A program made the position numbers and the translations under genes. A model generated the notes under the pieces. It was given only the letters and a program-made list of their open reading frames with translations, searched no databases and had not been told where the DNA came from. This document shows, one piece after another, positions 1 to 64,000 of a DNA stretch of 64,000 nucleotides; the first letter of the stretch is position 1; every line of letters begins with the position of its first letter. Source of the stretch: Microbacterium sp. LWO12-1.2 (lineage in GTDB: Bacteria > Actinomycetota > Actinomycetes > Actinomycetales > Microbacteriaceae); NCBI RefSeq assembly GCF_040675875.1, contig NZ_JBEGII010000001.1, positions 1,860,001 to 1,924,000 of the forward strand, given 5' to 3'.

Positions 1-450
1 AAGCGTGACCTCGAAGCCGAGGGCGATGCCTTCGGCGCAGCGATCGCGCAGACCGAGGCGAACAAGGGCAAGTCCTCGGCAGCCATGGACGCGCTGCGCA
101 CCTCCTCCGGCGCCGCCGCGACGGGTGCTGCGGGAAGCGTGGTCACCGACCGTCGCATCACGAACATCGTGTTCGCCTGCGACGCCGGCATGGGCTCCTC
201 CGCCATGGGCGCGAGCGTGCTGAGGAACAAGTTCAAGAAGGCCGAGATCGACGGGGTCACGGTCATCAACCAGGCGATCGCGAACCTCGACGGCACCGCC
301 GACCTCGTGATCACACAGCAGCAGCTGACGGATCGGGCGAAGGCGCAGTCGCCCAACTCGATCCACGTGTCGGTCGACAACTTCATGAACTCTCCGAAGT
401 ACGAAGAGGTCGTCGAGATGGTGCGCACTCAGCGCGACTCCGACGCGTGA
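1..450 (+). CDS. mtlA: Mannitol PTS transporter, C-terminal fragment with EIIB domain (partial at 5' end)
   Basis: The reading frame is open from base 1 and stops at 448-450, so only the last ~149 codons are present. A polar linker of about 45 residues leads into an EIIB domain that contains the motif CDAGMGSSAMG. Its cysteine (codon 178-180) is the residue phosphorylated by EIIA in mannitol-type EIIB domains. The missing upstream part should be the membrane EIIC domain that moves and phosphorylates mannitol. The genes that follow, EIIA and mannitol-1-phosphate dehydrogenase, confirm the substrate. General PTS proteins EI and HPr are not in the window. Confidence 0.9.
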   Translation, partial: KRDLEAEGDAFGAAIAQTEANKGKSSAAMDALRTSSGAAATGAAGSVVTDRRITNIVFACDAGMGSSAMGASVLRNKFKKAEIDGVTVINQAIANLDGTADLVITQQQLTDRAKAQSPNSIHVSVDNFMNSPKYEEVVEMVRTQRDSDA

Positions 451-456
451 CAGACC

Positions 457-490
457 AGGCGGGGCGGGTGCCACGGCATCCGCCCCGCCT
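457..490 (+). other. Intercistronic hairpin between mtlA and mtlF
   Basis: Bases 457-472 and 475-490 form an inverted repeat with 15 of 16 positions paired. It begins seven bases after the mtlA stop and ends 26 bases before the mtlF start. There is no T-run, so it looks more like an RNA-processing, stabilising or partial-termination hairpin than a full terminator. It could set different expression of the membrane and soluble PTS subunits. Confidence 0.6.
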
Positions 491-516
491 CATCATTCCC
501 AGAAAGGCAACACACC

Positions 517-948
517 ATGAGCGTTCTCACCCTCGGCCAGGTCCGCATCCACGCGGGCAGCGCCACCCAGGATCAGGCCCTGCAGGAGGCCACAGACATC
601 CTGATCTCGGCCGGGGCGGTCACCCCCGCCTACGTCGACGCGATGCGCCAGCGCGAGGAGACCGTGTCGACCTACATGGGCAACGGCCTGGCCATCCCCC
701 ACGGCACGAACGAGACCAAGGACGCGATCCTCGCCTCCGCTCTCTCGGTCGTCCGCTACGACGGCGGCGTGGACTGGGCGGGCGAGCCCGCGACCTTCGT
801 TATCGGCATCGCCGGACGCGGAGACGAGCACCTCGAGATCCTCTCGCAGATCGCGATCCTGTTCTCGGATGACGACGATGTCGCGACGCTCAACGCCGCG
901 CAGACGCCGGAAGAGCTGTTCGCCCTGCTGTCGGCGGTGAACGACTGA
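517..948 (+). CDS. mtlF: Mannitol-specific PTS EIIA component
   Basis: This 143-residue protein matches the length of stand-alone mannitol/fructose EIIA proteins. The phosphorylated histidine is H62 in the segment [12 protein letters not shown]. It takes phosphate from HPr and passes it to the EIIB cysteine of the MtlA protein encoded just upstream. An AGAAAGG sequence a few bases before the ATG is the likely ribosome binding site. The stop codon overlaps the mtlD start by one base (TGATG), so translation of the two is probably coupled. Confidence 0.93.
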
Positions 949-2105
949 TGAAGGCGGTCCACTTCGGCGCCGGCAACATCGGGCGCGGCTTCGTCGGCCT
1001 GCTGCTGCACGAGGGCGGCTACGAGGTCGTCTTCTCCGACGTCGCCGACGCTCTGGTGGATGCCATCAACGAGGCCGACTCCTACACCGTGCACGAAGCG
1101 GGTCCCGGTGGCGTCGACCACGTGGTGACTGGCTTCCGCGCGGTCAACAGCCGCACCGATCCCGAGTCCGTGGCCACGGAGATCGCGACGGCCGATGTCG
1201 TGACGACCGCGGTCGGACCGACCGTGCTGCGGTTCGTCGCACCTGCCATCGTCGCCGGACTCGCCCGACGCCCCGCCGGCGCGGCCCCGCTGCAGGTCAT
1301 GGCATGCGAGAACGCGATCGGCGCGACTGATCTGCTGCGCGCCGAGATCGAGGCCGCGGCGGGCGTCGACGCCGAGGAGCTCCTGGCACGAGCGGTGTTC
1401 GCGAACACCGCGGTCGATCGGATCGTGCCGGCACAGGTGCCCGGCGCCGGGGTCGACGTCACAGTCGAGCCGTACTTCGAGTGGGCGATCGAGTCCGGCG
1501 TGTTCGGCGGCGCGCTGCCGAACATCCCCGGCGCGCACTTCGTCGAGAACCTGGCCCCCTACATCGAGCGCAAACTCTTCACCGTGAACACCGGACATGC
1601 GGCGGCGGCGTACTTCGGCGCGCAGCGCGGGATCGAGCGGATCTCGGACGCCCTCGCCGACGATACGATCGCCGGGCACGTCACTGCAGCACTGGAGGAG
1701 ACCTCCGCCGTGCTGGTCGCGGCACACGGCCTCGACCCCGCGGAGCTGGCCGAGTATCGTGCCACGATCCTGGAGCGTTTCCGCAACCCGGCGCTCGTCG
1801 ACACGGTACAGCGCGTCGGGCGCCAGCCATTGCGCAAGATCTCCCGCCACGAGCGCTTCGTCGGCCCTGCCGCGATGGCGGCGGAGCACGGTCTCTCCGC
1901 GCGCGCGCTGGTGGCGGCGATCGCTGCAGCTCTCGCGTTCGACGATGTCGAGGACGAGCAGTCGGTGGAACTGCAGGAACTGCTGCGCACGGACGACGCC
2001 GTGACCTTCACCACCCGCACGACCGGGCTCGACCCCGAGCATCCGCTCTTCCCATCGATCCGCGACGCCGTGCAGGCACGTCAGGAGCACATCGGCGTCG
2101 GCTGA
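948..2105 (+). CDS. mtlD: Mannitol-1-phosphate 5-dehydrogenase
   Basis: The 385-residue protein starts with a Rossmann motif, [13 protein letters not shown], which binds NAD. Around residues 206-220 it carries the [16 protein letters not shown] segment typical of the family. It oxidises the mannitol 1-phosphate made by the PTS to fructose 6-phosphate, feeding glycolysis. Length and both motifs agree with bacterial MtlD. It is the last gene of the mannitol operon and is followed by a strong terminator hairpin. Confidence 0.95.
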
Positions 2106-2120
2106 TCTCCGGACTCCGCA

Positions 2121-2160
2121 GCGCCCCCGCCCACCCGATACGATCGGTGGGCGGGGGCGC
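2121..2160 (+). terminator. Terminator after the mannitol operon
   Basis: A perfect 15-bp GC-rich inverted repeat (2121-2135 with 2146-2160, ten-base loop) is followed by TTCTGT. It lies 15 bases after the mtlD stop codon and separates the mannitol operon from the monooxygenase gene. Confidence 0.85.
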
Positions 2161-2211
2161 TTCTGTCGAGGCGCTGGCGATATTTCGAGCACAGCGACGT
2201 GCGGGAGCAGC

Positions 2212-3504
2212 ATGAACACATACGCCGTCATCGGCGCGGGCCCTTCGGGTCTCGCCGCGGCCAGGGCCCTTCAGAAGCGCGGTATCGGTGTGGAGGGCTA
2301 CGAGGCTTCGCACGACGTCGGCGGGCTCTGGGACATCTCGAACCCGCGCAGCACGATGTACGAGTCCGCGCATCTGATCTCCTCGCGCACGACGACCGAG
2401 TTCACGGACTTCCCGATGCGCTCCACGGTCGACTATCCCGGGCATCGGGTGCTGCACGAGTACTTCCGCGACTACGCCGAGCACTTCGCGCTGCGGCCGC
2501 TCTTCCGGTTCGACACCCGCGTGAGCCGGCTCGAGCCGCGGGACGGGGGCTGGGATCTCACGGCAGTCGGCCCCGACGGCGAGCAGACGCGCTGGTACGC
2601 CGGCGTCGTGCTCGCGAACGGCACGCTCGCCGAGCCGAACATCCCGTCGTTCCCCGGCACCTTCACCGGCGACCTCCTGCACACCAGCGCCTACAAGTCT
2701 CCTTCCCAGCTGACCGGCAAGCGCGTGCTGCTGATCGGCGCAGGCAACTCCGGCTGCGACATCGCCGTCGATGCCGTGCACCATGCCGCCTCGATCGACA
2801 TGAGTGTGCGCCGCGGCTACTACTTCGTGCCCCGCTATCTGTTCGGCAAGCCCAGCGACACCCTGAACCAGGGCAAGCCCCTGCCCGCCCGTGTCAAGCA
2901 GGCTCTGGACAGCCGCGTCCTCCGCGCCTTCACCGGCGATCCGGTGCGGTTCGGCTTCCCGAAGCCCGACTATCGGATCTACGAATCCCACCCGATCGTG
3001 AACACCTTGATCCTCAACCACCTGGGCCAGGGCGATCTGCGCATCCGCGCCGACGTCGAGCGGTTCGAGGGTGACACGGTGCACTTCCGCGACGGCACCT
3101 CAGACGACTACGACCTGGTGCTGCTCGCCACCGGATACACCCTCGACTACCCGTTCGTCGACCGGGCTCACCTGCAGTGGAGGGGGGCCGCGCCCCGCCT
3201 GTTCCTGAACATGTTCCCCGCCTCCTTCAACGGCCTCTATGTGATGGGCATGATCGAAGCATCGGGAATCGGATGGCAGGGCCGCTACGAGCAGGCGGAC
3301 CTGCTGGCCTCCTACCTGAACGCCGTCGAGCGGGACCCGGCGTCCGCCCAGCGCTTCCGCACGCGCGTGACCGGTGCCCCCTGGCCGGACCTCAGCGGCG
3401 GCTACCACTACCTCGGGCTCGATCGCATGGCCTACTACGTGAACAAGGATGCCTACCGCGGCGCGGTCAGACGTGAGAAGCAGGAGCTGGAGGCGGGCGG
3501 ATGA
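2212..3504 (+). CDS. Flavin-containing monooxygenase (FMO family)
   Basis: This 430-residue protein has an N-terminal FAD-binding GAGPSGLAAAR motif (residues ~7-17) and a second dinucleotide motif GAGNSGCD near residue 172 for NADPH. Just before the latter it carries FTGDLLHTSAYK, which fits the FMO fingerprint FxGxxxHxxxY. Such enzymes insert one oxygen atom into N, S or carbonyl substrates. The substrate is not evident. GGGAG five bases before the ATG serves as the ribosome binding site. The stop overlaps the next start by four bases (ATGA), which suggests translational coupling to the transporter gene. Confidence 0.85.
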   Translation: MNTYAVIGAGPSGLAAARALQKRGIGVEGYEASHDVGGLWDISNPRSTMYESAHLISSRTTTEFTDFPMRSTVDYPGHRVLHEYFRDYAEHFALRPLFRFDTRVSRLEPRDGGWDLTAVGPDGEQTRWYAGVVLANGTLAEPNIPSFPGTFTGDLLHTSAYKSPSQLTGKRVLLIGAGNSGCDIAVDAVHHAASIDMSVRRGYYFVPRYLFGKPSDTLNQGKPLPARVKQALDSRVLRAFTGDPVRFGFPKPDYRIYESHPIVNTLILNHLGQGDLRIRADVERFEGDTVHFRDGTSDDYDLVLLATGYTLDYPFVDRAHLQWRGAAPRLFLNMFPASFNGLYVMGMIEASGIGWQGRYEQADLLASYLNAVERDPASAQRFRTRVTGAPWPDLSGGYHYLGLDRMAYYVNKDAYRGAVRREKQELEAGG

Positions 3505-4454
3505 ACGTCGACGACGTCGTGCTCAGCTTCACGCCGGGCACGCTCACGATCCTGAACGTGGTGCTGGGCCTGATCATGTTCGGCATCGCGCTGGACACCT
3601 CGCCGTCGGACTTCAAGGTCGTCGCGAAGCATCCGAAGCCGTTCGTGATCGCGATCCTCGCGCAGCTGCTGCTTCTTCCGATCGCCACCTTCCTGCTCAC
3701 CCTGGTGCTGCCCGTCTCCGCCTCGATGGCCCTCGGCATGATCCTCGTGGCCTGCTGCCCGCCGGGCAACATCTCGCAGGTGCTCACACACCGTTCCGGC
3801 GGCAACGTCGCGCTGTCCGTCTCGCTGACCGCTGTGGGCAACCTGGTCTACATCGTCGCGATGCCCCTGAGCATCACGTTCTGGGGCTCGCTGCATCCGA
3901 CGGCGCGCGAGCTGCTGCGCGAAGTCGCGCTGGATCCATGGAAGATGCTGCTGGAGATCCTGCTCATCGTCGGACTCCCGTTCGCGCTCGGCCTGGTGAT
4001 CCGTGCGAAGCTGCCCGCGCTCACGCGCCGCGTGCAGCCGTTCGTGAAGTGGTTCAGCCTGATCGCACTGCTCGCCTTCATCCTCGCGGCGCTGATCGGC
4101 AACTGGGCCGTGTTCATCCAGGTGCTCGGCATCATCGTGCTCGTCGTGACCGTGCACGATGCCGTCGCGCTCGCGCTCGGCTACGGCACGGCGGTGGTCG
4201 GCGGCCTGGGCACGCGCGAACGCAAGGCCATGACGTTCGAGGTCGGCATCCGCAACGCCGGTCTCGGTCTCGGTCTCGTGTTCCTGTTCTTCGACGGTCT
4301 CGGTGGCATGGCGATCGTCGCCGGCTGGTGGGGCATCTGGGACATCGTGGCCGGCCTCATCCTCGCCGGGCTCTGGGCGCGGCACACCCGCAGGCGCACC
4401 GGATCCGCATCCGGTGACGCCACCGGACGCACCACGATGGAGACCGTGCCGTGA
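3501..4454 (+). CDS. Bile acid:sodium symporter (BASS/SBF) family transporter
   Basis: The 317-residue protein is almost entirely hydrophobic, with about nine or ten membrane segments. The conserved region around CCPPGNISQVLTHRSGGNVALS matches the BASS fold, where such segments cross within the membrane. Members move bile acids, keto acids or other organic anions with sodium. No bile-acid context is visible here. The gene overlaps both neighbours by four bases, so it is likely translated together with the monooxygenase and the epimerase and may import or export their shared substrate. Confidence 0.8.
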   Translation: MNVDDVVLSFTPGTLTILNVVLGLIMFGIALDTSPSDFKVVAKHPKPFVIAILAQLLLLPIATFLLTLVLPVSASMALGMILVACCPPGNISQVLTHRSGGNVALSVSLTAVGNLVYIVAMPLSITFWGSLHPTARELLREVALDPWKMLLEILLIVGLPFALGLVIRAKLPALTRRVQPFVKWFSLIALLAFILAALIGNWAVFIQVLGIIVLVVTVHDAVALALGYGTAVVGGLGTRERKAMTFEVGIRNAGLGLGLVFLFFDGLGGMAIVAGWWGIWDIVAGLILAGLWARHTRRRTGSASGDATGRTTMETVP

Positions 4455-5410
4455 CCAGGGTGCTGATCACCGGCGGTGGCGGCTTCCTCGGCACACACGT
4501 CGCCGCCGCCCTGACTGCTCGCGGCGACGTCGAGCTGATCGTCTCGGCCGACCTGCGCAGCGGGCAGCCGCGCCTGGGAGTCATCGATGCCCTTCTCGAC
4601 GTGACCGATCCGGACGCACTCGCTCCCCTGCTGCGCACCCACCGCATCGACACGGTCGTGCACCTCGCGGCGATCGTCAACCCGGGGCACGATGTCGATC
4701 TGGAGTACCGGGTGGACGTCACCGGCACCGCCCACGTGCTCGCGGCGTGCATCGAGACCGGGGTGCGCAGGATCGTGGTCTCCAGCTCGGGAGCCGCCTA
4801 CGGCTACCACCGGGACAACCCGGAGTGGATCGACGAGGATCAGCCGTTGCGTGGCAACGATGCCTTCCCCTACTCCCGGCACAAGCGGCTCGTCGAGGAG
4901 ATGCTGGCCGAGTACCGCGAGTCGCATCCGGCCCTGGAGCAGGTGATCTTCCGCATCGGCACGATCCTCGGCCCCACCGTCCAGAACCAGATCACCGCGC
5001 TGTGGGACGGCAGGCGCATTCTGCGCATCAGCGGTTCCGACTCCCCGTTCGTGTTCGTCTGGGTCGACGACGTGGCCGCGGCGATGGCTCGTGCCGCGGC
5101 AGACGGCCCGGCGGGGATCTTCAACATCGCAGGCGACGGGCGGATGACCGTCACCGAGATCGCCCGCAGACTCGGCAAATCGACGCTCACGATCCCTGCC
5201 GGTGTGCTGGCCGCGGCACTCCGGATCGGTCGGGCGCTCCGACTGACCGTCCACGGCCCCGAGAAGGTCCCGTTCCTGCGCTACCGACCGGTGCTTGCGA
5301 ACAGTCGGTTGAAGGCGCGGTTCGGCTACACGCCGGCGTTGACCAGCCGGCAAGCGTTCGAGGCGTACCTGGCCGCGCACCCCCACGTCGCAGAACACCG
5401 CACCGCGTAA
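4451..5410 (+). CDS. NAD-dependent epimerase/dehydratase (extended SDR)
   Basis: A GTG start overlaps the previous stop by four bases. The 319-residue product opens with the extended-SDR nucleotide motif TGGGGFLG (residues 7-14). The catalytic pair is Y and K of YSRHK near residues 140-144, with SSSGAAYG upstream supplying the serine. Family members oxidise, epimerise or reduce sugars, steroids or other alcohols bound near NAD(P). The operon with an FMO and a BASS transporter hints at a terpenoid, steroid or ketone substrate, but this is inference only. Confidence 0.82.
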   Translation: MTRVLITGGGGFLGTHVAAALTARGDVELIVSADLRSGQPRLGVIDALLDVTDPDALAPLLRTHRIDTVVHLAAIVNPGHDVDLEYRVDVTGTAHVLAACIETGVRRIVVSSSGAAYGYHRDNPEWIDEDQPLRGNDAFPYSRHKRLVEEMLAEYRESHPALEQVIFRIGTILGPTVQNQITALWDGRRILRISGSDSPFVFVWVDDVAAAMARAAADGPAGIFNIAGDGRMTVTEIARRLGKSTLTIPAGVLAAALRIGRALRLTVHGPEKVPFLRYRPVLANSRLKARFGYTPALTSRQAFEAYLAAHPHVAEHRTA

Positions 5411-5413
5411 CCT
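5408..5413 (+). promoter_or_regulatory. Candidate -10 box for a leaderless transcript of the alpha/beta hydrolase
   Basis: TAACCT ends six bases before the ATG at 5420, so transcription would begin at or next to the start codon. No clear -35 is seen. The box lies inside the stop codon of the previous gene. A run of Gs directly before the ATG is too close to be a normal ribosome binding site. Confidence 0.4.
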
Positions 5414-5419
5414 GGGGGC

Positions 5420-6172
5420 ATGCAGAAGAAGCGCCGCCGCCGAGTACTCCGCTGGATTCTCGGGAGCATCGCGGCCGTGCTGGTGCTCGGCATCGGCGGC
5501 ATCCTCGTGTGTAGCCAGGTCGGCGTGATGGCCGCGGAGTCGGAACCGCTCGCCACCGTGCGAGAGAACCCCGACATCACCGTCACCGATGCCCCCGAGG
5601 GCATCGTGCTCGCTCCCGCCGACGGCGACTCCGAGATCGGTGTCGTGTTCATCCCCGGCGCGAAGGTCGACCCGTGGGCATACGCAGCGATCCTGCAGGG
5701 CCTCGCCGAAGACGGGATGACCGTGGTGATCACACGCCCCTGGCTGAACCTCGCGTTCTTCGACCTGCGTGGCCTCGATTCGTTCACCTCCACCGCACCC
5801 GACATCGACACCTGGGCCGTCGGAGGACATTCCCTCGGCGGCGTGCGCGCATGCCAGCTCGCCGGCGATGCCGACGCCCTCCTTCTGTTCGGCTCGTACT
5901 GTGCCACGGATGTCTCCGACACGGATCTCCCCGTGCTCAGCATCGCCGGGTCCGAAGACGGACTGTCGACACCGGAGAAGATCGCCGCCGCCCGCCCGCT
6001 GCTCCCCGCTGATGCCGAGCTCGTCGAGATCCCCGGCGCCTCGCACGCCTCATTCGGTGACTACGGGCCGCAGGCCGGCGACGGCACACCCACGATCTCC
6101 GACGAGGAGATGCATCAGACCGTGACCGCGCTGGTCGGCGCCTTCGCCCAGGAGTCCCTCGTCGGTCGCTGA
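5420..6172 (+). CDS. Membrane-anchored or secreted alpha/beta hydrolase
   Basis: A basic N-terminus (KKRRRR) is followed by a membrane segment at about residues 11-30, so the 250-residue enzyme is likely outside the membrane. The nucleophile elbow is GGHSLGG at about residues 134-140. A late GASHASFGDYG segment supplies the catalytic histidine. This pattern matches the alpha/beta-hydrolase (dienelactone hydrolase or chlorophyllase-like) fold. The substrate is unknown. It follows the epimerase by nine bases but may also have its own leaderless promoter. Confidence 0.8.
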   Translation: MQKKRRRRVLRWILGSIAAVLVLGIGGILVCSQVGVMAAESEPLATVRENPDITVTDAPEGIVLAPADGDSEIGVVFIPGAKVDPWAYAAILQGLAEDGMTVVITRPWLNLAFFDLRGLDSFTSTAPDIDTWAVGGHSLGGVRACQLAGDADALLLFGSYCATDVSDTDLPVLSIAGSEDGLSTPEKIAAARPLLPADAELVEIPGASHASFGDYGPQAGDGTPTISDEEMHQTVTALVGAFAQESLVGR

Positions 6173-6232
6173 CGCGTCTCAGCCTGGAACTCTCCGTCAG
6201 CGCCGAACCGCCCGTCTGCCGAGAACCGCCCC

Positions 6233-7093
6233 TCAGCCGAGATGCGGATCGAGCAGCGGGTGCAGGTGGCGGCTGCGGAGCACGGCCGATGCGGCCCATG
6301 CACCGGCCGCGAGCGATTCCGGGACCGGATGCCCCGCCAGCCGCGCATCGAGCACGCCGGCGAAGAACGCGTCTCCCGCGCCGTTGGCGTCGACGACCTC
6401 CACGGGGACGGCGGCGACCCGATGCTCGACCCCGTGCGCGTCCACCGCGACCGCGCCCTCCGCTCCGAGGGTGCAGACCGCGAGAGACGCCCCCGCGGCG
6501 ATGCAGCCGTGCAGGAAGGCGAGCGGATCATCGAGCCGGTCGGCGTTGCAGAAGACGACGTCCGCCGCGGCGAGGAAGGGACGGTGGAACTCCGCCGTCC
6601 CGTCGTAGTCGTGCACGTCCACCCAGATCGAGCGCCCCGTCGCAGTCGCGAGGGGCAGGAGTCGTTGCGGCTCGGCAGCCAGGTCCAACACGATCACCTC
6701 GGACGCCTTCATCGCCGCTTGGAGCGCCGCGTCGTCCCGGTCCGACTGCGCCGCCGGTGACGAGAGATAGAGCGAGACACGGGCACCCCGCCGGGTCATC
6801 AGGTTGAGGTGACGCTCGGTCTCCGCGCTGCGGGCCCAGTGCACAGGGACATCGGCCGTCTCCAGCGCCGCGCGCACCTGCCTGCCCGCGTCGTCATCGC
6901 CCGCTGCGGCGTAGAGAAGTAGCGTCCGTCCGAGCCCGCGAAGACTCAGCGCCTTGCCCGCACTCGTCCCGCCGAGCGTCTCCCACGACTCCTCCGCGAA
7001 CTGCATGTGGGGCACGGGGTCGGGAAGCCGATCGAGGAGCACGATCTGGTTCCACGATGCGGGGCCAGCGATGAACACGGAGGCGTCGGACAT
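6233..7093 (-). CDS. PfkB family carbohydrate kinase
   Basis: The 286-residue protein has the N-terminal glycine-rich LGGTSAGKALSL region and the C-terminal PfkB signature ANGAGDAFFAG, whose aspartate is the catalytic base. PfkB kinases phosphorylate sugars or nucleosides such as ribose, fructose, adenosine or 2-keto-3-deoxygluconate. I chose the ATG at 7093 over the one at 7102 because AGGA lies at good spacing before it. The next gene upstream on the strand is a polysaccharide deacetylase. The exact sugar cannot be named. Confidence 0.85.
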   Translation of the reverse strand: MSDASVFIAGPASWNQIVLLDRLPDPVPHMQFAEESWETLGGTSAGKALSLRGLGRTLLLYAAAGDDDAGRQVRAALETADVPVHWARSAETERHLNLMTRRGARVSLYLSSPAAQSDRDDAALQAAMKASEVIVLDLAAEPQRLLPLATATGRSIWVDVHDYDGTAEFHRPFLAAADVVFCNADRLDDPLAFLHGCIAAGASLAVCTLGAEGAVAVDAHGVEHRVAAVPVEVVDANGAGDAFFAGVLDARLAGHPVPESLAAGAWAASAVLRSRHLHPLLDPHLG

Positions 7094-7121
7094 GAACACC
7101 ATCCTGCCGCGTCCGGTGGCC

Positions 7122-8222
7122 TCAGCCGATGCGGGAGATCAGCGCGTCCAGGCCCATGCCGTAGTCGATGCGCACGACAGGGAGCGCGAGCTTGTCCGTG
7201 CCGATCCCGACGTACCCCGGCTCGATCGTGCGCGCCATCTCGAAGCCGGCCAGCGCGACCCCCTGCTTGGCGGTGTCGTTGTAGTGCCCGAACGGATACG
7301 CGATGACCTCACGCACACCGAGTGCGTCTCCGGAGAGATTCAGGTCCTCGGCGATCTGCTCGGCCGTCCAGTTGACCATCCGCCCCTTCCCGTTGTCACC
7401 CGCCTGGTGCATGTCGTGCGTGTGGGAGCGACGCAGCACGTAGATGGACGGCGGCGGATCCTGACGGTAGGCGGTGATCATGAAGGATGTCGCCAGCAGC
7501 TGGTGCTTCTCGACGACAGGGGCGGCCAGGTCGAACCACGTCTGGTCCGCATCATCGTCGGTGATGATCACCGAACGGGCGGGCAGGAAGAGGCGGCCGT
7601 CGATGAACGCACTGAGCTCGTCCCAGGTCGGCAGATAGAAGCCGGTCGTGGCGATGTGCGCCATCTGCGCCTCGAAGTCGCCGATGTACGCGTAGTTGCC
7701 GCGCAGCCAGCCCTTCTCTCCATCCGGGTTCGCGGTGAACTGGTGGTACATCAGGATCGGGACCTTCGTCCCCTCTGCGAGATTCTCCTCGGGAGTCTTC
7801 CACGCACCGAAGAGCTCGATCTGCTGATCCGTGCACACGACCGGATCAGCGCCGTTCACCCGAGAAGCAGGGTCGGCAGCGGCCGCGCTCTCCGCGGTCG
7901 GGTACCACCCGGCGAACACCAGCCCGTCCTGGGCAGGGATCGGGAGCGCCTGGTAGAGCGCGTTCTGCCACTGCAGCATCGGCTCCTCGACGATGCCATC
8001 GCCGGAGAACGACGCCGCGCACGCCAGAGGGTCGTCGGCGTCGACGATCAGCTGCTGCGCCGGCGTCAGCACCCGCTCGATCGGCTGGGCGACGTTCTTG
8101 GGCGTCGGATCAGCCGGCGCCCTGTTCATCCAGGCGAACCCCGCTGCCCCCGCGCCGAGCAGCACGACGGCCGCGCTGATGCCGATCACGACGCCCGTGC
8201 GCCGCCTTCTCCCCCGAGGCAT
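7122..8222 (-). CDS. Membrane-anchored polysaccharide deacetylase-like protein (NodB fold)
   Basis: The 366-residue protein has a basic N-terminus and one membrane segment (about residues 11-32), so the catalytic part faces outside. It contains the family opening PILMYHQF, a metal-binding ITDDDAD motif in place of TFDDG, SHTHDMH as the histidine motif, and AYPFGHYN in place of the RPPYG motif. NodB enzymes remove acetyl groups from peptidoglycan or other N-acetyl glycans using zinc. Several motifs deviate from the classic form, so activity is likely but not certain. It ends the operon after add, seven bases from it. Confidence 0.8.
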   Translation of the reverse strand: MPRGRRRRTGVVIGISAAVVLLGAGAAGFAWMNRAPADPTPKNVAQPIERVLTPAQQLIVDADDPLACAASFSGDGIVEEPMLQWQNALYQALPIPAQDGLVFAGWYPTAESAAAADPASRVNGADPVVCTDQQIELFGAWKTPEENLAEGTKVPILMYHQFTANPDGEKGWLRGNYAYIGDFEAQMAHIATTGFYLPTWDELSAFIDGRLFLPARSVIITDDDADQTWFDLAAPVVEKHQLLATSFMITAYRQDPPPSIYVLRRSHTHDMHQAGDNGKGRMVNWTAEQIAEDLNLSGDALGVREVIAYPFGHYNDTAKQGVALAGFEMARTIEPGYVGIGTDKLALPVVRIDYGMGLDALISRIG

Positions 8223-8229
8223 CGTGCCG

Positions 8230-9345
8230 TCAGTCCGCGAAGCCCTCGGCGATCATCTCGACGAGCTCTTCCCGCTCCTCGACCGGGAGGAACGCAGCCG
8301 ATGCCGCATTGAACTGGAACGCCTCGAGGTCGTCGAGGTCGTACTCGAAGGTCTCGACCAGCAGCGCCAGCTCACGCGTCAGGGAGGTGCCGCTCATGGT
8401 GCGATTGTCGACGTTCACCGTGACCGAGAAACCGAGCTGGTAGAGCAGATCGAAGGGGTGGTCGGCCAGGGTCTTTCCCCAGGCCGCGACCGCGCCGGTC
8501 TGCAGATTCGACGACGGCGAGAGCTCGAGCGGGATCTCCCGATCGCGCACCCATCGAGCGAGGTCGCCGAACTGCACCTGCACCTCGTCGCCCTCTTCCG
8601 TGACGACCTGCAGGTCCTCGGCGATCCGCACGCCGTGCCCCAGGCGCAGCGCCCGCCCATCGATGAGCGCGGAGCGGATCGACGCGAGGCCGGCCGCCTC
8701 GCCGGCATGGACGGTGACGGGGAAGAAGTTCTCGGCGAGATAGTCGAAGGCGGCCCGGTGGTTCGAGGGCGGGAATCCGTCTTCGGGTCCCGCGATGTCG
8801 AAGCCCACGACGCCACGACCACGGAAGGCGACGGCCAGCTCGGCGATCTCCCGCGCGCGGTCGGTCTGCCGCATGGCGGTGATCAGCTGGCCGACGCGGA
8901 TGCTGTGGCCGTCGCGATCGGCAGCTTCTTCGCCTTCCTCAATGCCCTGCTGCACTGCCGCGACCGTCTGCTCCAGCGTCAGGCCGCGCGTGAGGTGCTG
9001 CTCCGGGGCCCAACGGACCTCGCCGTAGATCACGCCGTCGGCGGCCAGGTCCTGCACGAACTCGCGGGCGACACGGGTCAGGCCGGCCGCCGTCTGCATC
9101 ACACCGATCGTCACGTCGAAGGTCTTGAGATAGTCGGCCAGGGAGCCCGAGTCGCTCTGGCTGGTGAACCAGCGTCCGAGCGAGGCAGCATCCTTCGCGG
9201 GAACCGCCAGCCCCTCCGCATCCGCGAGCTCGAGGATCGTCGCCGGTCGCAGGGCTCCGTCGAGGTGGTCGTGCAGCGACACCTTCGGCAGGCTTCGCAG
9301 GGACACGCCCTGGATCGTGACGTCGCCGTTCGGATCGATCGACAT
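8230..9345 (-). CDS. add: Adenosine deaminase
   Basis: The 371-residue protein shows all adenosine deaminase hallmarks: zinc ligands in SLHDHLDGALRP (H25, H27), the VHAGEA segment near residue 210 with the zinc histidine and catalytic glutamate, LGHGVRI, and a late NVDNRTMSGTSL motif. It converts adenosine and deoxyadenosine to inosine forms. It follows deoA by 41 bases in a nucleoside uptake operon, so its substrate is probably imported nucleoside. Confidence 0.93.
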   Translation of the reverse strand: MSIDPNGDVTIQGVSLRSLPKVSLHDHLDGALRPATILELADAEGLAVPAKDAASLGRWFTSQSDSGSLADYLKTFDVTIGVMQTAAGLTRVAREFVQDLAADGVIYGEVRWAPEQHLTRGLTLEQTVAAVQQGIEEGEEAADRDGHSIRVGQLITAMRQTDRAREIAELAVAFRGRGVVGFDIAGPEDGFPPSNHRAAFDYLAENFFPVTVHAGEAAGLASIRSALIDGRALRLGHGVRIAEDLQVVTEEGDEVQVQFGDLARWVRDREIPLELSPSSNLQTGAVAAWGKTLADHPFDLLYQLGFSVTVNVDNRTMSGTSLTRELALLVETFEYDLDDLEAFQFNAASAAFLPVEEREELVEMIAEGFAD

Positions 9346-9386
9346 GGTGGTCCTCTCAGAAGTGGTGCAGGATCGGCAGCCTCAGC

Positions 9387-10679
9387 CTAGGCCGTGATGC
9401 GCTCACGCACGATGGGACCGGCCGCTGGCGCCTCGGAACCGATCTGCCATGCCCCTTCGAGAGCCTCGAGCGCACGAGGGAAGCGCGCCTCGTCGGCGGC
9501 CGACAGCGTGAACAGCGGCTGGCCGGCGACCACACGGTCTCCCGGCTTGGCGTGCAGGTCGATGCCAGCCTCGAAGATCACCGGATCCTCAGCGCGTGCC
9601 CGGCCGGCGCCGAGACGCCAGGCAGCGACACCGAACGGGAGGGCGTCGAGGCGCGATACCACCCCGTCGGAGGGCGCGGTGACGACGTGGGTCTCCCTGG
9701 CCGTCGGCAGCGCCGCATCGGGATCGCCGTCCTGCGCACGGATCATGGCCTTCCAGCCGTCCATGGCGCGACCGTCATCGAGCGCGGCCTCCACATCGGC
9801 ATCCGGCTGTCCTGCGAGGGTGAGCATCTCCCTGGCGAGGGCGATCGTGAGTTCGCGGACATCGGCGGGGCCGCCGCCGGCGAGGATCTCGACCGACTCG
9901 CGCACCTCGTTCGCGTTGCCGATCGCGCGTCCCAGGGGCACGTTCATGTCGGTCAGCAGCGCCGTCGTGGCGACGCCGGAGTCCGTGCCGAGGGCGACCA
10001 TGGTGCGGGCGAGCTCGCGCGCACGGTCGATGTCCTGCATGAAGGCGCCGGAGCCGAACTTCACGTCGAGCACCAGAGCGTCGGTGCCTTCGGCGATCTT
10101 CTTCGACATGATGCTGGACGCGATCAGCGGGATCGCCTCCACGGTGCCGGTGACGTCGCGCAGCGCGTACAGCTTCTTGTCTGCGGGAGCGAGGCCCGAG
10201 CCCGCAGCGCAGATGACCGCGCCGACATCGCCCTGCATCTGCGCGAACATCTCCTCGTTGCTCAGGGCGGCGCGCCAGCCGGGAATCGACTCGAGCTTGT
10301 CGAGCGTGCCGCCGGTGTGGCCCAGGCCGCGGCCGCTGAGCTGCGGCACCGCGACGCCGAACACCGCGACGAGCGGGGCCAGTGGCAGCGTGATCTTGTC
10401 GCCGACGCCGCCGGTGGAGTGCTTGTCGACGGTCTTCTTGCCGAGGGACGCGAAGCTCATCCGCTCTCCCGACGCGATCATCGCGTCGGTGAGCACGCGG
10501 ATCTCATCGCGCTCCATCCCGCGCTGGAAGATCGCCATCGCGAACGAGGCCATCTGCGCATCCGAGACGTATCCCCGCGTGTAAGCGTCGACCATCCACC
10601 GCAGAGCAGGTTCGGCGACGACGCCGCCATCGCGCTTGGAGCGGATGACGTCCACCGCGTCGTAGGGTTCAACGGTCAT
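9387..10679 (-). CDS. deoA: Thymidine phosphorylase
   Basis: The 430-residue protein begins MTVEPYDAVDVIRSKRDGG, the usual start of actinobacterial pyrimidine-nucleoside phosphorylases. It carries KHSTGGVGDK, the phosphate- and substrate-binding signature. It splits thymidine or deoxyuridine with phosphate into base and deoxyribose 1-phosphate. The frame is open further upstream, but the ATG at 10679 overlaps the cdd stop by four bases (ATGA) and fits the family length, which fixes the start. Confidence 0.94.
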   Translation of the reverse strand: MTVEPYDAVDVIRSKRDGGVVAEPALRWMVDAYTRGYVSDAQMASFAMAIFQRGMERDEIRVLTDAMIASGERMSFASLGKKTVDKHSTGGVGDKITLPLAPLVAVFGVAVPQLSGRGLGHTGGTLDKLESIPGWRAALSNEEMFAQMQGDVGAVICAAGSGLAPADKKLYALRDVTGTVEAIPLIASSIMSKKIAEGTDALVLDVKFGSGAFMQDIDRARELARTMVALGTDSGVATTALLTDMNVPLGRAIGNANEVRESVEILAGGGPADVRELTIALAREMLTLAGQPDADVEAALDDGRAMDGWKAMIRAQDGDPDAALPTARETHVVTAPSDGVVSRLDALPFGVAAWRLGAGRARAEDPVIFEAGIDLHAKPGDRVVAGQPLFTLSAADEARFPRALEALEGAWQIGSEAPAAGPIVRERITA

Positions 10680-11074
10680 CGTGCATCCTCCAGGTCGCGC
10701 GGCCCGAACGCATCGGGAAGCACCTCGTCGATCGTGCGGATACCGGAGACGGTCTCCAGCAGCATTCCGGGCATCGCGTGCTCGAAGAGCAGCTGACGGC
10801 ACCGGCCGCACGGCATGATCGTCTGTCCGTCGTTGTTGACGCACACGAACGCGACGAGCTGCCCGCCTCCCGACATGTGCAGGTCCCCCACGAGGGCGCA
10901 CTCGGCGCACAGCGTGACACCGTACGAGGCGTTCTCGACGTTGCATCCGGCCACGATGCGGCCGTCACCGACGAGGGCTGCGGCTCCGACCTTGTAGCGC
11001 GAGTACGGCGCGTACGCCTTGGCCATCGCCTCGGTCGCGACCTGGCGGAGCTCGTCCCAGTCGATATCAGTCAT
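10676..11074 (-). CDS. cdd: Cytidine deaminase
   Basis: This 132-residue protein has the compact tetrameric cytidine deaminase layout: CNVENASYG, then CAE with the zinc cysteine and catalytic glutamate, then PCGRCRQ with the two other zinc cysteines. It turns cytidine or deoxycytidine into uridine forms, which the downstream DeoA can cleave. It sits 27 bases after the second nucleoside permease gene. Confidence 0.95.
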   Translation of the reverse strand: MTDIDWDELRQVATEAMAKAYAPYSRYKVGAAALVGDGRIVAGCNVENASYGVTLCAECALVGDLHMSGGGQLVAFVCVNNDGQTIMPCGRCRQLLFEHAMPGMLLETVSGIRTIDEVLPDAFGPRDLEDAR

Positions 11075-11101
11075 TGCGATCGTTCTCTCTTCTCGACAGG
11101 C

Positions 11102-12388
11102 CTAGGACTTGATGTACGGCTTGCCGTCTGCGGCAGGTGCTTTGATCTGTCCGGCGAATCCGGCGACGGCGAGAAGGGTGACCAGGTACGGCAACATGAG
11201 CATGAACTCGCCGGGGATCGGCGTCTTCAGGATCGAGAGCAGGTTCTGGAGGTTCGTCGCGAACCCGAAGAGCAGCGCGGCGAGCGTCGCGCGAATCGGG
11301 TCCCACCGACCGAAGATCACCGCGGCGAGGGCGATGAAACCGAGGCCGGCGGTCATGTCCTTGCCGAACTGCGGCACGGAGACGAGCGTGAAGTACGCCC
11401 CGCCCATCCCGGCGATCGCACCGGCGAGCAGCACGTTCCAGAACCGGGTCGGGTTCACCTTGATGCCCACGGTGTCTGCCGCCTGCGGGTGCTCACCCAC
11501 GGCGCGCAGCCGCAGGCCCCAGCGGGTGCGGTACAGGCCCCACGCGACGACGGCGACAGTGATGAACATCAGATAGCCGATGAACGTCTGGTTGAAGAGC
11601 ACCGGTCCGATGATCGGGATGTCGCTCAACAGCGGGATCTCGACGCGCGGGAAGCGCACGGGCGTGTTCAGCGTCGCCTCGTTCGGCGCGAGCAGCGCGC
11701 CGTAGAGGAATCCGGTGAGACCGGTGACCAGCACGTTGAGCACCACACCGACGATGACCTGCTCTACGAGGTACTTGATCGCGAACGCGGCGAGCACGCT
11801 CGCCACCAGGACGCCGCCGATCATCGCGCCGACCAGACCGACGAACGGGTTGCCGGTGATGCTGGAGAGCAGCGCGGCGGAGAAGGCGCCGAGGAGCAGC
11901 TGGCCCTCGATCGCGACGTTCACGACACCGGCACGCTCGCCGATGACACCGCCGAGCGCACCGAACACCAGCGGCACCGACAGCGACACCGCGCCGAACA
12001 GCAGGCTCGTGACGGGAACGAGGCCCCCGGCGGCCGCCCACACGAGGAACGCGAAGACGGCGAGGGCGCCGTAGGCCACGACCAACCAGAGCGACGGCTT
12101 GCGGTAGGTCCAGGCGCGGAGGAATGCTCCGACCGTGAGCACCACCAGGATTCCGAACACGACCCAGAAGGTCGACGCGGTCGGCAGCGCGACGTCGGGA
12201 AGCGCGAGCGCGGACGACTGGTCAGACAGACGGAAGGTGCTGATGCCGTCACGCGGCACGAGCAGGAACAGCAAGGCGAGGAGCACGGTGGCACCCGCCA
12301 GGACGATCGGCGCCTTGAGGTGCCGCTGCTTCACGGTCGCGAGCTGCACCGTGCCGTCAGCGGCCTGGGTCTGCACGAGGGACATCAT
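11102..12388 (-). CDS. Nucleoside ABC transporter permease, second subunit
   Basis: The 428-residue protein has about ten membrane segments and belongs to the branched-chain/monosaccharide-like permease family. It carries GVVNVAIEGQLLLGAFSA, the loop that contacts the ATPase, and ends with WDPIRATLAALLFGFA. The ATGATG at 12388 overlaps the upstream permease stop, which sets the start. Together with the paralogous permease, the double ATPase and the BMP lipoprotein it forms a BmpA-NupABC-type nucleoside importer. Confidence 0.9.
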   Translation of the reverse strand: MMSLVQTQAADGTVQLATVKQRHLKAPIVLAGATVLLALLFLLVPRDGISTFRLSDQSSALALPDVALPTASTFWVVFGILVVLTVGAFLRAWTYRKPSLWLVVAYGALAVFAFLVWAAAGGLVPVTSLLFGAVSLSVPLVFGALGGVIGERAGVVNVAIEGQLLLGAFSAALLSSITGNPFVGLVGAMIGGVLVASVLAAFAIKYLVEQVIVGVVLNVLVTGLTGFLYGALLAPNEATLNTPVRFPRVEIPLLSDIPIIGPVLFNQTFIGYLMFITVAVVAWGLYRTRWGLRLRAVGEHPQAADTVGIKVNPTRFWNVLLAGAIAGMGGAYFTLVSVPQFGKDMTAGLGFIALAAVIFGRWDPIRATLAALLFGFATNLQNLLSILKTPIPGEFMLMLPYLVTLLAVAGFAGQIKAPAADGKPYIKS

Positions 12389-13704
12389 GCCGCCACCGCC
12401 TTCTTCGCGGCCTTGGCTCTGAGCCTTGCAGCCTTCTCGATATCGGTCTTCGGGAGGAAGAACACCGTCCGCAGCAACGGCGGCGCCGCGATGAACAGCA
12501 CCACGAGGGACTGCACCACGAGCACGATGTCGACCGGGATGTCCTGCGCCTGCATCGAGAACGAACCGGCCTTGAGAGCGCCGAACAGGATGCCGGCGGC
12601 GAACGTGCCCCACGCGCGGCTGCGCCCGAGGAGCGCGACAGTGATCGCGTCGAAGCCGATGCCGGCATCGATCGTCTCGGTGACACCGGTCGTGACGGCG
12701 CCCTGGAGCTGGTTCATGCCGGCGAGACCCGCGAGGCCTCCGGCGAACAGCATCGCGTACACGTAGATGCGCTGCACGCTGATCCCGGCTGCCCGCGCGG
12801 CGTGCGGGTTCTCGCCCACCGCGCGCATGCGCATTCCGAGCGCTGAACGCTCGATGAGCCACCAGACGAACAGAGTCGCGACGATGACGACGACGAAACC
12901 GAAGTCGAGCAGCGGGAACTGCGGTCCCAGCAGCGTCGGGAACTGCGCGCTCTCCGGGGTGGCCGAACCGAGGGCCTGATTCGTGCCCGGCTTCTGCAGC
13001 AGGCCGGGGGTGCGGATCATCCACAGCAGCAGGTAGTACGCGATGTAGTTGAGCATGATCGTGAGGATCACCTCGTGCGCACCGGTGCGCGCCTTGATGA
13101 GTCCGGCGATCGCACCCCAGAGCGCACCGCCCGCGATGCCGGCGATCAGCGTCACCGGGATGTGCAGCCAGATCGGCAGGTCGAGCGAGAACGTCAGCAG
13201 CGCCGCGACCGCGACACCGATGAGCATCTGTCCACGTGCACCGATGTTGAACAGGCCGACGCGGAACGCCAGCGCGACACCGAGACCGGCTGCGATCAGC
13301 GGCGCGGCGAACCCGAGCGTGTTGGTCAGCGGGCGGATCTGCGCCGCGAAGTCCGCGCCACGGGCGTTGAAGATCGCACCGCGGAACAGTGCCTCATAGC
13401 CGTTGTACACCGCGTTCCATGCCGCGACGAACGTGTCTCCCGGCTGCGCGAAGAAGTAGCCGGATGCGGCCTGCACGTCCTCGTTCGTCAGTGCGATGAG
13501 GATGCCGCCCACGATCAGTGCCAGCACGATCGCGAGGACGGTCGTCACCGCGTTGCCACGGAGGATCTCCTTGAGGACCACGTTGCCGCGCGGAGGCGGC
13601 GGCACATCGGACGAGTCACGGGGAACCGTGCCGGTGCTCGTGGACAGCTGCTCCGGCGGCAGCCCCTTGGTCACGTCTCCCGCGCCGGGTGTCGCTCCGC
13701 TCAC
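12385..13704 (-). CDS. Nucleoside ABC transporter permease, first subunit
   Basis: The 439-residue protein begins with an extended cytoplasmic N-terminus of ~45 polar residues and then has about eight to ten membrane segments. It contains FNIGARGQMLIGVA, equivalent to the ATPase-contact loop of its neighbour, and GIGFDAITVALLGRS. A GTG start overlaps the ATPase stop by four bases. It pairs with the next permease to form the membrane channel for nucleosides. Confidence 0.9.
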   Translation of the reverse strand: MSGATPGAGDVTKGLPPEQLSTSTGTVPRDSSDVPPPPRGNVVLKEILRGNAVTTVLAIVLALIVGGILIALTNEDVQAASGYFFAQPGDTFVAAWNAVYNGYEALFRGAIFNARGADFAAQIRPLTNTLGFAAPLIAAGLGVALAFRVGLFNIGARGQMLIGVAVAALLTFSLDLPIWLHIPVTLIAGIAGGALWGAIAGLIKARTGAHEVILTIMLNYIAYYLLLWMIRTPGLLQKPGTNQALGSATPESAQFPTLLGPQFPLLDFGFVVVIVATLFVWWLIERSALGMRMRAVGENPHAARAAGISVQRIYVYAMLFAGGLAGLAGMNQLQGAVTTGVTETIDAGIGFDAITVALLGRSRAWGTFAAGILFGALKAGSFSMQAQDIPVDIVLVVQSLVVLFIAAPPLLRTVFFLPKTDIEKAARLRAKAAKKAVAA

Positions 13705-15215
13705 GCGGCCACCTCCCCTTCGGCCGCTCCGGCCATCATGAGTCCGAGTGTCTCTCTGGGTGTGTCGCCGGGCACGACGCCGACGATCGCGCCGCGGTAC
13801 ATGACAGCGATCCGATCTGCGAGAGCCGCGACCTCGTCGAGCTCGGTGGACACGACGATCACCGGGATGCCGGAATCGCGCGTCTCGATGATGCGCTTGT
13901 GGATGAACTCGATCGAGCCGACATCCACACCACGGGTCGGCTGCGCGGCCACCAGCAGTCGCAGATCACGGCTCATCTCGCGCGCGATCACGACCTTCTG
14001 CTGGTTGCCGCCCGAGAGCGTCCCTGCGGGCGTGTGCGGTCCCTGGGTACGGATGTCGTACTCGCGGATGCGCTCACGCGCGAACTCCTCGAGCGCGGAG
14101 CGGCGCAGCGTGCCGGCGCGGCTGAAAGCGGGGTCATCCGAACGGTCCAGGATGAGGTTCTCGGCCACGGAGAATCCCGCCACCAGTCCGTCCTCTGTGC
14201 GGTCCTCCGGCACGAAGCCGACTCCGGCGTCGAGGATCGCCCGCACGCTCTTGCCGACGAGTTCATTGCCGTCGAGCACGATCGATCCCTCGACACGGGC
14301 GGCGAGACCGACGATGGCCTCGACGAGCTCCGTCTGTCCGTTGCCCTGCACACCGGCGATGGCGAGGACCTCGCCGGGGCGAACGGCGAAATCGATACCG
14401 TCGACGACGATCGCTCCGGTGGGGGTGAGGACGCGCAGGCCCTTCACCTCGAGGCCGCCCTCGCCGATGCGCGGGGCTTCCTTGTGCACGGTGAGTTCGA
14501 CGGCCCTGCCGACCATGAGCGATGCAAGCTCGGCGTTGGTGGCGGTCGGCGATGCTTCGCCCACGACACGTCCGAGCCGGATGATGGTGATCTTGTCGGC
14601 GACTTCGCGCACCTCGCGCAGCTTGTGCGTGATGAACACGATCGCGGTGCCTTCGTCGCGCAGCTGGCGCATGATGGCCATCAGCTCGTCGGTCTCCTGC
14701 GGCGTGAGCACGGCTGTGGGCTCGTCGAACACGAGCACCTTCGCGTCGCGCGAGAGGGCTTTGATGATCTCGACGCGCTGCTGGACCCCGACGGGGAGAT
14801 CCCCGACGAGAGCATCCGGATCGATGTCGAAGCCGAACCGGGCCGCGACCGACCGCACGTGCTCTCGCGCCTTCGCGATGTCGAGCGTGCCGAGGGCCTT
14901 GGTCTGCTCATGTCCGAGCATGACGTTCTCGGCCACGGTGAACACCGGGACGAGCATGAAGTGTTGGTGGACCATACCGATCCCTGCAGCCATCGCGTCA
15001 CCGGGACCGCGGAAATGCTGCACCTCGTCATCGAGGAGGATCTCACCCTCATCCGCCTGATACAGGCCGTAGAGGACGTTCATCAGCGTGGACTTGCCCG
15101 CGCCGTTCTCGCCGAGGAGCGCGTGGATCTCCCCCGGCTCGACCACCAGATCGATGTGGTCGTTGGCCACGAGGCTACCGAATCGCTTGGTGATGCCGCG
15201 AAGTTCGAGCTTCAT
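13701..15215 (-). CDS. Nucleoside ABC transporter ATP-binding protein (two fused ATPase domains)
   Basis: The 504-residue protein contains two ABC ATPase halves. The first has Walker A GENGAGKSTL, a signature-like region LPVGVQQRVEI and Walker B VLVFDEPTAVL. The second has a degenerate Walker A (GVQGNGQTEL), the clear signature LSGGNQQKVVIAREM and a weak Walker B (LLVAAQPTRGVD). This asymmetric layout is normal for sugar and nucleoside importers of the RbsA/NupA type. It powers uptake through the two permeases encoded next. Confidence 0.93.
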   Translation of the reverse strand: MKLELRGITKRFGSLVANDHIDLVVEPGEIHALLGENGAGKSTLMNVLYGLYQADEGEILLDDEVQHFRGPGDAMAAGIGMVHQHFMLVPVFTVAENVMLGHEQTKALGTLDIAKAREHVRSVAARFGFDIDPDALVGDLPVGVQQRVEIIKALSRDAKVLVFDEPTAVLTPQETDELMAIMRQLRDEGTAIVFITHKLREVREVADKITIIRLGRVVGEASPTATNAELASLMVGRAVELTVHKEAPRIGEGGLEVKGLRVLTPTGAIVVDGIDFAVRPGEVLAIAGVQGNGQTELVEAIVGLAARVEGSIVLDGNELVGKSVRAILDAGVGFVPEDRTEDGLVAGFSVAENLILDRSDDPAFSRAGTLRRSALEEFARERIREYDIRTQGPHTPAGTLSGGNQQKVVIAREMSRDLRLLVAAQPTRGVDVGSIEFIHKRIIETRDSGIPVIVVSTELDEVAALADRIAVMYRGAIVGVVPGDTPRETLGLMMAGAAEGEVAA

Positions 15216-15269
15216 ATCTGCACCTTATCCAGAAGAGTCATCCAGGAGAATCATCGCCCGTCCACGGCA

Positions 15270-15305
15270 CGGGGCGAGTGGCAGAATTGCTCACCACTCG
15301 CCCCG
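15270..15305 (-). other. Hairpin between the lipoprotein gene and the ATPase gene
   Basis: A perfect 12-bp inverted repeat (15270-15281 with 15294-15305) lies in the 109-base gap between the binding-protein stop and the ATPase start. Hairpins in this place often let binding-protein mRNA outnumber the membrane-subunit mRNA by partial termination or by blocking 3' decay. It has no T-rich tail. Confidence 0.55.
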
Positions 15306-15324
15306 CGCTTGGACCTGCGTCAGA

Positions 15325-16437
15325 TCACGGCGAGTTCTTCGACTCCACCGTGATGTCGCCGGCGATGATCTGCTTCTGCAGCTCGGCGATCTCGTCGAGC
15401 AGCCCATCGGGGAGCTGCGATTCGAAGCCGCCGAAGCCGGAGAGCTTCACGCCCTCGTTCTCGAGCGTGCCGATGTACGGCGCCGGGTCGAACTCGCCCG
15501 CGGCGGCGGAGATGGTCGCGTCGTGGACAGCCACGTCGATCGCCTTCATGATCGAGACCAGCGTGACGTCGGCCACGCTCGGGTCTGCCACGGCGAGGTC
15601 GCTGTCGACACCGAGCATCAGGGTGTCCTTGCCGCTGTCGGCGATCGCCGCAGCCGCGCTCTGGTACACCGGTCCACCGACCGGGAGGATCACGTCGACG
15701 CCCTGGTCGAGCACGCCCTGCGCGGTCTGCTTGGCGGTGTCGTTCGCGTCGAAGCCACCCGTGAAGGAGCCCTTCTGCGTCGCTGCGTCCCAACCGAAGA
15801 CCTCGACCGATGCCGACTTGTCCTCGTTGTACTTCTCGACACCGAGCTGGTAGCCGTCCATGAACACGGCGACCGACGGGATCTGCATTCCGCCGAAGGT
15901 GCCGACCTTGTTCACACCGCTCTGCGCGGACCACGCCGCGGCGGCGTAGCCACCGAGGTAGGCAGCCTGAGCCGTGTCGAAGACGAGGGGCTTGACGTTC
16001 GGGGCGTCGACGTTGCCGTCGAAGTCGTTGTCGGCCCAGTCATCGATGATCGCGTAGTCGATCTCGGGGTTAGCCAGTGCCGACTCGACGGTCGCGGCGG
16101 ACAGCTTGAATCCGACCGAGACGATGAGCGAGCAGCCCTCGGAGACCGCGGTCTCGAGGTTCGGCGCGTAGTCGTTGTCGTTCGCCGACTCGAACTCGAG
16201 GGGCTTGATGTCCAGCTCCTTCGCGGCGCTGTCCATACCTTCCTTGGCCGACTGGTTGAACGACTTGTCGTTCCAGCCGCCGGCGTCGGAGACGAGGCAG
16301 GGAAGGAAGTCGGAGTCGACAGGCTTCTCGGAGCCCTCGGGCTCAGCGGTCGGCGCCTGGCCACAGCCGGCGAGTGCGAAGACGACGCCCGCGGCGATTG
16401 TCGCGCCGAGCAGCTTCTTGGTGGTGGAGATGGTCAA
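15325..16437 (-). CDS. BMP family nucleoside-binding lipoprotein
   Basis: The 370-residue protein has a lipoprotein signal with lipobox LAGC near residue 24, followed by a linker rich in P, E and S. The mature part has the BMP/Med periplasmic-binding fold, with VSDAGGWNDKSFNQSAKEG early and ILPVGGPVYQSAAAAI later. It should capture nucleosides outside the cell for the downstream ATPase and permeases. Being first in an operon with cdd, deoA and add supports nucleosides over sugars as ligand. Confidence 0.9.
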   Translation of the reverse strand: MTISTTKKLLGATIAAGVVFALAGCGQAPTAEPEGSEKPVDSDFLPCLVSDAGGWNDKSFNQSAKEGMDSAAKELDIKPLEFESANDNDYAPNLETAVSEGCSLIVSVGFKLSAATVESALANPEIDYAIIDDWADNDFDGNVDAPNVKPLVFDTAQAAYLGGYAAAAWSAQSGVNKVGTFGGMQIPSVAVFMDGYQLGVEKYNEDKSASVEVFGWDAATQKGSFTGGFDANDTAKQTAQGVLDQGVDVILPVGGPVYQSAAAAIADSGKDTLMLGVDSDLAVADPSVADVTLVSIMKAIDVAVHDATISAAAGEFDPAPYIGTLENEGVKLSGFGGFESQLPDGLLDEIAELQKQIIAGDITVESKNSP

Positions 16438-16506
16438 CTCATGCCTCCCTCAACGAAACCGCGGCCATCGCGGATCGATCAAAGTTACCTACTGTTTCAG
16501 CGTTTG

Positions 16507-16529
16507 CGCACACCGGCGACCCGTGTGCG
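16507..16529. promoter_or_regulatory. Inverted repeat upstream of the nucleoside transporter operon
   Basis: CGCACAC (16507-16513) and GTGTGCG (16523-16529) form a 7-bp inverted repeat with a nine-base spacer. It lies ~70 bases before the lipoprotein start and ~55 bases after the manC stop. A shorter TGGTTACCA palindrome lies just beyond it. It could be a repressor site for the nucleoside operon or a weak manC terminator. The spacing fits a dimeric regulator, but nothing identifies the protein. Confidence 0.35.
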
Positions 16530-16585
16530 AACGAATGGTTACCAAGCTGAAATCAACCCAGCCGATGAGCGCGAGGCCGTGCTCA

Positions 16586-17701
16586 TCAGAGCACGTCTCC
16601 CTGGCCGGTCAGCTTGAGGGACTCCACGACACCCTTCACGCGCTGCGCGTGCTGAACCGTCGTGACCAGAAGCGCGTCGGGGGTGTCCACCACCACGATG
16701 TCCTGCACACCGACCAGGCTGATCACGCGCGTGGTCTGGCTCACCAGGATTCCGCTGGCGGCATCCGACAGCACACGGGCGTTCGGACCGAGCACGGCGA
16801 GGTCGTTCTTGCGTCCATGCGTGATGAGTTTGGTGAGCGAGGCGAAATCGCCGACGTCATCCCAGTCGAAGTGGCCGGGGATGACCGCCAGGCGCCCCCG
16901 CTCCGCTGCCGGCTCCGCAACGGCGTAGTCGATCGCGATCTTCTTCAGCTTCGGCCAGATCCGGTCGACGGCCGGCCCTCTGAGCTCGCGGTCGTCCCAG
17001 GCCTCGGCGAGTTCCGACAGCCCCGCGTGCAACTCGGGCTCGTTGGCAGCCAGCTCTTCGAGGAGGACGCTCGCCTTCGCGATGAACATGCCGGCGTTCC
17101 ACAGGTAGCTGCGGTCCGCGACGTACTCCTTCGCGGTCTCAAGATCGGGCTTCTCCACGAAACGCTCGACCAGGGCCGCTTCGGGAGCGCCCGCCACGAC
17201 CAACTCCCCTGCCTTGCGGATGTACCCGAAGCCCACGGACGGCTCGGTGGGCGGAATACCGATCGTGCAGATGTAGCCCTCGCGCGCGACCTGCACGGCC
17301 TGCTGCACGGCCCACTCGAACACCTGTGTGCCGCGGATGACGTGATCGGCGCTGAACGAGCCGATGATCACGTCGGGATCGCGGCGATGCAGGATCGCCG
17401 CGGCGAGCCCGATCGCGGCGGCCGACTCGCGCGGCTCCGACTCCAGGAAGACGTTCATGTCGTCGATGCCGGGCAGCTCTGCCTCGACGGCGGCGCGGTG
17501 CGCGCGACCGGTGACGACGGCGATGCGATCGGGACCTGTCAGCGGCTCCAGACGATCCCAGGTGTCCCGGAGCAGGGAGTGCCCCGAGCCGGTGAGGTCA
17601 TGCAGGAACTTCGGGGCGTCCGCACGAGAGAGCGGCCAGAGCCTGCTTCCGATGCCGCCCGCGGGGATCACAGCGTAGAAGTCCTCTATATGTTGCGTCA
17701 C
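16586..17701 (-). CDS. manC: Mannose-1-phosphate guanylyltransferase
   Basis: The 371-residue protein starts with the nucleotidyltransferase motif PAGGIGSRLWPLSRADAPKF (family consensus GGxGTRLWPLSR) and carries the sugar-binding ERFVEKPD motif. It makes GDP-mannose from GTP and mannose 1-phosphate for mannosylated lipids and glycans. It lacks a fused isomerase domain, as is usual in actinobacteria. It is divergent from the sdh operon. Confidence 0.9.
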   Translation of the reverse strand: MTQHIEDFYAVIPAGGIGSRLWPLSRADAPKFLHDLTGSGHSLLRDTWDRLEPLTGPDRIAVVTGRAHRAAVEAELPGIDDMNVFLESEPRESAAAIGLAAAILHRRDPDVIIGSFSADHVIRGTQVFEWAVQQAVQVAREGYICTIGIPPTEPSVGFGYIRKAGELVVAGAPEAALVERFVEKPDLETAKEYVADRSYLWNAGMFIAKASVLLEELAANEPELHAGLSELAEAWDDRELRGPAVDRIWPKLKKIAIDYAVAEPAAERGRLAVIPGHFDWDDVGDFASLTKLITHGRKNDLAVLGPNARVLSDAASGILVSQTTRVISLVGVQDIVVVDTPDALLVTTVQHAQRVKGVVESLKLTGQGDVL

Positions 17702-17798
17702 CTCGCCAGCGTAGCCCGCGACGTTTCACCCCGCTGTCGCGCGCGTGCGGGAGCGGCACTTAGGCTCCCCTTCGTCGCTCCCCGTGTTCTGACAGGAA

Positions 17799-17804
17799 TA
17801 GGAT
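17799..17804 (+). promoter_or_regulatory. Candidate -10 box of the sdh operon
   Basis: TAGGAT lies 94 bases before the GTG start of sdhC. Transcription from it would begin near 17811, downstream of an in-frame ATG at 17803, so that ATG could not be used. This supports the GTG at 17899 as the true sdhC start and gives a leader of about 90 bases. No convincing -35 is seen. Confidence 0.35.
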
Positions 17805-17898
17805 GGAAGACGATCGGGCATGCCTGACTTTCGACAGGATCACTCTTGGACGAGCGCAGCGCACGCGACCGACGCTCATCGATCCAGGGAGGACGACC

Positions 17899-18333
17899 GT
17901 GTCCACAAGCGCTCGCTTGACACCGTCGATTTCGGAAACCACGTCCAAGACCCCCCGCGGCACCCTTTACCGGGGACGCGAAGGCATGTGGTCGTGGGTG
18001 CTTCATCGCATCACCGGAGTCGCCATCTTCTTCTTCCTGTTGGTGCATGTGCTCGACACAGCGCTGATCAGGGTCTCGCCCGAGGCGTACAACGCCGTCA
18101 TCGGCACGTACAAGAACCCGATCATGGCGCTCGGCGAGGTCGTGCTCGTCGCCGGCATCGTGTTCCACGCCATGAACGGCCTGCGCATCATCGCGGTCGA
18201 CTTCTGGTCGAAGGGCGCCAAGTACCAGCGCCAGCTGTTCTGGGGCGTGCTCGCGGTGTGGGTCGTCATCATGGCCGGCTTCGTGCCCCGCCACCTCATG
18301 CTCGCGTTCGCCGGATTCGGAGGGGGTCACTGA
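17899..18333 (+). CDS. sdhC: Succinate dehydrogenase cytochrome b556 subunit
   Basis: The 144-residue membrane protein has three membrane segments and the SdhC hallmark SWVLHRITGVAIFFFLLVH, whose histidines include a haem ligand. It anchors the dehydrogenase and helps pass electrons to menaquinone. I chose the GTG at 17899 because GGGAGGA stands five bases before it; the frame is open upstream but lacks such a site. The stop overlaps the sdhD start by one base. Confidence 0.93.
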   Translation: MSTSARLTPSISETTSKTPRGTLYRGREGMWSWVLHRITGVAIFFFLLVHVLDTALIRVSPEAYNAVIGTYKNPIMALGEVVLVAGIVFHAMNGLRIIAVDFWSKGAKYQRQLFWGVLAVWVVIMAGFVPRHLMLAFAGFGGGH

Positions 18334-18779
18334 TGACCGCGCAGACCGTCGCCGCTCCCATCCGCCGTCAGCGTGGATTCAACCTCGAGAAGTGGGGGTG
18401 GATCTTCATGCGCGCCTCGGGTGTCGTGCTCGTCGTGCTGATCTTCGGCCACCTCTTCATCAACCTGATGGTCGGCGAGGGCATCCACGCCCTCGACTTC
18501 GCCTTCATCGCCGGCAAGTTCGCCACGCCATTCTGGCAGTGGTGGGACGTGCTGATGCTCTGGCTCGCACTGATCCACGGCGCCAACGGCATGCGCACCA
18601 TCGTGAACGACTACGTCACGAACGAGAAGGCGCGCAAGGCGCTGGTCTGGGCACTCGGCCTCGCCGCCGGTCTCCTGATCCTGCTCGGCACCCTCGTGGT
18701 GTTCACGTTCGACCCGTGCCTGGGCGTGACGGAGGATAGCGTCCTCTGGACCGAATGCGCCGCACTGGTCGGGAACTGA
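18333..18779 (+). CDS. sdhD: Succinate dehydrogenase hydrophobic membrane anchor subunit
   Basis: The 148-residue protein has three membrane segments. The first ([19 protein letters not shown]) carries a histidine in the haem-ligand position and the second ends [11 protein letters not shown]. With SdhC it forms the membrane anchor and quinone site of complex II. The order sdhC-sdhD-sdhA-sdhB is the standard one in this group. Confidence 0.92.
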
Positions 18780-18798
18780 GAAGAAGGCTAAAGAAGAA

Positions 18799-20625
18799 GT
18801 GACTACCCAGACGCAGGATTCCGTCGTCCGTGACGGCGTGCACTACCACCAGTTCGACATCGTGATCGTGGGTGCCGGCGGCGCCGGCATGCGCGCCGCG
18901 ATCGAGGCCGGTCCCGGCGCGAAGACCGCCGTGATCTCCAAGCTGTACCCCACGCGTTCCCACACCGGAGCGGCGCAGGGCGGCATGGCGGCGGCACTCG
19001 CGAACGTCGAGGAGGACTCCTGGGAGTGGCACACCTTCGACACGGTCAAGGGTGGCGACTACCTCGTCGACCAGGATGCGGCGGAGATCCTCGCGAAGGA
19101 GGCCATCGACGCGGTCATCGACCTCGAGAACATGGGCCTCCCCTTCAACCGCACTCCCGAGGGCAAGATCGACCAGCGTCGCTTCGGCGGCCACACGGCA
19201 GAGCATGGCAAGACCCCCGTCCGCCGCGCGTGCTACGCCGCCGACCGCACCGGTCACATGATCCTGCAGACGCTGTTCCAGAACTGCGTCAAGCTCGGTA
19301 TCAACTTCTTCAACGAGTTCTACGTGCTCGACCTGCTGACCGTGAAGGATGCGGATGGCAAGACCCAGGTCTCCGGTGTCGTCGCCTACGACCTGTCCAC
19401 CGGCGAACTGCACGTCTTCCAGGCCAAGGCCGTGATCTTCGCGACCGGCGGCTTCGGCAAGATCTTCAAGACCACCTCCAACGCACACACCCTCACGGGT
19501 GACGGCGTCGGCATCGTCTGGCGCAAGGGACTCCCCCTCGAGGACCTGGAGTTCTTCCAGTTCCACCCGACAGGGCTGGCCGGCCTCGGCATCCTCCTCA
19601 CCGAAGGTGCACGAGGTGAGGGCGCGATCCTGCGCAACGCCTCGGGCGAGCGCTTCATGGAGCGCTACGCCCCCACGATCAAGGACCTCGCTCCGCGTGA
19701 CATCGTCGCGCGCTGCATGGTGCAGGAGGTCCTCGACGGTCGCGGCGCAGGCCCCCACAAGGACTACGTGCTGCTCGACTGCACACACCTGGGCGCCGAG
19801 GTCCTCGAGACCAAGCTCCCCGACATCACCGAGTTCGCCCGCACGTATCTGGGCGTCGACCCGGTCGTCGAGCCGGTGCCCGTGATGCCGACCGCGCACT
19901 ACGCCATGGGCGGCATCCCGACCAACAACGACGGCGAGGTCCTCGCGGACAACACCACTGTCGTCCCCGGCCTCTACGCCGCCGGCGAGTGCGCGTGCGT
20001 CTCGGTGCACGGCGCGAACCGCCTCGGCACCAACTCGCTCCTCGACATCAACGTGTTCGGCAAGCGCGCCGGTCGCAACGCGGTGAAGTACGTCCAGACG
20101 GCCGACTTCGTTCCGCTCCCCGAGAACCCGGCCGCCTTCGTGTCCGACATGCTCGAGGGCCTGCGCAACAACCAGGGCACCGAGCGCATCGCCGTGCTGC
20201 GCAAGACGCTGCAGGACGAGATGGACAAGGGCGCGCAGGTGTTCCGCACGCACGACTCCCTCCAGCACGTGCTCGGCGTCATCGCCGAACTGCGCGAGCG
20301 CTACAAGAACGTGCACGTCGACGACAAGGGTCAGCGGTTCAACACCGACCTGCTCGAGGCTGTCGAGCTGGGCTTCCTCCTCGACATCGCCGAGGTCGTC
20401 GTCTACGCCGCGCAGAACCGCGAGGAGAGCCGTGGCGGCCACATGCGCGACGACTTCCCGAAGCGCAACGACGAGAAGTACATGCAGCACACCATGGCGT
20501 ACCTGACCGGCGACGCGCACTCGTCCGACCCTGGCGATCACATCAAGCTCGACTGGAAGCCGGTCGTGTTCACGAAGAACGAGCAGGGCGAGTTCAACTA
20601 CCCGCCGATGGAGAGGAAGTACTGA
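18799..20625 (+). CDS. sdhA: Succinate dehydrogenase flavoprotein subunit
   Basis: This 608-residue protein has the FAD-binding [11 protein letters not shown] motif and the SHTGAAQGG segment whose histidine holds FAD covalently. It also has FHPTGLAG in the substrate region and [19 protein letters not shown] near residue 400. It oxidises succinate to fumarate in the citric acid cycle. The start is a GTG preceded by a purine-rich AAGAAGAA stretch. Confidence 0.97.
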
Positions 20626-20627
20626 GC

Positions 20628-21395
20628 ATGTCCACCGCCATCGCAGAAGCACCTGCCGACACGACGCAAGAGGCTGCGATCCAGTCCTTCATCGTGACCT
20701 TCAACATCCGCCGGTTCGACCCCGAGGTCGACGCCGAGCCGCACTGGGTCGACTACGACGTGGAGCTGTACTCCACCGACCGCGTGCTCGACGCGCTGCA
20801 CAAGATCAAGTGGGAGGTCGACGGATCGCTGACCTTCCGCCGCTCCTGCGCACACGGCATCTGCGGCTCGGATGCGATGCGCATCAACGGCCGCAACCGC
20901 CTCGCGTGCAAGACGCTGATCAAGGACCTGGACATCTCCAAGCCGATCTACGTCGAAGCCATCAAGGGCCTCCCCCTCGAGAAGGACCTCGTCGTCGACA
21001 TGGAGCCGTTCTTCGCCTCCTACCGCGAGGTCCAGCCGTTCCTCGTCGCGAACTCCGTGCCGGAGAAGGGCAAGGAGCGCGTCCAGACGATCGCCGACCG
21101 CGAGATCTTCGACGACACCACCAAGTGCATCCTGTGCGCCGCGTGCACCTCGTCCTGCCCCGTGTTCTGGACCGACGGACAGTACTTCGGTCCGGCCGCG
21201 ATCGTGAACGCTCACCGCTTCATCTTCGACTCGCGCGACGACAACGCCGCCGTGCGCCTCGACATCCTCAACGACAAGGAAGGCGTCTGGCGCTGCCGCA
21301 CGACCTTCAACTGCTCCGAGGCATGCCCGCGCGGCATCGAGGTCACCAAGGCCATCGCCGAGGTCAAGCAGGCGGTCCTGCGCGGCCGTCGCTGA
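20628..21395 (+). CDS. sdhB: Succinate dehydrogenase iron-sulfur subunit
   Basis: The 255-residue protein holds the cysteines for three clusters: CAHGICGSDAM with an upstream cysteine for the 2Fe-2S cluster, CILCAACTSSCP for the 4Fe-4S cluster and CSEACPRGI for the 3Fe-4S cluster. It carries electrons from SdhA to the membrane anchor. The start ATG is two bases after the sdhA stop. Confidence 0.97.
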   Translation: MSTAIAEAPADTTQEAAIQSFIVTFNIRRFDPEVDAEPHWVDYDVELYSTDRVLDALHKIKWEVDGSLTFRRSCAHGICGSDAMRINGRNRLACKTLIKDLDISKPIYVEAIKGLPLEKDLVVDMEPFFASYREVQPFLVANSVPEKGKERVQTIADREIFDDTTKCILCAACTSSCPVFWTDGQYFGPAAIVNAHRFIFDSRDDNAAVRLDILNDKEGVWRCRTTFNCSEACPRGIEVTKAIAEVKQAVLRGRR

Positions 21396-21411
21396 GCGCT
21401 TCCCGCTGTCC

Positions 21412-21448
21412 GACACGCCTCCGCCCTTGGATAGGGTGGAGGCGTGTC
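21412..21448 (+). terminator. Hairpin after sdhB that embeds the next start codon
   Basis: Bases 21412-21426 and 21434-21448 pair at 14 of 15 positions. The hairpin begins 16 bases after the sdhB stop and could end the sdh transcript, though no T-run follows. Its 3' arm contains the GTG start and the GGAGG of the YihY gene, so in a read-through transcript it would hide that start. Confidence 0.55.
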
Positions 21449-22688
21449 TGATTCCGGTGGCGCCGCGCCCGAAGCCGGTCGCCTCGATGTGGCCGTCGAG
21501 CGCGCCACCGCGCTGACCCAGAGGACGCTCGGCCTGTTCCCCGTGCGGGTCTGGCGGCACTTCCTGCAGCACAACGGCTTCCTGTTGGCCGCCGGCGTCA
21601 GCTATCAGGCGCTGTTCGCGATCTTCGCCGCGATCTACCTCGCCTTCGCGATCGCAGGCCTGTGGCTCGGTGGCAGCGAAGCGGCCGTCAACGGCCTGAT
21701 CGAGATGATCAACAACTACATCCCCAATCTGATCGTCCCCGAGGGCGGACTCGTCACCCCTGATCAGGTGCGGAAGATCGCCGCGGGCACGACGAGCCTC
21801 CTGAGCATCACCGGCTCGATCGCCCTCGGCACCGTGATATGGACCGCGATCGGCTGGGTGACCTTCTCGCGGCGCGCGACCAGGGACATCTTCGGTCTTC
21901 CACCCGACCGGCGCAGCTACCTGCTCCTGAAGGCCCGCGACCTGTTGGCGGCGCTGATCTTCGGCGTCTCGCTGATCGTCGGTTCGCTGCTCAGCTCTGC
22001 GAGCGCTGCGGTGCTGAGTTGGGTGCTGTCTCAGCTGGGGTGGGATTCCGGGTCCGACGGCCTGAACACCAGCATCCGCATCGGCACCGTCCTGGTCTCG
22101 TTCGCATTGTTGTCCTGCGCCCTCGCTGCGATGGTGCGTTTCCTCACCGGCACCTCGCTGCGCTGGCGGATCATCTGGCCCGGCGCGCTCCTCGGCGGCG
22201 GCGCGATGACGGTCCTCCAGTTCGGTGCGGGTTTCCTGCTGAGCTACACGCCGTCCAACCCGCTGCTCGCCACGTTCGCGATCTTCATCGGTCTGCTCCT
22301 GTGGTTCCGCATCAACGGCGTCGTGATGCTCGTCGCCTCCTCCTGGATCGCCGTCGCCGCGAAGGACCGCGACGTCCCGCTGCTCCATCAGACCGAGGCG
22401 GAGCGTCGCATGGCGGAGTATCAGGCGCTCCTGACCGCGGCGCGCATCCGGGTACGAGAGGCCCATGCCGCCCGCGACGCTGCGCCGTGGCATCGCGCGT
22501 GGGCAGCGGGACGAGCCGTGCGCGCGGCCGAGGCCGAGCTCGCCGATCTGGAGGCGACGCCGCCACCACCCGCCGATTCCGGCACTCCCCTCGCTCAGCG
22601 CCTGCTGTCTGAACTGAACCGCCCGTCTCGGGATGCCGGCTCCGCACGTGATGCCAGCGGCGATCGGGATGTCGGAGGCGCTCGTTAG
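21444..22688 (+). CDS. YihY/BrkB family membrane protein
   Basis: The 414-residue protein has about six membrane segments between residues ~40 and 310 and a charged, alanine-rich cytoplasmic tail. The GVSYQALFAIFAAIYL opening and FGLPPDRRSYLLLKARDL loop match the YihY/virulence factor BrkB family. The function of this family is not established. The GTG start lies six bases after TAGGGT (21432-21437), a pattern for leaderless transcription. Confidence 0.85.
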   Translation: MSDSGGAAPEAGRLDVAVERATALTQRTLGLFPVRVWRHFLQHNGFLLAAGVSYQALFAIFAAIYLAFAIAGLWLGGSEAAVNGLIEMINNYIPNLIVPEGGLVTPDQVRKIAAGTTSLLSITGSIALGTVIWTAIGWVTFSRRATRDIFGLPPDRRSYLLLKARDLLAALIFGVSLIVGSLLSSASAAVLSWVLSQLGWDSGSDGLNTSIRIGTVLVSFALLSCALAAMVRFLTGTSLRWRIIWPGALLGGGAMTVLQFGAGFLLSYTPSNPLLATFAIFIGLLLWFRINGVVMLVASSWIAVAAKDRDVPLLHQTEAERRMAEYQALLTAARIRVREAHAARDAAPWHRAWAAGRAVRAAEAELADLEATPPPPADSGTPLAQRLLSELNRPSRDAGSARDASGDRDVGGAR

Positions 22689-22691
22689 GCT
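22686..22691 (+). promoter_or_regulatory. Candidate -10 box for leaderless exonuclease III transcript
   Basis: TAGGCT ends seven bases before the ATG at 22699, so transcription would start at or beside the start codon. The box overlaps the stop codon of the previous gene. No ribosome binding site is seen in the gap. Confidence 0.45.
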
Positions 22692-22698
22692 TGTCCTC

Positions 22699-23538
22699 AT
22701 GCCTCATCTGCGTATCGCCTCGGTCAATGTCAACGGAATCCGGGCGGCAGCCCGCAACGGGATGAGCGGGTGGCTCGATGCCGCCGACGTCGACATCCTG
22801 ACGATGCAGGAGGTCCGCGGACAGGACGAGCACCTCGAGGCGGCCCTCCCCGGCTGGACCTTCGTGCATGACGAGGCCACGGCCAAGGGCCGCGCCGGCG
22901 TCGCAATCGCGAGCCGCGTACCGGCCATCGCCTCTCGCACCGACTTCGGCGACCCCGACTTCGACTCGAAGGGGCGGTGGATCGAGGCCGACTTCCTGAT
23001 CGGCGACCGGCCTCTCACCGTCGTCAGCGCCTACGTGCACTCCGGTGAGGCCGACACCCCGAAGCAGGACGAGAAGTGGAAGTTCCTCGACGCATTCGGG
23101 CCGCGCCTCGCCGAGCTCGGCGCCGACGATGCGCTCGCGCTCGTCACGGGCGACCTGAACGTGGGGCACCGCGAGCTCGACATCAAGAACTGGCGCGGAA
23201 ACCGCAAGAAGGCCGGCTTCCTGCCGCGTGAGCGGGCGTACTTCGACCGCTTCCTCGGCCCCGCCGGCACCGAGGTCACCGGCGTCGACGGCACCGTGGG
23301 CACGGGGCTGGGATGGGTCGACATCGGACGTCGCTTCCACGGAGAGGTCGACGGTCCGTACACCTGGTGGTCCATGCGCGGTCAGGCGTTCGACAACGAC
23401 GCCGGATGGCGGATCGACTACCACCTGGCCACGCCGGCTCTCGCGGAGCGCGCCACCGCATACCACGTCGCGCGCGCAGCAGCCTATGACCAGCGCTGGA
23501 GCGATCACGCTCCCGTGGTCGTCGACTACACCTACTGA
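22699..23538 (+). CDS. xth: Exodeoxyribonuclease III (AP endonuclease)
   Basis: The 279-residue protein has the exonuclease III fold motifs in order: IASVNVNGIRAA, MQEVRGQDEH with the metal glutamate, TGDLNVGHRE, WRIDYHLATP and WSDHAPVV with the catalytic aspartate-histidine pair. It cuts DNA at abasic sites and trims 3' ends in base excision repair. The frame is open upstream, but homologous proteins start at MPHLRIASVN, which fits the -10 box seven bases before this ATG. Confidence 0.93.
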   Translation: MPHLRIASVNVNGIRAAARNGMSGWLDAADVDILTMQEVRGQDEHLEAALPGWTFVHDEATAKGRAGVAIASRVPAIASRTDFGDPDFDSKGRWIEADFLIGDRPLTVVSAYVHSGEADTPKQDEKWKFLDAFGPRLAELGADDALALVTGDLNVGHRELDIKNWRGNRKKAGFLPRERAYFDRFLGPAGTEVTGVDGTVGTGLGWVDIGRRFHGEVDGPYTWWSMRGQAFDNDAGWRIDYHLATPALAERATAYHVARAAAYDQRWSDHAPVVVDYTY

Positions 23539-24197
23539 GGCGTCGAGCGACCAGGAGCACGGCCGGGGCCGTCCTCCTGGTCGAGGTACCGATACCACCC
23601 GCGGTACTCGAGGACCGTGCCGAGCACAGGGTTCGTCGCGCGCATCCTGATCGTGCGACGACTGCGACTCTCATCCCACCCGTCCTCGAGGTCGACATCG
23701 ACACCGAAGATCCCGCCGAGCGGGATACGCCGTCCGGCGACACGCAGCGCGACGCGGCGTGTGCGCATGCGCAGGGCGCCGTCGTCCGTGACGCTGCAAT
23801 GCTCGAGCATCTCCACGCGGCCCCGGGCACCCAACACGTTGTGCACGATGCCGGGACGGGAGGTCGTGGTCAGTCGGTCCGCGATGTACTGCGTCGATCC
23901 GGGAAATCGGAACTCCCGTATCGACTCGAGCGACGCGTGGCCCGACGCGGTCACCCCGCAGCTCACGGTGAGCGTGAAGGGCACATCGCGTCCGAAACGG
24001 GTGACCAGCATCCTCGGTCCCACGAACGGCCGACCGAGCGCGGACAGCCGTCCGAAACGGCTGCCGGCGACCTCGAAGACCCCTTCGGCGCGGTCGTCCT
24101 CCGGCGCAGCAGCGCGCATCTGCGCCAGGATCTGCGGATGCAGCCGCTCGGCATCCGCACCCAGAGCCCGAAGGAACGCCTCTCCCCTGGCCGTCAC
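23532..24197 (-). CDS. DUF4166 domain protein (second of a tandem pair)
   Basis: The 221-residue protein starts at a GTG that overlaps the previous stop by four bases. It opens with FLRALGADAERLHPQI, the DUF4166 entry motif, then has GRDVPFTLTVSC and the conserved REFRFPGSTQYIADRL block near the middle. DUF4166 proteins have no proven function. It is a diverged paralog of the gene just upstream. Its 3' end overlaps the convergent exonuclease gene by seven bases. Confidence 0.75.
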   Translation of the reverse strand: MTARGEAFLRALGADAERLHPQILAQMRAAAPEDDRAEGVFEVAGSRFGRLSALGRPFVGPRMLVTRFGRDVPFTLTVSCGVTASGHASLESIREFRFPGSTQYIADRLTTTSRPGIVHNVLGARGRVEMLEHCSVTDDGALRMRTRRVALRVAGRRIPLGGIFGVDVDLEDGWDESRSRRTIRMRATNPVLGTVLEYRGWYRYLDQEDGPGRAPGRSTPQ

Positions 24198-24880
24198 TCG
24201 CGTGCCTCCTCGCGATACGGCTTGACGGTCGCCGGCGCTGCTCCATCGGTCGGGAACTCGCACTCGAAGGCGCCGTGATATCCGAACAGGAAGCCGAGCA
24301 GGTCGTTGCGCACTTCGAGGTCGATCACGAAGCATCCTCGCTCGTCATCGAATCGCTCGATCAGGTGCGCCCGCCCGCTGAACAGCATCGGGAAGCGGAA
24401 CGCGATCGGGCCCTCGTAGAAGCGCTGCGCTCCGGAGGTCAGCCGCAGACCGCCGTCGTCGGTCACTGCGAGCTCCAGGTCGACCGCGAGGTGCTGATGC
24501 GTGCCGAGATAGTCGACGATCCTTCCCCGAGCCTCGCTGTAGATCATCGTCGCGTCGAAGCGGCGCCGGCGGCCTGGGCGCACCGTCATGGTGCGCACGA
24601 ACGTCACGGTCTCGCGGCCGAGACTGTCGATGTACGCATGGTTGTCGATCTGGAACGGGATGTCGGTGCCGCGTTCGGGGAACATGATGTTGCGCATCGT
24701 CCCGATCGCGAGGAACGGCAGCGTCCACCACGGACCGCGTCGCACCTCCGACATGACCCCGCGCCCCACGCAGCTGTACCCCGCGGCCACGCCGACACCG
24801 AAGCGACGCTGAAGCTGCGGGTGCAGGCGCGTGAAATCGGCCCCGAGGGCGCGCGCGAACACGCCGTCTTCTGTTGTCAT
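24194..24880 (-). CDS. DUF4166 domain protein (first of a tandem pair)
   Basis: The 228-residue protein begins FARALGADFTRLHPQLQRRF and carries GTDIPFQIDNHAYIDSLGRE and GCFVIDLEVRN, the layout of DUF4166. It shares order and spacing of motifs with its downstream neighbour, so the pair probably arose by duplication. The start ATG overlaps the stop of the SRPBCC gene by four bases. No signal peptide or membrane segment is visible. Confidence 0.75.
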   Translation of the reverse strand: MTTEDGVFARALGADFTRLHPQLQRRFGVGVAAGYSCVGRGVMSEVRRGPWWTLPFLAIGTMRNIMFPERGTDIPFQIDNHAYIDSLGRETVTFVRTMTVRPGRRRRFDATMIYSEARGRIVDYLGTHQHLAVDLELAVTDDGGLRLTSGAQRFYEGPIAFRFPMLFSGRAHLIERFDDERGCFVIDLEVRNDLLGFLFGYHGAFECEFPTDGAAPATVKPYREEARE

Positions 24881-25530
24881 GAACTGATCACCTCGAGAGA
24901 ATCCGGAGCGTCCTGCATGATCGTGCGCGCCCCACGGTGCGGCGGGCGCGAGAGGCAGCGACGTGCCCGTGGCCCTCCCCGGCGGAGCGCGCGCCATCCG
25001 CTGACCCGTTCCGGAGCAATGTCGTCCTCCGCCCAGATCCTGAGGCGATCGAAGCTGCGCGCGGTGAGCCACCACACGAAGCGCCTGGTCACCAGCCGGT
25101 CGATGATCCCGCCGAGCCGACCCCACCCCGGCTCGTAGTCGTACCCGGTGATGAAGCGAACGCCCGCATCGGTCGGGATGTAGCGCCAGTATCCGCGGCC
25201 GGCCTGCAACGGCGACACCCGATCGTCCGAGTCGAAGACCAGCGCCGAGGTGCGCTCGCCCCGAGGGCTCTCGCGCGTGCCGAGCGAGACCCCGGTTCCG
25301 CGGATCGTGTGCACGAGCAGATCGAGTTCGTACTCGAACTCCTGAGCGCCGTCCGGCCGTAGCCGCACGGGCCGGATGTCGGTGAAACGCGCGTCCCAGC
25401 GCACGTGCGATGCGGGGTCCTGCGTGAGGCTCCACACCGTCTCGAGCGGTGCGCTGATGAGGATCTCCACATACAGCGCACGATCCCGGCGAGCGGGTGC
25501 GGGGCCTTCGTGGCGGGACGGAGCCGACAT
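24877..25530 (-). CDS. SRPBCC family protein
   Basis: The 217-residue protein has the START/SRPBCC pattern early: ILISAPLETVWSLTQDPASHVRWD at about residues 24-47, in a fold that forms a deep hydrophobic pocket. Such proteins bind or modify lipids, polyketides and other hydrophobic ligands. It is first in a three-gene translationally coupled operon with two DUF4166 proteins. No clear partner enzyme is present, so the ligand is unknown. Confidence 0.7.
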   Translation of the reverse strand: MSAPSRHEGPAPARRDRALYVEILISAPLETVWSLTQDPASHVRWDARFTDIRPVRLRPDGAQEFEYELDLLVHTIRGTGVSLGTRESPRGERTSALVFDSDDRVSPLQAGRGYWRYIPTDAGVRFITGYDYEPGWGRLGGIIDRLVTRRFVWWLTARSFDRLRIWAEDDIAPERVSGWRALRRGGPRARRCLSRPPHRGARTIMQDAPDSLEVISS

Positions 25531-25590
25531 CCCGTCAGCCTAGACGAAGCCGGTCGCCGGCCCCGTGAGGAGCGGCCGCGCGGATGACCA

Positions 25591-25596
25591 TAGGAT
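25591..25596 (+). promoter_or_regulatory. Candidate -10 box for leaderless trpS transcript
   Basis: TAGGAT ends seven bases before the GTG at 25604. Transcription would start at or next to the start codon. It favours this GTG over the upstream in-frame start at 25565. Confidence 0.5.
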
Positions 25597-25603
25597 TGAC
25601 CTC

Positions 25604-26608
25604 GTGACCAAGCCTCGCCTCTACTCCGGAATGCAGCCCTCAGCCGATTCTCTCCAGATCGGCAACTACATCGGCGCGCTCCTGCAGTGGCGAGACCTCC
25701 AGAGCTCGTACGACGCGTACTTCTCCGTGGTCGACCTGCACGCCCTCACCGTCGCTCAGGACCCGGCCGTGCTCCGCGAGAAGACGCGTCGGACCGCCGC
25801 GCAGTACATCGCCGCGGGGATCGAGCCGTCGCTGTCGACCCTCTACGTGCAGTCGCACGTGCGGGCGCACGCCGAACTCGCGTGGATCCTCAGCACGATC
25901 ACGGGATTCGGTGAAGCCGGTCGCATGACCCAGTTCAAGGACAAGTCCTCGCGCTACGGCCAGGACGGCACCAGCGTGGGGCTCTTCACCTACCCGGTGT
26001 TGATGGCGGCCGACATCCTGCTCTACCAGACCGATGTGGTGCCGGTCGGCGACGACCAGAAGCAGCACGTCGAGCTCACCCGCACCCTCGCCGAGCGATT
26101 CAACTCGCGCTTCGGTGAGACGTTCACGGTGCCGATGCCGGTGATCCAGAAGGAGACCGCCCGGATCTACGACCTGCAGAACCCGACGTCGAAGATGTCG
26201 AAGTCCGCAGAGAGCGACGCCGGCGTGATCTGGATGCTCGACGACCCTGCGAAGTCCGCGAAGAAGATCATGCGGGCCGTGACCGACAACGAGGGCTCCG
26301 TGCGCTTCGACCGGGAGAACAAGCCGGGCGTCTCCAATCTGCTCACGATCTACGCGGCCCTCAGCGGCCAGCAGGTCTCCTCGATCGAGAACGAGTACAC
26401 AGGCCGCGGCTACGGGGACTTCAAGAAGGGTCTCGCCGAGATCGTCGTGAACGAGTTCGAGCCGGTGCGTGCGCGCGCGCTGGAGCTGCTGGACGACCCT
26501 GCAGAGCTCGATCGCATCCTGGCGGAGAACGCCGGGAAGGCGGATGCCGTCGCCGACGCGACGCTGTTCGATGTCTACGACCGGGTCGGCCTGCTCCGTC
26601 GCGTCTAG
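25604..26608 (+). CDS. trpS: Tryptophan--tRNA ligase
   Basis: The 334-residue class I synthetase has the HIGH-like segment LQIGNYIGALLQW near residue 18, GDDQKQHVELTR in the middle and the KMSKS loop (SKMSKSAES) near residue 195. It charges tRNA-Trp with tryptophan. Length matches bacterial TrpRS. The replacement of the HIGH histidine by QIGN-type residues is normal for this enzyme. The start is set by homology and by the TAGGAT box seven bases upstream. Confidence 0.95.
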   Translation: MTKPRLYSGMQPSADSLQIGNYIGALLQWRDLQSSYDAYFSVVDLHALTVAQDPAVLREKTRRTAAQYIAAGIEPSLSTLYVQSHVRAHAELAWILSTITGFGEAGRMTQFKDKSSRYGQDGTSVGLFTYPVLMAADILLYQTDVVPVGDDQKQHVELTRTLAERFNSRFGETFTVPMPVIQKETARIYDLQNPTSKMSKSAESDAGVIWMLDDPAKSAKKIMRAVTDNEGSVRFDRENKPGVSNLLTIYAALSGQQVSSIENEYTGRGYGDFKKGLAEIVVNEFEPVRARALELLDDPAELDRILAENAGKADAVADATLFDVYDRVGLLRRV

Positions 26609-26619
26609 AGCAGCGCCCC

Positions 26620-26625
26620 TAGGAT
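26620..26625 (+). promoter_or_regulatory. Candidate -10 box for leaderless transcript of the proline-rich protein
   Basis: TAGGAT ends six bases before the GTG start at 26632. It lies 11 bases after the trpS stop, so the gene probably has its own transcript. No -35 is obvious. Confidence 0.5.
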
Positions 26626-26631
26626 GGGGTC

Positions 26632-27264
26632 GTGACCGATCCGCAGCTGCCCCCACCGTCCGGCGCCGTTCCTCCCGTTCCTCCTGCGCCCTCCGGTGCG
26701 ATTCCGCCGCCCCCGATCGCGCCGCCGTACCCGACGCCTCCGAGTGGCCCCGCGTATGCGACGCCTCCCGCTGCGGTCGCGCCGACGGCGTACTCGGCTC
26801 CTCCTGGGGCCTACCAGGTGCCGGTCGGCGGCTACGCGCAACCGGCCGGAGGCTACGTCGTACCGGACACCGCTCCGCGCAAGTCAGGGCTGCTCGGCGT
26901 TCTCTCGCTGCTCTTCTCGCTGGTCGCGGCCGTGGTCACGCCCATCGTCGTCGGTGTCGCCTCATACGAGATCGGTCGTCGGATCCCCGAGGCCGCCACG
27001 CGCGTCGACGACTTCGATTCCCTGGCGTGGCTCTCTCCCGCGCGCGATCAAGTGCTCTGGGCTGAACTGTCGTTCTGGACCGGGACGATCCTCGGCATCG
27101 TGGCGATCGTCATCGGCATCCTCGCCATCGTCCGCAAGCAGGGTCGCGGACAGGGCATTGCGGCTCTGATCATCTCCGCGGTCGGCCCGGTGATCTTCTT
27201 CCTGGTGGTGCTGGTGGCGCTCACGCTCGGTGGCGCGGCGGGAGCGGCCGGACTCTACAGCTGA
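26632..27264 (+). CDS. Proline-rich membrane protein with DUF4190-like C-terminus
   Basis: The 210-residue protein has a disordered first half (residues 1-85) rich in P, A, Y and G, then hydrophobic segments at about residues 88-108, 150-166 and 180-205. This layout, a proline-rich cytoplasmic tail before a small membrane domain, is common in actinobacterial proteins of unknown role. No enzyme motif is visible. The GTG start fits the -10 box six bases before it. Confidence 0.65.
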   Translation: MTDPQLPPPSGAVPPVPPAPSGAIPPPPIAPPYPTPPSGPAYATPPAAVAPTAYSAPPGAYQVPVGGYAQPAGGYVVPDTAPRKSGLLGVLSLLFSLVAAVVTPIVVGVASYEIGRRIPEAATRVDDFDSLAWLSPARDQVLWAELSFWTGTILGIVAIVIGILAIVRKQGRGQGIAALIISAVGPVIFFLVVLVALTLGGAAGAAGLYS

Positions 27265-27271
27265 TCCACAC

Positions 27272-27306
27272 GCACCACGTGGCGCGCTCAGCGCGGCGCG
27301 TGGTGC
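27272..27306. terminator. Bidirectional terminator between the proline-rich gene and pth
   Basis: Bases 27272-27287 and 27291-27306 pair at 14 of 16 positions, with TTCT following on the plus strand. The three-base loop (27288-27290) is exactly the pth stop codon, so the hairpin covers the end of the pth coding region as well as the gap after the plus-strand gene. Confidence 0.6.
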
Positions 27307-27869
27307 TTCTGCTGTGCGGCGACCAGTCCCTCGGCGACGAGGAGCTCCACCGCATCCGCGGCATCGTCGACCAGGATAGGCAGGTTCGCACGCTCGTCCT
27401 TGCCGAACGGCGAGAGCACCCAGTCGGCGGGATCCTGGCGTCCGACCGGGCGGCCGATGCCGACGCGCACTCGCGGGAAGTCCGGGGTGGCGATGGCACG
27501 GGCGACGTCGCGCACGCCATTGTGACCGCCGTGGCCTCCCCCGATCTTGAGCTTGACCGTGTCGAACGGGATGTCGAGTTCGTCGTGCACGACGACGATC
27601 TGCTCCGGCGGCACGGAGTAGAAGCGCGCGAGTGCGGCGACCGGGGTGCCCGACACGTTCATGAAGGTGTTGGGCTTGGCCAGCACGAGCTTGTCGGCGC
27701 CGGGCCGCAACCAGGTCTCGACGACCCGCGCGCCTCCCTTGTGCTCACGAAAGCTCTCGCCACGGCGCGCGGCGAGCTCGTCCACGACCATCTGGCCGAT
27801 GTTGTGACGCGTCGCCTCATAGCGGGGCCCTGGGTTGCCGAGCCCGACCACGAGCCAGGTCGATGTCAT
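27288..27869 (-). CDS. pth: Peptidyl-tRNA hydrolase
   Basis: The 193-residue protein begins [21 protein letters not shown], which includes the catalytic histidine in the family motif NxxxRHNIG. It also has [10 protein letters not shown] and [26 protein letters not shown], with the active-site aspartate. It releases tRNA from stalled peptidyl-tRNA. Pairing with the L25 gene upstream is the standard arrangement. Confidence 0.95.
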
Positions 27870-27922
27870 GTTGTCCTCGTCCTCTCGCTCCGGGCCAGCT
27901 GTGCGACCCGGTCAGGATACGA

Positions 27923-27955
27923 CAGAGGGGACGCGATCGGATCGCGTCCCCTCTG
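27923..27955 (-). terminator. Hairpin between rplY and pth
   Basis: A perfect 15-bp GC-rich inverted repeat (27923-27937 with 27941-27955, three-base loop) lies 18 bases after the L25 stop and before pth. Only a weak T-rich tail follows on the minus strand. It may end or attenuate the rplY transcript before pth. Confidence 0.65.
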
Positions 27956-27973
27956 CGGTGAAACTGTCGGAGA

Positions 27974-28582
27974 TCACTCCGCGGCGGCCTCCTCGGCTGC
28001 CTCTTCGCCTGCGGCGGCTTCGCCCTCTTCGCCGAGGTCCTGCTCGGCAGGGATCGAGATCGCGACGACGAGCACGTCGGCGTCGGTCAGCAGCGACGAG
28101 CCCTTGGGCAGAACGACGTCGGCAGCGGTGATGTGCGCGCCGTCTTCGAGACCCTCGACCGAGACCTCGATGTTCTGCGGGATGTGGGTCGCCTCAGCCT
28201 CGATCGAGATCGTGTTGGCGTCCTGGTTGACGGTCGTGCCGGCAGCCGGCTCGCCCACGACGATGATCGGCACGTCGATGGCGACCTTCTCGCCCTTCTT
28301 CACGACGAGCAGGTCGATGTGCTCGATGATCTGGTGCACGGGGTCCTTCTGGACGTCCTTGACCAGTGCGAGCTGCGGGGTGCCCTCGATGTCGAGCTCG
28401 AGCAGCGCGTTGGCGCGGCGCAGGAGCAGCGAGACCTGGTGACCAGGCAGTGCGACGTGCACGGGCTCGGTGCCGTGGCCGTAGATGACTGCGGGGATCT
28501 TGCCGGCAGCGCGCAGGCGACGGGCGAAGCCCTTGCCGAAGCTCTCGCGGAGCTCGGCGTGGACCTTGGTGTCTTCAGACAT
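27974..28582 (-). CDS. rplY: 50S ribosomal protein L25/general stress protein Ctc
   Basis: The 202-residue protein has an N-terminal L25 domain (KVHAELRESFGKGFARRLR and GKIPAVIYG) that binds 5S rRNA. A longer TL5/CTC-type C-terminal beta domain and an acidic glutamate/alanine tail follow. This two-domain form is usual in actinobacteria. AAGGAGAA before the ATG at 28582 sets the start. Confidence 0.94.
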   Translation of the reverse strand: MSEDTKVHAELRESFGKGFARRLRAAGKIPAVIYGHGTEPVHVALPGHQVSLLLRRANALLELDIEGTPQLALVKDVQKDPVHQIIEHIDLLVVKKGEKVAIDVPIIVVGEPAAGTTVNQDANTISIEAEATHIPQNIEVSVEGLEDGAHITAADVVLPKGSSLLTDADVLVVAISIPAEQDLGEEGEAAAGEEAAEEAAAE

Positions 28583-28805
28583 GAGGTTCTCCTTCGGGAC
28601 ACGCAGCGAAGACGCCGCGTGGTGGTCTGTGGATAGTGATCTCGAACGCAGACGCGTGAGGAAAGCCACCGGGCTCGCTTCGCCGCGTCGATAACGGATG
28701 ACAGTGCACGCACTGAAGCATCCCTCGCCGAGGTACAGGCTCAATGGTACCGGATGACCCGATAGGCTGAGAACACCGTTCCCTTCTGCAGATCACGGAG
28801 ACCTC

Positions 28806-28931
28806 ATGCTCGACGGCGCCTTCCTCTCGCACGTACTCCTCTGGGTCATCGGAGCCATGACGGTGTGCGCCGCGGTGACGTCGTTCATCGCGCTCTTCTC
28901 GCTCGGCCGCTCGGGCTACCGCAAGGACTGA
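28806..28931 (+). CDS. Small single-span membrane protein (41 residues)
   Basis: An ATG preceded by CGGAGA opens a 41-residue frame ending at a TGA. Residues ~5-33 form one hydrophobic membrane segment, followed by a short basic tail (RSGYRKD). It lies between divergent rplY and convergent gntK. TAGGCT at about 28762 could be its -10 box. I recognise no family. Codon third positions are G/C-rich like neighbouring genes, which supports coding. Confidence 0.5.
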   Translation: MLDGAFLSHVLLWVIGAMTVCAAVTSFIALFSLGRSGYRKD

Positions 28932-28961
28932 ATCCGCCGAGGCATCACGCCCGGCCGCGCA

Positions 28962-29453
28962 TCACGCGGTGCGTGCCTCCGTGGCCTCGCTGATGATCGA
29001 GGTCGCTTCTTCGACGTCCGCCGACTCGTCGACGCTGATGCCGAGCTCGTCGGCCTGCAGCGGCTCCCACGTCTGCAGCTGCGACTCGACCAGCGACGCC
29101 GGCATGAAGTGGTCGCCTCTCGAACGGACCCGGGCCTCGAGGGCCGCACGACTGACCGAGAGCTCGGCGAAGAACGCATCCGGCGCCTGCGCACGGATCG
29201 CGTCACGATAGCTGCGCCGGAGCGCTGAGCAGGCGATCACGATGTGGTCGGCATCGCTGAGCGCTGTGCCGACGACGGCGAGCCACGGCATCCGATCCGC
29301 GTCGTCGAGCGGGATCCCGGCTGCCATCTTCTCGACGTTGGTGAGCGGATGCAGGTCGTCGGCATCGATGAATCGTGCACCGATGCGCTCGGCGAGCGAG
29401 CGCCCGACCGTGGACTTTCCCGAGCCGCTCGGGCCCATCACGACGATCCGCAC
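28962..29453 (-). CDS. gntK: Gluconokinase
   Basis: The 163-residue protein has the P-loop GPSGSGKSTVG, FIDADDLHPLTNVEKMAAG, PWLAVVG and ACSALRRSYRD, all typical of the small GntK family. It phosphorylates gluconate to 6-phosphogluconate. GGAGGA lies six bases before the GTG at 29453, which decides this start over the GTG two codons upstream. It ends the minus-strand operon with the FAH-family enzyme and MHS symporter; gnd, which uses its product, lies 5 kb away. Confidence 0.92.
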   Translation of the reverse strand: MRIVVMGPSGSGKSTVGRSLAERIGARFIDADDLHPLTNVEKMAAGIPLDDADRMPWLAVVGTALSDADHIVIACSALRRSYRDAIRAQAPDAFFAELSVSRAALEARVRSRGDHFMPASLVESQLQTWEPLQADELGISVDESADVEEATSIISEATEARTA

Positions 29454-29478
29454 TGTCACTCCTCCATTACTCGACGGT

Positions 29479-30210
29479 TCACACCAGCGGCGTGACCAGC
29501 TCCATTCTCGCAACCCGCACGGTGACCGTCTGACCGTGACTCACCGGAGTCTGCGCACGAGGGGCTCCCGTCATGACGACGTCGCCGGGGCCGAGCGGCG
29601 ACCAGGAGGCGACATAGGCCAGGCATTCACGGATCGACATCGGCAGCTCACGACTGCCCGTCGCGCACACCAATACATCGTCGACCAGCAGCTCCAGCTC
29701 GACGTCGTCGATGCCGGCATCCGTGTCGATCCACGGCCCGAGGGGCGTGTACCCGTCGCCCGACTTCGATTCGAAGTTGCGCGGATCCCACTCCCCTCGA
29801 TCGGGACTGGAGAGGTCGTTGACGGCTGTGACGCCGAGCACGAACTCGTGCGCATTCTCGGCGGTGAGTCCGATCGTGGGCCGTGCGATCACGACGGCGA
29901 TCTCCCCCTCTGCGACCGGGGTCCCTGCGTCTCGACGGACCACCACCTCGGCGCCGGTGCCGACGACCGTGCGCGGGCTCTTCAGCCAGGCCTGGACCGG
30001 CGAGCGATGCCCCGGACCGTTCTGCGCGATGCCCACGACCACGACGGGCTCGACTGGGGCGATGATCGCACCGGAGACGGCATCCCCCGCGTCGGACGGT
30101 GTGCGCCCCTCGACAGCAGCCAGGAACGGATCCTCGATGGGGACGAAACCCGAGTCTCCGAGTCTGGCGAAACGCGGGCCGGCAGACGTCGCCACTCGCA
30201 CGATGCGCAT
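29479..30210 (-). CDS. Fumarylacetoacetate hydrolase (FAH) family protein
   Basis: The 243-residue protein has the FAH fold: metal glutamates in the EGEIAVVIARP region, GVTAVNDLSSPDRG and the ESKSGDGYTPLGPWI signature. Family members cleave or isomerise beta-diketo acids, for example 2,4-diketo-3-deoxy sugar acids, fumarylpyruvate or homoprotocatechuate products. The position between gluconokinase and a symporter favours a sugar-acid or hydroxy-acid substrate. The exact reaction is not clear from the sequence. Confidence 0.82.
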   Translation of the reverse strand: MRIVRVATSAGPRFARLGDSGFVPIEDPFLAAVEGRTPSDAGDAVSGAIIAPVEPVVVVGIAQNGPGHRSPVQAWLKSPRTVVGTGAEVVVRRDAGTPVAEGEIAVVIARPTIGLTAENAHEFVLGVTAVNDLSSPDRGEWDPRNFESKSGDGYTPLGPWIDTDAGIDDVELELLVDDVLVCATGSRELPMSIRECLAYVASWSPLGPGDVVMTGAPRAQTPVSHGQTVTVRVARMELVTPLV

Positions 30211-30250
30211 CAGATCACCGCCGTCGTGACCGGAGGCAGCAGCGCGGCGC

Positions 30251-31669
30251 TCATCGACCGACCGACGTGATCGACACGGTAGTGGCGAACACGTCGTCTC
30301 CGCCCTCGCCGCGAGAGACCTTGATCGCGTCGTCGATGCGGGTGAGGTCGCGGCGCAGGGTCTCGGGAGCGAGGAACGTGGACGCGGTGGTGATCAGCGC
30401 GAGCACCGCCATGTAGATCGCCAGCAGCACCCAGTTGCCGCCGGTGACGGCGATCAGGTACGCGCCGAGCACTCCGGCGAGGCCACCGGCGAGCACCGCG
30501 GAGATCTCGCGGGCCATCGCGACGCCGAGGTAGCGGTGACGGTTGCCGAACAGTTCGGGGAGCATGGCGCACTGCGGTCCGAGCATGCTGTTCACCGCGA
30601 CGCCGATGCCGATCGCGATCACGCCGATGGCGATCGCGTGGTTGCCGAGCGACAGCAGCCACCACGCGGGGAACGTGTAGATCAGCATGAACACCGCACC
30701 GAAGCGGTACACAGTGCGACGGCCGAACCGATCGGACAGGTGGCCGCTGAGCGGCACCGAGAAGATGCCGATGAGCGAGCCGAGAGTGACGCCCCAGGTG
30801 AGCAGGCTCTTGTCGGCGGTGTCGCCGGCGACGGCCACGAAGAACGCGAGGCCCAGCGTGTTGAACATGTAGGAGCCTCCGTTCTCGGCCATCCGCAGGC
30901 CGATGCCGACGATGACTCCGGGCAGGCCGTGCGTGAAGATGTCACGGACGGGCCGTTCGGCGATCTGCTCGTGCTTCTCGAGCTCCACGAAGGTCGGCGT
31001 CTCACGCAGGCGCATGCGGATGAAGAGGGCGAGGAGGATCAGCACGAACGACGCCAGGAACGGCACTCGCCAGCCCCAGCTCAGCAGCTGGTCCTCGGGG
31101 AGCAGCGTGATCAGGCTGAACACCACGGCTGCGAGCAGGGTCCCGGCCTGGATGCCGATGAACGGCAGCGAGGAGAAGAAGCCGCGGCGCTTGACCGGTG
31201 CGTACTCGGCCATCAGCACGGTCGCGCCCGCCTGCTCGGCACCGGCTCCGAAGCCCTGCAGGAGTCGCATGAGCACCAGCAGGACCGGCGCCCAGAGCCC
31301 GATCGCCTCGTAGGTGGGCAGCAGGCCGATGGCGGTCGACGCCCCTCCCATCAGGAGGATGGTGGCGACCAGCACCCACTTGCGTCCGAGCTTGTCGCCG
31401 AGGACCCCGAAGAACAGGCCACCGAACGGGCGCGCAAGGAAGCCGACGCCGAACGTCGCGAACGCCGCGACGGTCGCCATGGCCGGGTCGCCCTGCGGGA
31501 AGAACAGGACGTTGAAGATCAGGGCCGTCGACAGCCCGTACAGGGCGAAGTCGAAGTATTCGAGCGCGCTGCCGATGCTCGAGGCGAGTGTCGCCCTGCG
31601 CAGATTCGCCGCGTACTCCGGGTCGTCCTGCACTGCTCCGGCGGGTGTGCTGGTCTCGGTCACTGCCAT
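30251..31669 (-). CDS. MFS transporter, metabolite:H+ symporter (MHS) family
   Basis: The 472-residue protein has twelve predicted membrane segments. The DKLGRKWVLVATI loop and the GFGAGAEQAGATVLMAEYAP segment in helix four are typical of the MHS branch (ShiA, KgtP, ProP). Such symporters take up organic acids with protons. It heads the operon with the FAH-family enzyme and gluconokinase, and a candidate promoter and regulator site lie 50-65 bases before it. Confidence 0.85.
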   Translation of the reverse strand: MAVTETSTPAGAVQDDPEYAANLRRATLASSIGSALEYFDFALYGLSTALIFNVLFFPQGDPAMATVAAFATFGVGFLARPFGGLFFGVLGDKLGRKWVLVATILLMGGASTAIGLLPTYEAIGLWAPVLLVLMRLLQGFGAGAEQAGATVLMAEYAPVKRRGFFSSLPFIGIQAGTLLAAVVFSLITLLPEDQLLSWGWRVPFLASFVLILLALFIRMRLRETPTFVELEKHEQIAERPVRDIFTHGLPGVIVGIGLRMAENGGSYMFNTLGLAFFVAVAGDTADKSLLTWGVTLGSLIGIFSVPLSGHLSDRFGRRTVYRFGAVFMLIYTFPAWWLLSLGNHAIAIGVIAIGIGVAVNSMLGPQCAMLPELFGNRHRYLGVAMAREISAVLAGGLAGVLGAYLIAVTGGNWVLLAIYMAVLALITTASTFLAPETLRRDLTRIDDAIKVSRGEGGDDVFATTVSITSVGR

Positions 31670-31717
31670 CTCCTTCGATCGGCTTCGCCAACGGCGTGAG
31701 GATGACGATATCAGCCC

Positions 31718-31734
31718 GTTGGATGCAGTTCAAC
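31718..31734. promoter_or_regulatory. Possible IclR-type operator and promoter of the MHS symporter gene
   Basis: GTTGGATGCAGTTCAAC is an imperfect inverted repeat. On the minus strand it overlaps a possible promoter, TTGAAC (-35), 17 bases, then TATCGT (-10). The adjacent regulator gene is IclR type. Related half-sites (GGTTGGA, GGGTTCA) occur in front of the divergent dehydrogenase gene at 33.73 kb. Confidence 0.35.
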
Positions 31735-31802
31735 CCTTTGGACGAATGTAGGGAACACGAAGATCGTGGATGCACGCCGGAGCGCTCAGACGCAGCCGCG
31801 GC

Positions 31803-32591
31803 TCAGCGTCGGGCCGCGGCGCTGAACGGGTTCGTGAGGACGGCGGCCGCCTCGCGCAGAGCGCCGCCGACACGCTCGATGCGCTCGTAGTCCGCCTCAC
31901 CTGCCCTGATCGCCACACCGAGGGCGAGTGGCGGATCGGACGGCGCCCAAGCGCTCAACGGCACGGCCACGCCGACGACACCGCGCAGCGACTCCTCTGC
32001 ATCGATGGACCAGCCGCGGCGACGCGCCGCCTCGAGCACCTCCAGCAGGGCACTCATGGTGGTCGTGCTGCGCTCGGTGAGTGCGGGGAAGACCGCATCC
32101 TCACCCAGCAGCGCCGTGACCTCGGCATCCGTCATCGCCGACAGCAGCGCGCGCCCTGTCGCCGACAACGGAGCCGGCAGGCGCGAGCCGAGCGGGGTGC
32201 CGAGCCGCAGCGACTGCGAGCCCTCATGACGGGCGAGGTACAGGGCGTCCGAGCCGTCGAGCATGGCGACCTGGACCAGCTCGGTGTGCAACACCGGGGA
32301 CGCTTCGCAGACGCTGTAGAACTCGCGCACCTGATTGAACTGCGCGGCGAAGGCACCACCCAGTTCCGCCGTGCGGAGCCCGAGTCGATAGCCCTGCGGC
32401 GTCCGCTCGACCATGCCGCCACCCTCGAGGGCGAGACAGAGGTTCGCGGTCGACGATTTCGCCAGCCCGAGATCACCTGCGAGCTCGGTGAGCGTGCGGG
32501 GGCCTCCCGCTTCGGCGAGGAGTCCGAGCAGACGGATGCTGCGCGTCACCGCCGGTGCGGGGTCGCGTCCCTCACGACTGTCGTCATCCAT
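31803..32591 (-). CDS. IclR family transcriptional regulator (sugar-acid block)
   Basis: The 262-residue protein has an N-terminal winged helix (AVTRSIRLLGLLAEAGGPRTLTELAGDLGLAKSST, cut here) and a C-terminal effector domain with ALYLARHEGSQ and SATGRALLSAM. IclR proteins usually bind small organic acids and control neighbouring catabolic genes. It starts 19 bases after the hydroxyacid dehydrogenase stop, and its likely targets are the MHS and HIBADH-like genes. The ATG at 32591 is chosen because the fold begins right after it. Confidence 0.87.
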   Translation of the reverse strand: MDDDSREGRDPAPAVTRSIRLLGLLAEAGGPRTLTELAGDLGLAKSSTANLCLALEGGGMVERTPQGYRLGLRTAELGGAFAAQFNQVREFYSVCEASPVLHTELVQVAMLDGSDALYLARHEGSQSLRLGTPLGSRLPAPLSATGRALLSAMTDAEVTALLGEDAVFPALTERSTTTMSALLEVLEAARRRGWSIDAEESLRGVVGVAVPLSAWAPSDPPLALGVAIRAGEADYERIERVGGALREAAAVLTNPFSAAARR

Positions 32592-32610
32592 GCGCCGGCC
32601 TTTCTCGTGG

Positions 32611-33669
32611 TCAGTAGAACTCGACCGTATCGACGACAGCGCGCAGCGGCTCGCCATCCAGCAGGCGCGCCGCGTTCTCGGCGAAGCGGCGTGCGATCCG
32701 CTCCTCCTCCTTCGAGTTGAGCGCTGCCGTGTGCGGGCTGACCAGAACGCGCGGGTGCGCCCACAGCGGCGACGACCCGTCGAGCGGCTCCTGCTCGAAG
32801 ACATCCAGTGCCGCGAACGAGATCCGCTCGTCGTCGAGTGCCGCCAACAGCGCCTCCTCATCGATGACGGTGCCGCGTCCGACGCTGGCGATGATCGCGC
32901 CGGGCTTCACTGCGGCGAGGACCTCCGCGTCGATCAGATGGTGCGTCTGCGCAGTGCCCGGAAGCGTGACGACGATCGCATCGACGTTCGCGACAGCGTC
33001 GACGAGCTGGTCGAGCGGCACGAGCCGTTCGACGTGATCGACCGGCTCGCCGGAGCGCGTCGTACCCCAGACCCTCGCGCCGAGCGCGGCGAAACGGCGA
33101 GCGCACTCCGCCCCGATCCCGCCGAGACCCACGACCAGCACGGTCATCTCGTCGACCTGACGCATCTCCCAGCGATCCGGCCACGTGCGGGTGGACTGAT
33201 CAGCCAGGAGGCGAGGCAGCCCCTTGGCCCCGGCGATCACGCCGAACACCGCGAACTCCGCCAGTGGGCCGCCATGCACGCCCGCGCTCGTGGTGAAGAC
33301 GACACGATCGAGCGCCCCGCGGTCGAGGCCGGCAGCCTTCACAGTGCCGCCACCGCCGGCGGCCGTCGTCATCACCCAGCGCAGACCCGGGTTCGCCTCG
33401 ACAGTGCGCGCCAGCGCTGATGCCGTGACATCGGGGATGCCGAAGAGCGCATCCGCCGAATCGACCAGCGCGTCGAACGCCTCCTGCTGCTCGGGGGTGC
33501 GAACGAACTCGGGGTCGCCCGACCAGTCGGCCGGGCCCCGCATCGGGGGCAGCAACGCGTGATCGCGGACGAGCTCGATCCGCGGCTCGAGCTCCTCGAT
33601 CAGTCGGCAGAGCTCCTCGCGCAGCGGCACTGCCACGACGACGCGCAAGCGGCTATCAGTTCCGGCCAT
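32611..33669 (-). CDS. D-2-hydroxyacid dehydrogenase, NAD-binding
   Basis: The 352-residue protein has the NAD motif VVGLGGIGAECARRF near residue 175 and the later catalytic segments IIASVGRGTVIDEEALLAAL (arginine region) and SSPLWAHPRVLVSPHTA (histidine). It interconverts 2-keto acids and D-2-hydroxy acids. In a block with gluconokinase and gnd it could reduce 2-ketogluconate or a similar acid to gluconate, but glyoxylate reductase activity is equally possible. Confidence 0.82.
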   Translation of the reverse strand: MAGTDSRLRVVVAVPLREELCRLIEELEPRIELVRDHALLPPMRGPADWSGDPEFVRTPEQQEAFDALVDSADALFGIPDVTASALARTVEANPGLRWVMTTAAGGGGTVKAAGLDRGALDRVVFTTSAGVHGGPLAEFAVFGVIAGAKGLPRLLADQSTRTWPDRWEMRQVDEMTVLVVGLGGIGAECARRFAALGARVWGTTRSGEPVDHVERLVPLDQLVDAVANVDAIVVTLPGTAQTHHLIDAEVLAAVKPGAIIASVGRGTVIDEEALLAALDDERISFAALDVFEQEPLDGSSPLWAHPRVLVSPHTAALNSKEEERIARRFAENAARLLDGEPLRAVVDTVEFY

Positions 33670-33726
33670 GATGATCCCTTCCTCGGGAAGTCGATGGGTG
33701 CCACTCTAACGCAGATCCATCTGGCT

Positions 33727-33761
33727 GAACCCTGTTCCCCAGGTTGGATCTTTGCTACCGT
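33727..33761 (+). promoter_or_regulatory. Promoter and possible IclR operator of the HIBADH-like gene
   Basis: TACCGT (33756-33761) ends six bases before the ATG at 33768, giving a likely leaderless transcript. Bases 33727-33750 hold outward-facing half-sites GAACCC and GGTTGGAT that resemble those in front of the MHS symporter gene and cover where the -35 would lie. This divergent gap also serves the hydroxyacid dehydrogenase. Confidence 0.4.
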
Positions 33762-33767
33762 GACATC

Positions 33768-34658
33768 ATGAATGCCTCAACCGCCGACGTCGGCGTCATC
33801 GGTCTCGGCGTCATGGGTCGCCCCATGGCCGATCACCTCCTGGCCGCTCGCGGTCACCTCGTGATCCACGCGCGCCGCCCCCAACCGGAACTCCTTGCAG
33901 CAGGAGCGACCTGGGCGGAGACACCGCGTGAGCTCGCCTCCAGCGTAGACGTCCTGCTGGTCATGCTCCCGGATCTCCCCCAGCTCGAGGAGGTGCTCGA
34001 CGGGGCGGAGGGCCTGCTCGCGGGCTCCGGCGACCTGCTGATCCTGATCGGCTCCACGTCCTCCGCACCTGCCGTGCGGGAACTGGCCGAACGCCTGCAC
34101 GCGCAGACAGAGGGTCGCGTCCGCGTCGTGGACTGCCCGGTGTCCGGCGGGGAGGATGGCGCGGCCTCCGGAACACTGTCGATCATGCTCGGCGGTACCG
34201 ACGACGACGCCGCGATCGCCGCCGAGGTGCTCGCACCGTGCGGCTCTCCCGTGCACCTCGGCCCGCTGGGCGCCGGCGAGGTCGCCAAGGCGTGCAACCA
34301 GCTCGTGGTGTCGGCGACGATCCTGGCACTCGGCGAGGCCACCGTGCTCGCCGAGCGTTCCGGACTCGACCTCGACGCGCTCTGGTCGCTGCTCGGCGGC
34401 GGATACGCCGGCTCCCGCCTGCTCGAATCACGCAGGGAGAAGCTCGTCTCGGGCGACGACTCCCCGAGCGGGATCGCGCAGTACATGGTCAAGGACCTCG
34501 GGTTCGCCGCGGACATCGCTGACGCCACCGGCACCGCGGCGATCCTGCTGCCGACCCTCCGCGCGGCCTTCGACGAGATCGTCGCGGACGGCCTGGGCGA
34601 CCGCGACATCAGCGTCACGCGCCGCTTCATCGCGAACCGTGACACAGCGGCACCCTGA
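33768..34658 (+). CDS. NAD(P)-dependent beta-hydroxyacid dehydrogenase (HIBADH/tartronate semialdehyde reductase family)
   Basis: The 296-residue protein starts with GVIGLGVMGRPMADHLL, the nucleotide motif of this family. It has VDCPVSGGEDGAASGTLSIM as substrate signature and the catalytic lysine in GAGEVAKACNQLV near residue 175. It reduces or oxidises short 3-hydroxy acids such as tartronate semialdehyde or 3-hydroxyisobutyrate. It lies directly before gnd, a distant relative, and is divergent from the regulator block. Confidence 0.88.
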   Translation: MNASTADVGVIGLGVMGRPMADHLLAARGHLVIHARRPQPELLAAGATWAETPRELASSVDVLLVMLPDLPQLEEVLDGAEGLLAGSGDLLILIGSTSSAPAVRELAERLHAQTEGRVRVVDCPVSGGEDGAASGTLSIMLGGTDDDAAIAAEVLAPCGSPVHLGPLGAGEVAKACNQLVVSATILALGEATVLAERSGLDLDALWSLLGGGYAGSRLLESRREKLVSGDDSPSGIAQYMVKDLGFAADIADATGTAAILLPTLRAAFDEIVADGLGDRDISVTRRFIANRDTAAP

Positions 34659-34715
34659 GCCCGCACACAGCGATACCCTGAAACCACCACCTTCTTCACG
34701 ATCGAGGAGCCATCT

Positions 34716-36164
34716 GTGCCCGAAGCATCAGCGAACATCGGAGTCGTCGGACTCGCCGTCATGGGGTCGAACCTCGCCCGCAACCTCGCCAGCCGCGAGG
34801 GGAACACGGTGGCGATCTTCAACCGCAGCTACGAGAAGACGCAGACGCTTCTCGATGCGCACCCTGAAGCGGGGTTCATCCCGGCCCAGACGTACCAGGA
34901 GTTCGCCGACAGCCTGCAGAAGCCGCGCACCGCGATCATCATGGTCAAGGCCGGCGGACCGACGGATGCCGTGATCGACTCGCTCGTCGAGGTCTTCGAG
35001 CCGGGCGACATCATCGTCGACGGCGGCAACGCCTACTTCCCCGACACCATCCGTCGCGAGAAGGCCGTGCGCGAGACCGGCATCAACTTCGTCGGCGCCG
35101 GCATCTCCGGCGGCGAGGAGGGCGCGCTGCTCGGACCGTCGATCATGCCCGGCGGTTCCGACGAGTCGTGGATCACGCTCGGCCCGATCCTGAAGTCGAT
35201 CGCCGCGATCGCCGAGGGTGAGCCGTGCGTCACGCACGTCGGCCATGACGGCGCCGGCCACTTCGTGAAGATGGTCCACAACGGCATCGAGTACGCCGAC
35301 ATGCAGCTCATCGCCGAGGCGTACGATCTGATCCGTCGCGGCACCGGCAAGACCCCCGCCGAGATCGCGGAGATCTTCGCCGAGTGGAACCGTGGCGAGC
35401 TGGAGTCGTACCTGATCGAGATCACCGCCGAGGTGCTCCGCCAGATCGACGCATCCACCGGCGAGCCGCTCGTCGATGTGATCCTCGACCAAGCCGGTGC
35501 CAAGGGGACGGGCGCCTGGACCGTGCAGACCGCGCTCTCGCTCGGTGTACCCGTCTCCGGCATCGCCGAGGCGACCTTCGCCCGCTCGCTGTCGTCCCAC
35601 CCCGAGCAGCGCGCCGTGTCGCGCGACCTGCCCGGCCCCGAGGAGGAGTTCTCGGTCGAGGACACCGAGGCGTTCATCGAAGACGTCCGCCTCGCGCTCT
35701 ACGCCTCGAAGATCGTCGCCTACTCGCAGGGCTTCGACGAGATCCGCGCCGGTGCCGCCGAGTACAACTGGAACATCGACCTCGGCGCGATCTCGAAGAT
35801 CTGGCGCGGCGGCTGCATCATCCGCGCCCAGTTCCTCAACCGCATCGCCGATGCCTACGCCGAGACCCCGGACCTGCCCGTGCTGCTCACCGCGCCGTAC
35901 TTCACCGAGGCCATCACCCGCGCCCAGGCGCCGTGGCGCCGCGTCGTGATCGCGGCGGCCGAGGCCGGCATCCCCGCCCCCGCGTTCTCGTCCTCGCTGT
36001 CGTACTACGACGGCATCCGCGCCGACCGGCTGCCCGCCGCGCTCGTGCAGGGACAGCGCGACTTCTTCGGTGCACACACCTACAAGCGCATCGACAAGCC
36101 GGGCACTTTCCACACCCAGTGGTCCGGCGACCGCACCGAGATCGAAGCAGAAGACACCCACTGA
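34716..36164 (+). CDS. gnd: 6-phosphogluconate dehydrogenase, NADP-dependent, decarboxylating
   Basis: The 482-residue protein has GVVGLAVMGSNLARNLASR at its N-terminus. It also has FVGAGISGGEEGALLGPSIM, the catalytic lysine region GHFVKMVHNGIEYADMQ and a C-terminal FHTQW segment. It converts 6-phosphogluconate to ribulose 5-phosphate. Length fits the long homodimeric form. The GTG start is preceded by CGAGGAG. It would take the product of the nearby gluconokinase into the pentose phosphate pathway. Confidence 0.96.
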   Translation: MPEASANIGVVGLAVMGSNLARNLASREGNTVAIFNRSYEKTQTLLDAHPEAGFIPAQTYQEFADSLQKPRTAIIMVKAGGPTDAVIDSLVEVFEPGDIIVDGGNAYFPDTIRREKAVRETGINFVGAGISGGEEGALLGPSIMPGGSDESWITLGPILKSIAAIAEGEPCVTHVGHDGAGHFVKMVHNGIEYADMQLIAEAYDLIRRGTGKTPAEIAEIFAEWNRGELESYLIEITAEVLRQIDASTGEPLVDVILDQAGAKGTGAWTVQTALSLGVPVSGIAEATFARSLSSHPEQRAVSRDLPGPEEEFSVEDTEAFIEDVRLALYASKIVAYSQGFDEIRAGAAEYNWNIDLGAISKIWRGGCIIRAQFLNRIADAYAETPDLPVLLTAPYFTEAITRAQAPWRRVVIAAAEAGIPAPAFSSSLSYYDGIRADRLPAALVQGQRDFFGAHTYKRIDKPGTFHTQWSGDRTEIEAEDTH

Positions 36165-36183
36165 CGCCGTCACGGACAGCACG

Positions 36184-36214
36184 AAGGGGGCCCGGCTGAT
36201 GCCGGGCCCCCTTT
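36184..36214 (+). terminator. Terminator after gnd
   Basis: AAGGGGGCCCGGC pairs with GCCGGGCCCCCTTTT around a four-base loop, ending in a T-run. It lies 20 bases after the gnd stop and 20 bases before the convergent ABC ATPase stop, and probably works in both directions. Confidence 0.9.
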
Positions 36215-36233
36215 TCGTCCGATGCGCTCATCA

Positions 36234-36959
36234 TCACCGAGTGATGTCCTGCACCGTCCCCTTCGAGAGGCGGAGGCGCCGCGTGGCCCGGCGAGCGACC
36301 GCCGAGTCGTGCGTGACCACGATCATGGTGATGCCCTCCGCGCACAGCGACTGGAGCAGCGCGAGGATCTCGTCGCGCATGCTCTCGTCGAGGTTCCCCG
36401 TCGGTTCATCGGCGAGCAGCACGCGCGGACGCTTCACGATCGCCCGTGCGATCGCCACACGCTGCTGCTGACCGCCCGAGAGCTCGGTGGGCAGGTGGTC
36501 ACCGCGGTCATCGAGTCCGACGTGCGCGAGCGCCTCGGACACACGCCGCGAGCGTTCCGCCTTGGCGAGCTTCATCGGCTCCAACGCCATGTTCACGTTC
36601 TCCGCCGCAGTGAGCGTGGGGATCAGGTTGAACCCCTGGAACACGAAGCCGATCTCCTCGGCCCGGATGCGTCCGAGCTCCTGCGCCGACGCGGTCGCGA
36701 GCTCCTTGCCGTTCAGCAGGAGCGAGCCCGTCGACGGTGAATCGAGGGCACCGAGCAACTGCAGCAGTGTCGACTTCCCTCCCCCGGTCGGACCCTGGAT
36801 CGTCACGAACTCCCCGGGCATGATCTCCAGATCCACGCCGGTCAGGGCTTTCACGGTGCGCCCCTTCTGCGCGTAGGTGCGCGTCACGCCCTTCGCGCGG
36901 TACAGCGGCCGGTTCTGTTCTGTCATCGGCGCCGTGGGCGCCAGGTCTGCGATGGTCAT
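36234..36959 (-). CDS. ABC transporter ATP-binding protein (MacB/LolD type)
   Basis: The 241-residue protein has Walker A GPTGGGKSTL, a Q-loop followed by FVFQGFNLIPTLTAAENV, the signature LSGGQQQRVAIARAI and Walker B VLLADEPTGNLDE. These match the MacB/LolD class that works with FtsX-like permeases to drive mechanical or export processes. AAGGAG seven bases before the ATG at 36959 fixes the start. Its partner permease is encoded just upstream. Confidence 0.92.
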   Translation of the reverse strand: MTIADLAPTAPMTEQNRPLYRAKGVTRTYAQKGRTVKALTGVDLEIMPGEFVTIQGPTGGGKSTLLQLLGALDSPSTGSLLLNGKELATASAQELGRIRAEEIGFVFQGFNLIPTLTAAENVNMALEPMKLAKAERSRRVSEALAHVGLDDRGDHLPTELSGGQQQRVAIARAIVKRPRVLLADEPTGNLDESMRDEILALLQSLCAEGITMIVVTHDSAVARRATRRLRLSKGTVQDITR

Positions 36960-37011
36960 GTCTGTCTCCTTGGAATCGAATGTCTGAGGTGTCGAGAGTC
37001 GTCCGCGGCGC

Positions 37012-38493
37012 TCAGGCCACCGACCGGAGCGCCTCGGCCGGGCTGAGTCGCGCCGCACGCCACCCGCCGAACGCACCGGCGATCAGTCCGCCGAGCACGG
37101 CGAGCCCGACGGCCGCGACCAGCACCCACGGGGTGAACGGTGCCTGCAGAACGATGTCCGCGGCCTGCTGCGTGGCCTGGAACATCGGGCCCCCTGCCCC
37201 TCCGCCGGTGGGACCACCGCCCATTCCTCCCGGGCCGGCCTGCCCCGTACTCGCGGTGGACGCCGCCACGGTCGGGCGGATGATGTTGATCGCCACGATG
37301 CCCGCGATGCCGAGCACCAGTCCGACGGCGCCGCCGATCAGGCCCTGCACCATCGATTCGCCGGCCACCTGACGCACGACGCGGCCGTTCGACCAGCCGA
37401 TCGCCTTGAGCGTTCCGAACTCCCGAGTTCGTCGTCCGACGCCGGAGAGCGTGAGCAGCACCGACAGGAGCACGGCGACCGCGAGAACGATGATCGAGAG
37501 CCAGGTACCGAGGTTCGTGATGAGCGAGGTGGCACTGGAGAGCGACCCGGAGACGGTGGATGCGAGTTCCGCCTGGGACGTGACGGACGCATCCGGGAGC
37601 TCATCGGCGAGCGCTGCCTGAACGGAATCGATCGAGGCGGCCGAGTCCGCCTGCACGTAGACCGTGGAGATGACGTCGTCGACACCGGCGAGCTGCTGCG
37701 CCGTGTCGAGAGGGAGATAGACGTTCGCCGCGGTGTCGGCGGCATCCGACGTCGATGTGAGGATGCCGACGACCTCGACATCGGAGCCGGCGACATCGAT
37801 GGTGCCGCCGACCGCGATCTCGTTGGTCGTGGCGTAGGTGCTGTCGACGAGAGCGACGAGAGCGCCGCTGTCATCGCCGTCGAATGCGCGGCCGTCGCTG
37901 ACCTCGACGGACGCGAGCGGGCCGACGGCCGTCGCCGCGGGGTCGATGCCGAGCACCGAGAAGGAGTCGACGTCGAAGGCGCCTCCGCCGGCACCGTCCG
38001 CTCCGCCGGCGGGCGGCGCCTGGCCTTCTGCCGGCATGCTGCCCTCCGCGCCATCTTGGGGGCCGAAGCCACCGCTGGGAAGCTCACCGGAGAACGTGGA
38101 GTTCGTGAGGCTCAACGCACCGCTCGCCGCTGCCACCCCGTCGGTCGAGGCGACGGTGTCGAGCACGGAGGCGTCGAGTGTGCCCCGCGTGAAGTCGGTG
38201 CTGAGCCTCGACTGGTTCAGCGTCGTGGTGTCGCCATCGGTCTCTCCGGAGTCCGCGTCGAACTCGAATCGCGGGCCTCCTCCCTCACCCGGTTCGGTGG
38301 CGGCGCCGGTGACGGTGAGGTCGGTGCCGACGCCGTACACGGATTCCAGTGCCTGCGCCTGGGCATCTCGCACACCGGCGGTGAGCGCGTTCACGATGAT
38401 CACGAGGGCGATCGCGATCGCCAATCCGATCTCGACGATCATGGTCTGCTTCTTGCGGCCGGCGAGTTCGCGCCGCAGATATGTTCCGTACAT
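37012..38493 (-). CDS. ABC transporter permease of MacB/FtsX type
   Basis: The 493-residue protein has a first membrane segment near residues 20-40, then a large extracellular domain of about 290 residues, then three membrane segments. The typical GVGRRTREFGTLKAIGWSNG loop lies between the second and third segments. Two glycine/proline-rich stretches, one in the outer domain and one in the last loop, are unusual. It should form a mechanotransmission exporter with the adjacent ATPase. The substrate is unknown, and no membrane-fusion gene is next to it. Confidence 0.88.
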   Translation of the reverse strand: MYGTYLRRELAGRKKQTMIVEIGLAIAIALVIIVNALTAGVRDAQAQALESVYGVGTDLTVTGAATEPGEGGGPRFEFDADSGETDGDTTTLNQSRLSTDFTRGTLDASVLDTVASTDGVAAASGALSLTNSTFSGELPSGGFGPQDGAEGSMPAEGQAPPAGGADGAGGGAFDVDSFSVLGIDPAATAVGPLASVEVSDGRAFDGDDSGALVALVDSTYATTNEIAVGGTIDVAGSDVEVVGILTSTSDAADTAANVYLPLDTAQQLAGVDDVISTVYVQADSAASIDSVQAALADELPDASVTSQAELASTVSGSLSSATSLITNLGTWLSIIVLAVAVLLSVLLTLSGVGRRTREFGTLKAIGWSNGRVVRQVAGESMVQGLIGGAVGLVLGIAGIVAINIIRPTVAASTASTGQAGPGGMGGGPTGGGAGGPMFQATQQAADIVLQAPFTPWVLVAAVGLAVLGGLIAGAFGGWRAARLSPAEALRSVA

Positions 38494-38602
38494 CTCTCTC
38501 CTTCTGCCGCGGGCATCGCGGGGCGAGATCGACGTTAAGGAGCACTGCTATGCGGATTCGAGGGGCGCCTGATGAGGAGACTATGGACCGAGGAGGTGCC
38601 GC

Positions 38603-39247
38603 TCAGTCGGCGCGCACCGCGTCGATGAAGGAGTGCGCTCGTGCGGCCAGCGCGACGAGATCTCCCCCCGGTGATGTCGCATCGCCGACGAGCGGACCGC
38701 CCACGCCGATACCGAAGGCTCCGGCCGCGAGGTACTCACCGACAGTCGCGGCCGTCACTCCCCCGACCGGGATGATCCGCGCATCGGGGAAGGGATCGCG
38801 CACGGCGCGGATGAACCCGGGCCCGAGGGTCGCCGCCGGGAAGAGCTTGACTGCGGCGCTGCCGAGGTCGAGTCCGCGCTGGATCTCGGTGGGCGTGTAG
38901 ACCCCTGGCAGGATGCCGATGCGCTGCGCCACGGCGTAGGCGACGGAGTCGTTGAGCGTGGGCGTCACCAGGAACTGCGCGCCCGCGGACACGGCCCGAT
39001 CGACGTCGCGCTCGTCGAGCACCGTACCCGCGCCGATCAGCGCGTCGGAGGGGGCGTCGTGCACCAGCTGAGCGATCGCCTCCTCGGCGTCACGGAGGGT
39101 GAGGGTGATCTCGAGCGTGAGGATGCCGGCATCCAGAAGCGTGCGTGCGGCGGCCACCGTCGCATCGACATCCGTGCCGCGCAGGATGGCGACGATCCTG
39201 CTCGACTGCACTCGGCGCTGGAGCTGTGCGTTGTCGACCGTGCTCAT
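38603..39247 (-). CDS. eda: KDPG/KHG aldolase family protein
   Basis: The 214-residue protein has the class I KDPG aldolase layout: RIVAILRGTD, LEITLTLRDAEEAI with the catalytic glutamate, GAGTVLDE and the Schiff-base lysine in SAAVKLFPAA near residue 133. It cleaves 2-keto-3-deoxy sugar acids, usually 6-phosphates, to pyruvate and an aldehyde. Its start overlaps the lactonase stop by four bases. The region lacks a clear 2-keto-3-deoxygluconate kinase, so it may act on an unphosphorylated acid or rely on a kinase elsewhere. Confidence 0.9.
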   Translation of the reverse strand: MSTVDNAQLQRRVQSSRIVAILRGTDVDATVAAARTLLDAGILTLEITLTLRDAEEAIAQLVHDAPSDALIGAGTVLDERDVDRAVSAGAQFLVTPTLNDSVAYAVAQRIGILPGVYTPTEIQRGLDLGSAAVKLFPAATLGPGFIRAVRDPFPDARIIPVGGVTAATVGEYLAAGAFGIGVGGPLVGDATSPGGDLVALAARAHSFIDAVRAD

Positions 39248-40167
39248 CGCGTCACCTCGCCGACCGTCGCAGGCCGGGCCGCAACCGCGGGGGGAGGCGA
39301 ACCGGCCCAGGGCAGGGCCGGAGATCCGCCGACCTCGACCTCCACACCGAGCAGAGCCCCGTCCGCGTCCGTGGGCTGCGCGAGCCCGACGCTCGCCGTC
39401 GTGATGACCAGCAGACGGTCGACGAGGGCGACCGCCGTCGGCCGGGTCGCCGGGAGCGCGATGGTCTCGACGAGGGTGCCTTCCGGGGAGTATCGGCGCA
39501 CCTCCGCAGCATCCCAGACGGCCACCCAGAGCATCCCCTCGTGGTCGATCGTCATACCGTCGGGGTTGCCACCGTCGACGCGGCACACCGTGCGGCGGTT
39601 CGAGAGCGTTCCGTCGGGTGCGACGTCGAAGGCCTCGATGCTCCGGTGCGGCAGCGTGTCGATGTAGTACAGGGTGGATCCGCTGCGATCGAAGGAGAGG
39701 CCGTTGGAGACGGTCACGCCGCTCAGCCGCTCGGTCGGCCCTCCTCGGGAGTCGAAGCTCCACAGCGAGCAGTGCGGATCCCGAGGCATCGCCTGACTGC
39801 CCACCCAGAAGCGACCGAACGGGTCAGCGCCACCGTCGTTCATGTAGTCGCCGGCCCGCGCCACATCGGTCGCGAGCGGTGAGACGACGCCGTCGTCGCT
39901 CACATGCACGAGACCCTGATCGACAGCGACCGCCCATCCCGCGCCCGCCGCGGCGAGCGGCACCGGAGCCCCGATCTGCGCACCGACGAGCACGGACGTC
40001 TCGGGGATGACTCTCCCCTGTTCGATACGCCCGCGGTGGAACGCGCCCGACGCCATGTCGATCCATGCCAGGGTGCCGTCGCGTCCGTCCCAGCGTGGCG
40101 ATTCCGCCTGGACGTAACGCGCGTCGGAGAGGATCTCGACCGTGCGTGAGAGCGAGGAACGCGACAT
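39244..40167 (-). CDS. SMP-30/gluconolactonase family protein
   Basis: The 307-residue protein has the six-bladed propeller motifs of SMP-30 lactonases: ESPRWDGRDGTLAWIDM with the metal glutamate, NDGGADPFGRFWVGS, SNGLSFDRSGSTLYYIDT and GGNPDGMTIDHEGMLWVA. It hydrolyses sugar lactones to aldonic acids. Location beside a dehydrogenase, dehydratase and aldolases gives it the lactonase step of a non-phosphorylative sugar pathway. It is divergent from the DHDPS-family gene across a shared control region. Confidence 0.9.
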   Translation of the reverse strand: MSRSSLSRTVEILSDARYVQAESPRWDGRDGTLAWIDMASGAFHRGRIEQGRVIPETSVLVGAQIGAPVPLAAAGAGWAVAVDQGLVHVSDDGVVSPLATDVARAGDYMNDGGADPFGRFWVGSQAMPRDPHCSLWSFDSRGGPTERLSGVTVSNGLSFDRSGSTLYYIDTLPHRSIEAFDVAPDGTLSNRRTVCRVDGGNPDGMTIDHEGMLWVAVWDAAEVRRYSPEGTLVETIALPATRPTAVALVDRLLVITTASVGLAQPTDADGALLGVEVEVGGSPALPWAGSPPPAVAARPATVGEVTR

Positions 40168-40169
40168 CG

Positions 40170-40203
40170 TTGACAGCTTTCAGTGGTAGCGGATAACCGT
40201 TAT
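40170..40203 (+). promoter_or_regulatory. Promoter and palindrome before the DHDPS-family gene
   Basis: TTGACA (40170-40175), a 16-base spacer and GATAAC (40192-40197) form a good plus-strand promoter. The -10 overlaps the 11-base palindrome ATAACCGTTAT (40193-40203), a likely regulator site. The -35 begins three bases from the divergent lactonase start codon. Confidence 0.5.
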
Positions 40204-40217
40204 GTGGCAGACTATCT

Positions 40218-40234
40218 CACAATATGCATAACAC
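40218..40234. promoter_or_regulatory. CACAWWATGCA box, copy 1
   Basis: CACAATATGCATAACAC lies in the divergent gap between the lactonase and DHDPS-family genes. The core CACAATATGCA recurs with only two W positions changed at 45245 and 51529. It overlaps a possible minus-strand -10 (TGTTAT, 18 bases after TTGTCG). I infer that it is the binding site of the IclR protein encoded at 45.4 kb. Confidence 0.55.
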
Positions 40235-40280
40235 TTGCGAAAAGTGCGAACCGACAATGCGGAAGCAGGGAAAGTAGCCC

Positions 40281-41198
40281 ATGGCTCTGAAACTCCACGG
40301 CCTGATGCCGATTCTGGCAACCCCGTTCGACAGTACGGGTGCCCTCGATCGCGCGGGACTTCGCCGACTGGTGGAGTTCGAGCTCGCCTCCGGCGTGGAC
40401 GGCGTGGCCGTCTTCGGGATGGCGAGCGAGGGTTTCGCCCTCACCACCGAGGAGCGCAGGACGATCCTCGACGACGTGGTACAGGTGGTCGATGGCCGCG
40501 TTCCCGTCATCGCCGGCGTCAACGGCACCTCGACGGCCACATCGATCGAGCAGGCGCAGCTCGCGCAGGACGGCGGCGCGGACGCGCTCATGGTCCTCCC
40601 CCCGTTCATGGTGAAGCCACCGGCCGCTTCACTCATCGACTTCTACGGCGACGTCGCCGATGCCACCTCGCTGTCGGTGATGGTCCAGGACGCTCCCGGC
40701 GTCACGGGCGTCGCCATGACACCCGCGCTCATCGCCGAGCTCGCCCTCCTCGACGGCGTCGACTCGGTCAAGGTCGAGTCCCCACCCACGGCCCCGAAGG
40801 TCGGCGCCGTGGTCGACGCGATCACCGACCCCGCCTTCGCCGTGCTCGGGGGCCAGAACGCGCAGTTCTGCCTGGAGGAGTACGCACGGGGCGCCGTGGG
40901 CACCATGCCCGCCTGCGAGTTCCCCGATCTACTCGCACCCGTGCTCGCGGACTTCGTCGCGGGGCGCGTCGACGAGGCGCGCGCCGCGTTCCGTCGTATG
41001 CTCCCTCTCGTGCTGATCGGACTGCAGGGCGGCATCGCATGGGCGGTGCACAAGGAGATCCTGGTCGCGCGCGGCATCATCGAGCACGCCACCGTCCGCT
41101 ACCCCGCGGCCCGCCTCGACGCCGGCAGCCGTGCCGCCGTGCATGTGGTCCTCGAGGAACTCGCCCTCCCGCCGCTCCCGATCGCGGTGCGCGTGTGA
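40281..41198 (+). CDS. Dihydrodipicolinate synthase (DHDPS) family lyase
   Basis: The 305-residue TIM-barrel protein has the family opening LMPILATPFDSTGALD, AGVNGTSTATSIE as the keto-acid-binding loop and the Schiff-base lysine K164 in DSVKVES. The usual catalytic tyrosine of the YNxP motif is replaced by aspartate (D137 in MVQDAPG). It is therefore unlikely to be DapA. In this locus it probably cleaves or dehydrates a 2-keto-3-deoxy sugar acid. It overlaps the following SDR gene by four bases. Confidence 0.85.
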   Translation: MALKLHGLMPILATPFDSTGALDRAGLRRLVEFELASGVDGVAVFGMASEGFALTTEERRTILDDVVQVVDGRVPVIAGVNGTSTATSIEQAQLAQDGGADALMVLPPFMVKPPAASLIDFYGDVADATSLSVMVQDAPGVTGVAMTPALIAELALLDGVDSVKVESPPTAPKVGAVVDAITDPAFAVLGGQNAQFCLEEYARGAVGTMPACEFPDLLAPVLADFVAGRVDEARAAFRRMLPLVLIGLQGGIAWAVHKEILVARGIIEHATVRYPAARLDAGSRAAVHVVLEELALPPLPIAVRV

Positions 41199-41914
41199 CC
41201 GGCCGCGGCGTTCTGCTCATCGGCGGCAGCTCCGACATCGGCATCGCGATCGCGCGCGCCTTCGTCGACGCCGGCGACTCCGTCATCGGCGTCGGGATCG
41301 AGGAGTGCACCGACCCGGTCTTCACGCAGTACATCACCGCCGACTGCAGCCTGCCCGAGACCGCAGAGCGCACCGTGGCGGACGCGCGGCAGTCGCTCGG
41401 CGGCATCGACGTGGTCGTCCTCGCGGCGGGTCGCATGCCGATCGCTCGGGCCGACGCGACCAGCGACGACGAGTGGCGCGGTGCCCTCGGCGCCACGCTG
41501 GACTCGGCATTCTTCGTCGCACGTGCGGCATTGCCCCACCTCGCCGCCGGATCCTCGATCGTCGCAGTCACCTCGGTCAACGCCACGCTCGCCGCCCCGG
41601 CCCTCGCCGCCTACGCGGCTGCGAAGGCGGGCGTGGAAGGCCTCGTGCGGCAGCTCGCGCTCGACTACGGGCCCCGCGGCATCCGCGTGAACGCGGTGCA
41701 GCCTGGCAGCATCTCAGCGACCGACACGGGCGAGACCGAAGGCTACCCCCTCGGCAGGATCGGACGTCCCGAAGAGGTCGCCGCGGTCGTGGCATTCCTC
41801 GCCTCGGATGCCGCCTCGTTCGTCACCGGCACCTCGCTCGCAGTGGACGGCGGCCTGTCGATCTCCTCGCCCGCCGCATGGCTCAAGCCGGTGCTGCGCG
41901 AGCGCTGGCTCTGA
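41195..41914 (+). CDS. SDR family oxidoreductase
   Basis: The GTG start overlaps the previous stop (GTGA). The 239-residue classical SDR has GGSSDIGIAIARAF as NAD(P) motif, LAAGRMP in place of NNAG, the catalytic serine in VAVTSVN and the pair Y140/K144 in AYAAAK. Its C-terminus has FVTGTSLAVDGGL. It probably oxidises a sugar at C1 to the lactone or acts on the keto acid later in the pathway. Confidence 0.88.
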   Translation: MTGRGVLLIGGSSDIGIAIARAFVDAGDSVIGVGIEECTDPVFTQYITADCSLPETAERTVADARQSLGGIDVVVLAAGRMPIARADATSDDEWRGALGATLDSAFFVARAALPHLAAGSSIVAVTSVNATLAAPALAAYAAAKAGVEGLVRQLALDYGPRGIRVNAVQPGSISATDTGETEGYPLGRIGRPEEVAAVVAFLASDAASFVTGTSLAVDGGLSISSPAAWLKPVLRERWL

Positions 41915-41930
41915 CCGCATCCCCGTGCAC

Positions 41931-41969
41931 ACGAAGAAGGCCGCGTCCTGAGGACGCGGCCTTCTTCGT
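41931..41969. terminator. Bidirectional terminator between SDR and solute-binding genes
   Basis: A perfect 19-bp inverted repeat (41931-41949 with 41951-41969) has arms beginning ACGAAGAAGG and ending CCTTCTTCGT, so short T-rich stretches flank it on both strands. It separates two convergent genes. Confidence 0.85.
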
Positions 41970-41981
41970 TGCTCCGGCGAC

Positions 41982-43295
41982 TCAGGTGTTCGAGTCGAGC
42001 AGTCCCTGCACTTCCTTCTTCAGCGCGTTGAGCCCCGTCTGCACATCGACCTGACCGGCGAGGATCGTGGCGACACCGCCACCGATCGCGGCGTCGATCT
42101 GCGCCGTGACAGCCACACGGTCCCACGCGGCTCCCCTGGCGTGCTCCGACACCTCGGTGCGGAAGGCCTGCTGGAACTTGTCCGCTGCCAGTGCGGGGAT
42201 CTGATCGGCCACGCTCTTGGCCGCCGGCGCCACGGCCGAGTTCTCGTAGAGAGCCGTCGCGGCCTCGACGTTGGTCGCCGCGTAGAGGATGAAGTCGCGA
42301 CTCGTGAGCTCCCCCTCGCCGGCACTCGCGAACAGTCCACTGCCCCAGGCCCGGTTGAACGAGTCCTTGCCACCCGAGGTGGGCCGCGAGATCGCACCGA
42401 TGTTGTCGATGATGTTCTGCGCTGCACCGTTCGTCTTCACGAAGGTCGATGCGAGAGGCGCATCGTCGTAGATCGCCGCCCGCCCGCTCGCGAACAGGAT
42501 GCGGGCGTCGCTGCGGGCGACGTTCGTCTGCGTCAGCCCGGCGTCCTGCAGCGACTTGTACCAGGTGATGGCCTTGACGCTCTCCGCGTCGCCGATGGTG
42601 CAGGTGAAGTCATCCGTGACGACGTCGCTGCCGAAGCCCCACATCCAGTGCACGGCGTCCTTGAGGTCGGGGTTCTTGGTGACCGCGGCGTACGGGATCA
42701 ACGAGGAGTCCTGCTTCTTGATCTTCTCGAGCGCCGTGGCGAACTTCTCCACGCTCATGCCCGAGGTGATGCCGACGCTCTGGGCGATCTCACCGTTCGT
42801 GATCATGCCGATACCCGCCGCCGTCAGCGGGAGCACCAGCAGCTTGCCGTCCATCGTGTACGAGTCGAGAACACCCTGCGGGATGCCCAGACCCTTCGCG
42901 AGGTCGGTGAGGTCGGCCAGGACGTTCATGGGCGTGAGCACCTGCCATCCGCCGGACTGTCCGACCCCGAGGAGCTTGCCCGAGCGCCCGGTGAGGGCGA
43001 GCTGGGTGGCGGCCTGATCGTAGGGGTAGATCACCGGGGCGACCTTCACCCCTGCTTCCTTCGAGAATCCGTCGAGGATTCCCTGCCAGGCCGACTTCAG
43101 CGCCTCCTCGCCGAGCGAGTTGCCGTAGAAGTTGATGGTCTTGGCCGTGGTCGCGGCGTTCGCACCGGCGCCGGTGCCGACGCCGGTCGCGGTCGGCGTG
43201 GCACAGCCGGTGAGGGCGAGCAGGCCGAACGCGGCCAGTGCGCTGCCGCCGCCGAGGAAGGCCCGGCGACTCAGCTGCGAGTTCGAGAGGTTCAT
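41982..43295 (-). CDS. Sugar ABC transporter substrate-binding lipoprotein
   Basis: The 437-residue protein starts MNLSNSQLSRRAFLGGGSA. The twin arginine (SRRAFL) and the lipobox LTGC near residue 29 suggest Tat export and lipid anchoring. The mature part has the extracellular solute-binding family 1 fold of CUT1 carbohydrate importers. Its ligand is probably an oligosaccharide or sugar acid released by the secreted enzyme of this locus. It lies downstream of its two permeases on the minus strand, or has its own promoter in the 50-base gap. Confidence 0.88.
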   Translation of the reverse strand: MNLSNSQLSRRAFLGGGSALAAFGLLALTGCATPTATGVGTGAGANAATTAKTINFYGNSLGEEALKSAWQGILDGFSKEAGVKVAPVIYPYDQAATQLALTGRSGKLLGVGQSGGWQVLTPMNVLADLTDLAKGLGIPQGVLDSYTMDGKLLVLPLTAAGIGMITNGEIAQSVGITSGMSVEKFATALEKIKKQDSSLIPYAAVTKNPDLKDAVHWMWGFGSDVVTDDFTCTIGDAESVKAITWYKSLQDAGLTQTNVARSDARILFASGRAAIYDDAPLASTFVKTNGAAQNIIDNIGAISRPTSGGKDSFNRAWGSGLFASAGEGELTSRDFILYAATNVEAATALYENSAVAPAAKSVADQIPALAADKFQQAFRTEVSEHARGAAWDRVAVTAQIDAAIGGGVATILAGQVDVQTGLNALKKEVQGLLDSNT

Positions 43296-43345
43296 GGAGA
43301 CTGCTCCTTCGTGATGTGGGGTACGTGCATTCGAGCGGCGCATCG

Positions 43346-44203
43346 CTACCCCTTGACGGCTCCGGCGGCGAGACCGGAGACGAAGTAGCGCTGCAGGAGG
43401 ATGAAGATGATGACCAGCGGCAGGGACGTGATCAGCGAGGCCGCCATCAGCGCCGGCCAGTCGGCTGTGCCTTCGCGGATGAACGCCTGGGTGAGGCCGG
43501 CCGGAAGCGTCTGCTTGTCGGGCCCGGCCAGCGTCAGCGCAAAGAGCAGATCGCTCCAGCCGCGCATGAAGGCGAACATCCCCGCGGTGATAAGACCGGG
43601 AACTACGAGGGGGAAGACGATGCGGAACATGGTTCCGGTGCGCGAGAGGCCGTCGACCTTCGCCGCCTCGAGGATGTCATCGGGAAGGGCGTCGATGATG
43701 CCCTTCAGCAGGAACACCGCGAGCGGCAGTGTGAACGTCGTGAACGAGATGATCAGCGCCGTGTAGGTGTACAGCAGGCCCGCAGAGCTCAGCATCAGGT
43801 ACAGGGAGATGAGCAGCAGCGCGCCGGGGATCAGCTGGCCGATCAGGAACATGAACATGATCGCGTTGCGTCCGCGGTAGCGGAACTTCGACAGCGAGTA
43901 CGCCATCAGCCCGCCGACCAGGACCGCGAGGACGGCCGTGCCGGTGGAGACGATGACGCTGTTCAGGAGGTTCTTCAGCAGCAGGTCGTTCTGGAAGAAC
44001 CCGACGAAGTTCTCGATGGTCGGGTCGACAGGGAAGAACGGGCGGTCCAGGGCGAAGACGTCCTCCTTCTTGGTGAAGGCGGTGGCGGTCAGCCAGTAGA
44101 TGGGGAGCAGACCGAACAGCGCGAGCAGCAGGAGCAGGATTCGGCCGGGGATGGACAGATGGGGGCGGATGATCGACTCGCCGATGTCGCGACTACGGCG
44201 CAT
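43346..44203 (-). CDS. Carbohydrate ABC transporter permease (MalG type)
   Basis: The 285-residue protein has six membrane segments. The ATPase-contact EAA motif is DDILEAAKVDGLSRTGTMFRIVFP, and the tail QRYFVSGLAAGAVKG is typical of MalG-like CUT1 permeases. It starts at an ATG overlapping the stop of the partner permease (TGATG); the frame is open upstream but the overlap fits better. No ATPase gene accompanies the transporter. Confidence 0.92.
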   Translation of the reverse strand: MRRSRDIGESIIRPHLSIPGRILLLLLALFGLLPIYWLTATAFTKKEDVFALDRPFFPVDPTIENFVGFFQNDLLLKNLLNSVIVSTGTAVLAVLVGGLMAYSLSKFRYRGRNAIMFMFLIGQLIPGALLLISLYLMLSSAGLLYTYTALIISFTTFTLPLAVFLLKGIIDALPDDILEAAKVDGLSRTGTMFRIVFPLVVPGLITAGMFAFMRGWSDLLFALTLAGPDKQTLPAGLTQAFIREGTADWPALMAASLITSLPLVIIFILLQRYFVSGLAAGAVKG

Positions 44204-45135
44204 CACTTCTCCAGTCGTCGGTTGAGGAGCAGGTAACCGCTCGAGATGATCGCGAGCAGGACGAGCCACAGGGCACCCATCGCGGAGGCCTTGCCGAGCT
44301 CGTAGCTGCCGAACGCGAGGTGGTAGAGGCTGACCGCGAGAGTGGTGGTCGAGTTACCGGGCCCTCCTCCGGTCATGACGAAGATCGTGTCGAAGTTGCC
44401 GAAGTTGTAGATGAACTCGAGCACCGCCACGAGCGTGACCGGGCCGGCGATATGCGGCAGGGAGATGTAGCGGAAGCGCTGGACCCTGGTCGCCCCGTCG
44501 ATGGTCGCCGCTTCGATCTGCTCGCTGGGGAGCGTTTGGAGCACCGCGAGCGCCACGACCATGATCCAGGGGAACGAGTGCCACGTCTTGGCGATGACGA
44601 CGGCCGCCATGGCACCGACGGGCTGCCCCAGCATGCTGACCTCGGGGAGCCCGAAGGTCGAGAGCACGTGGTTGACGACGCCGTAGCTGTCGTTGAAGAT
44701 CCACGCCCACAGGAACGAGACGACGACGCCGGGCAGCAACCAGGGCAGCATCAGCGCGCCGCGCAGGATGTTGCGGCCGCGCATCCGTGCATTCAGCAGG
44801 AGGGCGAGAGCGACGCCGAGCACGAGCGGGAAGACCGTGGAGAGCGAGGCGAAGATGAGGGTGGTGCCGAGGCGCGCGAAGAACTCGTCCCAGATCGCCA
44901 CGTAGTTGTCGAGGCCGACGAAGGTGCGCTCGGGGCGCAGGAGCGATTGGTCGTAGAGGCTCGTTCCGATGCTCGACACGAGGGGGAAGATCGCGATCAC
45001 GAGGAACAAGAGGACCGCGGGGAGTGCGATCATGAATCCGAAGGTGCGATCCTTCGCACCCAGCGTGGAGCGGCGCCCGGAGCGTTGCTCGACCTGCTCG
45101 CGACTCGCAGGCCGCTCGAGGGTGGCTTGTGGCAT
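44203..45135 (-). CDS. Carbohydrate ABC transporter permease (MalF type)
   Basis: The 310-residue protein has six membrane segments, FLWAWIFNDSYGVVNHVL and the EAA-type motif EQIEAATIDGATRVQRFRYISLP. The ATG at 45135 is preferred because GGAAAG lies nine bases before it; a GTG three codons upstream is too close to any ribosome site. It forms a channel with the MalG-type permease. The control region with the CACAWWATGCA box is upstream. Confidence 0.92.
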   Translation of the reverse strand: MPQATLERPASREQVEQRSGRRSTLGAKDRTFGFMIALPAVLLFLVIAIFPLVSSIGTSLYDQSLLRPERTFVGLDNYVAIWDEFFARLGTTLIFASLSTVFPLVLGVALALLLNARMRGRNILRGALMLPWLLPGVVVSFLWAWIFNDSYGVVNHVLSTFGLPEVSMLGQPVGAMAAVVIAKTWHSFPWIMVVALAVLQTLPSEQIEAATIDGATRVQRFRYISLPHIAGPVTLVAVLEFIYNFGNFDTIFVMTGGGPGNSTTTLAVSLYHLAFGSYELGKASAMGALWLVLLAIISSGYLLLNRRLEK

Positions 45136-45244
45136 TGCATTCACTTTCCGAGTAAGGGAAGACCCCGCACGGGGCCCTGCACGTCGTCGTCGCAGTCGTC
45201 GGCGGTGACGTGCGCTTAGTCAACCACAATGCGGATGCGAAATC

Positions 45245-45274
45245 CACAAAATGCATAAGACACCCACATTTGTG
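45245..45274. promoter_or_regulatory. CACAWWATGCA box, copy 2, with opposed half-site
   Basis: CACAAAATGCATAA begins at 45245 and matches copy 1 (40218) at 13 of 14 bases. CACAAAATG (45245-45253) also faces CATTTGTG (45267-45274), forming an inverted repeat. A weaker CCACAATGC lies at 45224. The region controls the divergent transporter and iclR genes, and the second arm touches the iclR -35. Confidence 0.6.
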
Positions 45275-45303
45275 TTGCTCGGCATCATTTCTCTCATTAG
45301 GAT
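45275..45303 (+). promoter_or_regulatory. Promoter of the iclR gene
   Basis: TTGCTC (45275-45280), a 17-base spacer and TAGGAT (45298-45303) form a plausible promoter, with transcription starting near 45310 and a leader of about 57 bases. It directly abuts the second arm of the CACAWWATGCA inverted repeat, which suggests that the regulator controls its own gene. Confidence 0.5.
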
Positions 45304-45366
45304 GACTGGCAGCGGCGACGAGCCGCAGCGTCGCACGAGCGGCGGCAGAGTGGAGGAGCAGACACG

Positions 45367-46170
45367 ATGGCATCGGAATCCGTGGGCGGCACCCAGACGG
45401 TCGAACGGGCGATGTCCTTGCTCGCCTGCTTCACCGAGGAATCGGGCGAACTCCGGGTCTCGGAGCTGTGCACCCTGACCGGCCTCGGCCAGTCCACGGT
45501 CTCCCGCATGATGTCGGCACTCGACCGCATGAAGTTCGTGGTGCAGGACGGTCGCACCGGCCTCTACCGCCTCGGCCCCGCCGCCGTCTCGTTGGGCACG
45601 ATCGCCATCAACGGGTCGCCGATCTTCCGTGCCTCCCGTCAGATCGCCCAGAACCTCGCGCGCAAGATCGAGATCGGCGTCAATGTCGCCGAACTCAGCG
45701 GGTTCACCTTCACCTACCTCTGCAACTTCGAGGGCGCCCTGGCGCCGAAGTCCTTCGCGATGGCCGGCCGCACCGGCCCTCTGCACGCCACGGGCCTCGG
45801 CAAGGCGCTGCTGTCCGGCATGCCCAGCGCCACGGTCGACGAGTACTTCGCACAGACGCCCCAGCGGTTCACCCCGCATACGATCGTCGACCGCGACGCC
45901 ATGGAGGTCGCGCTGGAGGAGACCCGCAGCCGCGGCTACGCGACCGAGATCGAAGAACTCGCCTTCGGCCGCGCCTGCATCGCGGCGCCGATCCACAACC
46001 GCGCCGGCGAGATCGTCGCGGGCCTGTCGGCGAGCGGCCCGCTCTCGGTGCTCGACCTGCACGCCCCCCACCAGGAGCTCGCCCTGCAGCTGATCGAGGC
46101 GGCAGACGAGATCTCCGTCGCCCTCGGCTACAGCCCCTCCCGCACCGCGAACTCGTTCGCGGCCCTCTGA
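45367..46170 (+). CDS. IclR family transcriptional regulator (polysaccharide locus)
   Basis: The 267-residue protein has a winged helix at residues 7-65 (TQTVERAMSLLACFTEE, LTGLGQSTVSRMM) and an effector domain with GRTGPLHATGLGKALLSGM and RGYATEIEELAFGRACIAAPI. Such regulators usually sense a pathway acid and repress or activate the catabolic genes. It is divergent from the sugar transporter, and a repeated box at three promoters of the locus is its likely target. GGAGGAGCAGACACG before the ATG is the ribosome binding site. Confidence 0.92.
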   Translation: MASESVGGTQTVERAMSLLACFTEESGELRVSELCTLTGLGQSTVSRMMSALDRMKFVVQDGRTGLYRLGPAAVSLGTIAINGSPIFRASRQIAQNLARKIEIGVNVAELSGFTFTYLCNFEGALAPKSFAMAGRTGPLHATGLGKALLSGMPSATVDEYFAQTPQRFTPHTIVDRDAMEVALEETRSRGYATEIEELAFGRACIAAPIHNRAGEIVAGLSASGPLSVLDLHAPHQELALQLIEAADEISVALGYSPSRTANSFAAL

Positions 46171-46260
46171 GCCCCCTGCCGCGGCGCACGCGGCAGCTCG
46201 ACCACACTGCGGCGGCACCGGCCGTCGGCAGCTCGCCCCGCTCTGCCTTTGGAGACCCTT

Positions 46261-47421
46261 GTGAGAATCGCGCGCGTACAGACCTTCCCGCTCTACCTCT
46301 CGAAGGAGGACGCCGACAACTCCTACGCCGGCGACACCGCCGTCGAGCACCGCGGCTACGTCATCCGACCGCCATGGCGCAGCCTGTACTCCCCCGGCTA
46401 CGAGACGCTGCTGGTGAAGATCGAGACCGACGACGGCCTCGTCGGCTGGGGTGAGGCCCTCGCCCCCGTCGCCCCGGTGGTCGCCGCCGCCATCGTCGAC
46501 AACCTGCTCACCCCGCTGATCCTCGGCGAGGACCCCCGCTCCGTGCGCACCCTCTGGCACCGGATGTCGGAGTCGATGCGCGAGCGCGGACACCTCACCG
46601 GTCACCAGGCCGATGCCATGGCCGCTGTCGACATCGCGCTGTGGGACCTGTGGGGCCACGCGACCGGGCTCTCGGTCTCCGAACTGGCGGGTGGGCGCTT
46701 CACCGAGGTCCTGCCCACCTACGTCTCCGGCATCCGCGGTGTCGACGATGCCGAGCGCGCCGACAAGGCGGCGGAGCTGGTCGAGGCCGGCGTGCGCCGC
46801 ATCAAACTGCACCTCGGCGTGGACATCCGCACCGACCTCGCGACGTACGATGCGATCCGCGCGGTGCACCCCGACCTGGACCTCGCTCTCGATGCGCATT
46901 GGACGTACCGTCTGGGCGAGGCGAAGACCCTCGGCCGGGAGCTCGATGACCGTCACGCGTGGTTCTTCGAGGCGCCGCTCGCACCGGAAGATGTCGAGGG
47001 CCACCGCGACCTCGCCGCCTCGCTCTCCACGCCCGTCGCGATCGGCGAGGCGATGCGGAGCCGCTTCGAGTTCACCGACTGGCTCACGCGTCGCGCCGTC
47101 GGCCTCACACAGCCCGACATCGGACGCACGGGCATCACGGAAGGACTCGCGATCGCCGCCGTGTCCGATGCCTTCCACGTGCCCGTTGCCCCGCATCACT
47201 CGGCGGCCTTCGGCATCGCGATGGCAGCAGGTGTGCATGTCGCGGCGAGCGCCACCTCGCTCCTCGCCTTCGAGTACCAGCCCTTCACGCTGCCGGTCGC
47301 CAACCGTCTGCTCACCACCCCGCTCGAGGTGCAGCCCGACGGCGGCTTCCTCGTGCCGACCGGCCCTGGCTTGGGCGTGACGGTCGACGAGACCGCCATC
47401 CAGGAGTACGTGCGGCACTGA
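46261..47421 (+). CDS. Mandelate racemase/muconate lactonizing enzyme family dehydratase
   Basis: The 386-residue enolase-superfamily protein has a capping domain and a barrel. The second-strand lysine is in RRIKLHLG, metal ligands are in LALDAHW (~211), WFFEAPL (~238) and VAIGEAM (~263), and the general-acid histidine is in VAPHHSAAFG. This pattern fits acid-sugar dehydratases such as fuconate, rhamnonate or galactonate dehydratase. GGAG six bases before the GTG at 46261 fixes the start. It would dehydrate the aldonate from the SMP-30 lactonase. Confidence 0.87.
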   Translation: MRIARVQTFPLYLSKEDADNSYAGDTAVEHRGYVIRPPWRSLYSPGYETLLVKIETDDGLVGWGEALAPVAPVVAAAIVDNLLTPLILGEDPRSVRTLWHRMSESMRERGHLTGHQADAMAAVDIALWDLWGHATGLSVSELAGGRFTEVLPTYVSGIRGVDDAERADKAAELVEAGVRRIKLHLGVDIRTDLATYDAIRAVHPDLDLALDAHWTYRLGEAKTLGRELDDRHAWFFEAPLAPEDVEGHRDLAASLSTPVAIGEAMRSRFEFTDWLTRRAVGLTQPDIGRTGITEGLAIAAVSDAFHVPVAPHHSAAFGIAMAAGVHVAASATSLLAFEYQPFTLPVANRLLTTPLEVQPDGGFLVPTGPGLGVTVDETAIQEYVRH

Positions 47422-47446
47422 GTCTCTCCCCTCGCCTCTCGATCAC

Positions 47447-47493
47447 GAACGGGTGGGTGGGTCCGGATCCGATCCGGCCACACCCACCCGTTC
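47447..47493. terminator. Bidirectional terminator between the dehydratase and the large secreted protein gene
   Basis: GAACGGGTGGGTG (47447-47459) pairs perfectly with CACCCACCCGTTC (47481-47493), and an inner CCGGATC/GATCCGG stem extends the hairpin. TTCTGT follows on the plus strand. It lies between two convergent stops. Confidence 0.85.
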
Positions 47494-47516
47494 TGTCGTC
47501 CGCCCCGATGAGCGGG

Positions 47517-50500
47517 TCAGTCGCCGACGCGCACGAACTGCGCGGCACTCACCCGATGGATGCTGGTGTTGCGCACCTCGAGCCGCACGCTGCCGACCGC
47601 GTCGGCGTCGTAACGATAGGTCCCGAGCGACCGCCAGGCGGCGGCGCCCTCCGTCTGGTTCACGATCACCTCGGAGTCTCCGTCCTTGTGCGTGACGATG
47701 TACGCGGCCGAGGTCGTCGTCGTGGCATTCGTCGGATACCAGACCGAGACGCGATACAACCCCGCCTGTGGGAGGTCGGCGTTCCAGGTCACGGTGCTGC
47801 CGACGGAGTCGTTGTCGCTGTACCGCGTACGTGTGCCGTTCCAGCCCGACAGCCCGCTGGGATACCAGTTCCCCGCCTCGAGATAGCCCGGCCAGGGCGA
47901 CTGCGTGTGGGTGATCACGCCCTCGTCGGCGATGCGGACCAGCACGCCTCGGCGCAGCGTCTGGTCCAGTCTCGCTTCGAAGCGCGTCGACGAACCGGGC
48001 GCGACACCGGAACCGGCCGTCACCGTCCAGGTGTGGGTCAGATCGGATCTCGGCGGCACGGTGATGGTCGCGCTCTGCGGTCCGACACTCCACCCTGTGG
48101 TGCCGTAGAGGGCGAGCGTGCCCTGCAGCGGAGTGACACCGGTGTTGATGACGACAGCGGTCAGCTTCGCGGTGGCACCGGGGCCACTGACGATCGCGGT
48201 ATCGGTCGACAGCGACACCAGCCGGCGCCGGTCGATCACCTCGATCGTCGCCGCTCTGAGCGCGACGGCGGACTCCCCGGGAATCGCGAGCGAACCCTTC
48301 ACCTCGACCTCGCCGAGCGTCGCGTTCGCGGCGATCACGACCGCCGCTTCCACTCTGCTCGACTCCCCTGCAGCAACGGAGACGGCCGGCACGGAACCCT
48401 CCAGCTGCCATCCGCTGGGCAGGGTGAGGGTCACCGTCCCCGCGATCGTCTCGTCCGTGGCGTTGCGCACCTCGATCGCCAAGGGCACACGGTCGCCCGC
48501 CGTGCCCGTCGCCTGGGCCACCACGTCGCCCACGACCGCGCTGTTCTGTCCGCTGATCCGCGGGGGCACCCGCAGCGTGACCTCCGAGGTCGCCGTCCCC
48601 CCGGCGGTGATGGTGTACCGGAACGTCTTGGTCAGGTCATCCACCGGGATCGTCCACTCGTAGGGATAGCCCTTCGCCGGTGCCTGCTGCACGGCCTGGT
48701 CGCCGATCCGGTAGCTGAGCGTGGCCGTCTCCTCCGTGTCGATCTGCACGTAGGCGTCGTAGCCGTCCCCGCCGGGACGCACCAGCAGCATTCCCCGCGC
48801 GAGGCCGTAGTCGGTCGCCGGGTCGGTGTCGACCTCGTGGAACGTGTCCCGCCCATGATCGACGATGTCATCCGATGGCAGCGCCGGCTTCTGCACCTCG
48901 ACGTCGCGCACGACCAACGCGAGCAGCCCGCGCGCCGGCACACTGACAGTGATCCGGCCGTTGTGCGCGGCCTGCGTGGAGCGGCTGCCATCGGCGGCGA
49001 CCACCTCGACGGCCGGCGCCGCGGTGCGGGGCAGCCCGGTCAGGTCGCTGGAGAGATCCACCACCACCTGCTGCGCGCTCCCGGCGGAGTTTGTGAGGCT
49101 GATGTAGAGCGAGTCGTTCCCTGTTCCGGCCAGCCAGTTGATCAGAGGGTTGTCGAGGGCGATCAGTCCGGCCGGGAAGTACGGCCACACGCCGTCCTCG
49201 CCGAAGAACGTGCCTGGGGCGTGGCCGTAGGCGAAGAACTTGAAGTACGCGAAGTCCGCTTCGAACACGTGGGGGAAGTCGATACTGCCCGCGCTCCGGT
49301 AGAAGCTCTCGCTGATCAGGTAGTCCATCGCGAGACCGAGCTGAGCGGGAGCGTGGTGGAAGTAGTACCCGGTGATCCCGACCGGCCCGCTCGTGGCGAA
49401 GCCCGGCTTCATGTGCGCGACCTGGAACTGACGCCCGTAGTACCCGGGGTACGTCGTGAAGCGCCCGATCACCATGTTGTGCGCGACATCGGCGATCAGC
49501 GCGTCGCCGGTGTGATGCGCCAGGCGCAACAGCGCCCCCGCCCAGCACGGATTGAACACGTATCCGCCGCCGGGGTTCGCGAGCGTGCTGAGCCCGAGCT
49601 TGAAGGAGGACAGCGCCTCGAAGGTGAGTCCGGACGGCGACACGTACCAGGCCGGCACGGTCTCGGTGGGGACGCTCGTGGTGGGATAGCTGGGCAGCGA
49701 GCTGCGAGACTCCCAGTCGTACTGTTGCGTGATCACGGGACCGGAGGGCACCGTGACGTTCTGATCCGGCACCGGCCTGACCGTGGTCTGCGTGAGGAAG
49801 CGCTGCACCTCGCGATACGCGCCCTCGAGGAACTCGTCCTCGCCGGTGACCTCGAACAGTTCCAGCAGGTCGACCCAGTACTTCGAGAAGCTGTACGCGA
49901 ATCCGCCGGGGGGCTGCCCGTTGCTGCGGTACGGGGTCAGTATCTGTTCCTGCACATAGCGCGAGCCGATGAGCTTCGCCTCGGCGAGGTAGGCGGGGTC
50001 ACCCGTGGCACGATACGTCGCCAGGGCGTTCGCGAACGGGGCCCTGCTCTGCCCGACCGTCCCCGCCTTGGTCGCCTGCACGGCGAGACGCTGGATGCCG
50101 GCGTTCCGGCCATGCGTGAGCTGATACAGGGCCGTCAGGTTCACCGCATCCGTGGGTATCCGTCCGATGCGGTACTGCGTGGTGTCGTTGTAGACGGGAC
50201 TCCCGATCACGGGCGAGTGCCCGATACCCTTCCGCGACAGTTGGTACTCGATGAGCGGACGGGCGCGGCGGTCGTACAGCGTGCTGTCCGCCGTGCCGGT
50301 GAGGTAGTGCGCTGAGAGCACCACCCCGCTCGCCGCGGCACGCACCGCATCCTCGTTCTCGACGTCGACGAATCCCTTGGCCCGATTCCACCACCCGGAA
50401 TACGAGGGGATGTAGTCGACGGAATCGTCACCGTCCGGCTCGACGGCGATGAGTTCGGTCATGGCATGCACGGCGTCGGTCAGCGAGCGGTCGTAGACGT

Positions 50501-51524
50501 TGTGACGATAGGCCGTCAGCCCGTACTCCCCGCGGCACAGCTGCGAGTACGTGCCGTAGAGCGTGTCTGCGCGGGCCGCCAGCCCGAAGGCGAAGCCGCG
50601 CTGCTGTCCGACCGTCATCGCGGTGCGCAGACCCGGTTGCGGGGCGTACATGCAGGGCACGATGTCGAGGCTGTCGCTACGCAGGCTCATCCCGTAGGGC
50701 TGCCGATCCGCCATCAGCTGACGCTCGTGCACGAACTCCGCGACCTCGGCCGGCAGATACACGCCGGAGGTGACGGGGACGTTGCCCACGGCGTACTGCG
50801 TCAGCGCCATCGGAGCGAAGAGTTCCCACGCGCCGAGCGGCGCCGAGCCATCGAGCACGGAGAGCGCATGCTGGTACGAACCGCACAGGACCTCGTCGAG
50901 GTCGTCGAGCGCCTTGGAGTCCTGGCTCTGATAACCGACGATGTAGTCGCCCGCCGTCTTGGCGGTGAGCACGTAGTGCGCTTCCGGATTCGCGCCTTCC
51001 AGTCGCCACCGGACCACGAGGTCGATGTCGTCCGTGCTCGTTCGCAACTCGATCGCCTGCGTGCCGAGCACCTGATGCGAGGTGAAGCCCAGCCAGCTCG
51101 GCTGCAGGGGCCCGTAGAGCTCCGGCGCGCTGCCGGCGGGGAGCGTGCCCTCGAAGACGATCCACTGCTCGTCGAAGCGGTGAGCAGGATCGGTCAGCAG
51201 CAACCATCCGCCGTCGTGGGCGACCTCGAGATCGCGGACGATGGTCTCCCCGCCGTCCCACTGCGCCCGGTAGAAGGTCATCCGATGGTTCTGCCCCACG
51301 AGCTGCGCGATCTGTGACAGCGCCAGGTTGGGTTTGGCGAGTCGGCGCAGAGCGTCGGGATACGCCCCCGGGGTCGTGGTGGTCGCCGACGCGGGCGCCG
51401 CGGCGCCGAGCGGCGCCCCCACCACGGGAGGGAGGACACCGGCGATCACGAGCATCCGCAACACCGACCGACGGCTCCACAGCAACGAACCGTCATCAGG
51501 CTCCGCATTCATCTTTGAATCCAT
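47517..51524 (-). CDS. Large Tat-exported multidomain glycan-active protein (predicted lyase or hydrolase)
   Basis: The ~1335-residue protein has a twin-arginine signal (SRRSVLRM at 17-24, cleavage after ASA at ~47). Residues ~50-900 combine a beta-rich region and a long helical part resembling the (alpha/alpha) toroids of polysaccharide lyases and hydrolases. Two NEW3-like beta domains follow (~1005-1075, ~1115-1165). The last ~130 residues, from YLEAGNWYPSGLSGW, resemble the golvesin-type C-terminal domain of xanthan-lyase-like proteins. I do not recognise the catalytic family; DUF5695-type proteins come to mind but this is unverified. Start 51524 is chosen because the promoter predicts a transcript beginning there; 51512 is the alternative. 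Confidence 0.7.
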   Translation of the reverse strand: MDSKMNAEPDDGSLLWSRRSVLRMLVIAGVLPPVVGAPLGAAAPASATTTTPGAYPDALRRLAKPNLALSQIAQLVGQNHRMTFYRAQWDGGETIVRDLEVAHDGGWLLLTDPAHRFDEQWIVFEGTLPAGSAPELYGPLQPSWLGFTSHQVLGTQAIELRTSTDDIDLVVRWRLEGANPEAHYVLTAKTAGDYIVGYQSQDSKALDDLDEVLCGSYQHALSVLDGSAPLGAWELFAPMALTQYAVGNVPVTSGVYLPAEVAEFVHERQLMADRQPYGMSLRSDSLDIVPCMYAPQPGLRTAMTVGQQRGFAFGLAARADTLYGTYSQLCRGEYGLTAYRHNVYDRSLTDAVHAMTELIAVEPDGDDSVDYIPSYSGWWNRAKGFVDVENEDAVRAAASGVVLSAHYLTGTADSTLYDRRARPLIEYQLSRKGIGHSPVIGSPVYNDTTQYRIGRIPTDAVNLTALYQLTHGRNAGIQRLAVQATKAGTVGQSRAPFANALATYRATGDPAYLAEAKLIGSRYVQEQILTPYRSNGQPPGGFAYSFSKYWVDLLELFEVTGEDEFLEGAYREVQRFLTQTTVRPVPDQNVTVPSGPVITQQYDWESRSSLPSYPTTSVPTETVPAWYVSPSGLTFEALSSFKLGLSTLANPGGGYVFNPCWAGALLRLAHHTGDALIADVAHNMVIGRFTTYPGYYGRQFQVAHMKPGFATSGPVGITGYYFHHAPAQLGLAMDYLISESFYRSAGSIDFPHVFEADFAYFKFFAYGHAPGTFFGEDGVWPYFPAGLIALDNPLINWLAGTGNDSLYISLTNSAGSAQQVVVDLSSDLTGLPRTAAPAVEVVAADGSRSTQAAHNGRITVSVPARGLLALVVRDVEVQKPALPSDDIVDHGRDTFHEVDTDPATDYGLARGMLLVRPGGDGYDAYVQIDTEETATLSYRIGDQAVQQAPAKGYPYEWTIPVDDLTKTFRYTITAGGTATSEVTLRVPPRISGQNSAVVGDVVAQATGTAGDRVPLAIEVRNATDETIAGTVTLTLPSGWQLEGSVPAVSVAAGESSRVEAAVVIAANATLGEVEVKGSLAIPGESAVALRAATIEVIDRRRLVSLSTDTAIVSGPGATAKLTAVVINTGVTPLQGTLALYGTTGWSVGPQSATITVPPRSDLTHTWTVTAGSGVAPGSSTRFEARLDQTLRRGVLVRIADEGVITHTQSPWPGYLEAGNWYPSGLSGWNGTRTRYSDNDSVGSTVTWNADLPQAGLYRVSVWYPTNATTTTSAAYIVTHKDGDSEVIVNQTEGAAAWRSLGTYRYDADAVGSVRLEVRNTSIHRVSAAQFVRVGD

Positions 51525-51528
51525 GATG

Positions 51529-51560
51529 CACATAATGCAATCTATATGCGAGCATGTCAA
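51529..51560 (-). promoter_or_regulatory. Promoter of the large secreted protein with CACAWWATGCA box, copy 3
   Basis: On the minus strand, consensus TTGACA (51560-51555), a 17-base spacer and CATTAT (51537-51532) form a strong promoter. The box CACATAATGCA (51529-51539, plus strand) covers the -10, so a bound regulator would block it. CATAAT on the plus strand may serve the esterase gene too. Transcription would begin near 51525, one base before the ATG. Confidence 0.6.
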
Positions 51561-51634
51561 TGGATCGACGACCACCGCGCGCGCCCGGCGGTAGCGTCGT
51601 CAGGCAGGCACCCCGCAGCGAAGGACGTCGCACG

Positions 51635-52600
51635 ATGACTCACGATCGACCCGAGGAGATGACCGAGTACTCTCTCGGCGCCCTGATGACGGCACCCCCC
51701 GCACCGGAGGGCCCCGCGGACTTCGACGCCTTCTGGCACGCCACCTTCAGCGAGTTCGGCACCGGAGCCGTCTCGTGGCGCCACACCCGCGACCTCACAG
51801 CCACCGACACGCATCGCGTCAGTGAGATCCGCTTCGACTCATCGGCCGCGGAGCACGCGGTCGCCTACCTCCTCGTCCCGCACTCACCCTCATCGGCGCG
51901 ACGGGGACTCGTCGTCGGACATGGCTACGGAGGACGCAGCGCCCCCGACCTCGACCGCGTCCCTGCCGACACCGCGGCCATCTTCCCCTGCGCTCCCGGC
52001 ACGCACGCAGGGACGCACAGCCGGTTCCCGTCATCTCCCGACGAGCACGTCCTCGCCGGCATCACACACCGCGACACCTACTCGCACCGGTTCGCGGCCG
52101 CGGACATCTGGCGAGCCGCCACGGTTCTCCTCGAGATCGCCCCCTCGGTCACCGACGCCCTCGATTTCAGCGGCGGGAGCTTCGGCGGAGGGATCGGCGC
52201 GATGGCCCTCCCCTGGGATACCCGGTTCCGCCGCGCCGTGCTCGACGTGCCGAGCTTCGGCAACCACTCGATCCGACTCACCCGGCACTGCACCGGAAGC
52301 GGCGAGGCCGTGCGGCAGCATCTTCGCGCTCACCCGGACGCCCGCGCCGTCGTGGACTACTTCGACGCAGCGACCGCCGCCCGGCGCGTGCACATTCCCG
52401 CGCTGGTCATCGCCGCCGTCCTCGACCCCGCGGTCGACCCGCGCGGACAGTTCTCGGTCTATCACGCGCTCTCCGGGCCGCGACGACTCAGCGTGCGCGC
52501 CGCCGGGCACCTCGATGGGCCCACCGGGGTCCTGTCGGATCAACTGGCACTGCAGCACGGTATCGACTTCCTCGCGCTACCGGACGAACGCCTCGCCTGA
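51635..52600 (+). CDS. Acetylxylan esterase/cephalosporin-C deacetylase-like protein
   Basis: The 321-residue alpha/beta hydrolase has the catalytic serine S182 in FSGGSFGGG, an aspartate in AVLDPAVDPRGQ and the late histidine in AAGHLDGP. This is the order seen in AXE1/cephalosporin-C deacetylase enzymes. FDAFWHATFSEF near the N-terminus is also typical. It has no signal peptide, so it would remove acetyl groups from imported oligosaccharides inside the cell. AAGGA before the ATG at 51635 supports the start. Confidence 0.85.
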   Translation: MTHDRPEEMTEYSLGALMTAPPAPEGPADFDAFWHATFSEFGTGAVSWRHTRDLTATDTHRVSEIRFDSSAAEHAVAYLLVPHSPSSARRGLVVGHGYGGRSAPDLDRVPADTAAIFPCAPGTHAGTHSRFPSSPDEHVLAGITHRDTYSHRFAAADIWRAATVLLEIAPSVTDALDFSGGSFGGGIGAMALPWDTRFRRAVLDVPSFGNHSIRLTRHCTGSGEAVRQHLRAHPDARAVVDYFDAATAARRVHIPALVIAAVLDPAVDPRGQFSVYHALSGPRRLSVRAAGHLDGPTGVLSDQLALQHGIDFLALPDERLA

Positions 52601-52651
52601 CCCTCACCCGCGACGTTCGGTCGTCTCGCGCGACCGGACTCACAGACAAGA

Positions 52652-52679
52652 CATAGCGTTCTCCATAGAAATCACATAG
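52652..52679 (+). promoter_or_regulatory. Three CATAG direct repeats before the response regulator gene
   Basis: CATAG occurs at 52652, 52664 and 52675, spaced 12 and 11 bases. Direct repeats about one helical turn apart are the usual binding pattern of OmpR/PhoB-type regulators. The array ends 22 bases before the start of the adjacent OmpR-type gene, so it is a candidate autoregulatory site. Confidence 0.45.
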
Positions 52680-52700
52680 GAGATTCCGCAGAATGGTCAC

Positions 52701-53429
52701 ATGAGCAACGACCTCCCCGAACTGCGCCGCCCCGACGGTTCCCCCCTGCGCATCCTCGCGGTCGACGACGAGCAGATGCTCACCGACCTTCTCGCGATGG
52801 CACTGCGGATGGAAGGGTGGGAGGTGCGCACGGCATCCTCCGGCCTCGAAGCGCTCCAGGTCGCGCGGGAGTTCGAACCCGACGCACTGGTGCTCGACAT
52901 CATGATGCCGGACCTCGACGGCATGGCCGTGCTCAAGCGGCTCCGCGAGTCCGGCAACCTCGTGCCCGTGCTGTTCCTGACGGCGAAGGATGCCGTCGGC
53001 GAACGCGTCGCTGGCCTGACAGCGGGCGGTGACGACTACGTCACCAAGCCCTTCAGTCTGGAAGAGGTGATCGCGCGACTCCGCGCCATCATCCGTCGTA
53101 CCGGACACGCCACCGCCGATGACGGTCAGTCGATCCTCCGCGTCGCCGACCTCACCCTCAACGAAGACAGCCACGAGGTCATGCGCGACGGCACCGAGAT
53201 CGACCTCACGGCGACCGAGTTCGAACTGCTCCGCTACCTGATGCGCAACGAGCGCCGCGTGCTGTCGAAGGCGCAGATCCTCGACCGCGTGTGGAGCTAC
53301 GACTTCGGCGGCAAGTCATCCGTCGTCGAGCTCTACATCTCGTACCTGCGCAAGAAGATCGACGCGGGACGCACCCCGCTGCTGCACACCGTTCGCGGCG
53401 TCGGCTACATGATCAAGGCGCCTCAGTGA
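52701..53429 (+). CDS. OmpR/PhoB-type response regulator
   Basis: The 242-residue protein has a receiver domain with acidic DDEQ pair, phospho-acceptor D66 in LDIMMPDLDG, threonine in LFLTAKD and lysine in YVTKPF. A winged-helix output domain at residues ~135-240 ends in TVRGVGYMI. It overlaps the kinase gene by four bases (GTGA), so the two are co-translated. The stimulus and targets are unknown. Confidence 0.95.
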   Translation: MSNDLPELRRPDGSPLRILAVDDEQMLTDLLAMALRMEGWEVRTASSGLEALQVAREFEPDALVLDIMMPDLDGMAVLKRLRESGNLVPVLFLTAKDAVGERVAGLTAGGDDYVTKPFSLEEVIARLRAIIRRTGHATADDGQSILRVADLTLNEDSHEVMRDGTEIDLTATEFELLRYLMRNERRVLSKAQILDRVWSYDFGGKSSVVELYISYLRKKIDAGRTPLLHTVRGVGYMIKAPQ

Positions 53430-54940
53430 GCACGACGGGGATGATGCGACGGCCGATGAGCCTGCAGACACGGCTCATGACCGCCGTGATCGGGTTCGTC
53501 TCGCTCATCCTCGTCATCGTCGCCGTCATCACCAGCGCGACGCTGAGCCGGACGCTCGAGGACCAGCTGGATCAGAAGCTGATCGCCAATGCCCGCGCGC
53601 TCACCTCATGGGTGGAGCGGGTATCGCCGACCCAGGCAACAGTGGACAACGTTCTCCGCGGCGAGGTGCCCCAGTCACCGGGCCTCCTCTTCGTGGTCTT
53701 CAGCCAGGTGACCGGTGCAAGCGGAGTGATCGTCTCCAGCGCCGAGGACGAGCTCAGCGGAACCATGACGGCCCTGAGCACTGTGCAGCTCACGCAGATC
53801 GCCGCTGCGCTCGGCACCGACCACGTCGCAAATGTCACGATCGATGACGTCGGCTCCTACCGCGTGGCCATCACCTCGACTCAGAGCGGAATCGCCGTCG
53901 TCACCGGACTACCCCGTGCCGACATCCAGAACCAGCTCGCGACCCTCCTCACGGTGATCGCACTGGCGACGCTCGGCGGCCTCATCCTGCTTGCCCTCAC
54001 CACGGCGGTCACCATCCGTGTCAGCCTCCGGCCGCTGCGTGCAGTCGCTGCGACGGCGATGCGTGTCGCGAATCAACCGCTCGACCGCGGCGAGGTGACC
54101 ATCACGGAGCGCATCCCGGCATCCGAGGCCGATCCCCGCACCGAGACCGGGCTCGTCGGCGCCTCGCTGAACACGCTTCTCGATCACGTGAACACCTCGC
54201 TCGCAGCACGCCAGAAGAACGAGGAGCGGATGCGGCGCTTCGTCGCCGACGCCAGCCATGAGCTGCGCACGCCACTGGCCTCCATCCGCGGATACTCCGA
54301 GCTCTCGCTCCGCGCGCTGAGCAAGCAGTCGCCGGAGGAGGCGATCGAAGGCACCACCTCGTCGCTCGAGCGCATCCAGGCGCAGTCGCTGCGGATGACC
54401 CGCCTCGTCGAGGATCTGCTGCTGCTCGCACGCCTCGACGAAGGACGAGAGCTCGTCTACGGCACCGTCGACCTGGCCCAGCTCGCCCTCGAGGGCCTCT
54501 CCGACGCCCGCCCCACGGCGATCGATCACGAGTGGAGCATCGAGGTCCCCGAAGAGCCTGTCGTGATCGTCGGCGACGCCGGGCGCATGCACCAGGTCGT
54601 CGCGAATCTGCTGGCCAACGCGCGGACGCACACGCCCGCCGGCACCGTGATCACCCTCAGCGTCTCCCAGGAGGACGACGAGGCGGTGCTGCGCGTGCAC
54701 GACAACGGACCGGGCATCGACCCCGGTGTGCGCGATGAGCTGTTCGCACGCTTCGCCCGCGCCGACACCTCCCGCGCCAGGCAGACGGGGGGCACCGGAC
54801 TCGGGCTCGCCATCGCGAAGGCGATCGTGGAGGGCCACGGCGGTCACATCACCGTCGCCAGCGAGCCCGGCGACACGACCTTCACGGTGCGGATCCCGCT
54901 GAACCCCGCCCGCAGTGCGGCGACCGGCTCCGCTTCCTGA
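53426..54940 (+). CDS. Sensor histidine kinase
   Basis: The 504-residue protein has a membrane segment near residues 22-42, an extracytoplasmic sensor of about 120 residues, a second membrane segment near 170-190, a HAMP linker, the HisKA helix with phospho-acceptor H278 in ASHELRTP and an ATPase domain (N box ANLLANARTH, G1 DNGPGID, G2 GTGLGLAIAK). It resembles TrcS/MprB-type actinobacterial kinases. The sensor sequence gives no clear ligand. Confidence 0.94.
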   Translation: MSTTGMMRRPMSLQTRLMTAVIGFVSLILVIVAVITSATLSRTLEDQLDQKLIANARALTSWVERVSPTQATVDNVLRGEVPQSPGLLFVVFSQVTGASGVIVSSAEDELSGTMTALSTVQLTQIAAALGTDHVANVTIDDVGSYRVAITSTQSGIAVVTGLPRADIQNQLATLLTVIALATLGGLILLALTTAVTIRVSLRPLRAVAATAMRVANQPLDRGEVTITERIPASEADPRTETGLVGASLNTLLDHVNTSLAARQKNEERMRRFVADASHELRTPLASIRGYSELSLRALSKQSPEEAIEGTTSSLERIQAQSLRMTRLVEDLLLLARLDEGRELVYGTVDLAQLALEGLSDARPTAIDHEWSIEVPEEPVVIVGDAGRMHQVVANLLANARTHTPAGTVITLSVSQEDDEAVLRVHDNGPGIDPGVRDELFARFARADTSRARQTGGTGLGLAIAKAIVEGHGGHITVASEPGDTTFTVRIPLNPARSAATGSAS

Positions 54941-54985
54941 CCTGGCGTTCGCGCGGTGGTCGCTGCCGCGACCGCGACTGCGACC

Positions 54986-55067
54986 GCGACGTGCAGGATC
55001 ATCGGCGACATGCAGGAGGATGTCCCAGGAGTTCCTCCTGCACGTCGCGAATCGTCCTGCAGGTCGG
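54986..55067. repeat. Palindromic repeat cluster downstream of the DUF559 gene
   Basis: Four related units lie in 82 bases: GCGACGTGCAGGA (54986), GCGACATGCAGGAGGA (55005), then the opposite-strand forms TCCTCCTGCACGTCGC (55033) and TCCTGCAGGTCGG (55055). The order is two forward and two reverse, giving nested hairpins. Bases 55011-55051 match 56061-56101 on the other side of the gene at 32 of 41 positions with equal length. Confidence 0.75.
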
Positions 55068-55080
55068 TACCGGCCGACGG

Positions 55081-55923
55081 TCAAACCGCCTCGACGCGGA
55101 CGCGCACGCGTCCGAGCGCGGCGAGGATCGCCGACTCGACGAGGGGCCACTCGTGAATGACCAGGGCGTAGTCGAACCGGAGGGTCTCCAGCCCCTGTAC
55201 GGACGCCCAGGCGTCCCGACGCAGATCCTTGTGCCGGAGTGACGGACCATCGTGGTTCTCGACCCCGTCGACCTCGAGAAGCAGCAGACCGTCGATGACG
55301 AAGTCGACCCGCCCGACATCACCGATGCTCTTCTGGCAGGCGACCAGGATACCGATGCGGTGAAGACGCAGACGGACGATGGACTCCAGGCCGCTGTCCG
55401 CATCGTTCCGGGCGAAATCCACGAGCCATCGCGCATACGTCGGCAGCCGACGGCGGATGCGCGCCCGGGCCGATGCACTGATCCTGCGCTGCCGCAGCCC
55501 CGATTCCAGTGCCGCGAAGAACGCCTCCTCACCCCGGCACTGATGCACATGGATGAGCACCTCTTCGAGCGGAGCCAGGCCGAGCACCGTGCGTCCGGTT
55601 GCGAAGTGACTCACACATCCGCAGTCCCGGTGATGCACGCGCCCGTGCGCCCCCATCCAGACGTGCGGGGCGAGGTCGGTCTCAAGCGACCAGATCCCGT
55701 GCAGACGCAGCGCCCGTGAGCAGGTCAGCGCGCCGCCATGCTCGGTTGCCGTCACGACATCCGCATCCGCCCCTCGCACAGCGAAGACGCCCTGCCGGAC
55801 TCGGAGGATGCTGCCGTCGCGAACGGCGCTTTCGAGCACACGCCGGTCGATTCCGAACTGGTGGAGAAGGGTCCCTCGCGCCACCCCGCCGTGGTGTGTG
55901 AGGACGTGGTCGAGTGTCAGCAT
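55081..55923 (-). CDS. AbiEi-like winged-helix plus DUF559 (Vsr-type endonuclease fold) protein
   Basis: The 280-residue protein has an N-terminal winged-helix part (GVARGTLLHQFGIDRRVLESAVRDG and RVRQGVFAVRG), similar to AbiEi antitoxin-like domains. Its C-terminal DUF559 domain has VDFVIDGLLLLEVDGVENH and RRDAWASVQGLETLRFDY, carrying the D, ExD and H residues of Vsr-like nucleases. The role of this common actinobacterial type is unproven. It stands alone without a toxin partner and is flanked on both sides by a 41-base palindromic repeat. The ATG at 55923 starts the conserved part; a GTG at 55950 is the alternative. Confidence 0.8.
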   Translation of the reverse strand: MLTLDHVLTHHGGVARGTLLHQFGIDRRVLESAVRDGSILRVRQGVFAVRGADADVVTATEHGGALTCSRALRLHGIWSLETDLAPHVWMGAHGRVHHRDCGCVSHFATGRTVLGLAPLEEVLIHVHQCRGEEAFFAALESGLRQRRISASARARIRRRLPTYARWLVDFARNDADSGLESIVRLRLHRIGILVACQKSIGDVGRVDFVIDGLLLLEVDGVENHDGPSLRHKDLRRDAWASVQGLETLRFDYALVIHEWPLVESAILAALGRVRVRVEAV

Positions 55924-56052
55924 CCGTCGATCATGGCGCTCGTGCGCCACCGACGATGTCTCGGGTGCGAGGAAATGTGGACATCGCGCGACCAGCCGGT
56001 TCGGTGCAGGACGGGTCCGCCCGCTCAGGCTACCAGCGGCGTGCGGGAGATC

Positions 56053-56101
56053 TCGCCGGATGCAGGAGGATCCGTGGGGAGTTCGTCCTGCAGGTCGCCA
56101 A
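56053..56101. repeat. Palindromic repeat upstream of the DUF559 gene
   Basis: TCGCCGGATGCAGGAGGA faces TCCTGCAGGTCGCC, forming a hairpin. The 41-base core 56061-56101 is the second copy of the element at 55011-55051, in the same orientation. Arms and the AGTTC block are conserved, while the eight-base loop segment varies. Confidence 0.75.
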
Positions 56102-56165
56102 ACCTCCTGCAGTCGGCGAGGCGGCAGGTCGCCAAATCTCCTGCAGTCGGCGAGGCGGCAGGTCG
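56090..56165. repeat. Two tandem 34-bp direct repeats with a partial third
   Basis: Bases 56090-56123 and 56124-56157 are identical except for one C/T change, and the first eight bases of a third copy follow. The unit begins GCAGGTCGCCAAA and contains CTCCTGCAG, so it is a derivative of the palindromic repeat next to it. The array ends 22 bases after the stop of the flanking reductase gene region and about 170 bases before the DUF559 start. Confidence 0.8.
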
Positions 56166-56187
56166 GCGGCGAGGCTGCGGCGGCGCG

Positions 56188-57771
56188 TCAGTAGCCGGCG
56201 AAGGCGTCGGTCGTGAGACTGTGGGCCTTCTGCAGTGCCGGCGCCAGGTCGGCGATCAGCCGCGGTGGACCCGAGATGAAGGCGTGGCGTGCGGCGAGGT
56301 CGCCGACGGTGCGCTCGAGTCCTTCTGCATCCAGACGAGCACCCTGCGCCCAGGTCCAGTGCGCGGGCAGATCGGCGGGTTCGTCCTTCGTGAACACGAC
56401 CGTGCGCACACCGGTCGCGGCGAGCTCGTCGCGGAATGCCAGCTCCGCCGCCTCGGCCGCGACATACACCAGCACCACGTCGCGCCTCTGCCCCGTCGCC
56501 TGCAGCTGCCGCAGCTGCGAGACGAACGGCGTGACACCGATCCCGGCCGCGAGCATGAGCACCGGTGTCTCACCGCGCGGCAGGATGAAGTCGCCCCAGG
56601 TTCCCGTGACGGCGAGCACGGCACCGGGCTCCGCCTCCGCGAGCGCCCGCTTGTAGCTGGACGGATGCTTCTGATCGCCGTTCTTGTAGGCGATTCGCAG
56701 CGTGGGCAGGTCGGCCGGCGCAGACACGATGCTGAACTCGCGACGGGTGCCGCGGGCATCGGGCCGGTGGTGCGGCACATCCAGTTCGAGGTACTGACCG
56801 GGCAGGAAGGCCAGCTTGCCCTTCGCGCGGAAGGTCAGCTCCTGTGCCGTGGGGGTGATGAACGCACGTCGTTCGAGAACCAGTCGCACCGAGCCACGCA
56901 GTGCGAACGCGAACGCGAGCAGGTTGCCGATCAGCAGCGCGCGCTCCTGGCCGAGCGTGAACAGTCCGGCGACGGAGATCGGCCATCCCGCGAGTAGACC
57001 GACGAGCACGGCGACGGAGAACTGCTGCCACCGGCGGGGCGGCAGCGTCAGCGGCTCGGAGAGCATGAAGGCACCGAGGAAAAGGAACGGCGACTGGAGC
57101 AGCGCGAACTGCAACGCGGTCGAGAAGTCGAAGGCGAGGTCGAACTGCTGCGCCTGCACGACCTGTCGCACGAGCGAGGTCACGAGTGCCACGACGAGGA
57201 AGAGCAGCACCACGCGCACCTTCTCGGTGCGCCACAGCACAGCGAGCCCGAGGAGCGCCACCGGGAGCGCGAGCGACGGCGTGCCGACCCACCACGACGC
57301 CGACGTCCCCAACCACTCGAAGGCGCCGAACGAGCCCACGATCGATACGACGGCCGCACCGAACGCCGCCGGGTTCAGGATGTGCCGGCCGCGCCAGGCG
57401 ATCAGATATTTCGACAGGCTCGCGAGCGCTCCCGCGACGGCGAGCCCCAGCAGCGTGGTCGGTTCGAGACCGGGGCGGAGGACGAACAGCAGGATCAGTG
57501 CCGTGACGAGAGACGACTCGATCCGCCAGGGAAGGCGGAGGATGCGCTGCACCACGGCGTCCACCACGGAGATGACCACGGCGAGCACCACGAAGGACGC
57601 GAGCATCTCGAGGGGCGTGGGCGAGACGATCACCCCCACCAGTGAGAGCAGGAAGGCGATCACCGCCAGAGCCACCAGGGCGAACAGCACCAGTCGGTAC
57701 ATCGACAGGGCACCCAGCAGAGCGAGAACGCGCTGTCGGGCTGCGGTGAATGAGGTGATCACGGGGTCCAC
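56188..57771 (-). CDS. NQR2/RnfD-like membrane domain fused to FAD/NAD reductase
   Basis: The 527-residue protein has about nine or ten membrane segments (residues ~18-320) with the NQR2/RnfD-type segment KYLIAWRGRHILNPAAFGAA. A ferredoxin-reductase-like part follows: FAD site REFSIVSAP near 350, ALAVTGTWGDF and the NAD site MLAAGIGVTPF near 430. It should take electrons from NAD(P)H and pass them through membrane flavin to the outside. A GTG start six bases after the apbE stop makes it the last gene of a three-gene flavin operon; a second GTG three codons in is possible. Confidence 0.85.
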   Translation of the reverse strand: MDPVITSFTAARQRVLALLGALSMYRLVLFALVALAVIAFLLSLVGVIVSPTPLEMLASFVVLAVVISVVDAVVQRILRLPWRIESSLVTALILLFVLRPGLEPTTLLGLAVAGALASLSKYLIAWRGRHILNPAAFGAAVVSIVGSFGAFEWLGTSASWWVGTPSLALPVALLGLAVLWRTEKVRVVLLFLVVALVTSLVRQVVQAQQFDLAFDFSTALQFALLQSPFLFLGAFMLSEPLTLPPRRWQQFSVAVLVGLLAGWPISVAGLFTLGQERALLIGNLLAFAFALRGSVRLVLERRAFITPTAQELTFRAKGKLAFLPGQYLELDVPHHRPDARGTRREFSIVSAPADLPTLRIAYKNGDQKHPSSYKRALAEAEPGAVLAVTGTWGDFILPRGETPVLMLAAGIGVTPFVSQLRQLQATGQRRDVVLVYVAAEAAELAFRDELAATGVRTVVFTKDEPADLPAHWTWAQGARLDAEGLERTVGDLAARHAFISGPPRLIADLAPALQKAHSLTTDAFAGY

Positions 57772-57777
57772 TCTTCC

Positions 57778-58659
57778 CTAGTTCTGTGGTGCAGGGGCAT
57801 CCGTGACGCCCGCGAGGAACAGTTCGGCGTCGCATCCGGGTGAGCGCTCCACGCGGCCGTCGGTGCTCATGCGCACCCACTCCACACCCCACGCCGCAGC
57901 GAGCTCCGGACCGCCGTCGAAGAACAGCGCGGTGGCGACGGCATCCGCTCTCATCGCGTCGGGCGCGAGCGCCCAGGTCGCCGCCCAGGTGCGCACGGGG
58001 AGGCCGGTTCGCGCGTCGAGCACGTGGTGCAGTCCGTCACCCCAGGCGCGTCGATTGATCGCCGAGGCGCACAGCGCCCCGTCAGCGAGGGTCACGACGC
58101 CGATCGCCTTGGTCGAATCGTAGGGATGCTCCAGCGCGACGCGGGTCTGCGCACCGCGCGCTCGCATGTCGCCACCGGCATCGACGACCAGAGCGCCGGG
58201 GACGGATGCGAGCGCCGCCACGACGAGATCGACCAGGCGTCCCTTCCCGAGCGCGCCCACATCGAGGAGCGCCGGAGCGGGGGCCTGGACGATGCGGTCG
58301 GTCCAGCTGATCCGCTCCTCCCACACCTCGGGTGCCGGTCGGGGCGCTCCGGCCACCAGCGAGTACTCCGCGTCGTACCCGAGCGCGTCGAGGCTCCGGG
58401 CGACCAGCGGGTTGACCGCGCCGCCGGTCGCACGCGACAGTTCGCGGTAGGCGTCGAGCATGGCACCGGCATCCGCCGAAGCGAGCGCGCCGCCGTCCGC
58501 TCCGAGCCGGGTCACATCGGAGTCGCTACGGAAACGAGACCACTCGCGGTCGAACCGCTCGATCTCGGCGGACACCGCCGCCCGCGATTCCGCCGTCAGC
58601 TCCGCGGTCGTCTCGATCTCCCAGCGGGTGCCGATCGCGTCGAACTGCCAGATCGCCAT
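57778..58659 (-). CDS. apbE: FAD:protein FMN transferase
   Basis: The 293-residue protein has the ApbE layout: AIGTRWEIET start, an RFRSDSDVTRL segment, DVGALGKGRLVDLV and DAGGDMRARG, then LDARTGLPV and AMRADAVATALFF. It attaches FMN from FAD to serine or threonine of partner proteins using magnesium. No signal peptide is seen. It lies between an FMN-binding lipoprotein gene and the membrane reductase gene, which are the natural targets. Confidence 0.92.
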   Translation of the reverse strand: MAIWQFDAIGTRWEIETTAELTAESRAAVSAEIERFDREWSRFRSDSDVTRLGADGGALASADAGAMLDAYRELSRATGGAVNPLVARSLDALGYDAEYSLVAGAPRPAPEVWEERISWTDRIVQAPAPALLDVGALGKGRLVDLVVAALASVPGALVVDAGGDMRARGAQTRVALEHPYDSTKAIGVVTLADGALCASAINRRAWGDGLHHVLDARTGLPVRTWAATWALAPDAMRADAVATALFFDGGPELAAAWGVEWVRMSTDGRVERSPGCDAELFLAGVTDAPAPQN

Positions 58660-58680
58660 GAGGGGGCGCCGATCACCGGG

Positions 58681-59160
58681 TCAGGCTGCTGCCTGCTCCT
58701 TGATGGACTCCACGGCGTCGTTGAAGCCGCCGCTGGTGAGCGAGGATCCGGCGACGCGGCTGACATTCAGCTCGTCGATCGACTTGCCCTCGACCTCGGC
58801 GGCGATGCCGTCGATGAAGGCGCCCTGGTACTGCTCGGTCTCGCGCGCCTGCGGGTCGCCCGTGACCTCGACGTCTGTCACGACGCCGTCGGCGAGCGTG
58901 AGCGTCACCGAGATCTTCTCGACGGTCTCGGGCGTCTGGTACGAGCCGTCTGCGGTGTACGTGCCGTCGGCGTACGTGCCGGAGGCGCTGTCGGAGCCGG
59001 TGCTGGAGCTGGAGCTGGAGGGCGCCGAGCTGCTCTCACCGGAGTTCGAGGTGTCGTCTGCAGCGGGGGTGCCGGAGCAGCCTGCCAAGACGAAGAGCCC
59101 TGCGATTCCGACGAGGGCGGAACCCTTGCGGACAGAGGTCGGTACGGTCGTGCGGATCAT
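58681..59160 (-). CDS. FMN-binding domain lipoprotein
   Basis: The 159-residue protein has a lipobox LAGC (C28), a serine-rich linker of about 35 residues and an FMN-binding domain starting YADGTYTADGSYQTP. The motif AGSSLTSGGFNDAV matches the flavinylation site consensus (SGATxTS-type), with serine as likely acceptor. It would hold covalent FMN outside the membrane and receive electrons from the membrane reductase. It is first in the operon with apbE 21 bases downstream. Confidence 0.9.
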   Translation of the reverse strand: MIRTTVPTSVRKGSALVGIAGLFVLAGCSGTPAADDTSNSGESSSAPSSSSSSTGSDSASGTYADGTYTADGSYQTPETVEKISVTLTLADGVVTDVEVTGDPQARETEQYQGAFIDGIAAEVEGKSIDELNVSRVAGSSLTSGGFNDAVESIKEQAAA

Positions 59161-59256
59161 GAGGGTCCTCCCGGCTCGATGAGAGACAACTGTATGCCTG
59201 TGAATCGACCGTAGGGAGTCGGCCTATGCGCGGGCTGTGGGAGGACTATGCGGGTG

Positions 59257-60291
59257 CTAGGCGTCGCCGCCGAACATGCTCGTCACCGAGCCGTCCTCGA
59301 AGACCTCGTGGATCGCGCGCGCCAGCAGTGGCGCGATCGGGAGGATCGTGAGGCCGTCCCAGCGACGTGACTCGGTCAGCGGGATCGTGTCGGTGATGAC
59401 GACCTCGTCGATGGACGAGTCCTGCAGACGCTCGGATGCCGGGTCGCTGAAGATCGCGTGCGTCGCCGCGACGATGACCCGGTGGGCCCCTGCTGCCTTG
59501 AGCGCCTGCGCGGCCTTGACGATCGTTCCACCGGTGTCGATCATGTCGTCGACGAGCAGGCAGGTGCGTCCTTCGACCGTTCCCACGATCTCGTGCACCG
59601 AGACCTGGTTCGCGACCTTCGGGTCACGGCGCTTGTGGATGATGGCCAGAGGCGCACCGAGGCTGTCCGACCAGGTGTCGGCCACGCGGACGCGGCCCAT
59701 GTCCGGCGAGACGACGGTGAGGATCTCGCGGTCAGCGGGGCTCAGCGTGCGCTTGAAGTAGTCCAGCAGCACGGGCTTGGCGAACAGGTGGTCGACGGGG
59801 CCGTCGAAGAAGCCCTGGATCTGCGCGGCATGCAGGTCCACGCTCATGACGCGGTCGGCGCCGGCGGTCTTCAGCAGGTCGGCGACGAGGCGGGCGCTGA
59901 TCGGCTCACGACCGCGACCCTTCTTGTCCTGGCGCGAATACGGATAGTAGGGCGCGACGACGGTGATGCGCTTGGCCGATGCGCGCTTGGCGGCATCGAT
60001 CATGATCAGCGTCTCCATGAGCCACTCGTTGACAGGCTCGCCGAAGGTCTGGATCAGGAACAGATCGCAGCCGCGGATCGAGACCTCGAAGCGCGCGTAG
60101 ATCTCGCCCGACGCGAAAGTGCGGTGCTCGGTCGGAGCGATCTCGGTGCCGAGCGACGCGGCGACATCGGCGAGAAGCTGCGGATGCGAGCGCCCTCCGG
60201 CGACCACCAGCCGCTTCTTGGTCTTGGCGACCAGTCCCGGCGCGATGCCGTTGTCGCGATCCAGTTCGACCGTCTTCTTCTTGCGCGCCAT
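59257..60291 (-). CDS. prs: Ribose-phosphate diphosphokinase
   Basis: The 344-residue protein has FASGEIYARFEVSIRG, the ATP flexible-loop region SRQDKKGRGREPISA, VSVDLHAAQIQGFF with metal histidine, and the PRPP loop LLVDDMIDTGGT. It makes PRPP from ribose 5-phosphate and ATP for nucleotide, histidine and tryptophan synthesis. An N-terminal extension of about 25 basic residues precedes the fold. It starts six bases after the glmU stop, so the two form an operon. Confidence 0.96.
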   Translation of the reverse strand: MARKKKTVELDRDNGIAPGLVAKTKKRLVVAGGRSHPQLLADVAASLGTEIAPTEHRTFASGEIYARFEVSIRGCDLFLIQTFGEPVNEWLMETLIMIDAAKRASAKRITVVAPYYPYSRQDKKGRGREPISARLVADLLKTAGADRVMSVDLHAAQIQGFFDGPVDHLFAKPVLLDYFKRTLSPADREILTVVSPDMGRVRVADTWSDSLGAPLAIIHKRRDPKVANQVSVHEIVGTVEGRTCLLVDDMIDTGGTIVKAAQALKAAGAHRVIVAATHAIFSDPASERLQDSSIDEVVITDTIPLTESRRWDGLTILPIAPLLARAIHEVFEDGSVTSMFGGDA

Positions 60292-60297
60292 GTTCGC

Positions 60298-61728
60298 CTA
60301 TTCCGCCGATCGTTCTCGGGCCGCGGCGTCCGCCGCACCCGTGCCTGCCCTGTTCTTCTCGACCCAGCCGTCGATGTTGCGCTGAGGCGCGACGGTCATG
60401 GCCAGAGCTCCGGCGGGGACGTCCTTGCGGACGACGGCACCGGCGCCGGTCTTCGCGCCAGCTCCCAGCCTAACGGGCGCGACGAGCACCGTGTGCGAGC
60501 CGGTGTGAACCTCGTCCTCGATCACCGTGCGGTGCTTGTTCACGTCGTCGTAGTTGGCCGTGATCGTGCTCGCCCCGAGGTTGACCCCGCGTCCGATCGT
60601 CGCGTCTCCGACGTACGAGAGGTGCGGAACCTTGCTGCCCTCACCGATCTCGGCGTTCTTGGTCTCGACGTAGGCGCCGATCTTGCCCTTCGCGCCCAGC
60701 ACCGTGCCGGCACGCAGATACGAGAACGGTCCGACGGTGGCACCGGCACCGATCACCGAGAGCGTGGCGTCCGTGCGACGCACGCTCGCGTCCTCGCCCA
60801 CCTCGCACGCGACGAGAGTGGTGTCCGGTCCGATGATCGCCCCGGCGCCGACGATCGTGGCGCGCAGGACGTGGGTGTTCGGGAGGATGGTGACGTCGGG
60901 GGCGAGCGTCACATCATCGTCGATCCACGTGGTCGCCGGATCGATGACGGTCACGCCCTCGCGCTGCCACTTGCGCACGATGCGGTCGTTGAGCACCCGG
61001 CCGGCCTCGGCGAGTTGGACGCGGTCGTTGATCCCGAAGGTCGACGCGGTGTCGATCGCGATCTCGGCGGCGACGCGGTGCTCGGCACCGCGGAGCAGCT
61101 CGATCACGGTCGTCAGGTACATCTCCCCCTGCGCGTTGTCCTGCCCGACCTGAGCGAGGTAGGTGCGCAGCTCGGGCGCCCGGAACACGTAGACGCCCGC
61201 ATTGATCTCGGTGACCGCGGCCTCTTCAGGCGTGGCATCCTTCTGCTCGACGATGCGCTGCACGGTGCCGTCGGCATCGCGGATCACGCGGCCGTAGCCG
61301 CTCGGGTCATCGAGTCGGGCGCTCAGCAGGGTGGCGGCGGCCGCGGCGGCCCGGTGGCCGGCGACAAGGGCCTGGAGCGTGCTCGCCTCGAGCAGCGGAA
61401 CGTCGCCCGAGAGCACGAGCACGTCGCCGTCGAAGTCCGCAGGGAGCGCGTCGATCGCGACCTGCACCGCGCGACCGGTGCCGGGCACGTCATCCTGATC
61501 GATGAAGATCGCGTCCGGGTAATCCTCGCTCAGCGCGGCGACGACCTGGTCGCGCTCATGACGCACCACGACCTCGATGTGGTCGGCCTGCAGCACGGCG
61601 GCCGTCGTGAGGACGTGCCCGACCAGCGGACGTCCGCCGATCGCATGGAGCACCTTCGGCAGGCGCGACTTCATGCGAGTGCCTTGGCCCGCTGCGAGGA
61701 TGATGATGGCGAGATTGTTCTCTGTCAT
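60298..61728 (-). CDS. glmU: Bifunctional UDP-N-acetylglucosamine pyrophosphorylase/glucosamine-1-phosphate N-acetyltransferase
   Basis: The 476-residue protein has the pyrophosphorylase motif LAAGQGTRMKSRLPK (residues ~10-24) and a left-handed beta-helix C-terminal half with hexapeptide repeats, including KVPHLSYVGDATIG. It makes UDP-GlcNAc for peptidoglycan. The ATG at 61728 is one base after the tRNA-Gln 3' end, with no separate ribosome site. The frame is open through the tRNA, but that part is not GlmU-like. Confidence 0.95.
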   Translation of the reverse strand: MTENNLAIIILAAGQGTRMKSRLPKVLHAIGGRPLVGHVLTTAAVLQADHIEVVVRHERDQVVAALSEDYPDAIFIDQDDVPGTGRAVQVAIDALPADFDGDVLVLSGDVPLLEASTLQALVAGHRAAAAAATLLSARLDDPSGYGRVIRDADGTVQRIVEQKDATPEEAAVTEINAGVYVFRAPELRTYLAQVGQDNAQGEMYLTTVIELLRGAEHRVAAEIAIDTASTFGINDRVQLAEAGRVLNDRIVRKWQREGVTVIDPATTWIDDDVTLAPDVTILPNTHVLRATIVGAGAIIGPDTTLVACEVGEDASVRRTDATLSVIGAGATVGPFSYLRAGTVLGAKGKIGAYVETKNAEIGEGSKVPHLSYVGDATIGRGVNLGASTITANYDDVNKHRTVIEDEVHTGSHTVLVAPVRLGAGAKTGAGAVVRKDVPAGALAMTVAPQRNIDGWVEKNRAGTGAADAAARERSAE

Positions 61729-61729
61729 G

Positions 61730-61802
61730 CTCCGCCGCCAGGACTCGAACCTAGACCTAACAGCTCCAAAGGCTGTCGTGCTGCCATTACACCACGGCGG
61801 AC
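61730..61802 (-). tRNA. tRNA-Gln (anticodon TTG)
   Basis: The minus strand folds as a 73-base tRNA: acceptor arms TCCGCCG/CGGCGGA, the D-arm GTGTAATGGCAGC, anticodon stem ACAGC/GCTGT around loop CTTTGGA with TTG in positions 34-36, and the T-arm GGTTCGAGTCC. The discriminator is G and CCA is not encoded. TTG reads CAA, glutamine. Its 3' end is separated from the glmU start by one base. Confidence 0.93.
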
Positions 61803-61927
61803 CGTGCCGCCCGCGAGGGACGCCACGGGTCAATTCTGCCACGCCCGCGCTCCCCGGCCCGGCGCACCCGCGAAACCGGTGCCGTGGTCGTCATCCGCGC
61901 GAAACACGACCCCGCGAAGATGTCTCC

Positions 61928-62428
61928 GTGAACATCACCATCGAACGCATCGAGACCGCCACACCGGAGCTCACGGCGTTCCTGCGCGCCCACCATCAGG
62001 ACATGCAAGGCACAGCGCCTCCCGAGAGCCAGCACGCACTGCCGCTCGCCGGTCTGCTGGTGCCGGGCGTACGACTCTTCGCCGCGATCGACGACGGGCG
62101 ACTGCTCGCGACCGGCGCTCTCGCAACGATCGACGAGGAACACGAGGAACTGAAGTCGATGCGCACGGACCCCGCGCAGCGAGGGCGGGGACTGGCGACG
62201 GCGATGCTGTCCTTCCTGCAGGCGGACGCGGTCTCCCGCGGCATCCGCCGGATCTCGCTGGAGACGGGCAGCCAGGACTTCTTCCTCCCGGCCCGCGCAC
62301 TGTACGCGCGCGCCGGATTCGTGGAGTGCGCGCCGTTCAGCAGCTACCTTCCCGATCCGCACAGCACCTTCATGACGCTCTCGCTGGTGGCAGGCGGCGG
62401 CGAGCCGCAGGGTGAGCGCACGCGATAA
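61928..62428 (+). CDS. GNAT family N-acetyltransferase
   Basis: The 166-residue protein has the acetyl-CoA motif MRTDPAQRGRGLATAMLSFL (Q/RxxGxG/A) near residue 80, the following ISLETGSQDFFLPARALYARAGF, and ends with a tail of charged residues. GNAT enzymes acetylate amines or protein N-termini; the substrate is not evident. The GTG start is preceded only weakly by a purine stretch. Seven bases separate it from the MarR gene, so they may be one unit. Confidence 0.85.
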   Translation: MNITIERIETATPELTAFLRAHHQDMQGTAPPESQHALPLAGLLVPGVRLFAAIDDGRLLATGALATIDEEHEELKSMRTDPAQRGRGLATAMLSFLQADAVSRGIRRISLETGSQDFFLPARALYARAGFVECAPFSSYLPDPHSTFMTLSLVAGGGEPQGERTR

Positions 62429-62435
62429 TGGACGG

Positions 62436-62930
62436 ATGAGCGCAACGGACGAGGTCGATCGGATCGTCGGCGCGTGGAACACGCAACGGCCCGACCTCGA
62501 CTTCTCCCCTCTCGAGGTACTGTCCCGCATGGACCGCCTGTCGAGACACCTGGACCGCGCCCGACGGGATGTGTTCCGTCGCAGCGATCTCGAGCCGTGG
62601 GAATGGGACGTGCTGTCGGCACTGCGCCGCGCCGGCGCGCCCTTCCAGCTCTCCCCCAAGCAGCTGCTGCAGCAGACCCTGGTCTCCAGCGGCACCATGA
62701 CCAACCGGATCGACCGTCTCGTCGGTCGTCGCTTCGTGCGCCGCGAGGCCGATCCTGACGACGGGCGCAGCGTGCTGGTGATCCTGACCGACGACGGGCG
62801 CATCCGCGTGGATGCCGCGATCACCCGCCTGGTCGATGTCGAGGCCGATCTGCTGCAGGCCCTGTCACGCGCGGACCGCGATCGACTCGCCGGGCTGCTG
62901 CGCAAGCTCAGCCTGAGCTTCGACGCGTGA
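62436..62930 (+). CDS. MarR family transcriptional regulator
   Basis: The 164-residue protein has the MarR winged helix: LEPWEWDVLSALRRAG, LLQQTLVSSGTMTNRIDRLV as recognition helix and RREADPDDGRSVLVILT as wing. Terminal helices form the dimer interface. Such regulators respond to small phenolic or lipid ligands. The ATG at 62436 is chosen over an in-frame GTG at 62412 that lies inside the previous gene. Confidence 0.9.
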   Translation: MSATDEVDRIVGAWNTQRPDLDFSPLEVLSRMDRLSRHLDRARRDVFRRSDLEPWEWDVLSALRRAGAPFQLSPKQLLQQTLVSSGTMTNRIDRLVGRRFVRREADPDDGRSVLVILTDDGRIRVDAAITRLVDVEADLLQALSRADRDRLAGLLRKLSLSFDA

Positions 62931-62943
62931 ACGGCGACTGCTG

Positions 62944-63894
62944 ATGGCCATGCTCTCCCCGCTGCCGATGCGCGACGGCGTGGGGGCCACCCGCCTGCAC
63001 CTGCCGATGAGCGGGGTGTGGCCGACGGTCGCCGACTACATGATCGAGCGCTTCTTCCATCTCGAGCCCGAGCAGGTGTACGAACGATTCGACCTCGGGG
63101 AGATCGTCGCCCGCGACGGCCGCCCGCTCGCGAGGGACACCCCGCTGGGCGTCGAGGAGTTCATCTGGTACTACCGCAAGCCCCCGGTCGAGACGGAGAT
63201 CCCGTTCGCGGTCGAGGTGCTGCATCAGGACGCCGATCTGCTGGTGGTCGACAAGCCGCACTTCCTGCCGACCACGCCAGGTGGCAAGTATCTGCAGAAC
63301 TCGGCGCTCGTACGCCTGCGCAACCTGCTCGACATCCCGGACCTGGCGCCCATCCACCGGCTCGACCGCGCCACCGCCGGGTTGTTGATGTTCTCGACAC
63401 GACCGCAGAGCCGTGGTCCCTACCAGCTGATGCTCCAGAACCGTCAGGTGGAGAAGGTCTACGAAGCGGTGTCGGCGGTGCCGGAGGGGTGGGATCCCGC
63501 CGCCCCCACGCTGCGCGGGCAGTCGTTCCCGCTCGTGTACCGGAACCACATCCGCAAGGATCGCGGCGAGTTGCTCGTGCAGGTCGATGACGTGCGCGAG
63601 CCGAACGCCGAGACGCTGATCGAACTGATCGGCAGCGACGACCGGGTCGTGCACACACTGCTGCGTCCGCACACCGGCAAGATGCACCAGCTGCGCGTGC
63701 ACCTGGCCGCGCTCGGCATCGGGATCCTGAACGACCCGTTCTACCCGAGGCTGCGCGGGGAACTCCCCGACGACCACGCCCGACCTTTGCAGCTCCTCGC
63801 GCGGGAACTGCGATTCATCGACCCGATCAGCGGCGAGGAGCGCGTGTTCACCACCGCGCGCTCCCTGCAGGACGCTCCCGTCAGCGGCGCATGA
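62944..63894 (+). CDS. RluA family pseudouridine synthase
   Basis: The 316-residue protein has the catalytic motif IHRLDRATAGLLMFS (HRLDxxTSG type) near residue 138, where D is the nucleophile, and RPHTGKMHQLRVHLAALG near residue 240. An RluA-type N-terminal region with VDKPHFLPTTP precedes it. It converts a uridine in rRNA or tRNA to pseudouridine; the site is not predictable. Its end overlaps the convergent permease gene by 14 bases. Confidence 0.9.
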   Translation: MAMLSPLPMRDGVGATRLHLPMSGVWPTVADYMIERFFHLEPEQVYERFDLGEIVARDGRPLARDTPLGVEEFIWYYRKPPVETEIPFAVEVLHQDADLLVVDKPHFLPTTPGGKYLQNSALVRLRNLLDIPDLAPIHRLDRATAGLLMFSTRPQSRGPYQLMLQNRQVEKVYEAVSAVPEGWDPAAPTLRGQSFPLVYRNHIRKDRGELLVQVDDVREPNAETLIELIGSDDRVVHTLLRPHTGKMHQLRVHLAALGIGILNDPFYPRLRGELPDDHARPLQLLARELRFIDPISGEERVFTTARSLQDAPVSGA

Positions 63895-64000
63895 CCTTGC
63901 GGGCGAGGCGCGTGCCGAGCAACTGCATGAAGTGCACGAAGACCACGATCAGGATGATCGCCGCCCACATCACGACCGGTTCGAACTTGCGGAAGCCGTA
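63881..64000 (-). CDS. ABC transporter permease, C-terminal end (MetI-like), partial
   Basis: The last 39 codons of a minus-strand gene are present, ending at the TGA at 63881-63883 and cut by the window edge. They read YGFRKFEPVVMWAAII, then a membrane segment and GTRLARKVMRR. This closing pattern (YGxxxFxxxVM, membrane helix, GxxLARxxxRR) is typical of methionine ABC transporter permeases (MetI). With so little sequence the assignment is tentative. Confidence 0.6.
   Translation of the reverse strand, partial: YGFRKFEPVVMWAAIILIVVFVHFMQLLGTRLARKVMRR

Follow-up and report, generated by a model that had tools for sequence, protein, structure and literature searches.

The DUF559 gene and its flanking arrays

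The window (the whole stretch of DNA that was analysed, 64,000 nucleotides of the host genome, genus Microbacterium, G000:C1:1860001-1924000) contains a DUF559 gene, located between a left neighbour that we take to be histidine-kinase-like and a right neighbour that is presumably an FNR-like oxidoreductase, both named by eye (Table 1). DUF559 is, to our knowledge, a domain without a known role, and as far as we know this DNA-cutting family occurs in soil actinobacteria.

Table 1. Features at the DUF559 locus (window positions; host contig coordinates in brackets)
Feature	Position	Strand	Remarks
Left neighbour (histidine-kinase-like)	53291..54940	+	Defines the fixed site; conserved neighbour in relatives
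Downstream array	54992..55061 (G000:C1:1914992-1915061)	.	Exact four-box match, spacing 19/25/19
Downstream array boxes	TGCAGGA 54992-54998, 55011-55017; inverted 55036-55042, 55055-55061
DUF559 gene, 289 aa	55081..55950	-	AbiEi-like DNA-binding part and DUF559/EDxHD-like nuclease domain (predicted)
DUF559/EDxHD-like nuclease domain	about residues 186-284		Model and fold matches
AbiEi-like DNA-binding part	about residues 7-181		Model and fold matches
Upstream array	56042..56111 (G000:C1:1916042-1916111)	.	Four-box pattern, 1 mismatch
Upstream array boxes	56042 (TGCGGGA, 1 mismatch), 56061; inverted 56086, 56105
Tandem duplication, 34-base unit	56090-56123 and 56124-56157	.	97% alike; outer edge of upstream array
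Right neighbour (FNR-like oxidoreductase)	56188..57771	-	Defines the fixed site; conserved neighbour in relatives

A preliminary description of this DNA had pointed to a 41-base repeat on either side of the gene (55011-55051 and 56061-56101), and both copies are present, in the same orientation and identical at 32 of 41 positions; repeat comparison within the window extends them to 53 bases with 79% identity. The 41-base repeat proves to be the inner portion of a longer array, 70 bases with four 7-base boxes (TGCAGGA-12-TGCAGGA-18-TCCTGCA-12-TCCTGCA), in which the offsets are 0 and 19 for TGCAGGA and 44 and 63 for TCCTGCA. The gene is bracketed by two such arrays, which bears out the gene-plus-repeat unit proposed earlier, and the tandem duplication at the upstream array brings one extra inverted box (56139-56145). 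The similarity of the left and right flanks of the gene scores 25.5, against a maximum of 16.5 among 60 same-locus control pairs.

The protein itself matches the DUF559 model with an E-value of 5e-4 and 20.3 bits, just under the cut-off of 20.6, and has a weak match to AbiEi_4 (E 0.002). The closest solved folds to its nuclease domain are 3hrl and the homing endonuclease I-Bth0305I, and the N-terminal part loosely matches the fold of the AbiEi structure 6y8q. Among 62 aligned homologues, all are matched by the DUF559 model (PF04480) at E <= 0.01, most by AbiEi models, seven by Hhe and four by a homing-endonuclease model; the Pfam scan of these members at the same threshold returned DUF559, MTES_1575, two AbiEi models and one stray Erythro_esteras match, with no transposase model. 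Eight residues are invariant in the alignment (C77, H96, H115, E189, D216, D228, H233 and D242), none of them a tyrosine, and five of these (E189, D216, D228, H233 and D242) form the likely active site; judged from the predicted fold and the alignment, the EDxHD-type catalytic fold and residue set are present. What is predicted, then, is a nuclease of EDxHD/Vsr type, its likely active-site residues intact, to which an AbiEi-like winged-helix part is joined. Outside the nuclease domain, C77, H96 and H115 are accompanied by C138, which is found in at least 90% of the proteins, and this Cys/His set might bind a metal.

Dispersed array families

When the four-box pattern was searched with up to three mismatches, 26 copies were found in the host genome (15 exact, 10 with one mismatch and one with two), namely the two that bracket the window gene and 24 further arrays. 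The many copies that a repeat family would call for are therefore at hand, and a chance repeat is ruled out by the flank score against its controls together with these 26 copies, since the reversed control pattern had no match in any of the 59 genomes searched. The family is narrowly distributed, with no TGCAGGA array in 52 of the 58 other genus genomes and one or two in the remaining six. Along the 4.07-Mb host contig (G000:C1), 21 of the 26 arrays lie beyond 2.29 Mb.

A second family is built on the box TGCACGA, which flanks another DUF559 gene of the host (L007) and occurs in four of the 59 genomes, with nine array copies in the host (G000), six in G031, nine in G038 and two in G057. A TGCACGA-flanked DUF559 gene is known in G000, G031 and G038, and the one DUF559 gene looked at in G057 has another box. 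The notion of a REP-like family is upheld in the sense that the repeats are dispersed and track DUF559 genes; the co-occurrence has exceptions, for example G141, which has a TGCATGA array without a gene of that type. In one host locus (L009, gene at G000:C1:3037438) an array consists of an outer TGACGGAGATCTCAC dyad and an inner TGCAGGA dyad, and so box types do mix.

The preliminary description had read the conserved arms and variable loop as a selected hairpin, and it is this part that did not hold. Across the 26 arrays, linker positions pair in 0.462 of cases, compared with 0.464 +/- 0.019 for randomly re-paired copies, which means that stem pairing is not kept by complementary changes. With linkers that show no pairing beyond composition, the arrays look like candidate protein-binding arrays rather than hairpins, and a hairpin or RNA element was rejected for the family; an Rfam search returned only miRNA-type matches, far below gathering scores. 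The window copy taken on its own (54985-55070) does form a good single-stranded DNA fold (z -6.5). Four bases ahead of the inner box, a GC dinucleotide is retained in 51 and 52 of 52 half-arrays; together with the box it suggests a larger unit, GCNNNNTGCAGGA (measured for the inner boxes). Part of the constancy of the boxes across the 26 copies follows from the search itself, that of the dinucleotide does not.

The array-gene-array layout is general: for most of the other DUF559 genes examined in the genus, the left flank resembles the right one, with other boxes. Homologues of the window protein are present in 58 of 59 Microbacterium genomes, and the host has about nine such genes (10 matches), most of them bracketed by dyads of their own sequence as judged by eye (less clearly so for L008 and L013). 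Specifically, for 40 genus genes (39 fetched loci and the window, with L066, cut at the gene, left out), palindromicity exceeds that of 95% of control windows on both sides in 17 cases and on at least one side in 32, and the likeness of left to right flank exceeds 95% of control pairs in 34 and all 60 pairs in 28. With mismatched left/right pairs as the reference, the 95% level is passed by 70 of 87 genus genes and the 99% level by 28; for the order outside the genus these numbers are 16 and 11 of 25. As orthologues at one locus are not independent, such flank counts overstate the number of separate cases. The four-box caller (up to three mismatches) found arrays in 77 of 226 flanks against 5 of 226 shuffled flanks, where some three-mismatch calls look like simple repeats, which the 2-base-block shuffle breaks up. 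Among the literature matches listed, none describes DUF559 or AbiEi-nuclease genes with repeat arrays.

Fixed sites, differing modules and natural losses

In a tree of 21 proteins, picked for a callable box (L163 and L029 are among those left out) and shown without support values, the proteins with TGTCGGG (6), TGCATGA (4) and GATCACGGA (2) each form one group, and those with TGCACGA (3) and CTGC.GATC (5) lie near one another without being single clades. Box and protein lineage thus appear largely to go together. Only three alignment columns (13, 40 and 121) separated the box groups, too few to claim specificity residues. The members of the box groups tested are syntenic across species, and single-linkage clustering by neighbours brings 21 members together at one site, where at least five box types occur; it follows that the genes keep fixed addresses while the module type found there changes. 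A freely hopping gene is not supported, given the synteny of the tested groups, so that of the small mobile module envisaged at first the unit of gene and repeats stands and its free movement does not; what changes is which module occupies a fixed site.

Arrays remote from the genes can be compared at shared sites, two of which lie at genes that we take, by eye, to be clpP2-like and CydC-like. Beside the clpP2-like gene (29 sites, labelled by eye) there is a TGCAGGA array in the host, a TGCATGA array in six genomes, a TGTCGGA array in G027 and a TGTCGGG array in G233, with another repeat at one site and no array at 19. Genes of the TGCATGA type (at least 77% identical to L019) occur in seven of the 29 genomes, and five of the six TGCATGA arrays fall in genomes with such a gene (Fisher p 0.001). 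The exceptions are G141, where the array has no gene, and G219 and G220, where the gene has no array; at least six genomes with a TGTCGGG-type gene also lack an array at this site. In the linker of the CydC-like transporter gene there are in-frame arrays that belong, depending on the species, to one of at least three families (14, 10 and 3 of 30 sites by eye, and 3 with other or none). Arrays of the TGCAGGTC type are found there in G232, G221 and G222, whose DUF559 genes carry that flanking box; G185 has a TGCAGGTC-flanked DUF559 gene too, but its linker holds another family. In the host, the in-frame array in this linker is of the TGCAGGA type (L003, G000:C1:2638430-2638499).

Two closely similar genomes, G071 and G072, differ in both respects. 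Around the clpP2-like gene they are 98.8-99.4% identical, and the TGCATGA array is present only in G072 (211 bases versus 7). Their DUF559 sites match in the flanks (98.6-99.5% identity over 18.7 kb) and differ in the gene: that of G072 is TGCATGA-flanked, whereas that of G071 lies on the opposite strand, shares 54% identity with it and is accompanied by arrays of the GCCGACAC...TGTCGG type. A search of 458 kb of G071 found no TGCATGA array, and the GCCGACAC-type arrays in the same 458 kb are just the two beside the gene. The comparison indicates that what differs at a fixed site is the array-gene-array unit as a whole, with the remote array differing in step, and with two genomes compared the difference is one of gain or loss.

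Natural losses of the window gene were found in its relatives. The gene is present at the window site in 10 of the 29 best-scoring relatives and absent in 19, five of which have a gap of at most 45 bases there. It is absent in the nearest relatives, G084 and G176 (90-91% over the FNR-side gene), and in G154, and the best DUF559 genes elsewhere in G084, G176 and G154 are 52, 46 and 35% identical. A gene-less site with a single repeat, expected in related strains if gene and repeats form a module, was recognised by eye in G084, G176, G005 and G154; the box is TGCAGGA only in G154, which also retains a gene remnant, and the others have other boxes.

After the loss, TGCAGGA arrays persist, 15 in G084 and 10 in G154, with 1.2 box mismatches per array in each compared with 0.46 in the host (Mann-Whitney p 0.014 and 0.017). 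In 11 of 13 orthologous arrays (one with a 1-base gap and one with a tandem copy were left out), the boxes carry 10 differences in 308 positions and the linkers 51 in 462 (p 6e-5), and nine of the ten box changes are off-consensus in G084 (p 0.02). Box sequence would therefore seem more degenerate where the gene is lost, a result that is supporting and not decisive, because the search cut and the consensus, which is derived from the host, favour the host. Compared with G084, the 26 host arrays divide into 13 with a counterpart there, three that are missing (one leaving a stub), seven not judgeable, one tandem copy found only in the host and the two that flank the gene.

Known systems and competing explanations

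The closest parallel is offered by REPIN-RAYT systems. In the extracts of PMC2817692 and PMC8049555, RAYT genes are described as flanked on both sides by their own REPs, with dispersed copies and one family per enzyme lineage, and as inherited vertically; the extract of PMC2817692 adds that REPs usually exceed 100 copies and that the hallmark of the enzymes is an IS200/IS605-type His-hydrophobic-His motif with a nucleophilic tyrosine. The present system likewise has (i) a resident nuclease gene between its own palindromic repeats, with more copies dispersed in the genome, (ii) one repeat family per enzyme lineage and (iii) vertically inherited enzyme genes. Indeed, the window gene is flanked by two members of a dispersed family, even if these are arrays and not REPs in the strict sense. 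The enzyme fold, however, is unrelated (EDxHD/Vsr nuclease with an AbiEi-like part, no transposase match), the IS200/IS605-type hallmark is not borne out by the 62 members, among which no tyrosine is invariant, the repeat is a four-box array without linker covariation in at most 26 copies, and different modules occupy one fixed site in two closely similar genomes.

The second relative is the EDxHD homing endonuclease I-Bth0305I, whose target of nearly 60 bp is bound by a dimer according to the extract of PMC3943268. Catalytic fold, matching residue set and a long likely target are shared with it, but the window gene is not inside an intron or intein, nor inside another gene, its DNA-binding part is AbiEi-like, and copies of the likely target lie on both sides of the gene and around the genome. 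Gene-less sites exist, some with one array, and the modules of G071 and G072 differ. AbiEi antitoxins of type IV toxin-antitoxin systems resemble the protein in their N-terminal fold (the loose match to 6y8q) and in the AbiEi model matches, but here this part is fused to a nuclease, and by eye the window gene has no recognisable AbiEii partner next to it. From Vsr endonuclease and 3hrl (NGO0050) the present gene departs in its context, which has no sign of mismatch repair, and in its extra DNA-binding part.

We consider it probable that this gene supplies a dispersed repeat family with its resident enzyme, in a REPIN-RAYT-like arrangement run by a free-standing homing-type endonuclease. The winged-helix part would bind the boxes as a dimer or tetramer and the nuclease would cut or nick the array; repair from another array or from an incoming array-gene-array module could then spread arrays and keep boxes alike, and the same repair could let modules replace each other. 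A more specific version is put forward tentatively, as a possibility that falls somewhat short of even: array-gene-array cassettes may be a new class of homing modules in Actinomycetota, in which AbiEi-like winged-helix-EDxHD nucleases, each with its own target box, compete for few fixed sites and write target arrays at preferred places genome-wide. If so, a change of allele would start a genome-wide turnover of arrays. With the resident-enzyme reading DUF559 gets a testable role, as a nuclease with its likely target code written next to the gene. If true, the REPIN-RAYT way of life would have originated twice, independently, and in this second case with an enzyme of the homing-endonuclease kind. 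Nature supplies many protein-box pairs from which the choice of DNA by such a protein could be read, and the G071/G072 pair and the natural losses make the persistence of repeat populations, an old question, directly testable.

A DNA-binding regulator or chromosome organiser, with the arrays as operators, a nuclease fold rarely used or used in repair, and constraint from host function without mobility of its own, is rather unlikely. It would fit the AbiEi fold and model matches, boxes constrained like binding sites, the inheritance of most judged array copies, and array context: of the 26 host arrays, a rough ORF call places 12 between convergent genes, eight between tandem genes, five inside ORFs and one between divergent genes, compared with 25 convergent, 43 tandem and 21 divergent among gaps of at least 100 bases in the same loci. 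The five likely active-site residues, however, are invariant in all 62 aligned proteins, species differ in their box, the closely similar G071 and G072 have modules of different gene and arrays at one and the same site, and the clpP2-like and CydC-like sites hold different array families in different species.

Defence modules, in which DUF559 alleles of different specificity would be rivals for fixed sites and the arrays would serve regulation or self-marking, would explain the many alleles at the one site of the synteny cluster and are in keeping with the AbiEi, Hhe and homing-endonuclease model matches among the homologues. We regard them as distinctly improbable, as no toxin or methylase partner could be made out by eye in the ORFs at 50-61 kb of the window, and a defence gene is not expected to have dispersed arrays at a distance, one of which lies in frame in a transporter-like gene. 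Neither regulator nor defence module accounts for private boxes, remote arrays and module differences together. That the arrays are common bidirectional terminators or hairpins, next to the gene by coincidence, as the GC-rich dyads at gene ends and the good single-stranded fold of the window copy might suggest, is very unlikely given the family structure, with its gene-private boxes, linkers without pairing beyond composition and species-restricted families of fixed spacing.

Apart from the arrays, a leader motif, CTGCACA, often followed by TCCACA, was seen before 27 of 113 DUF559 genes at a median of 71 bases before the start (L016, L168 and L187 are examples), and in only two of the 113 3′ flanks.
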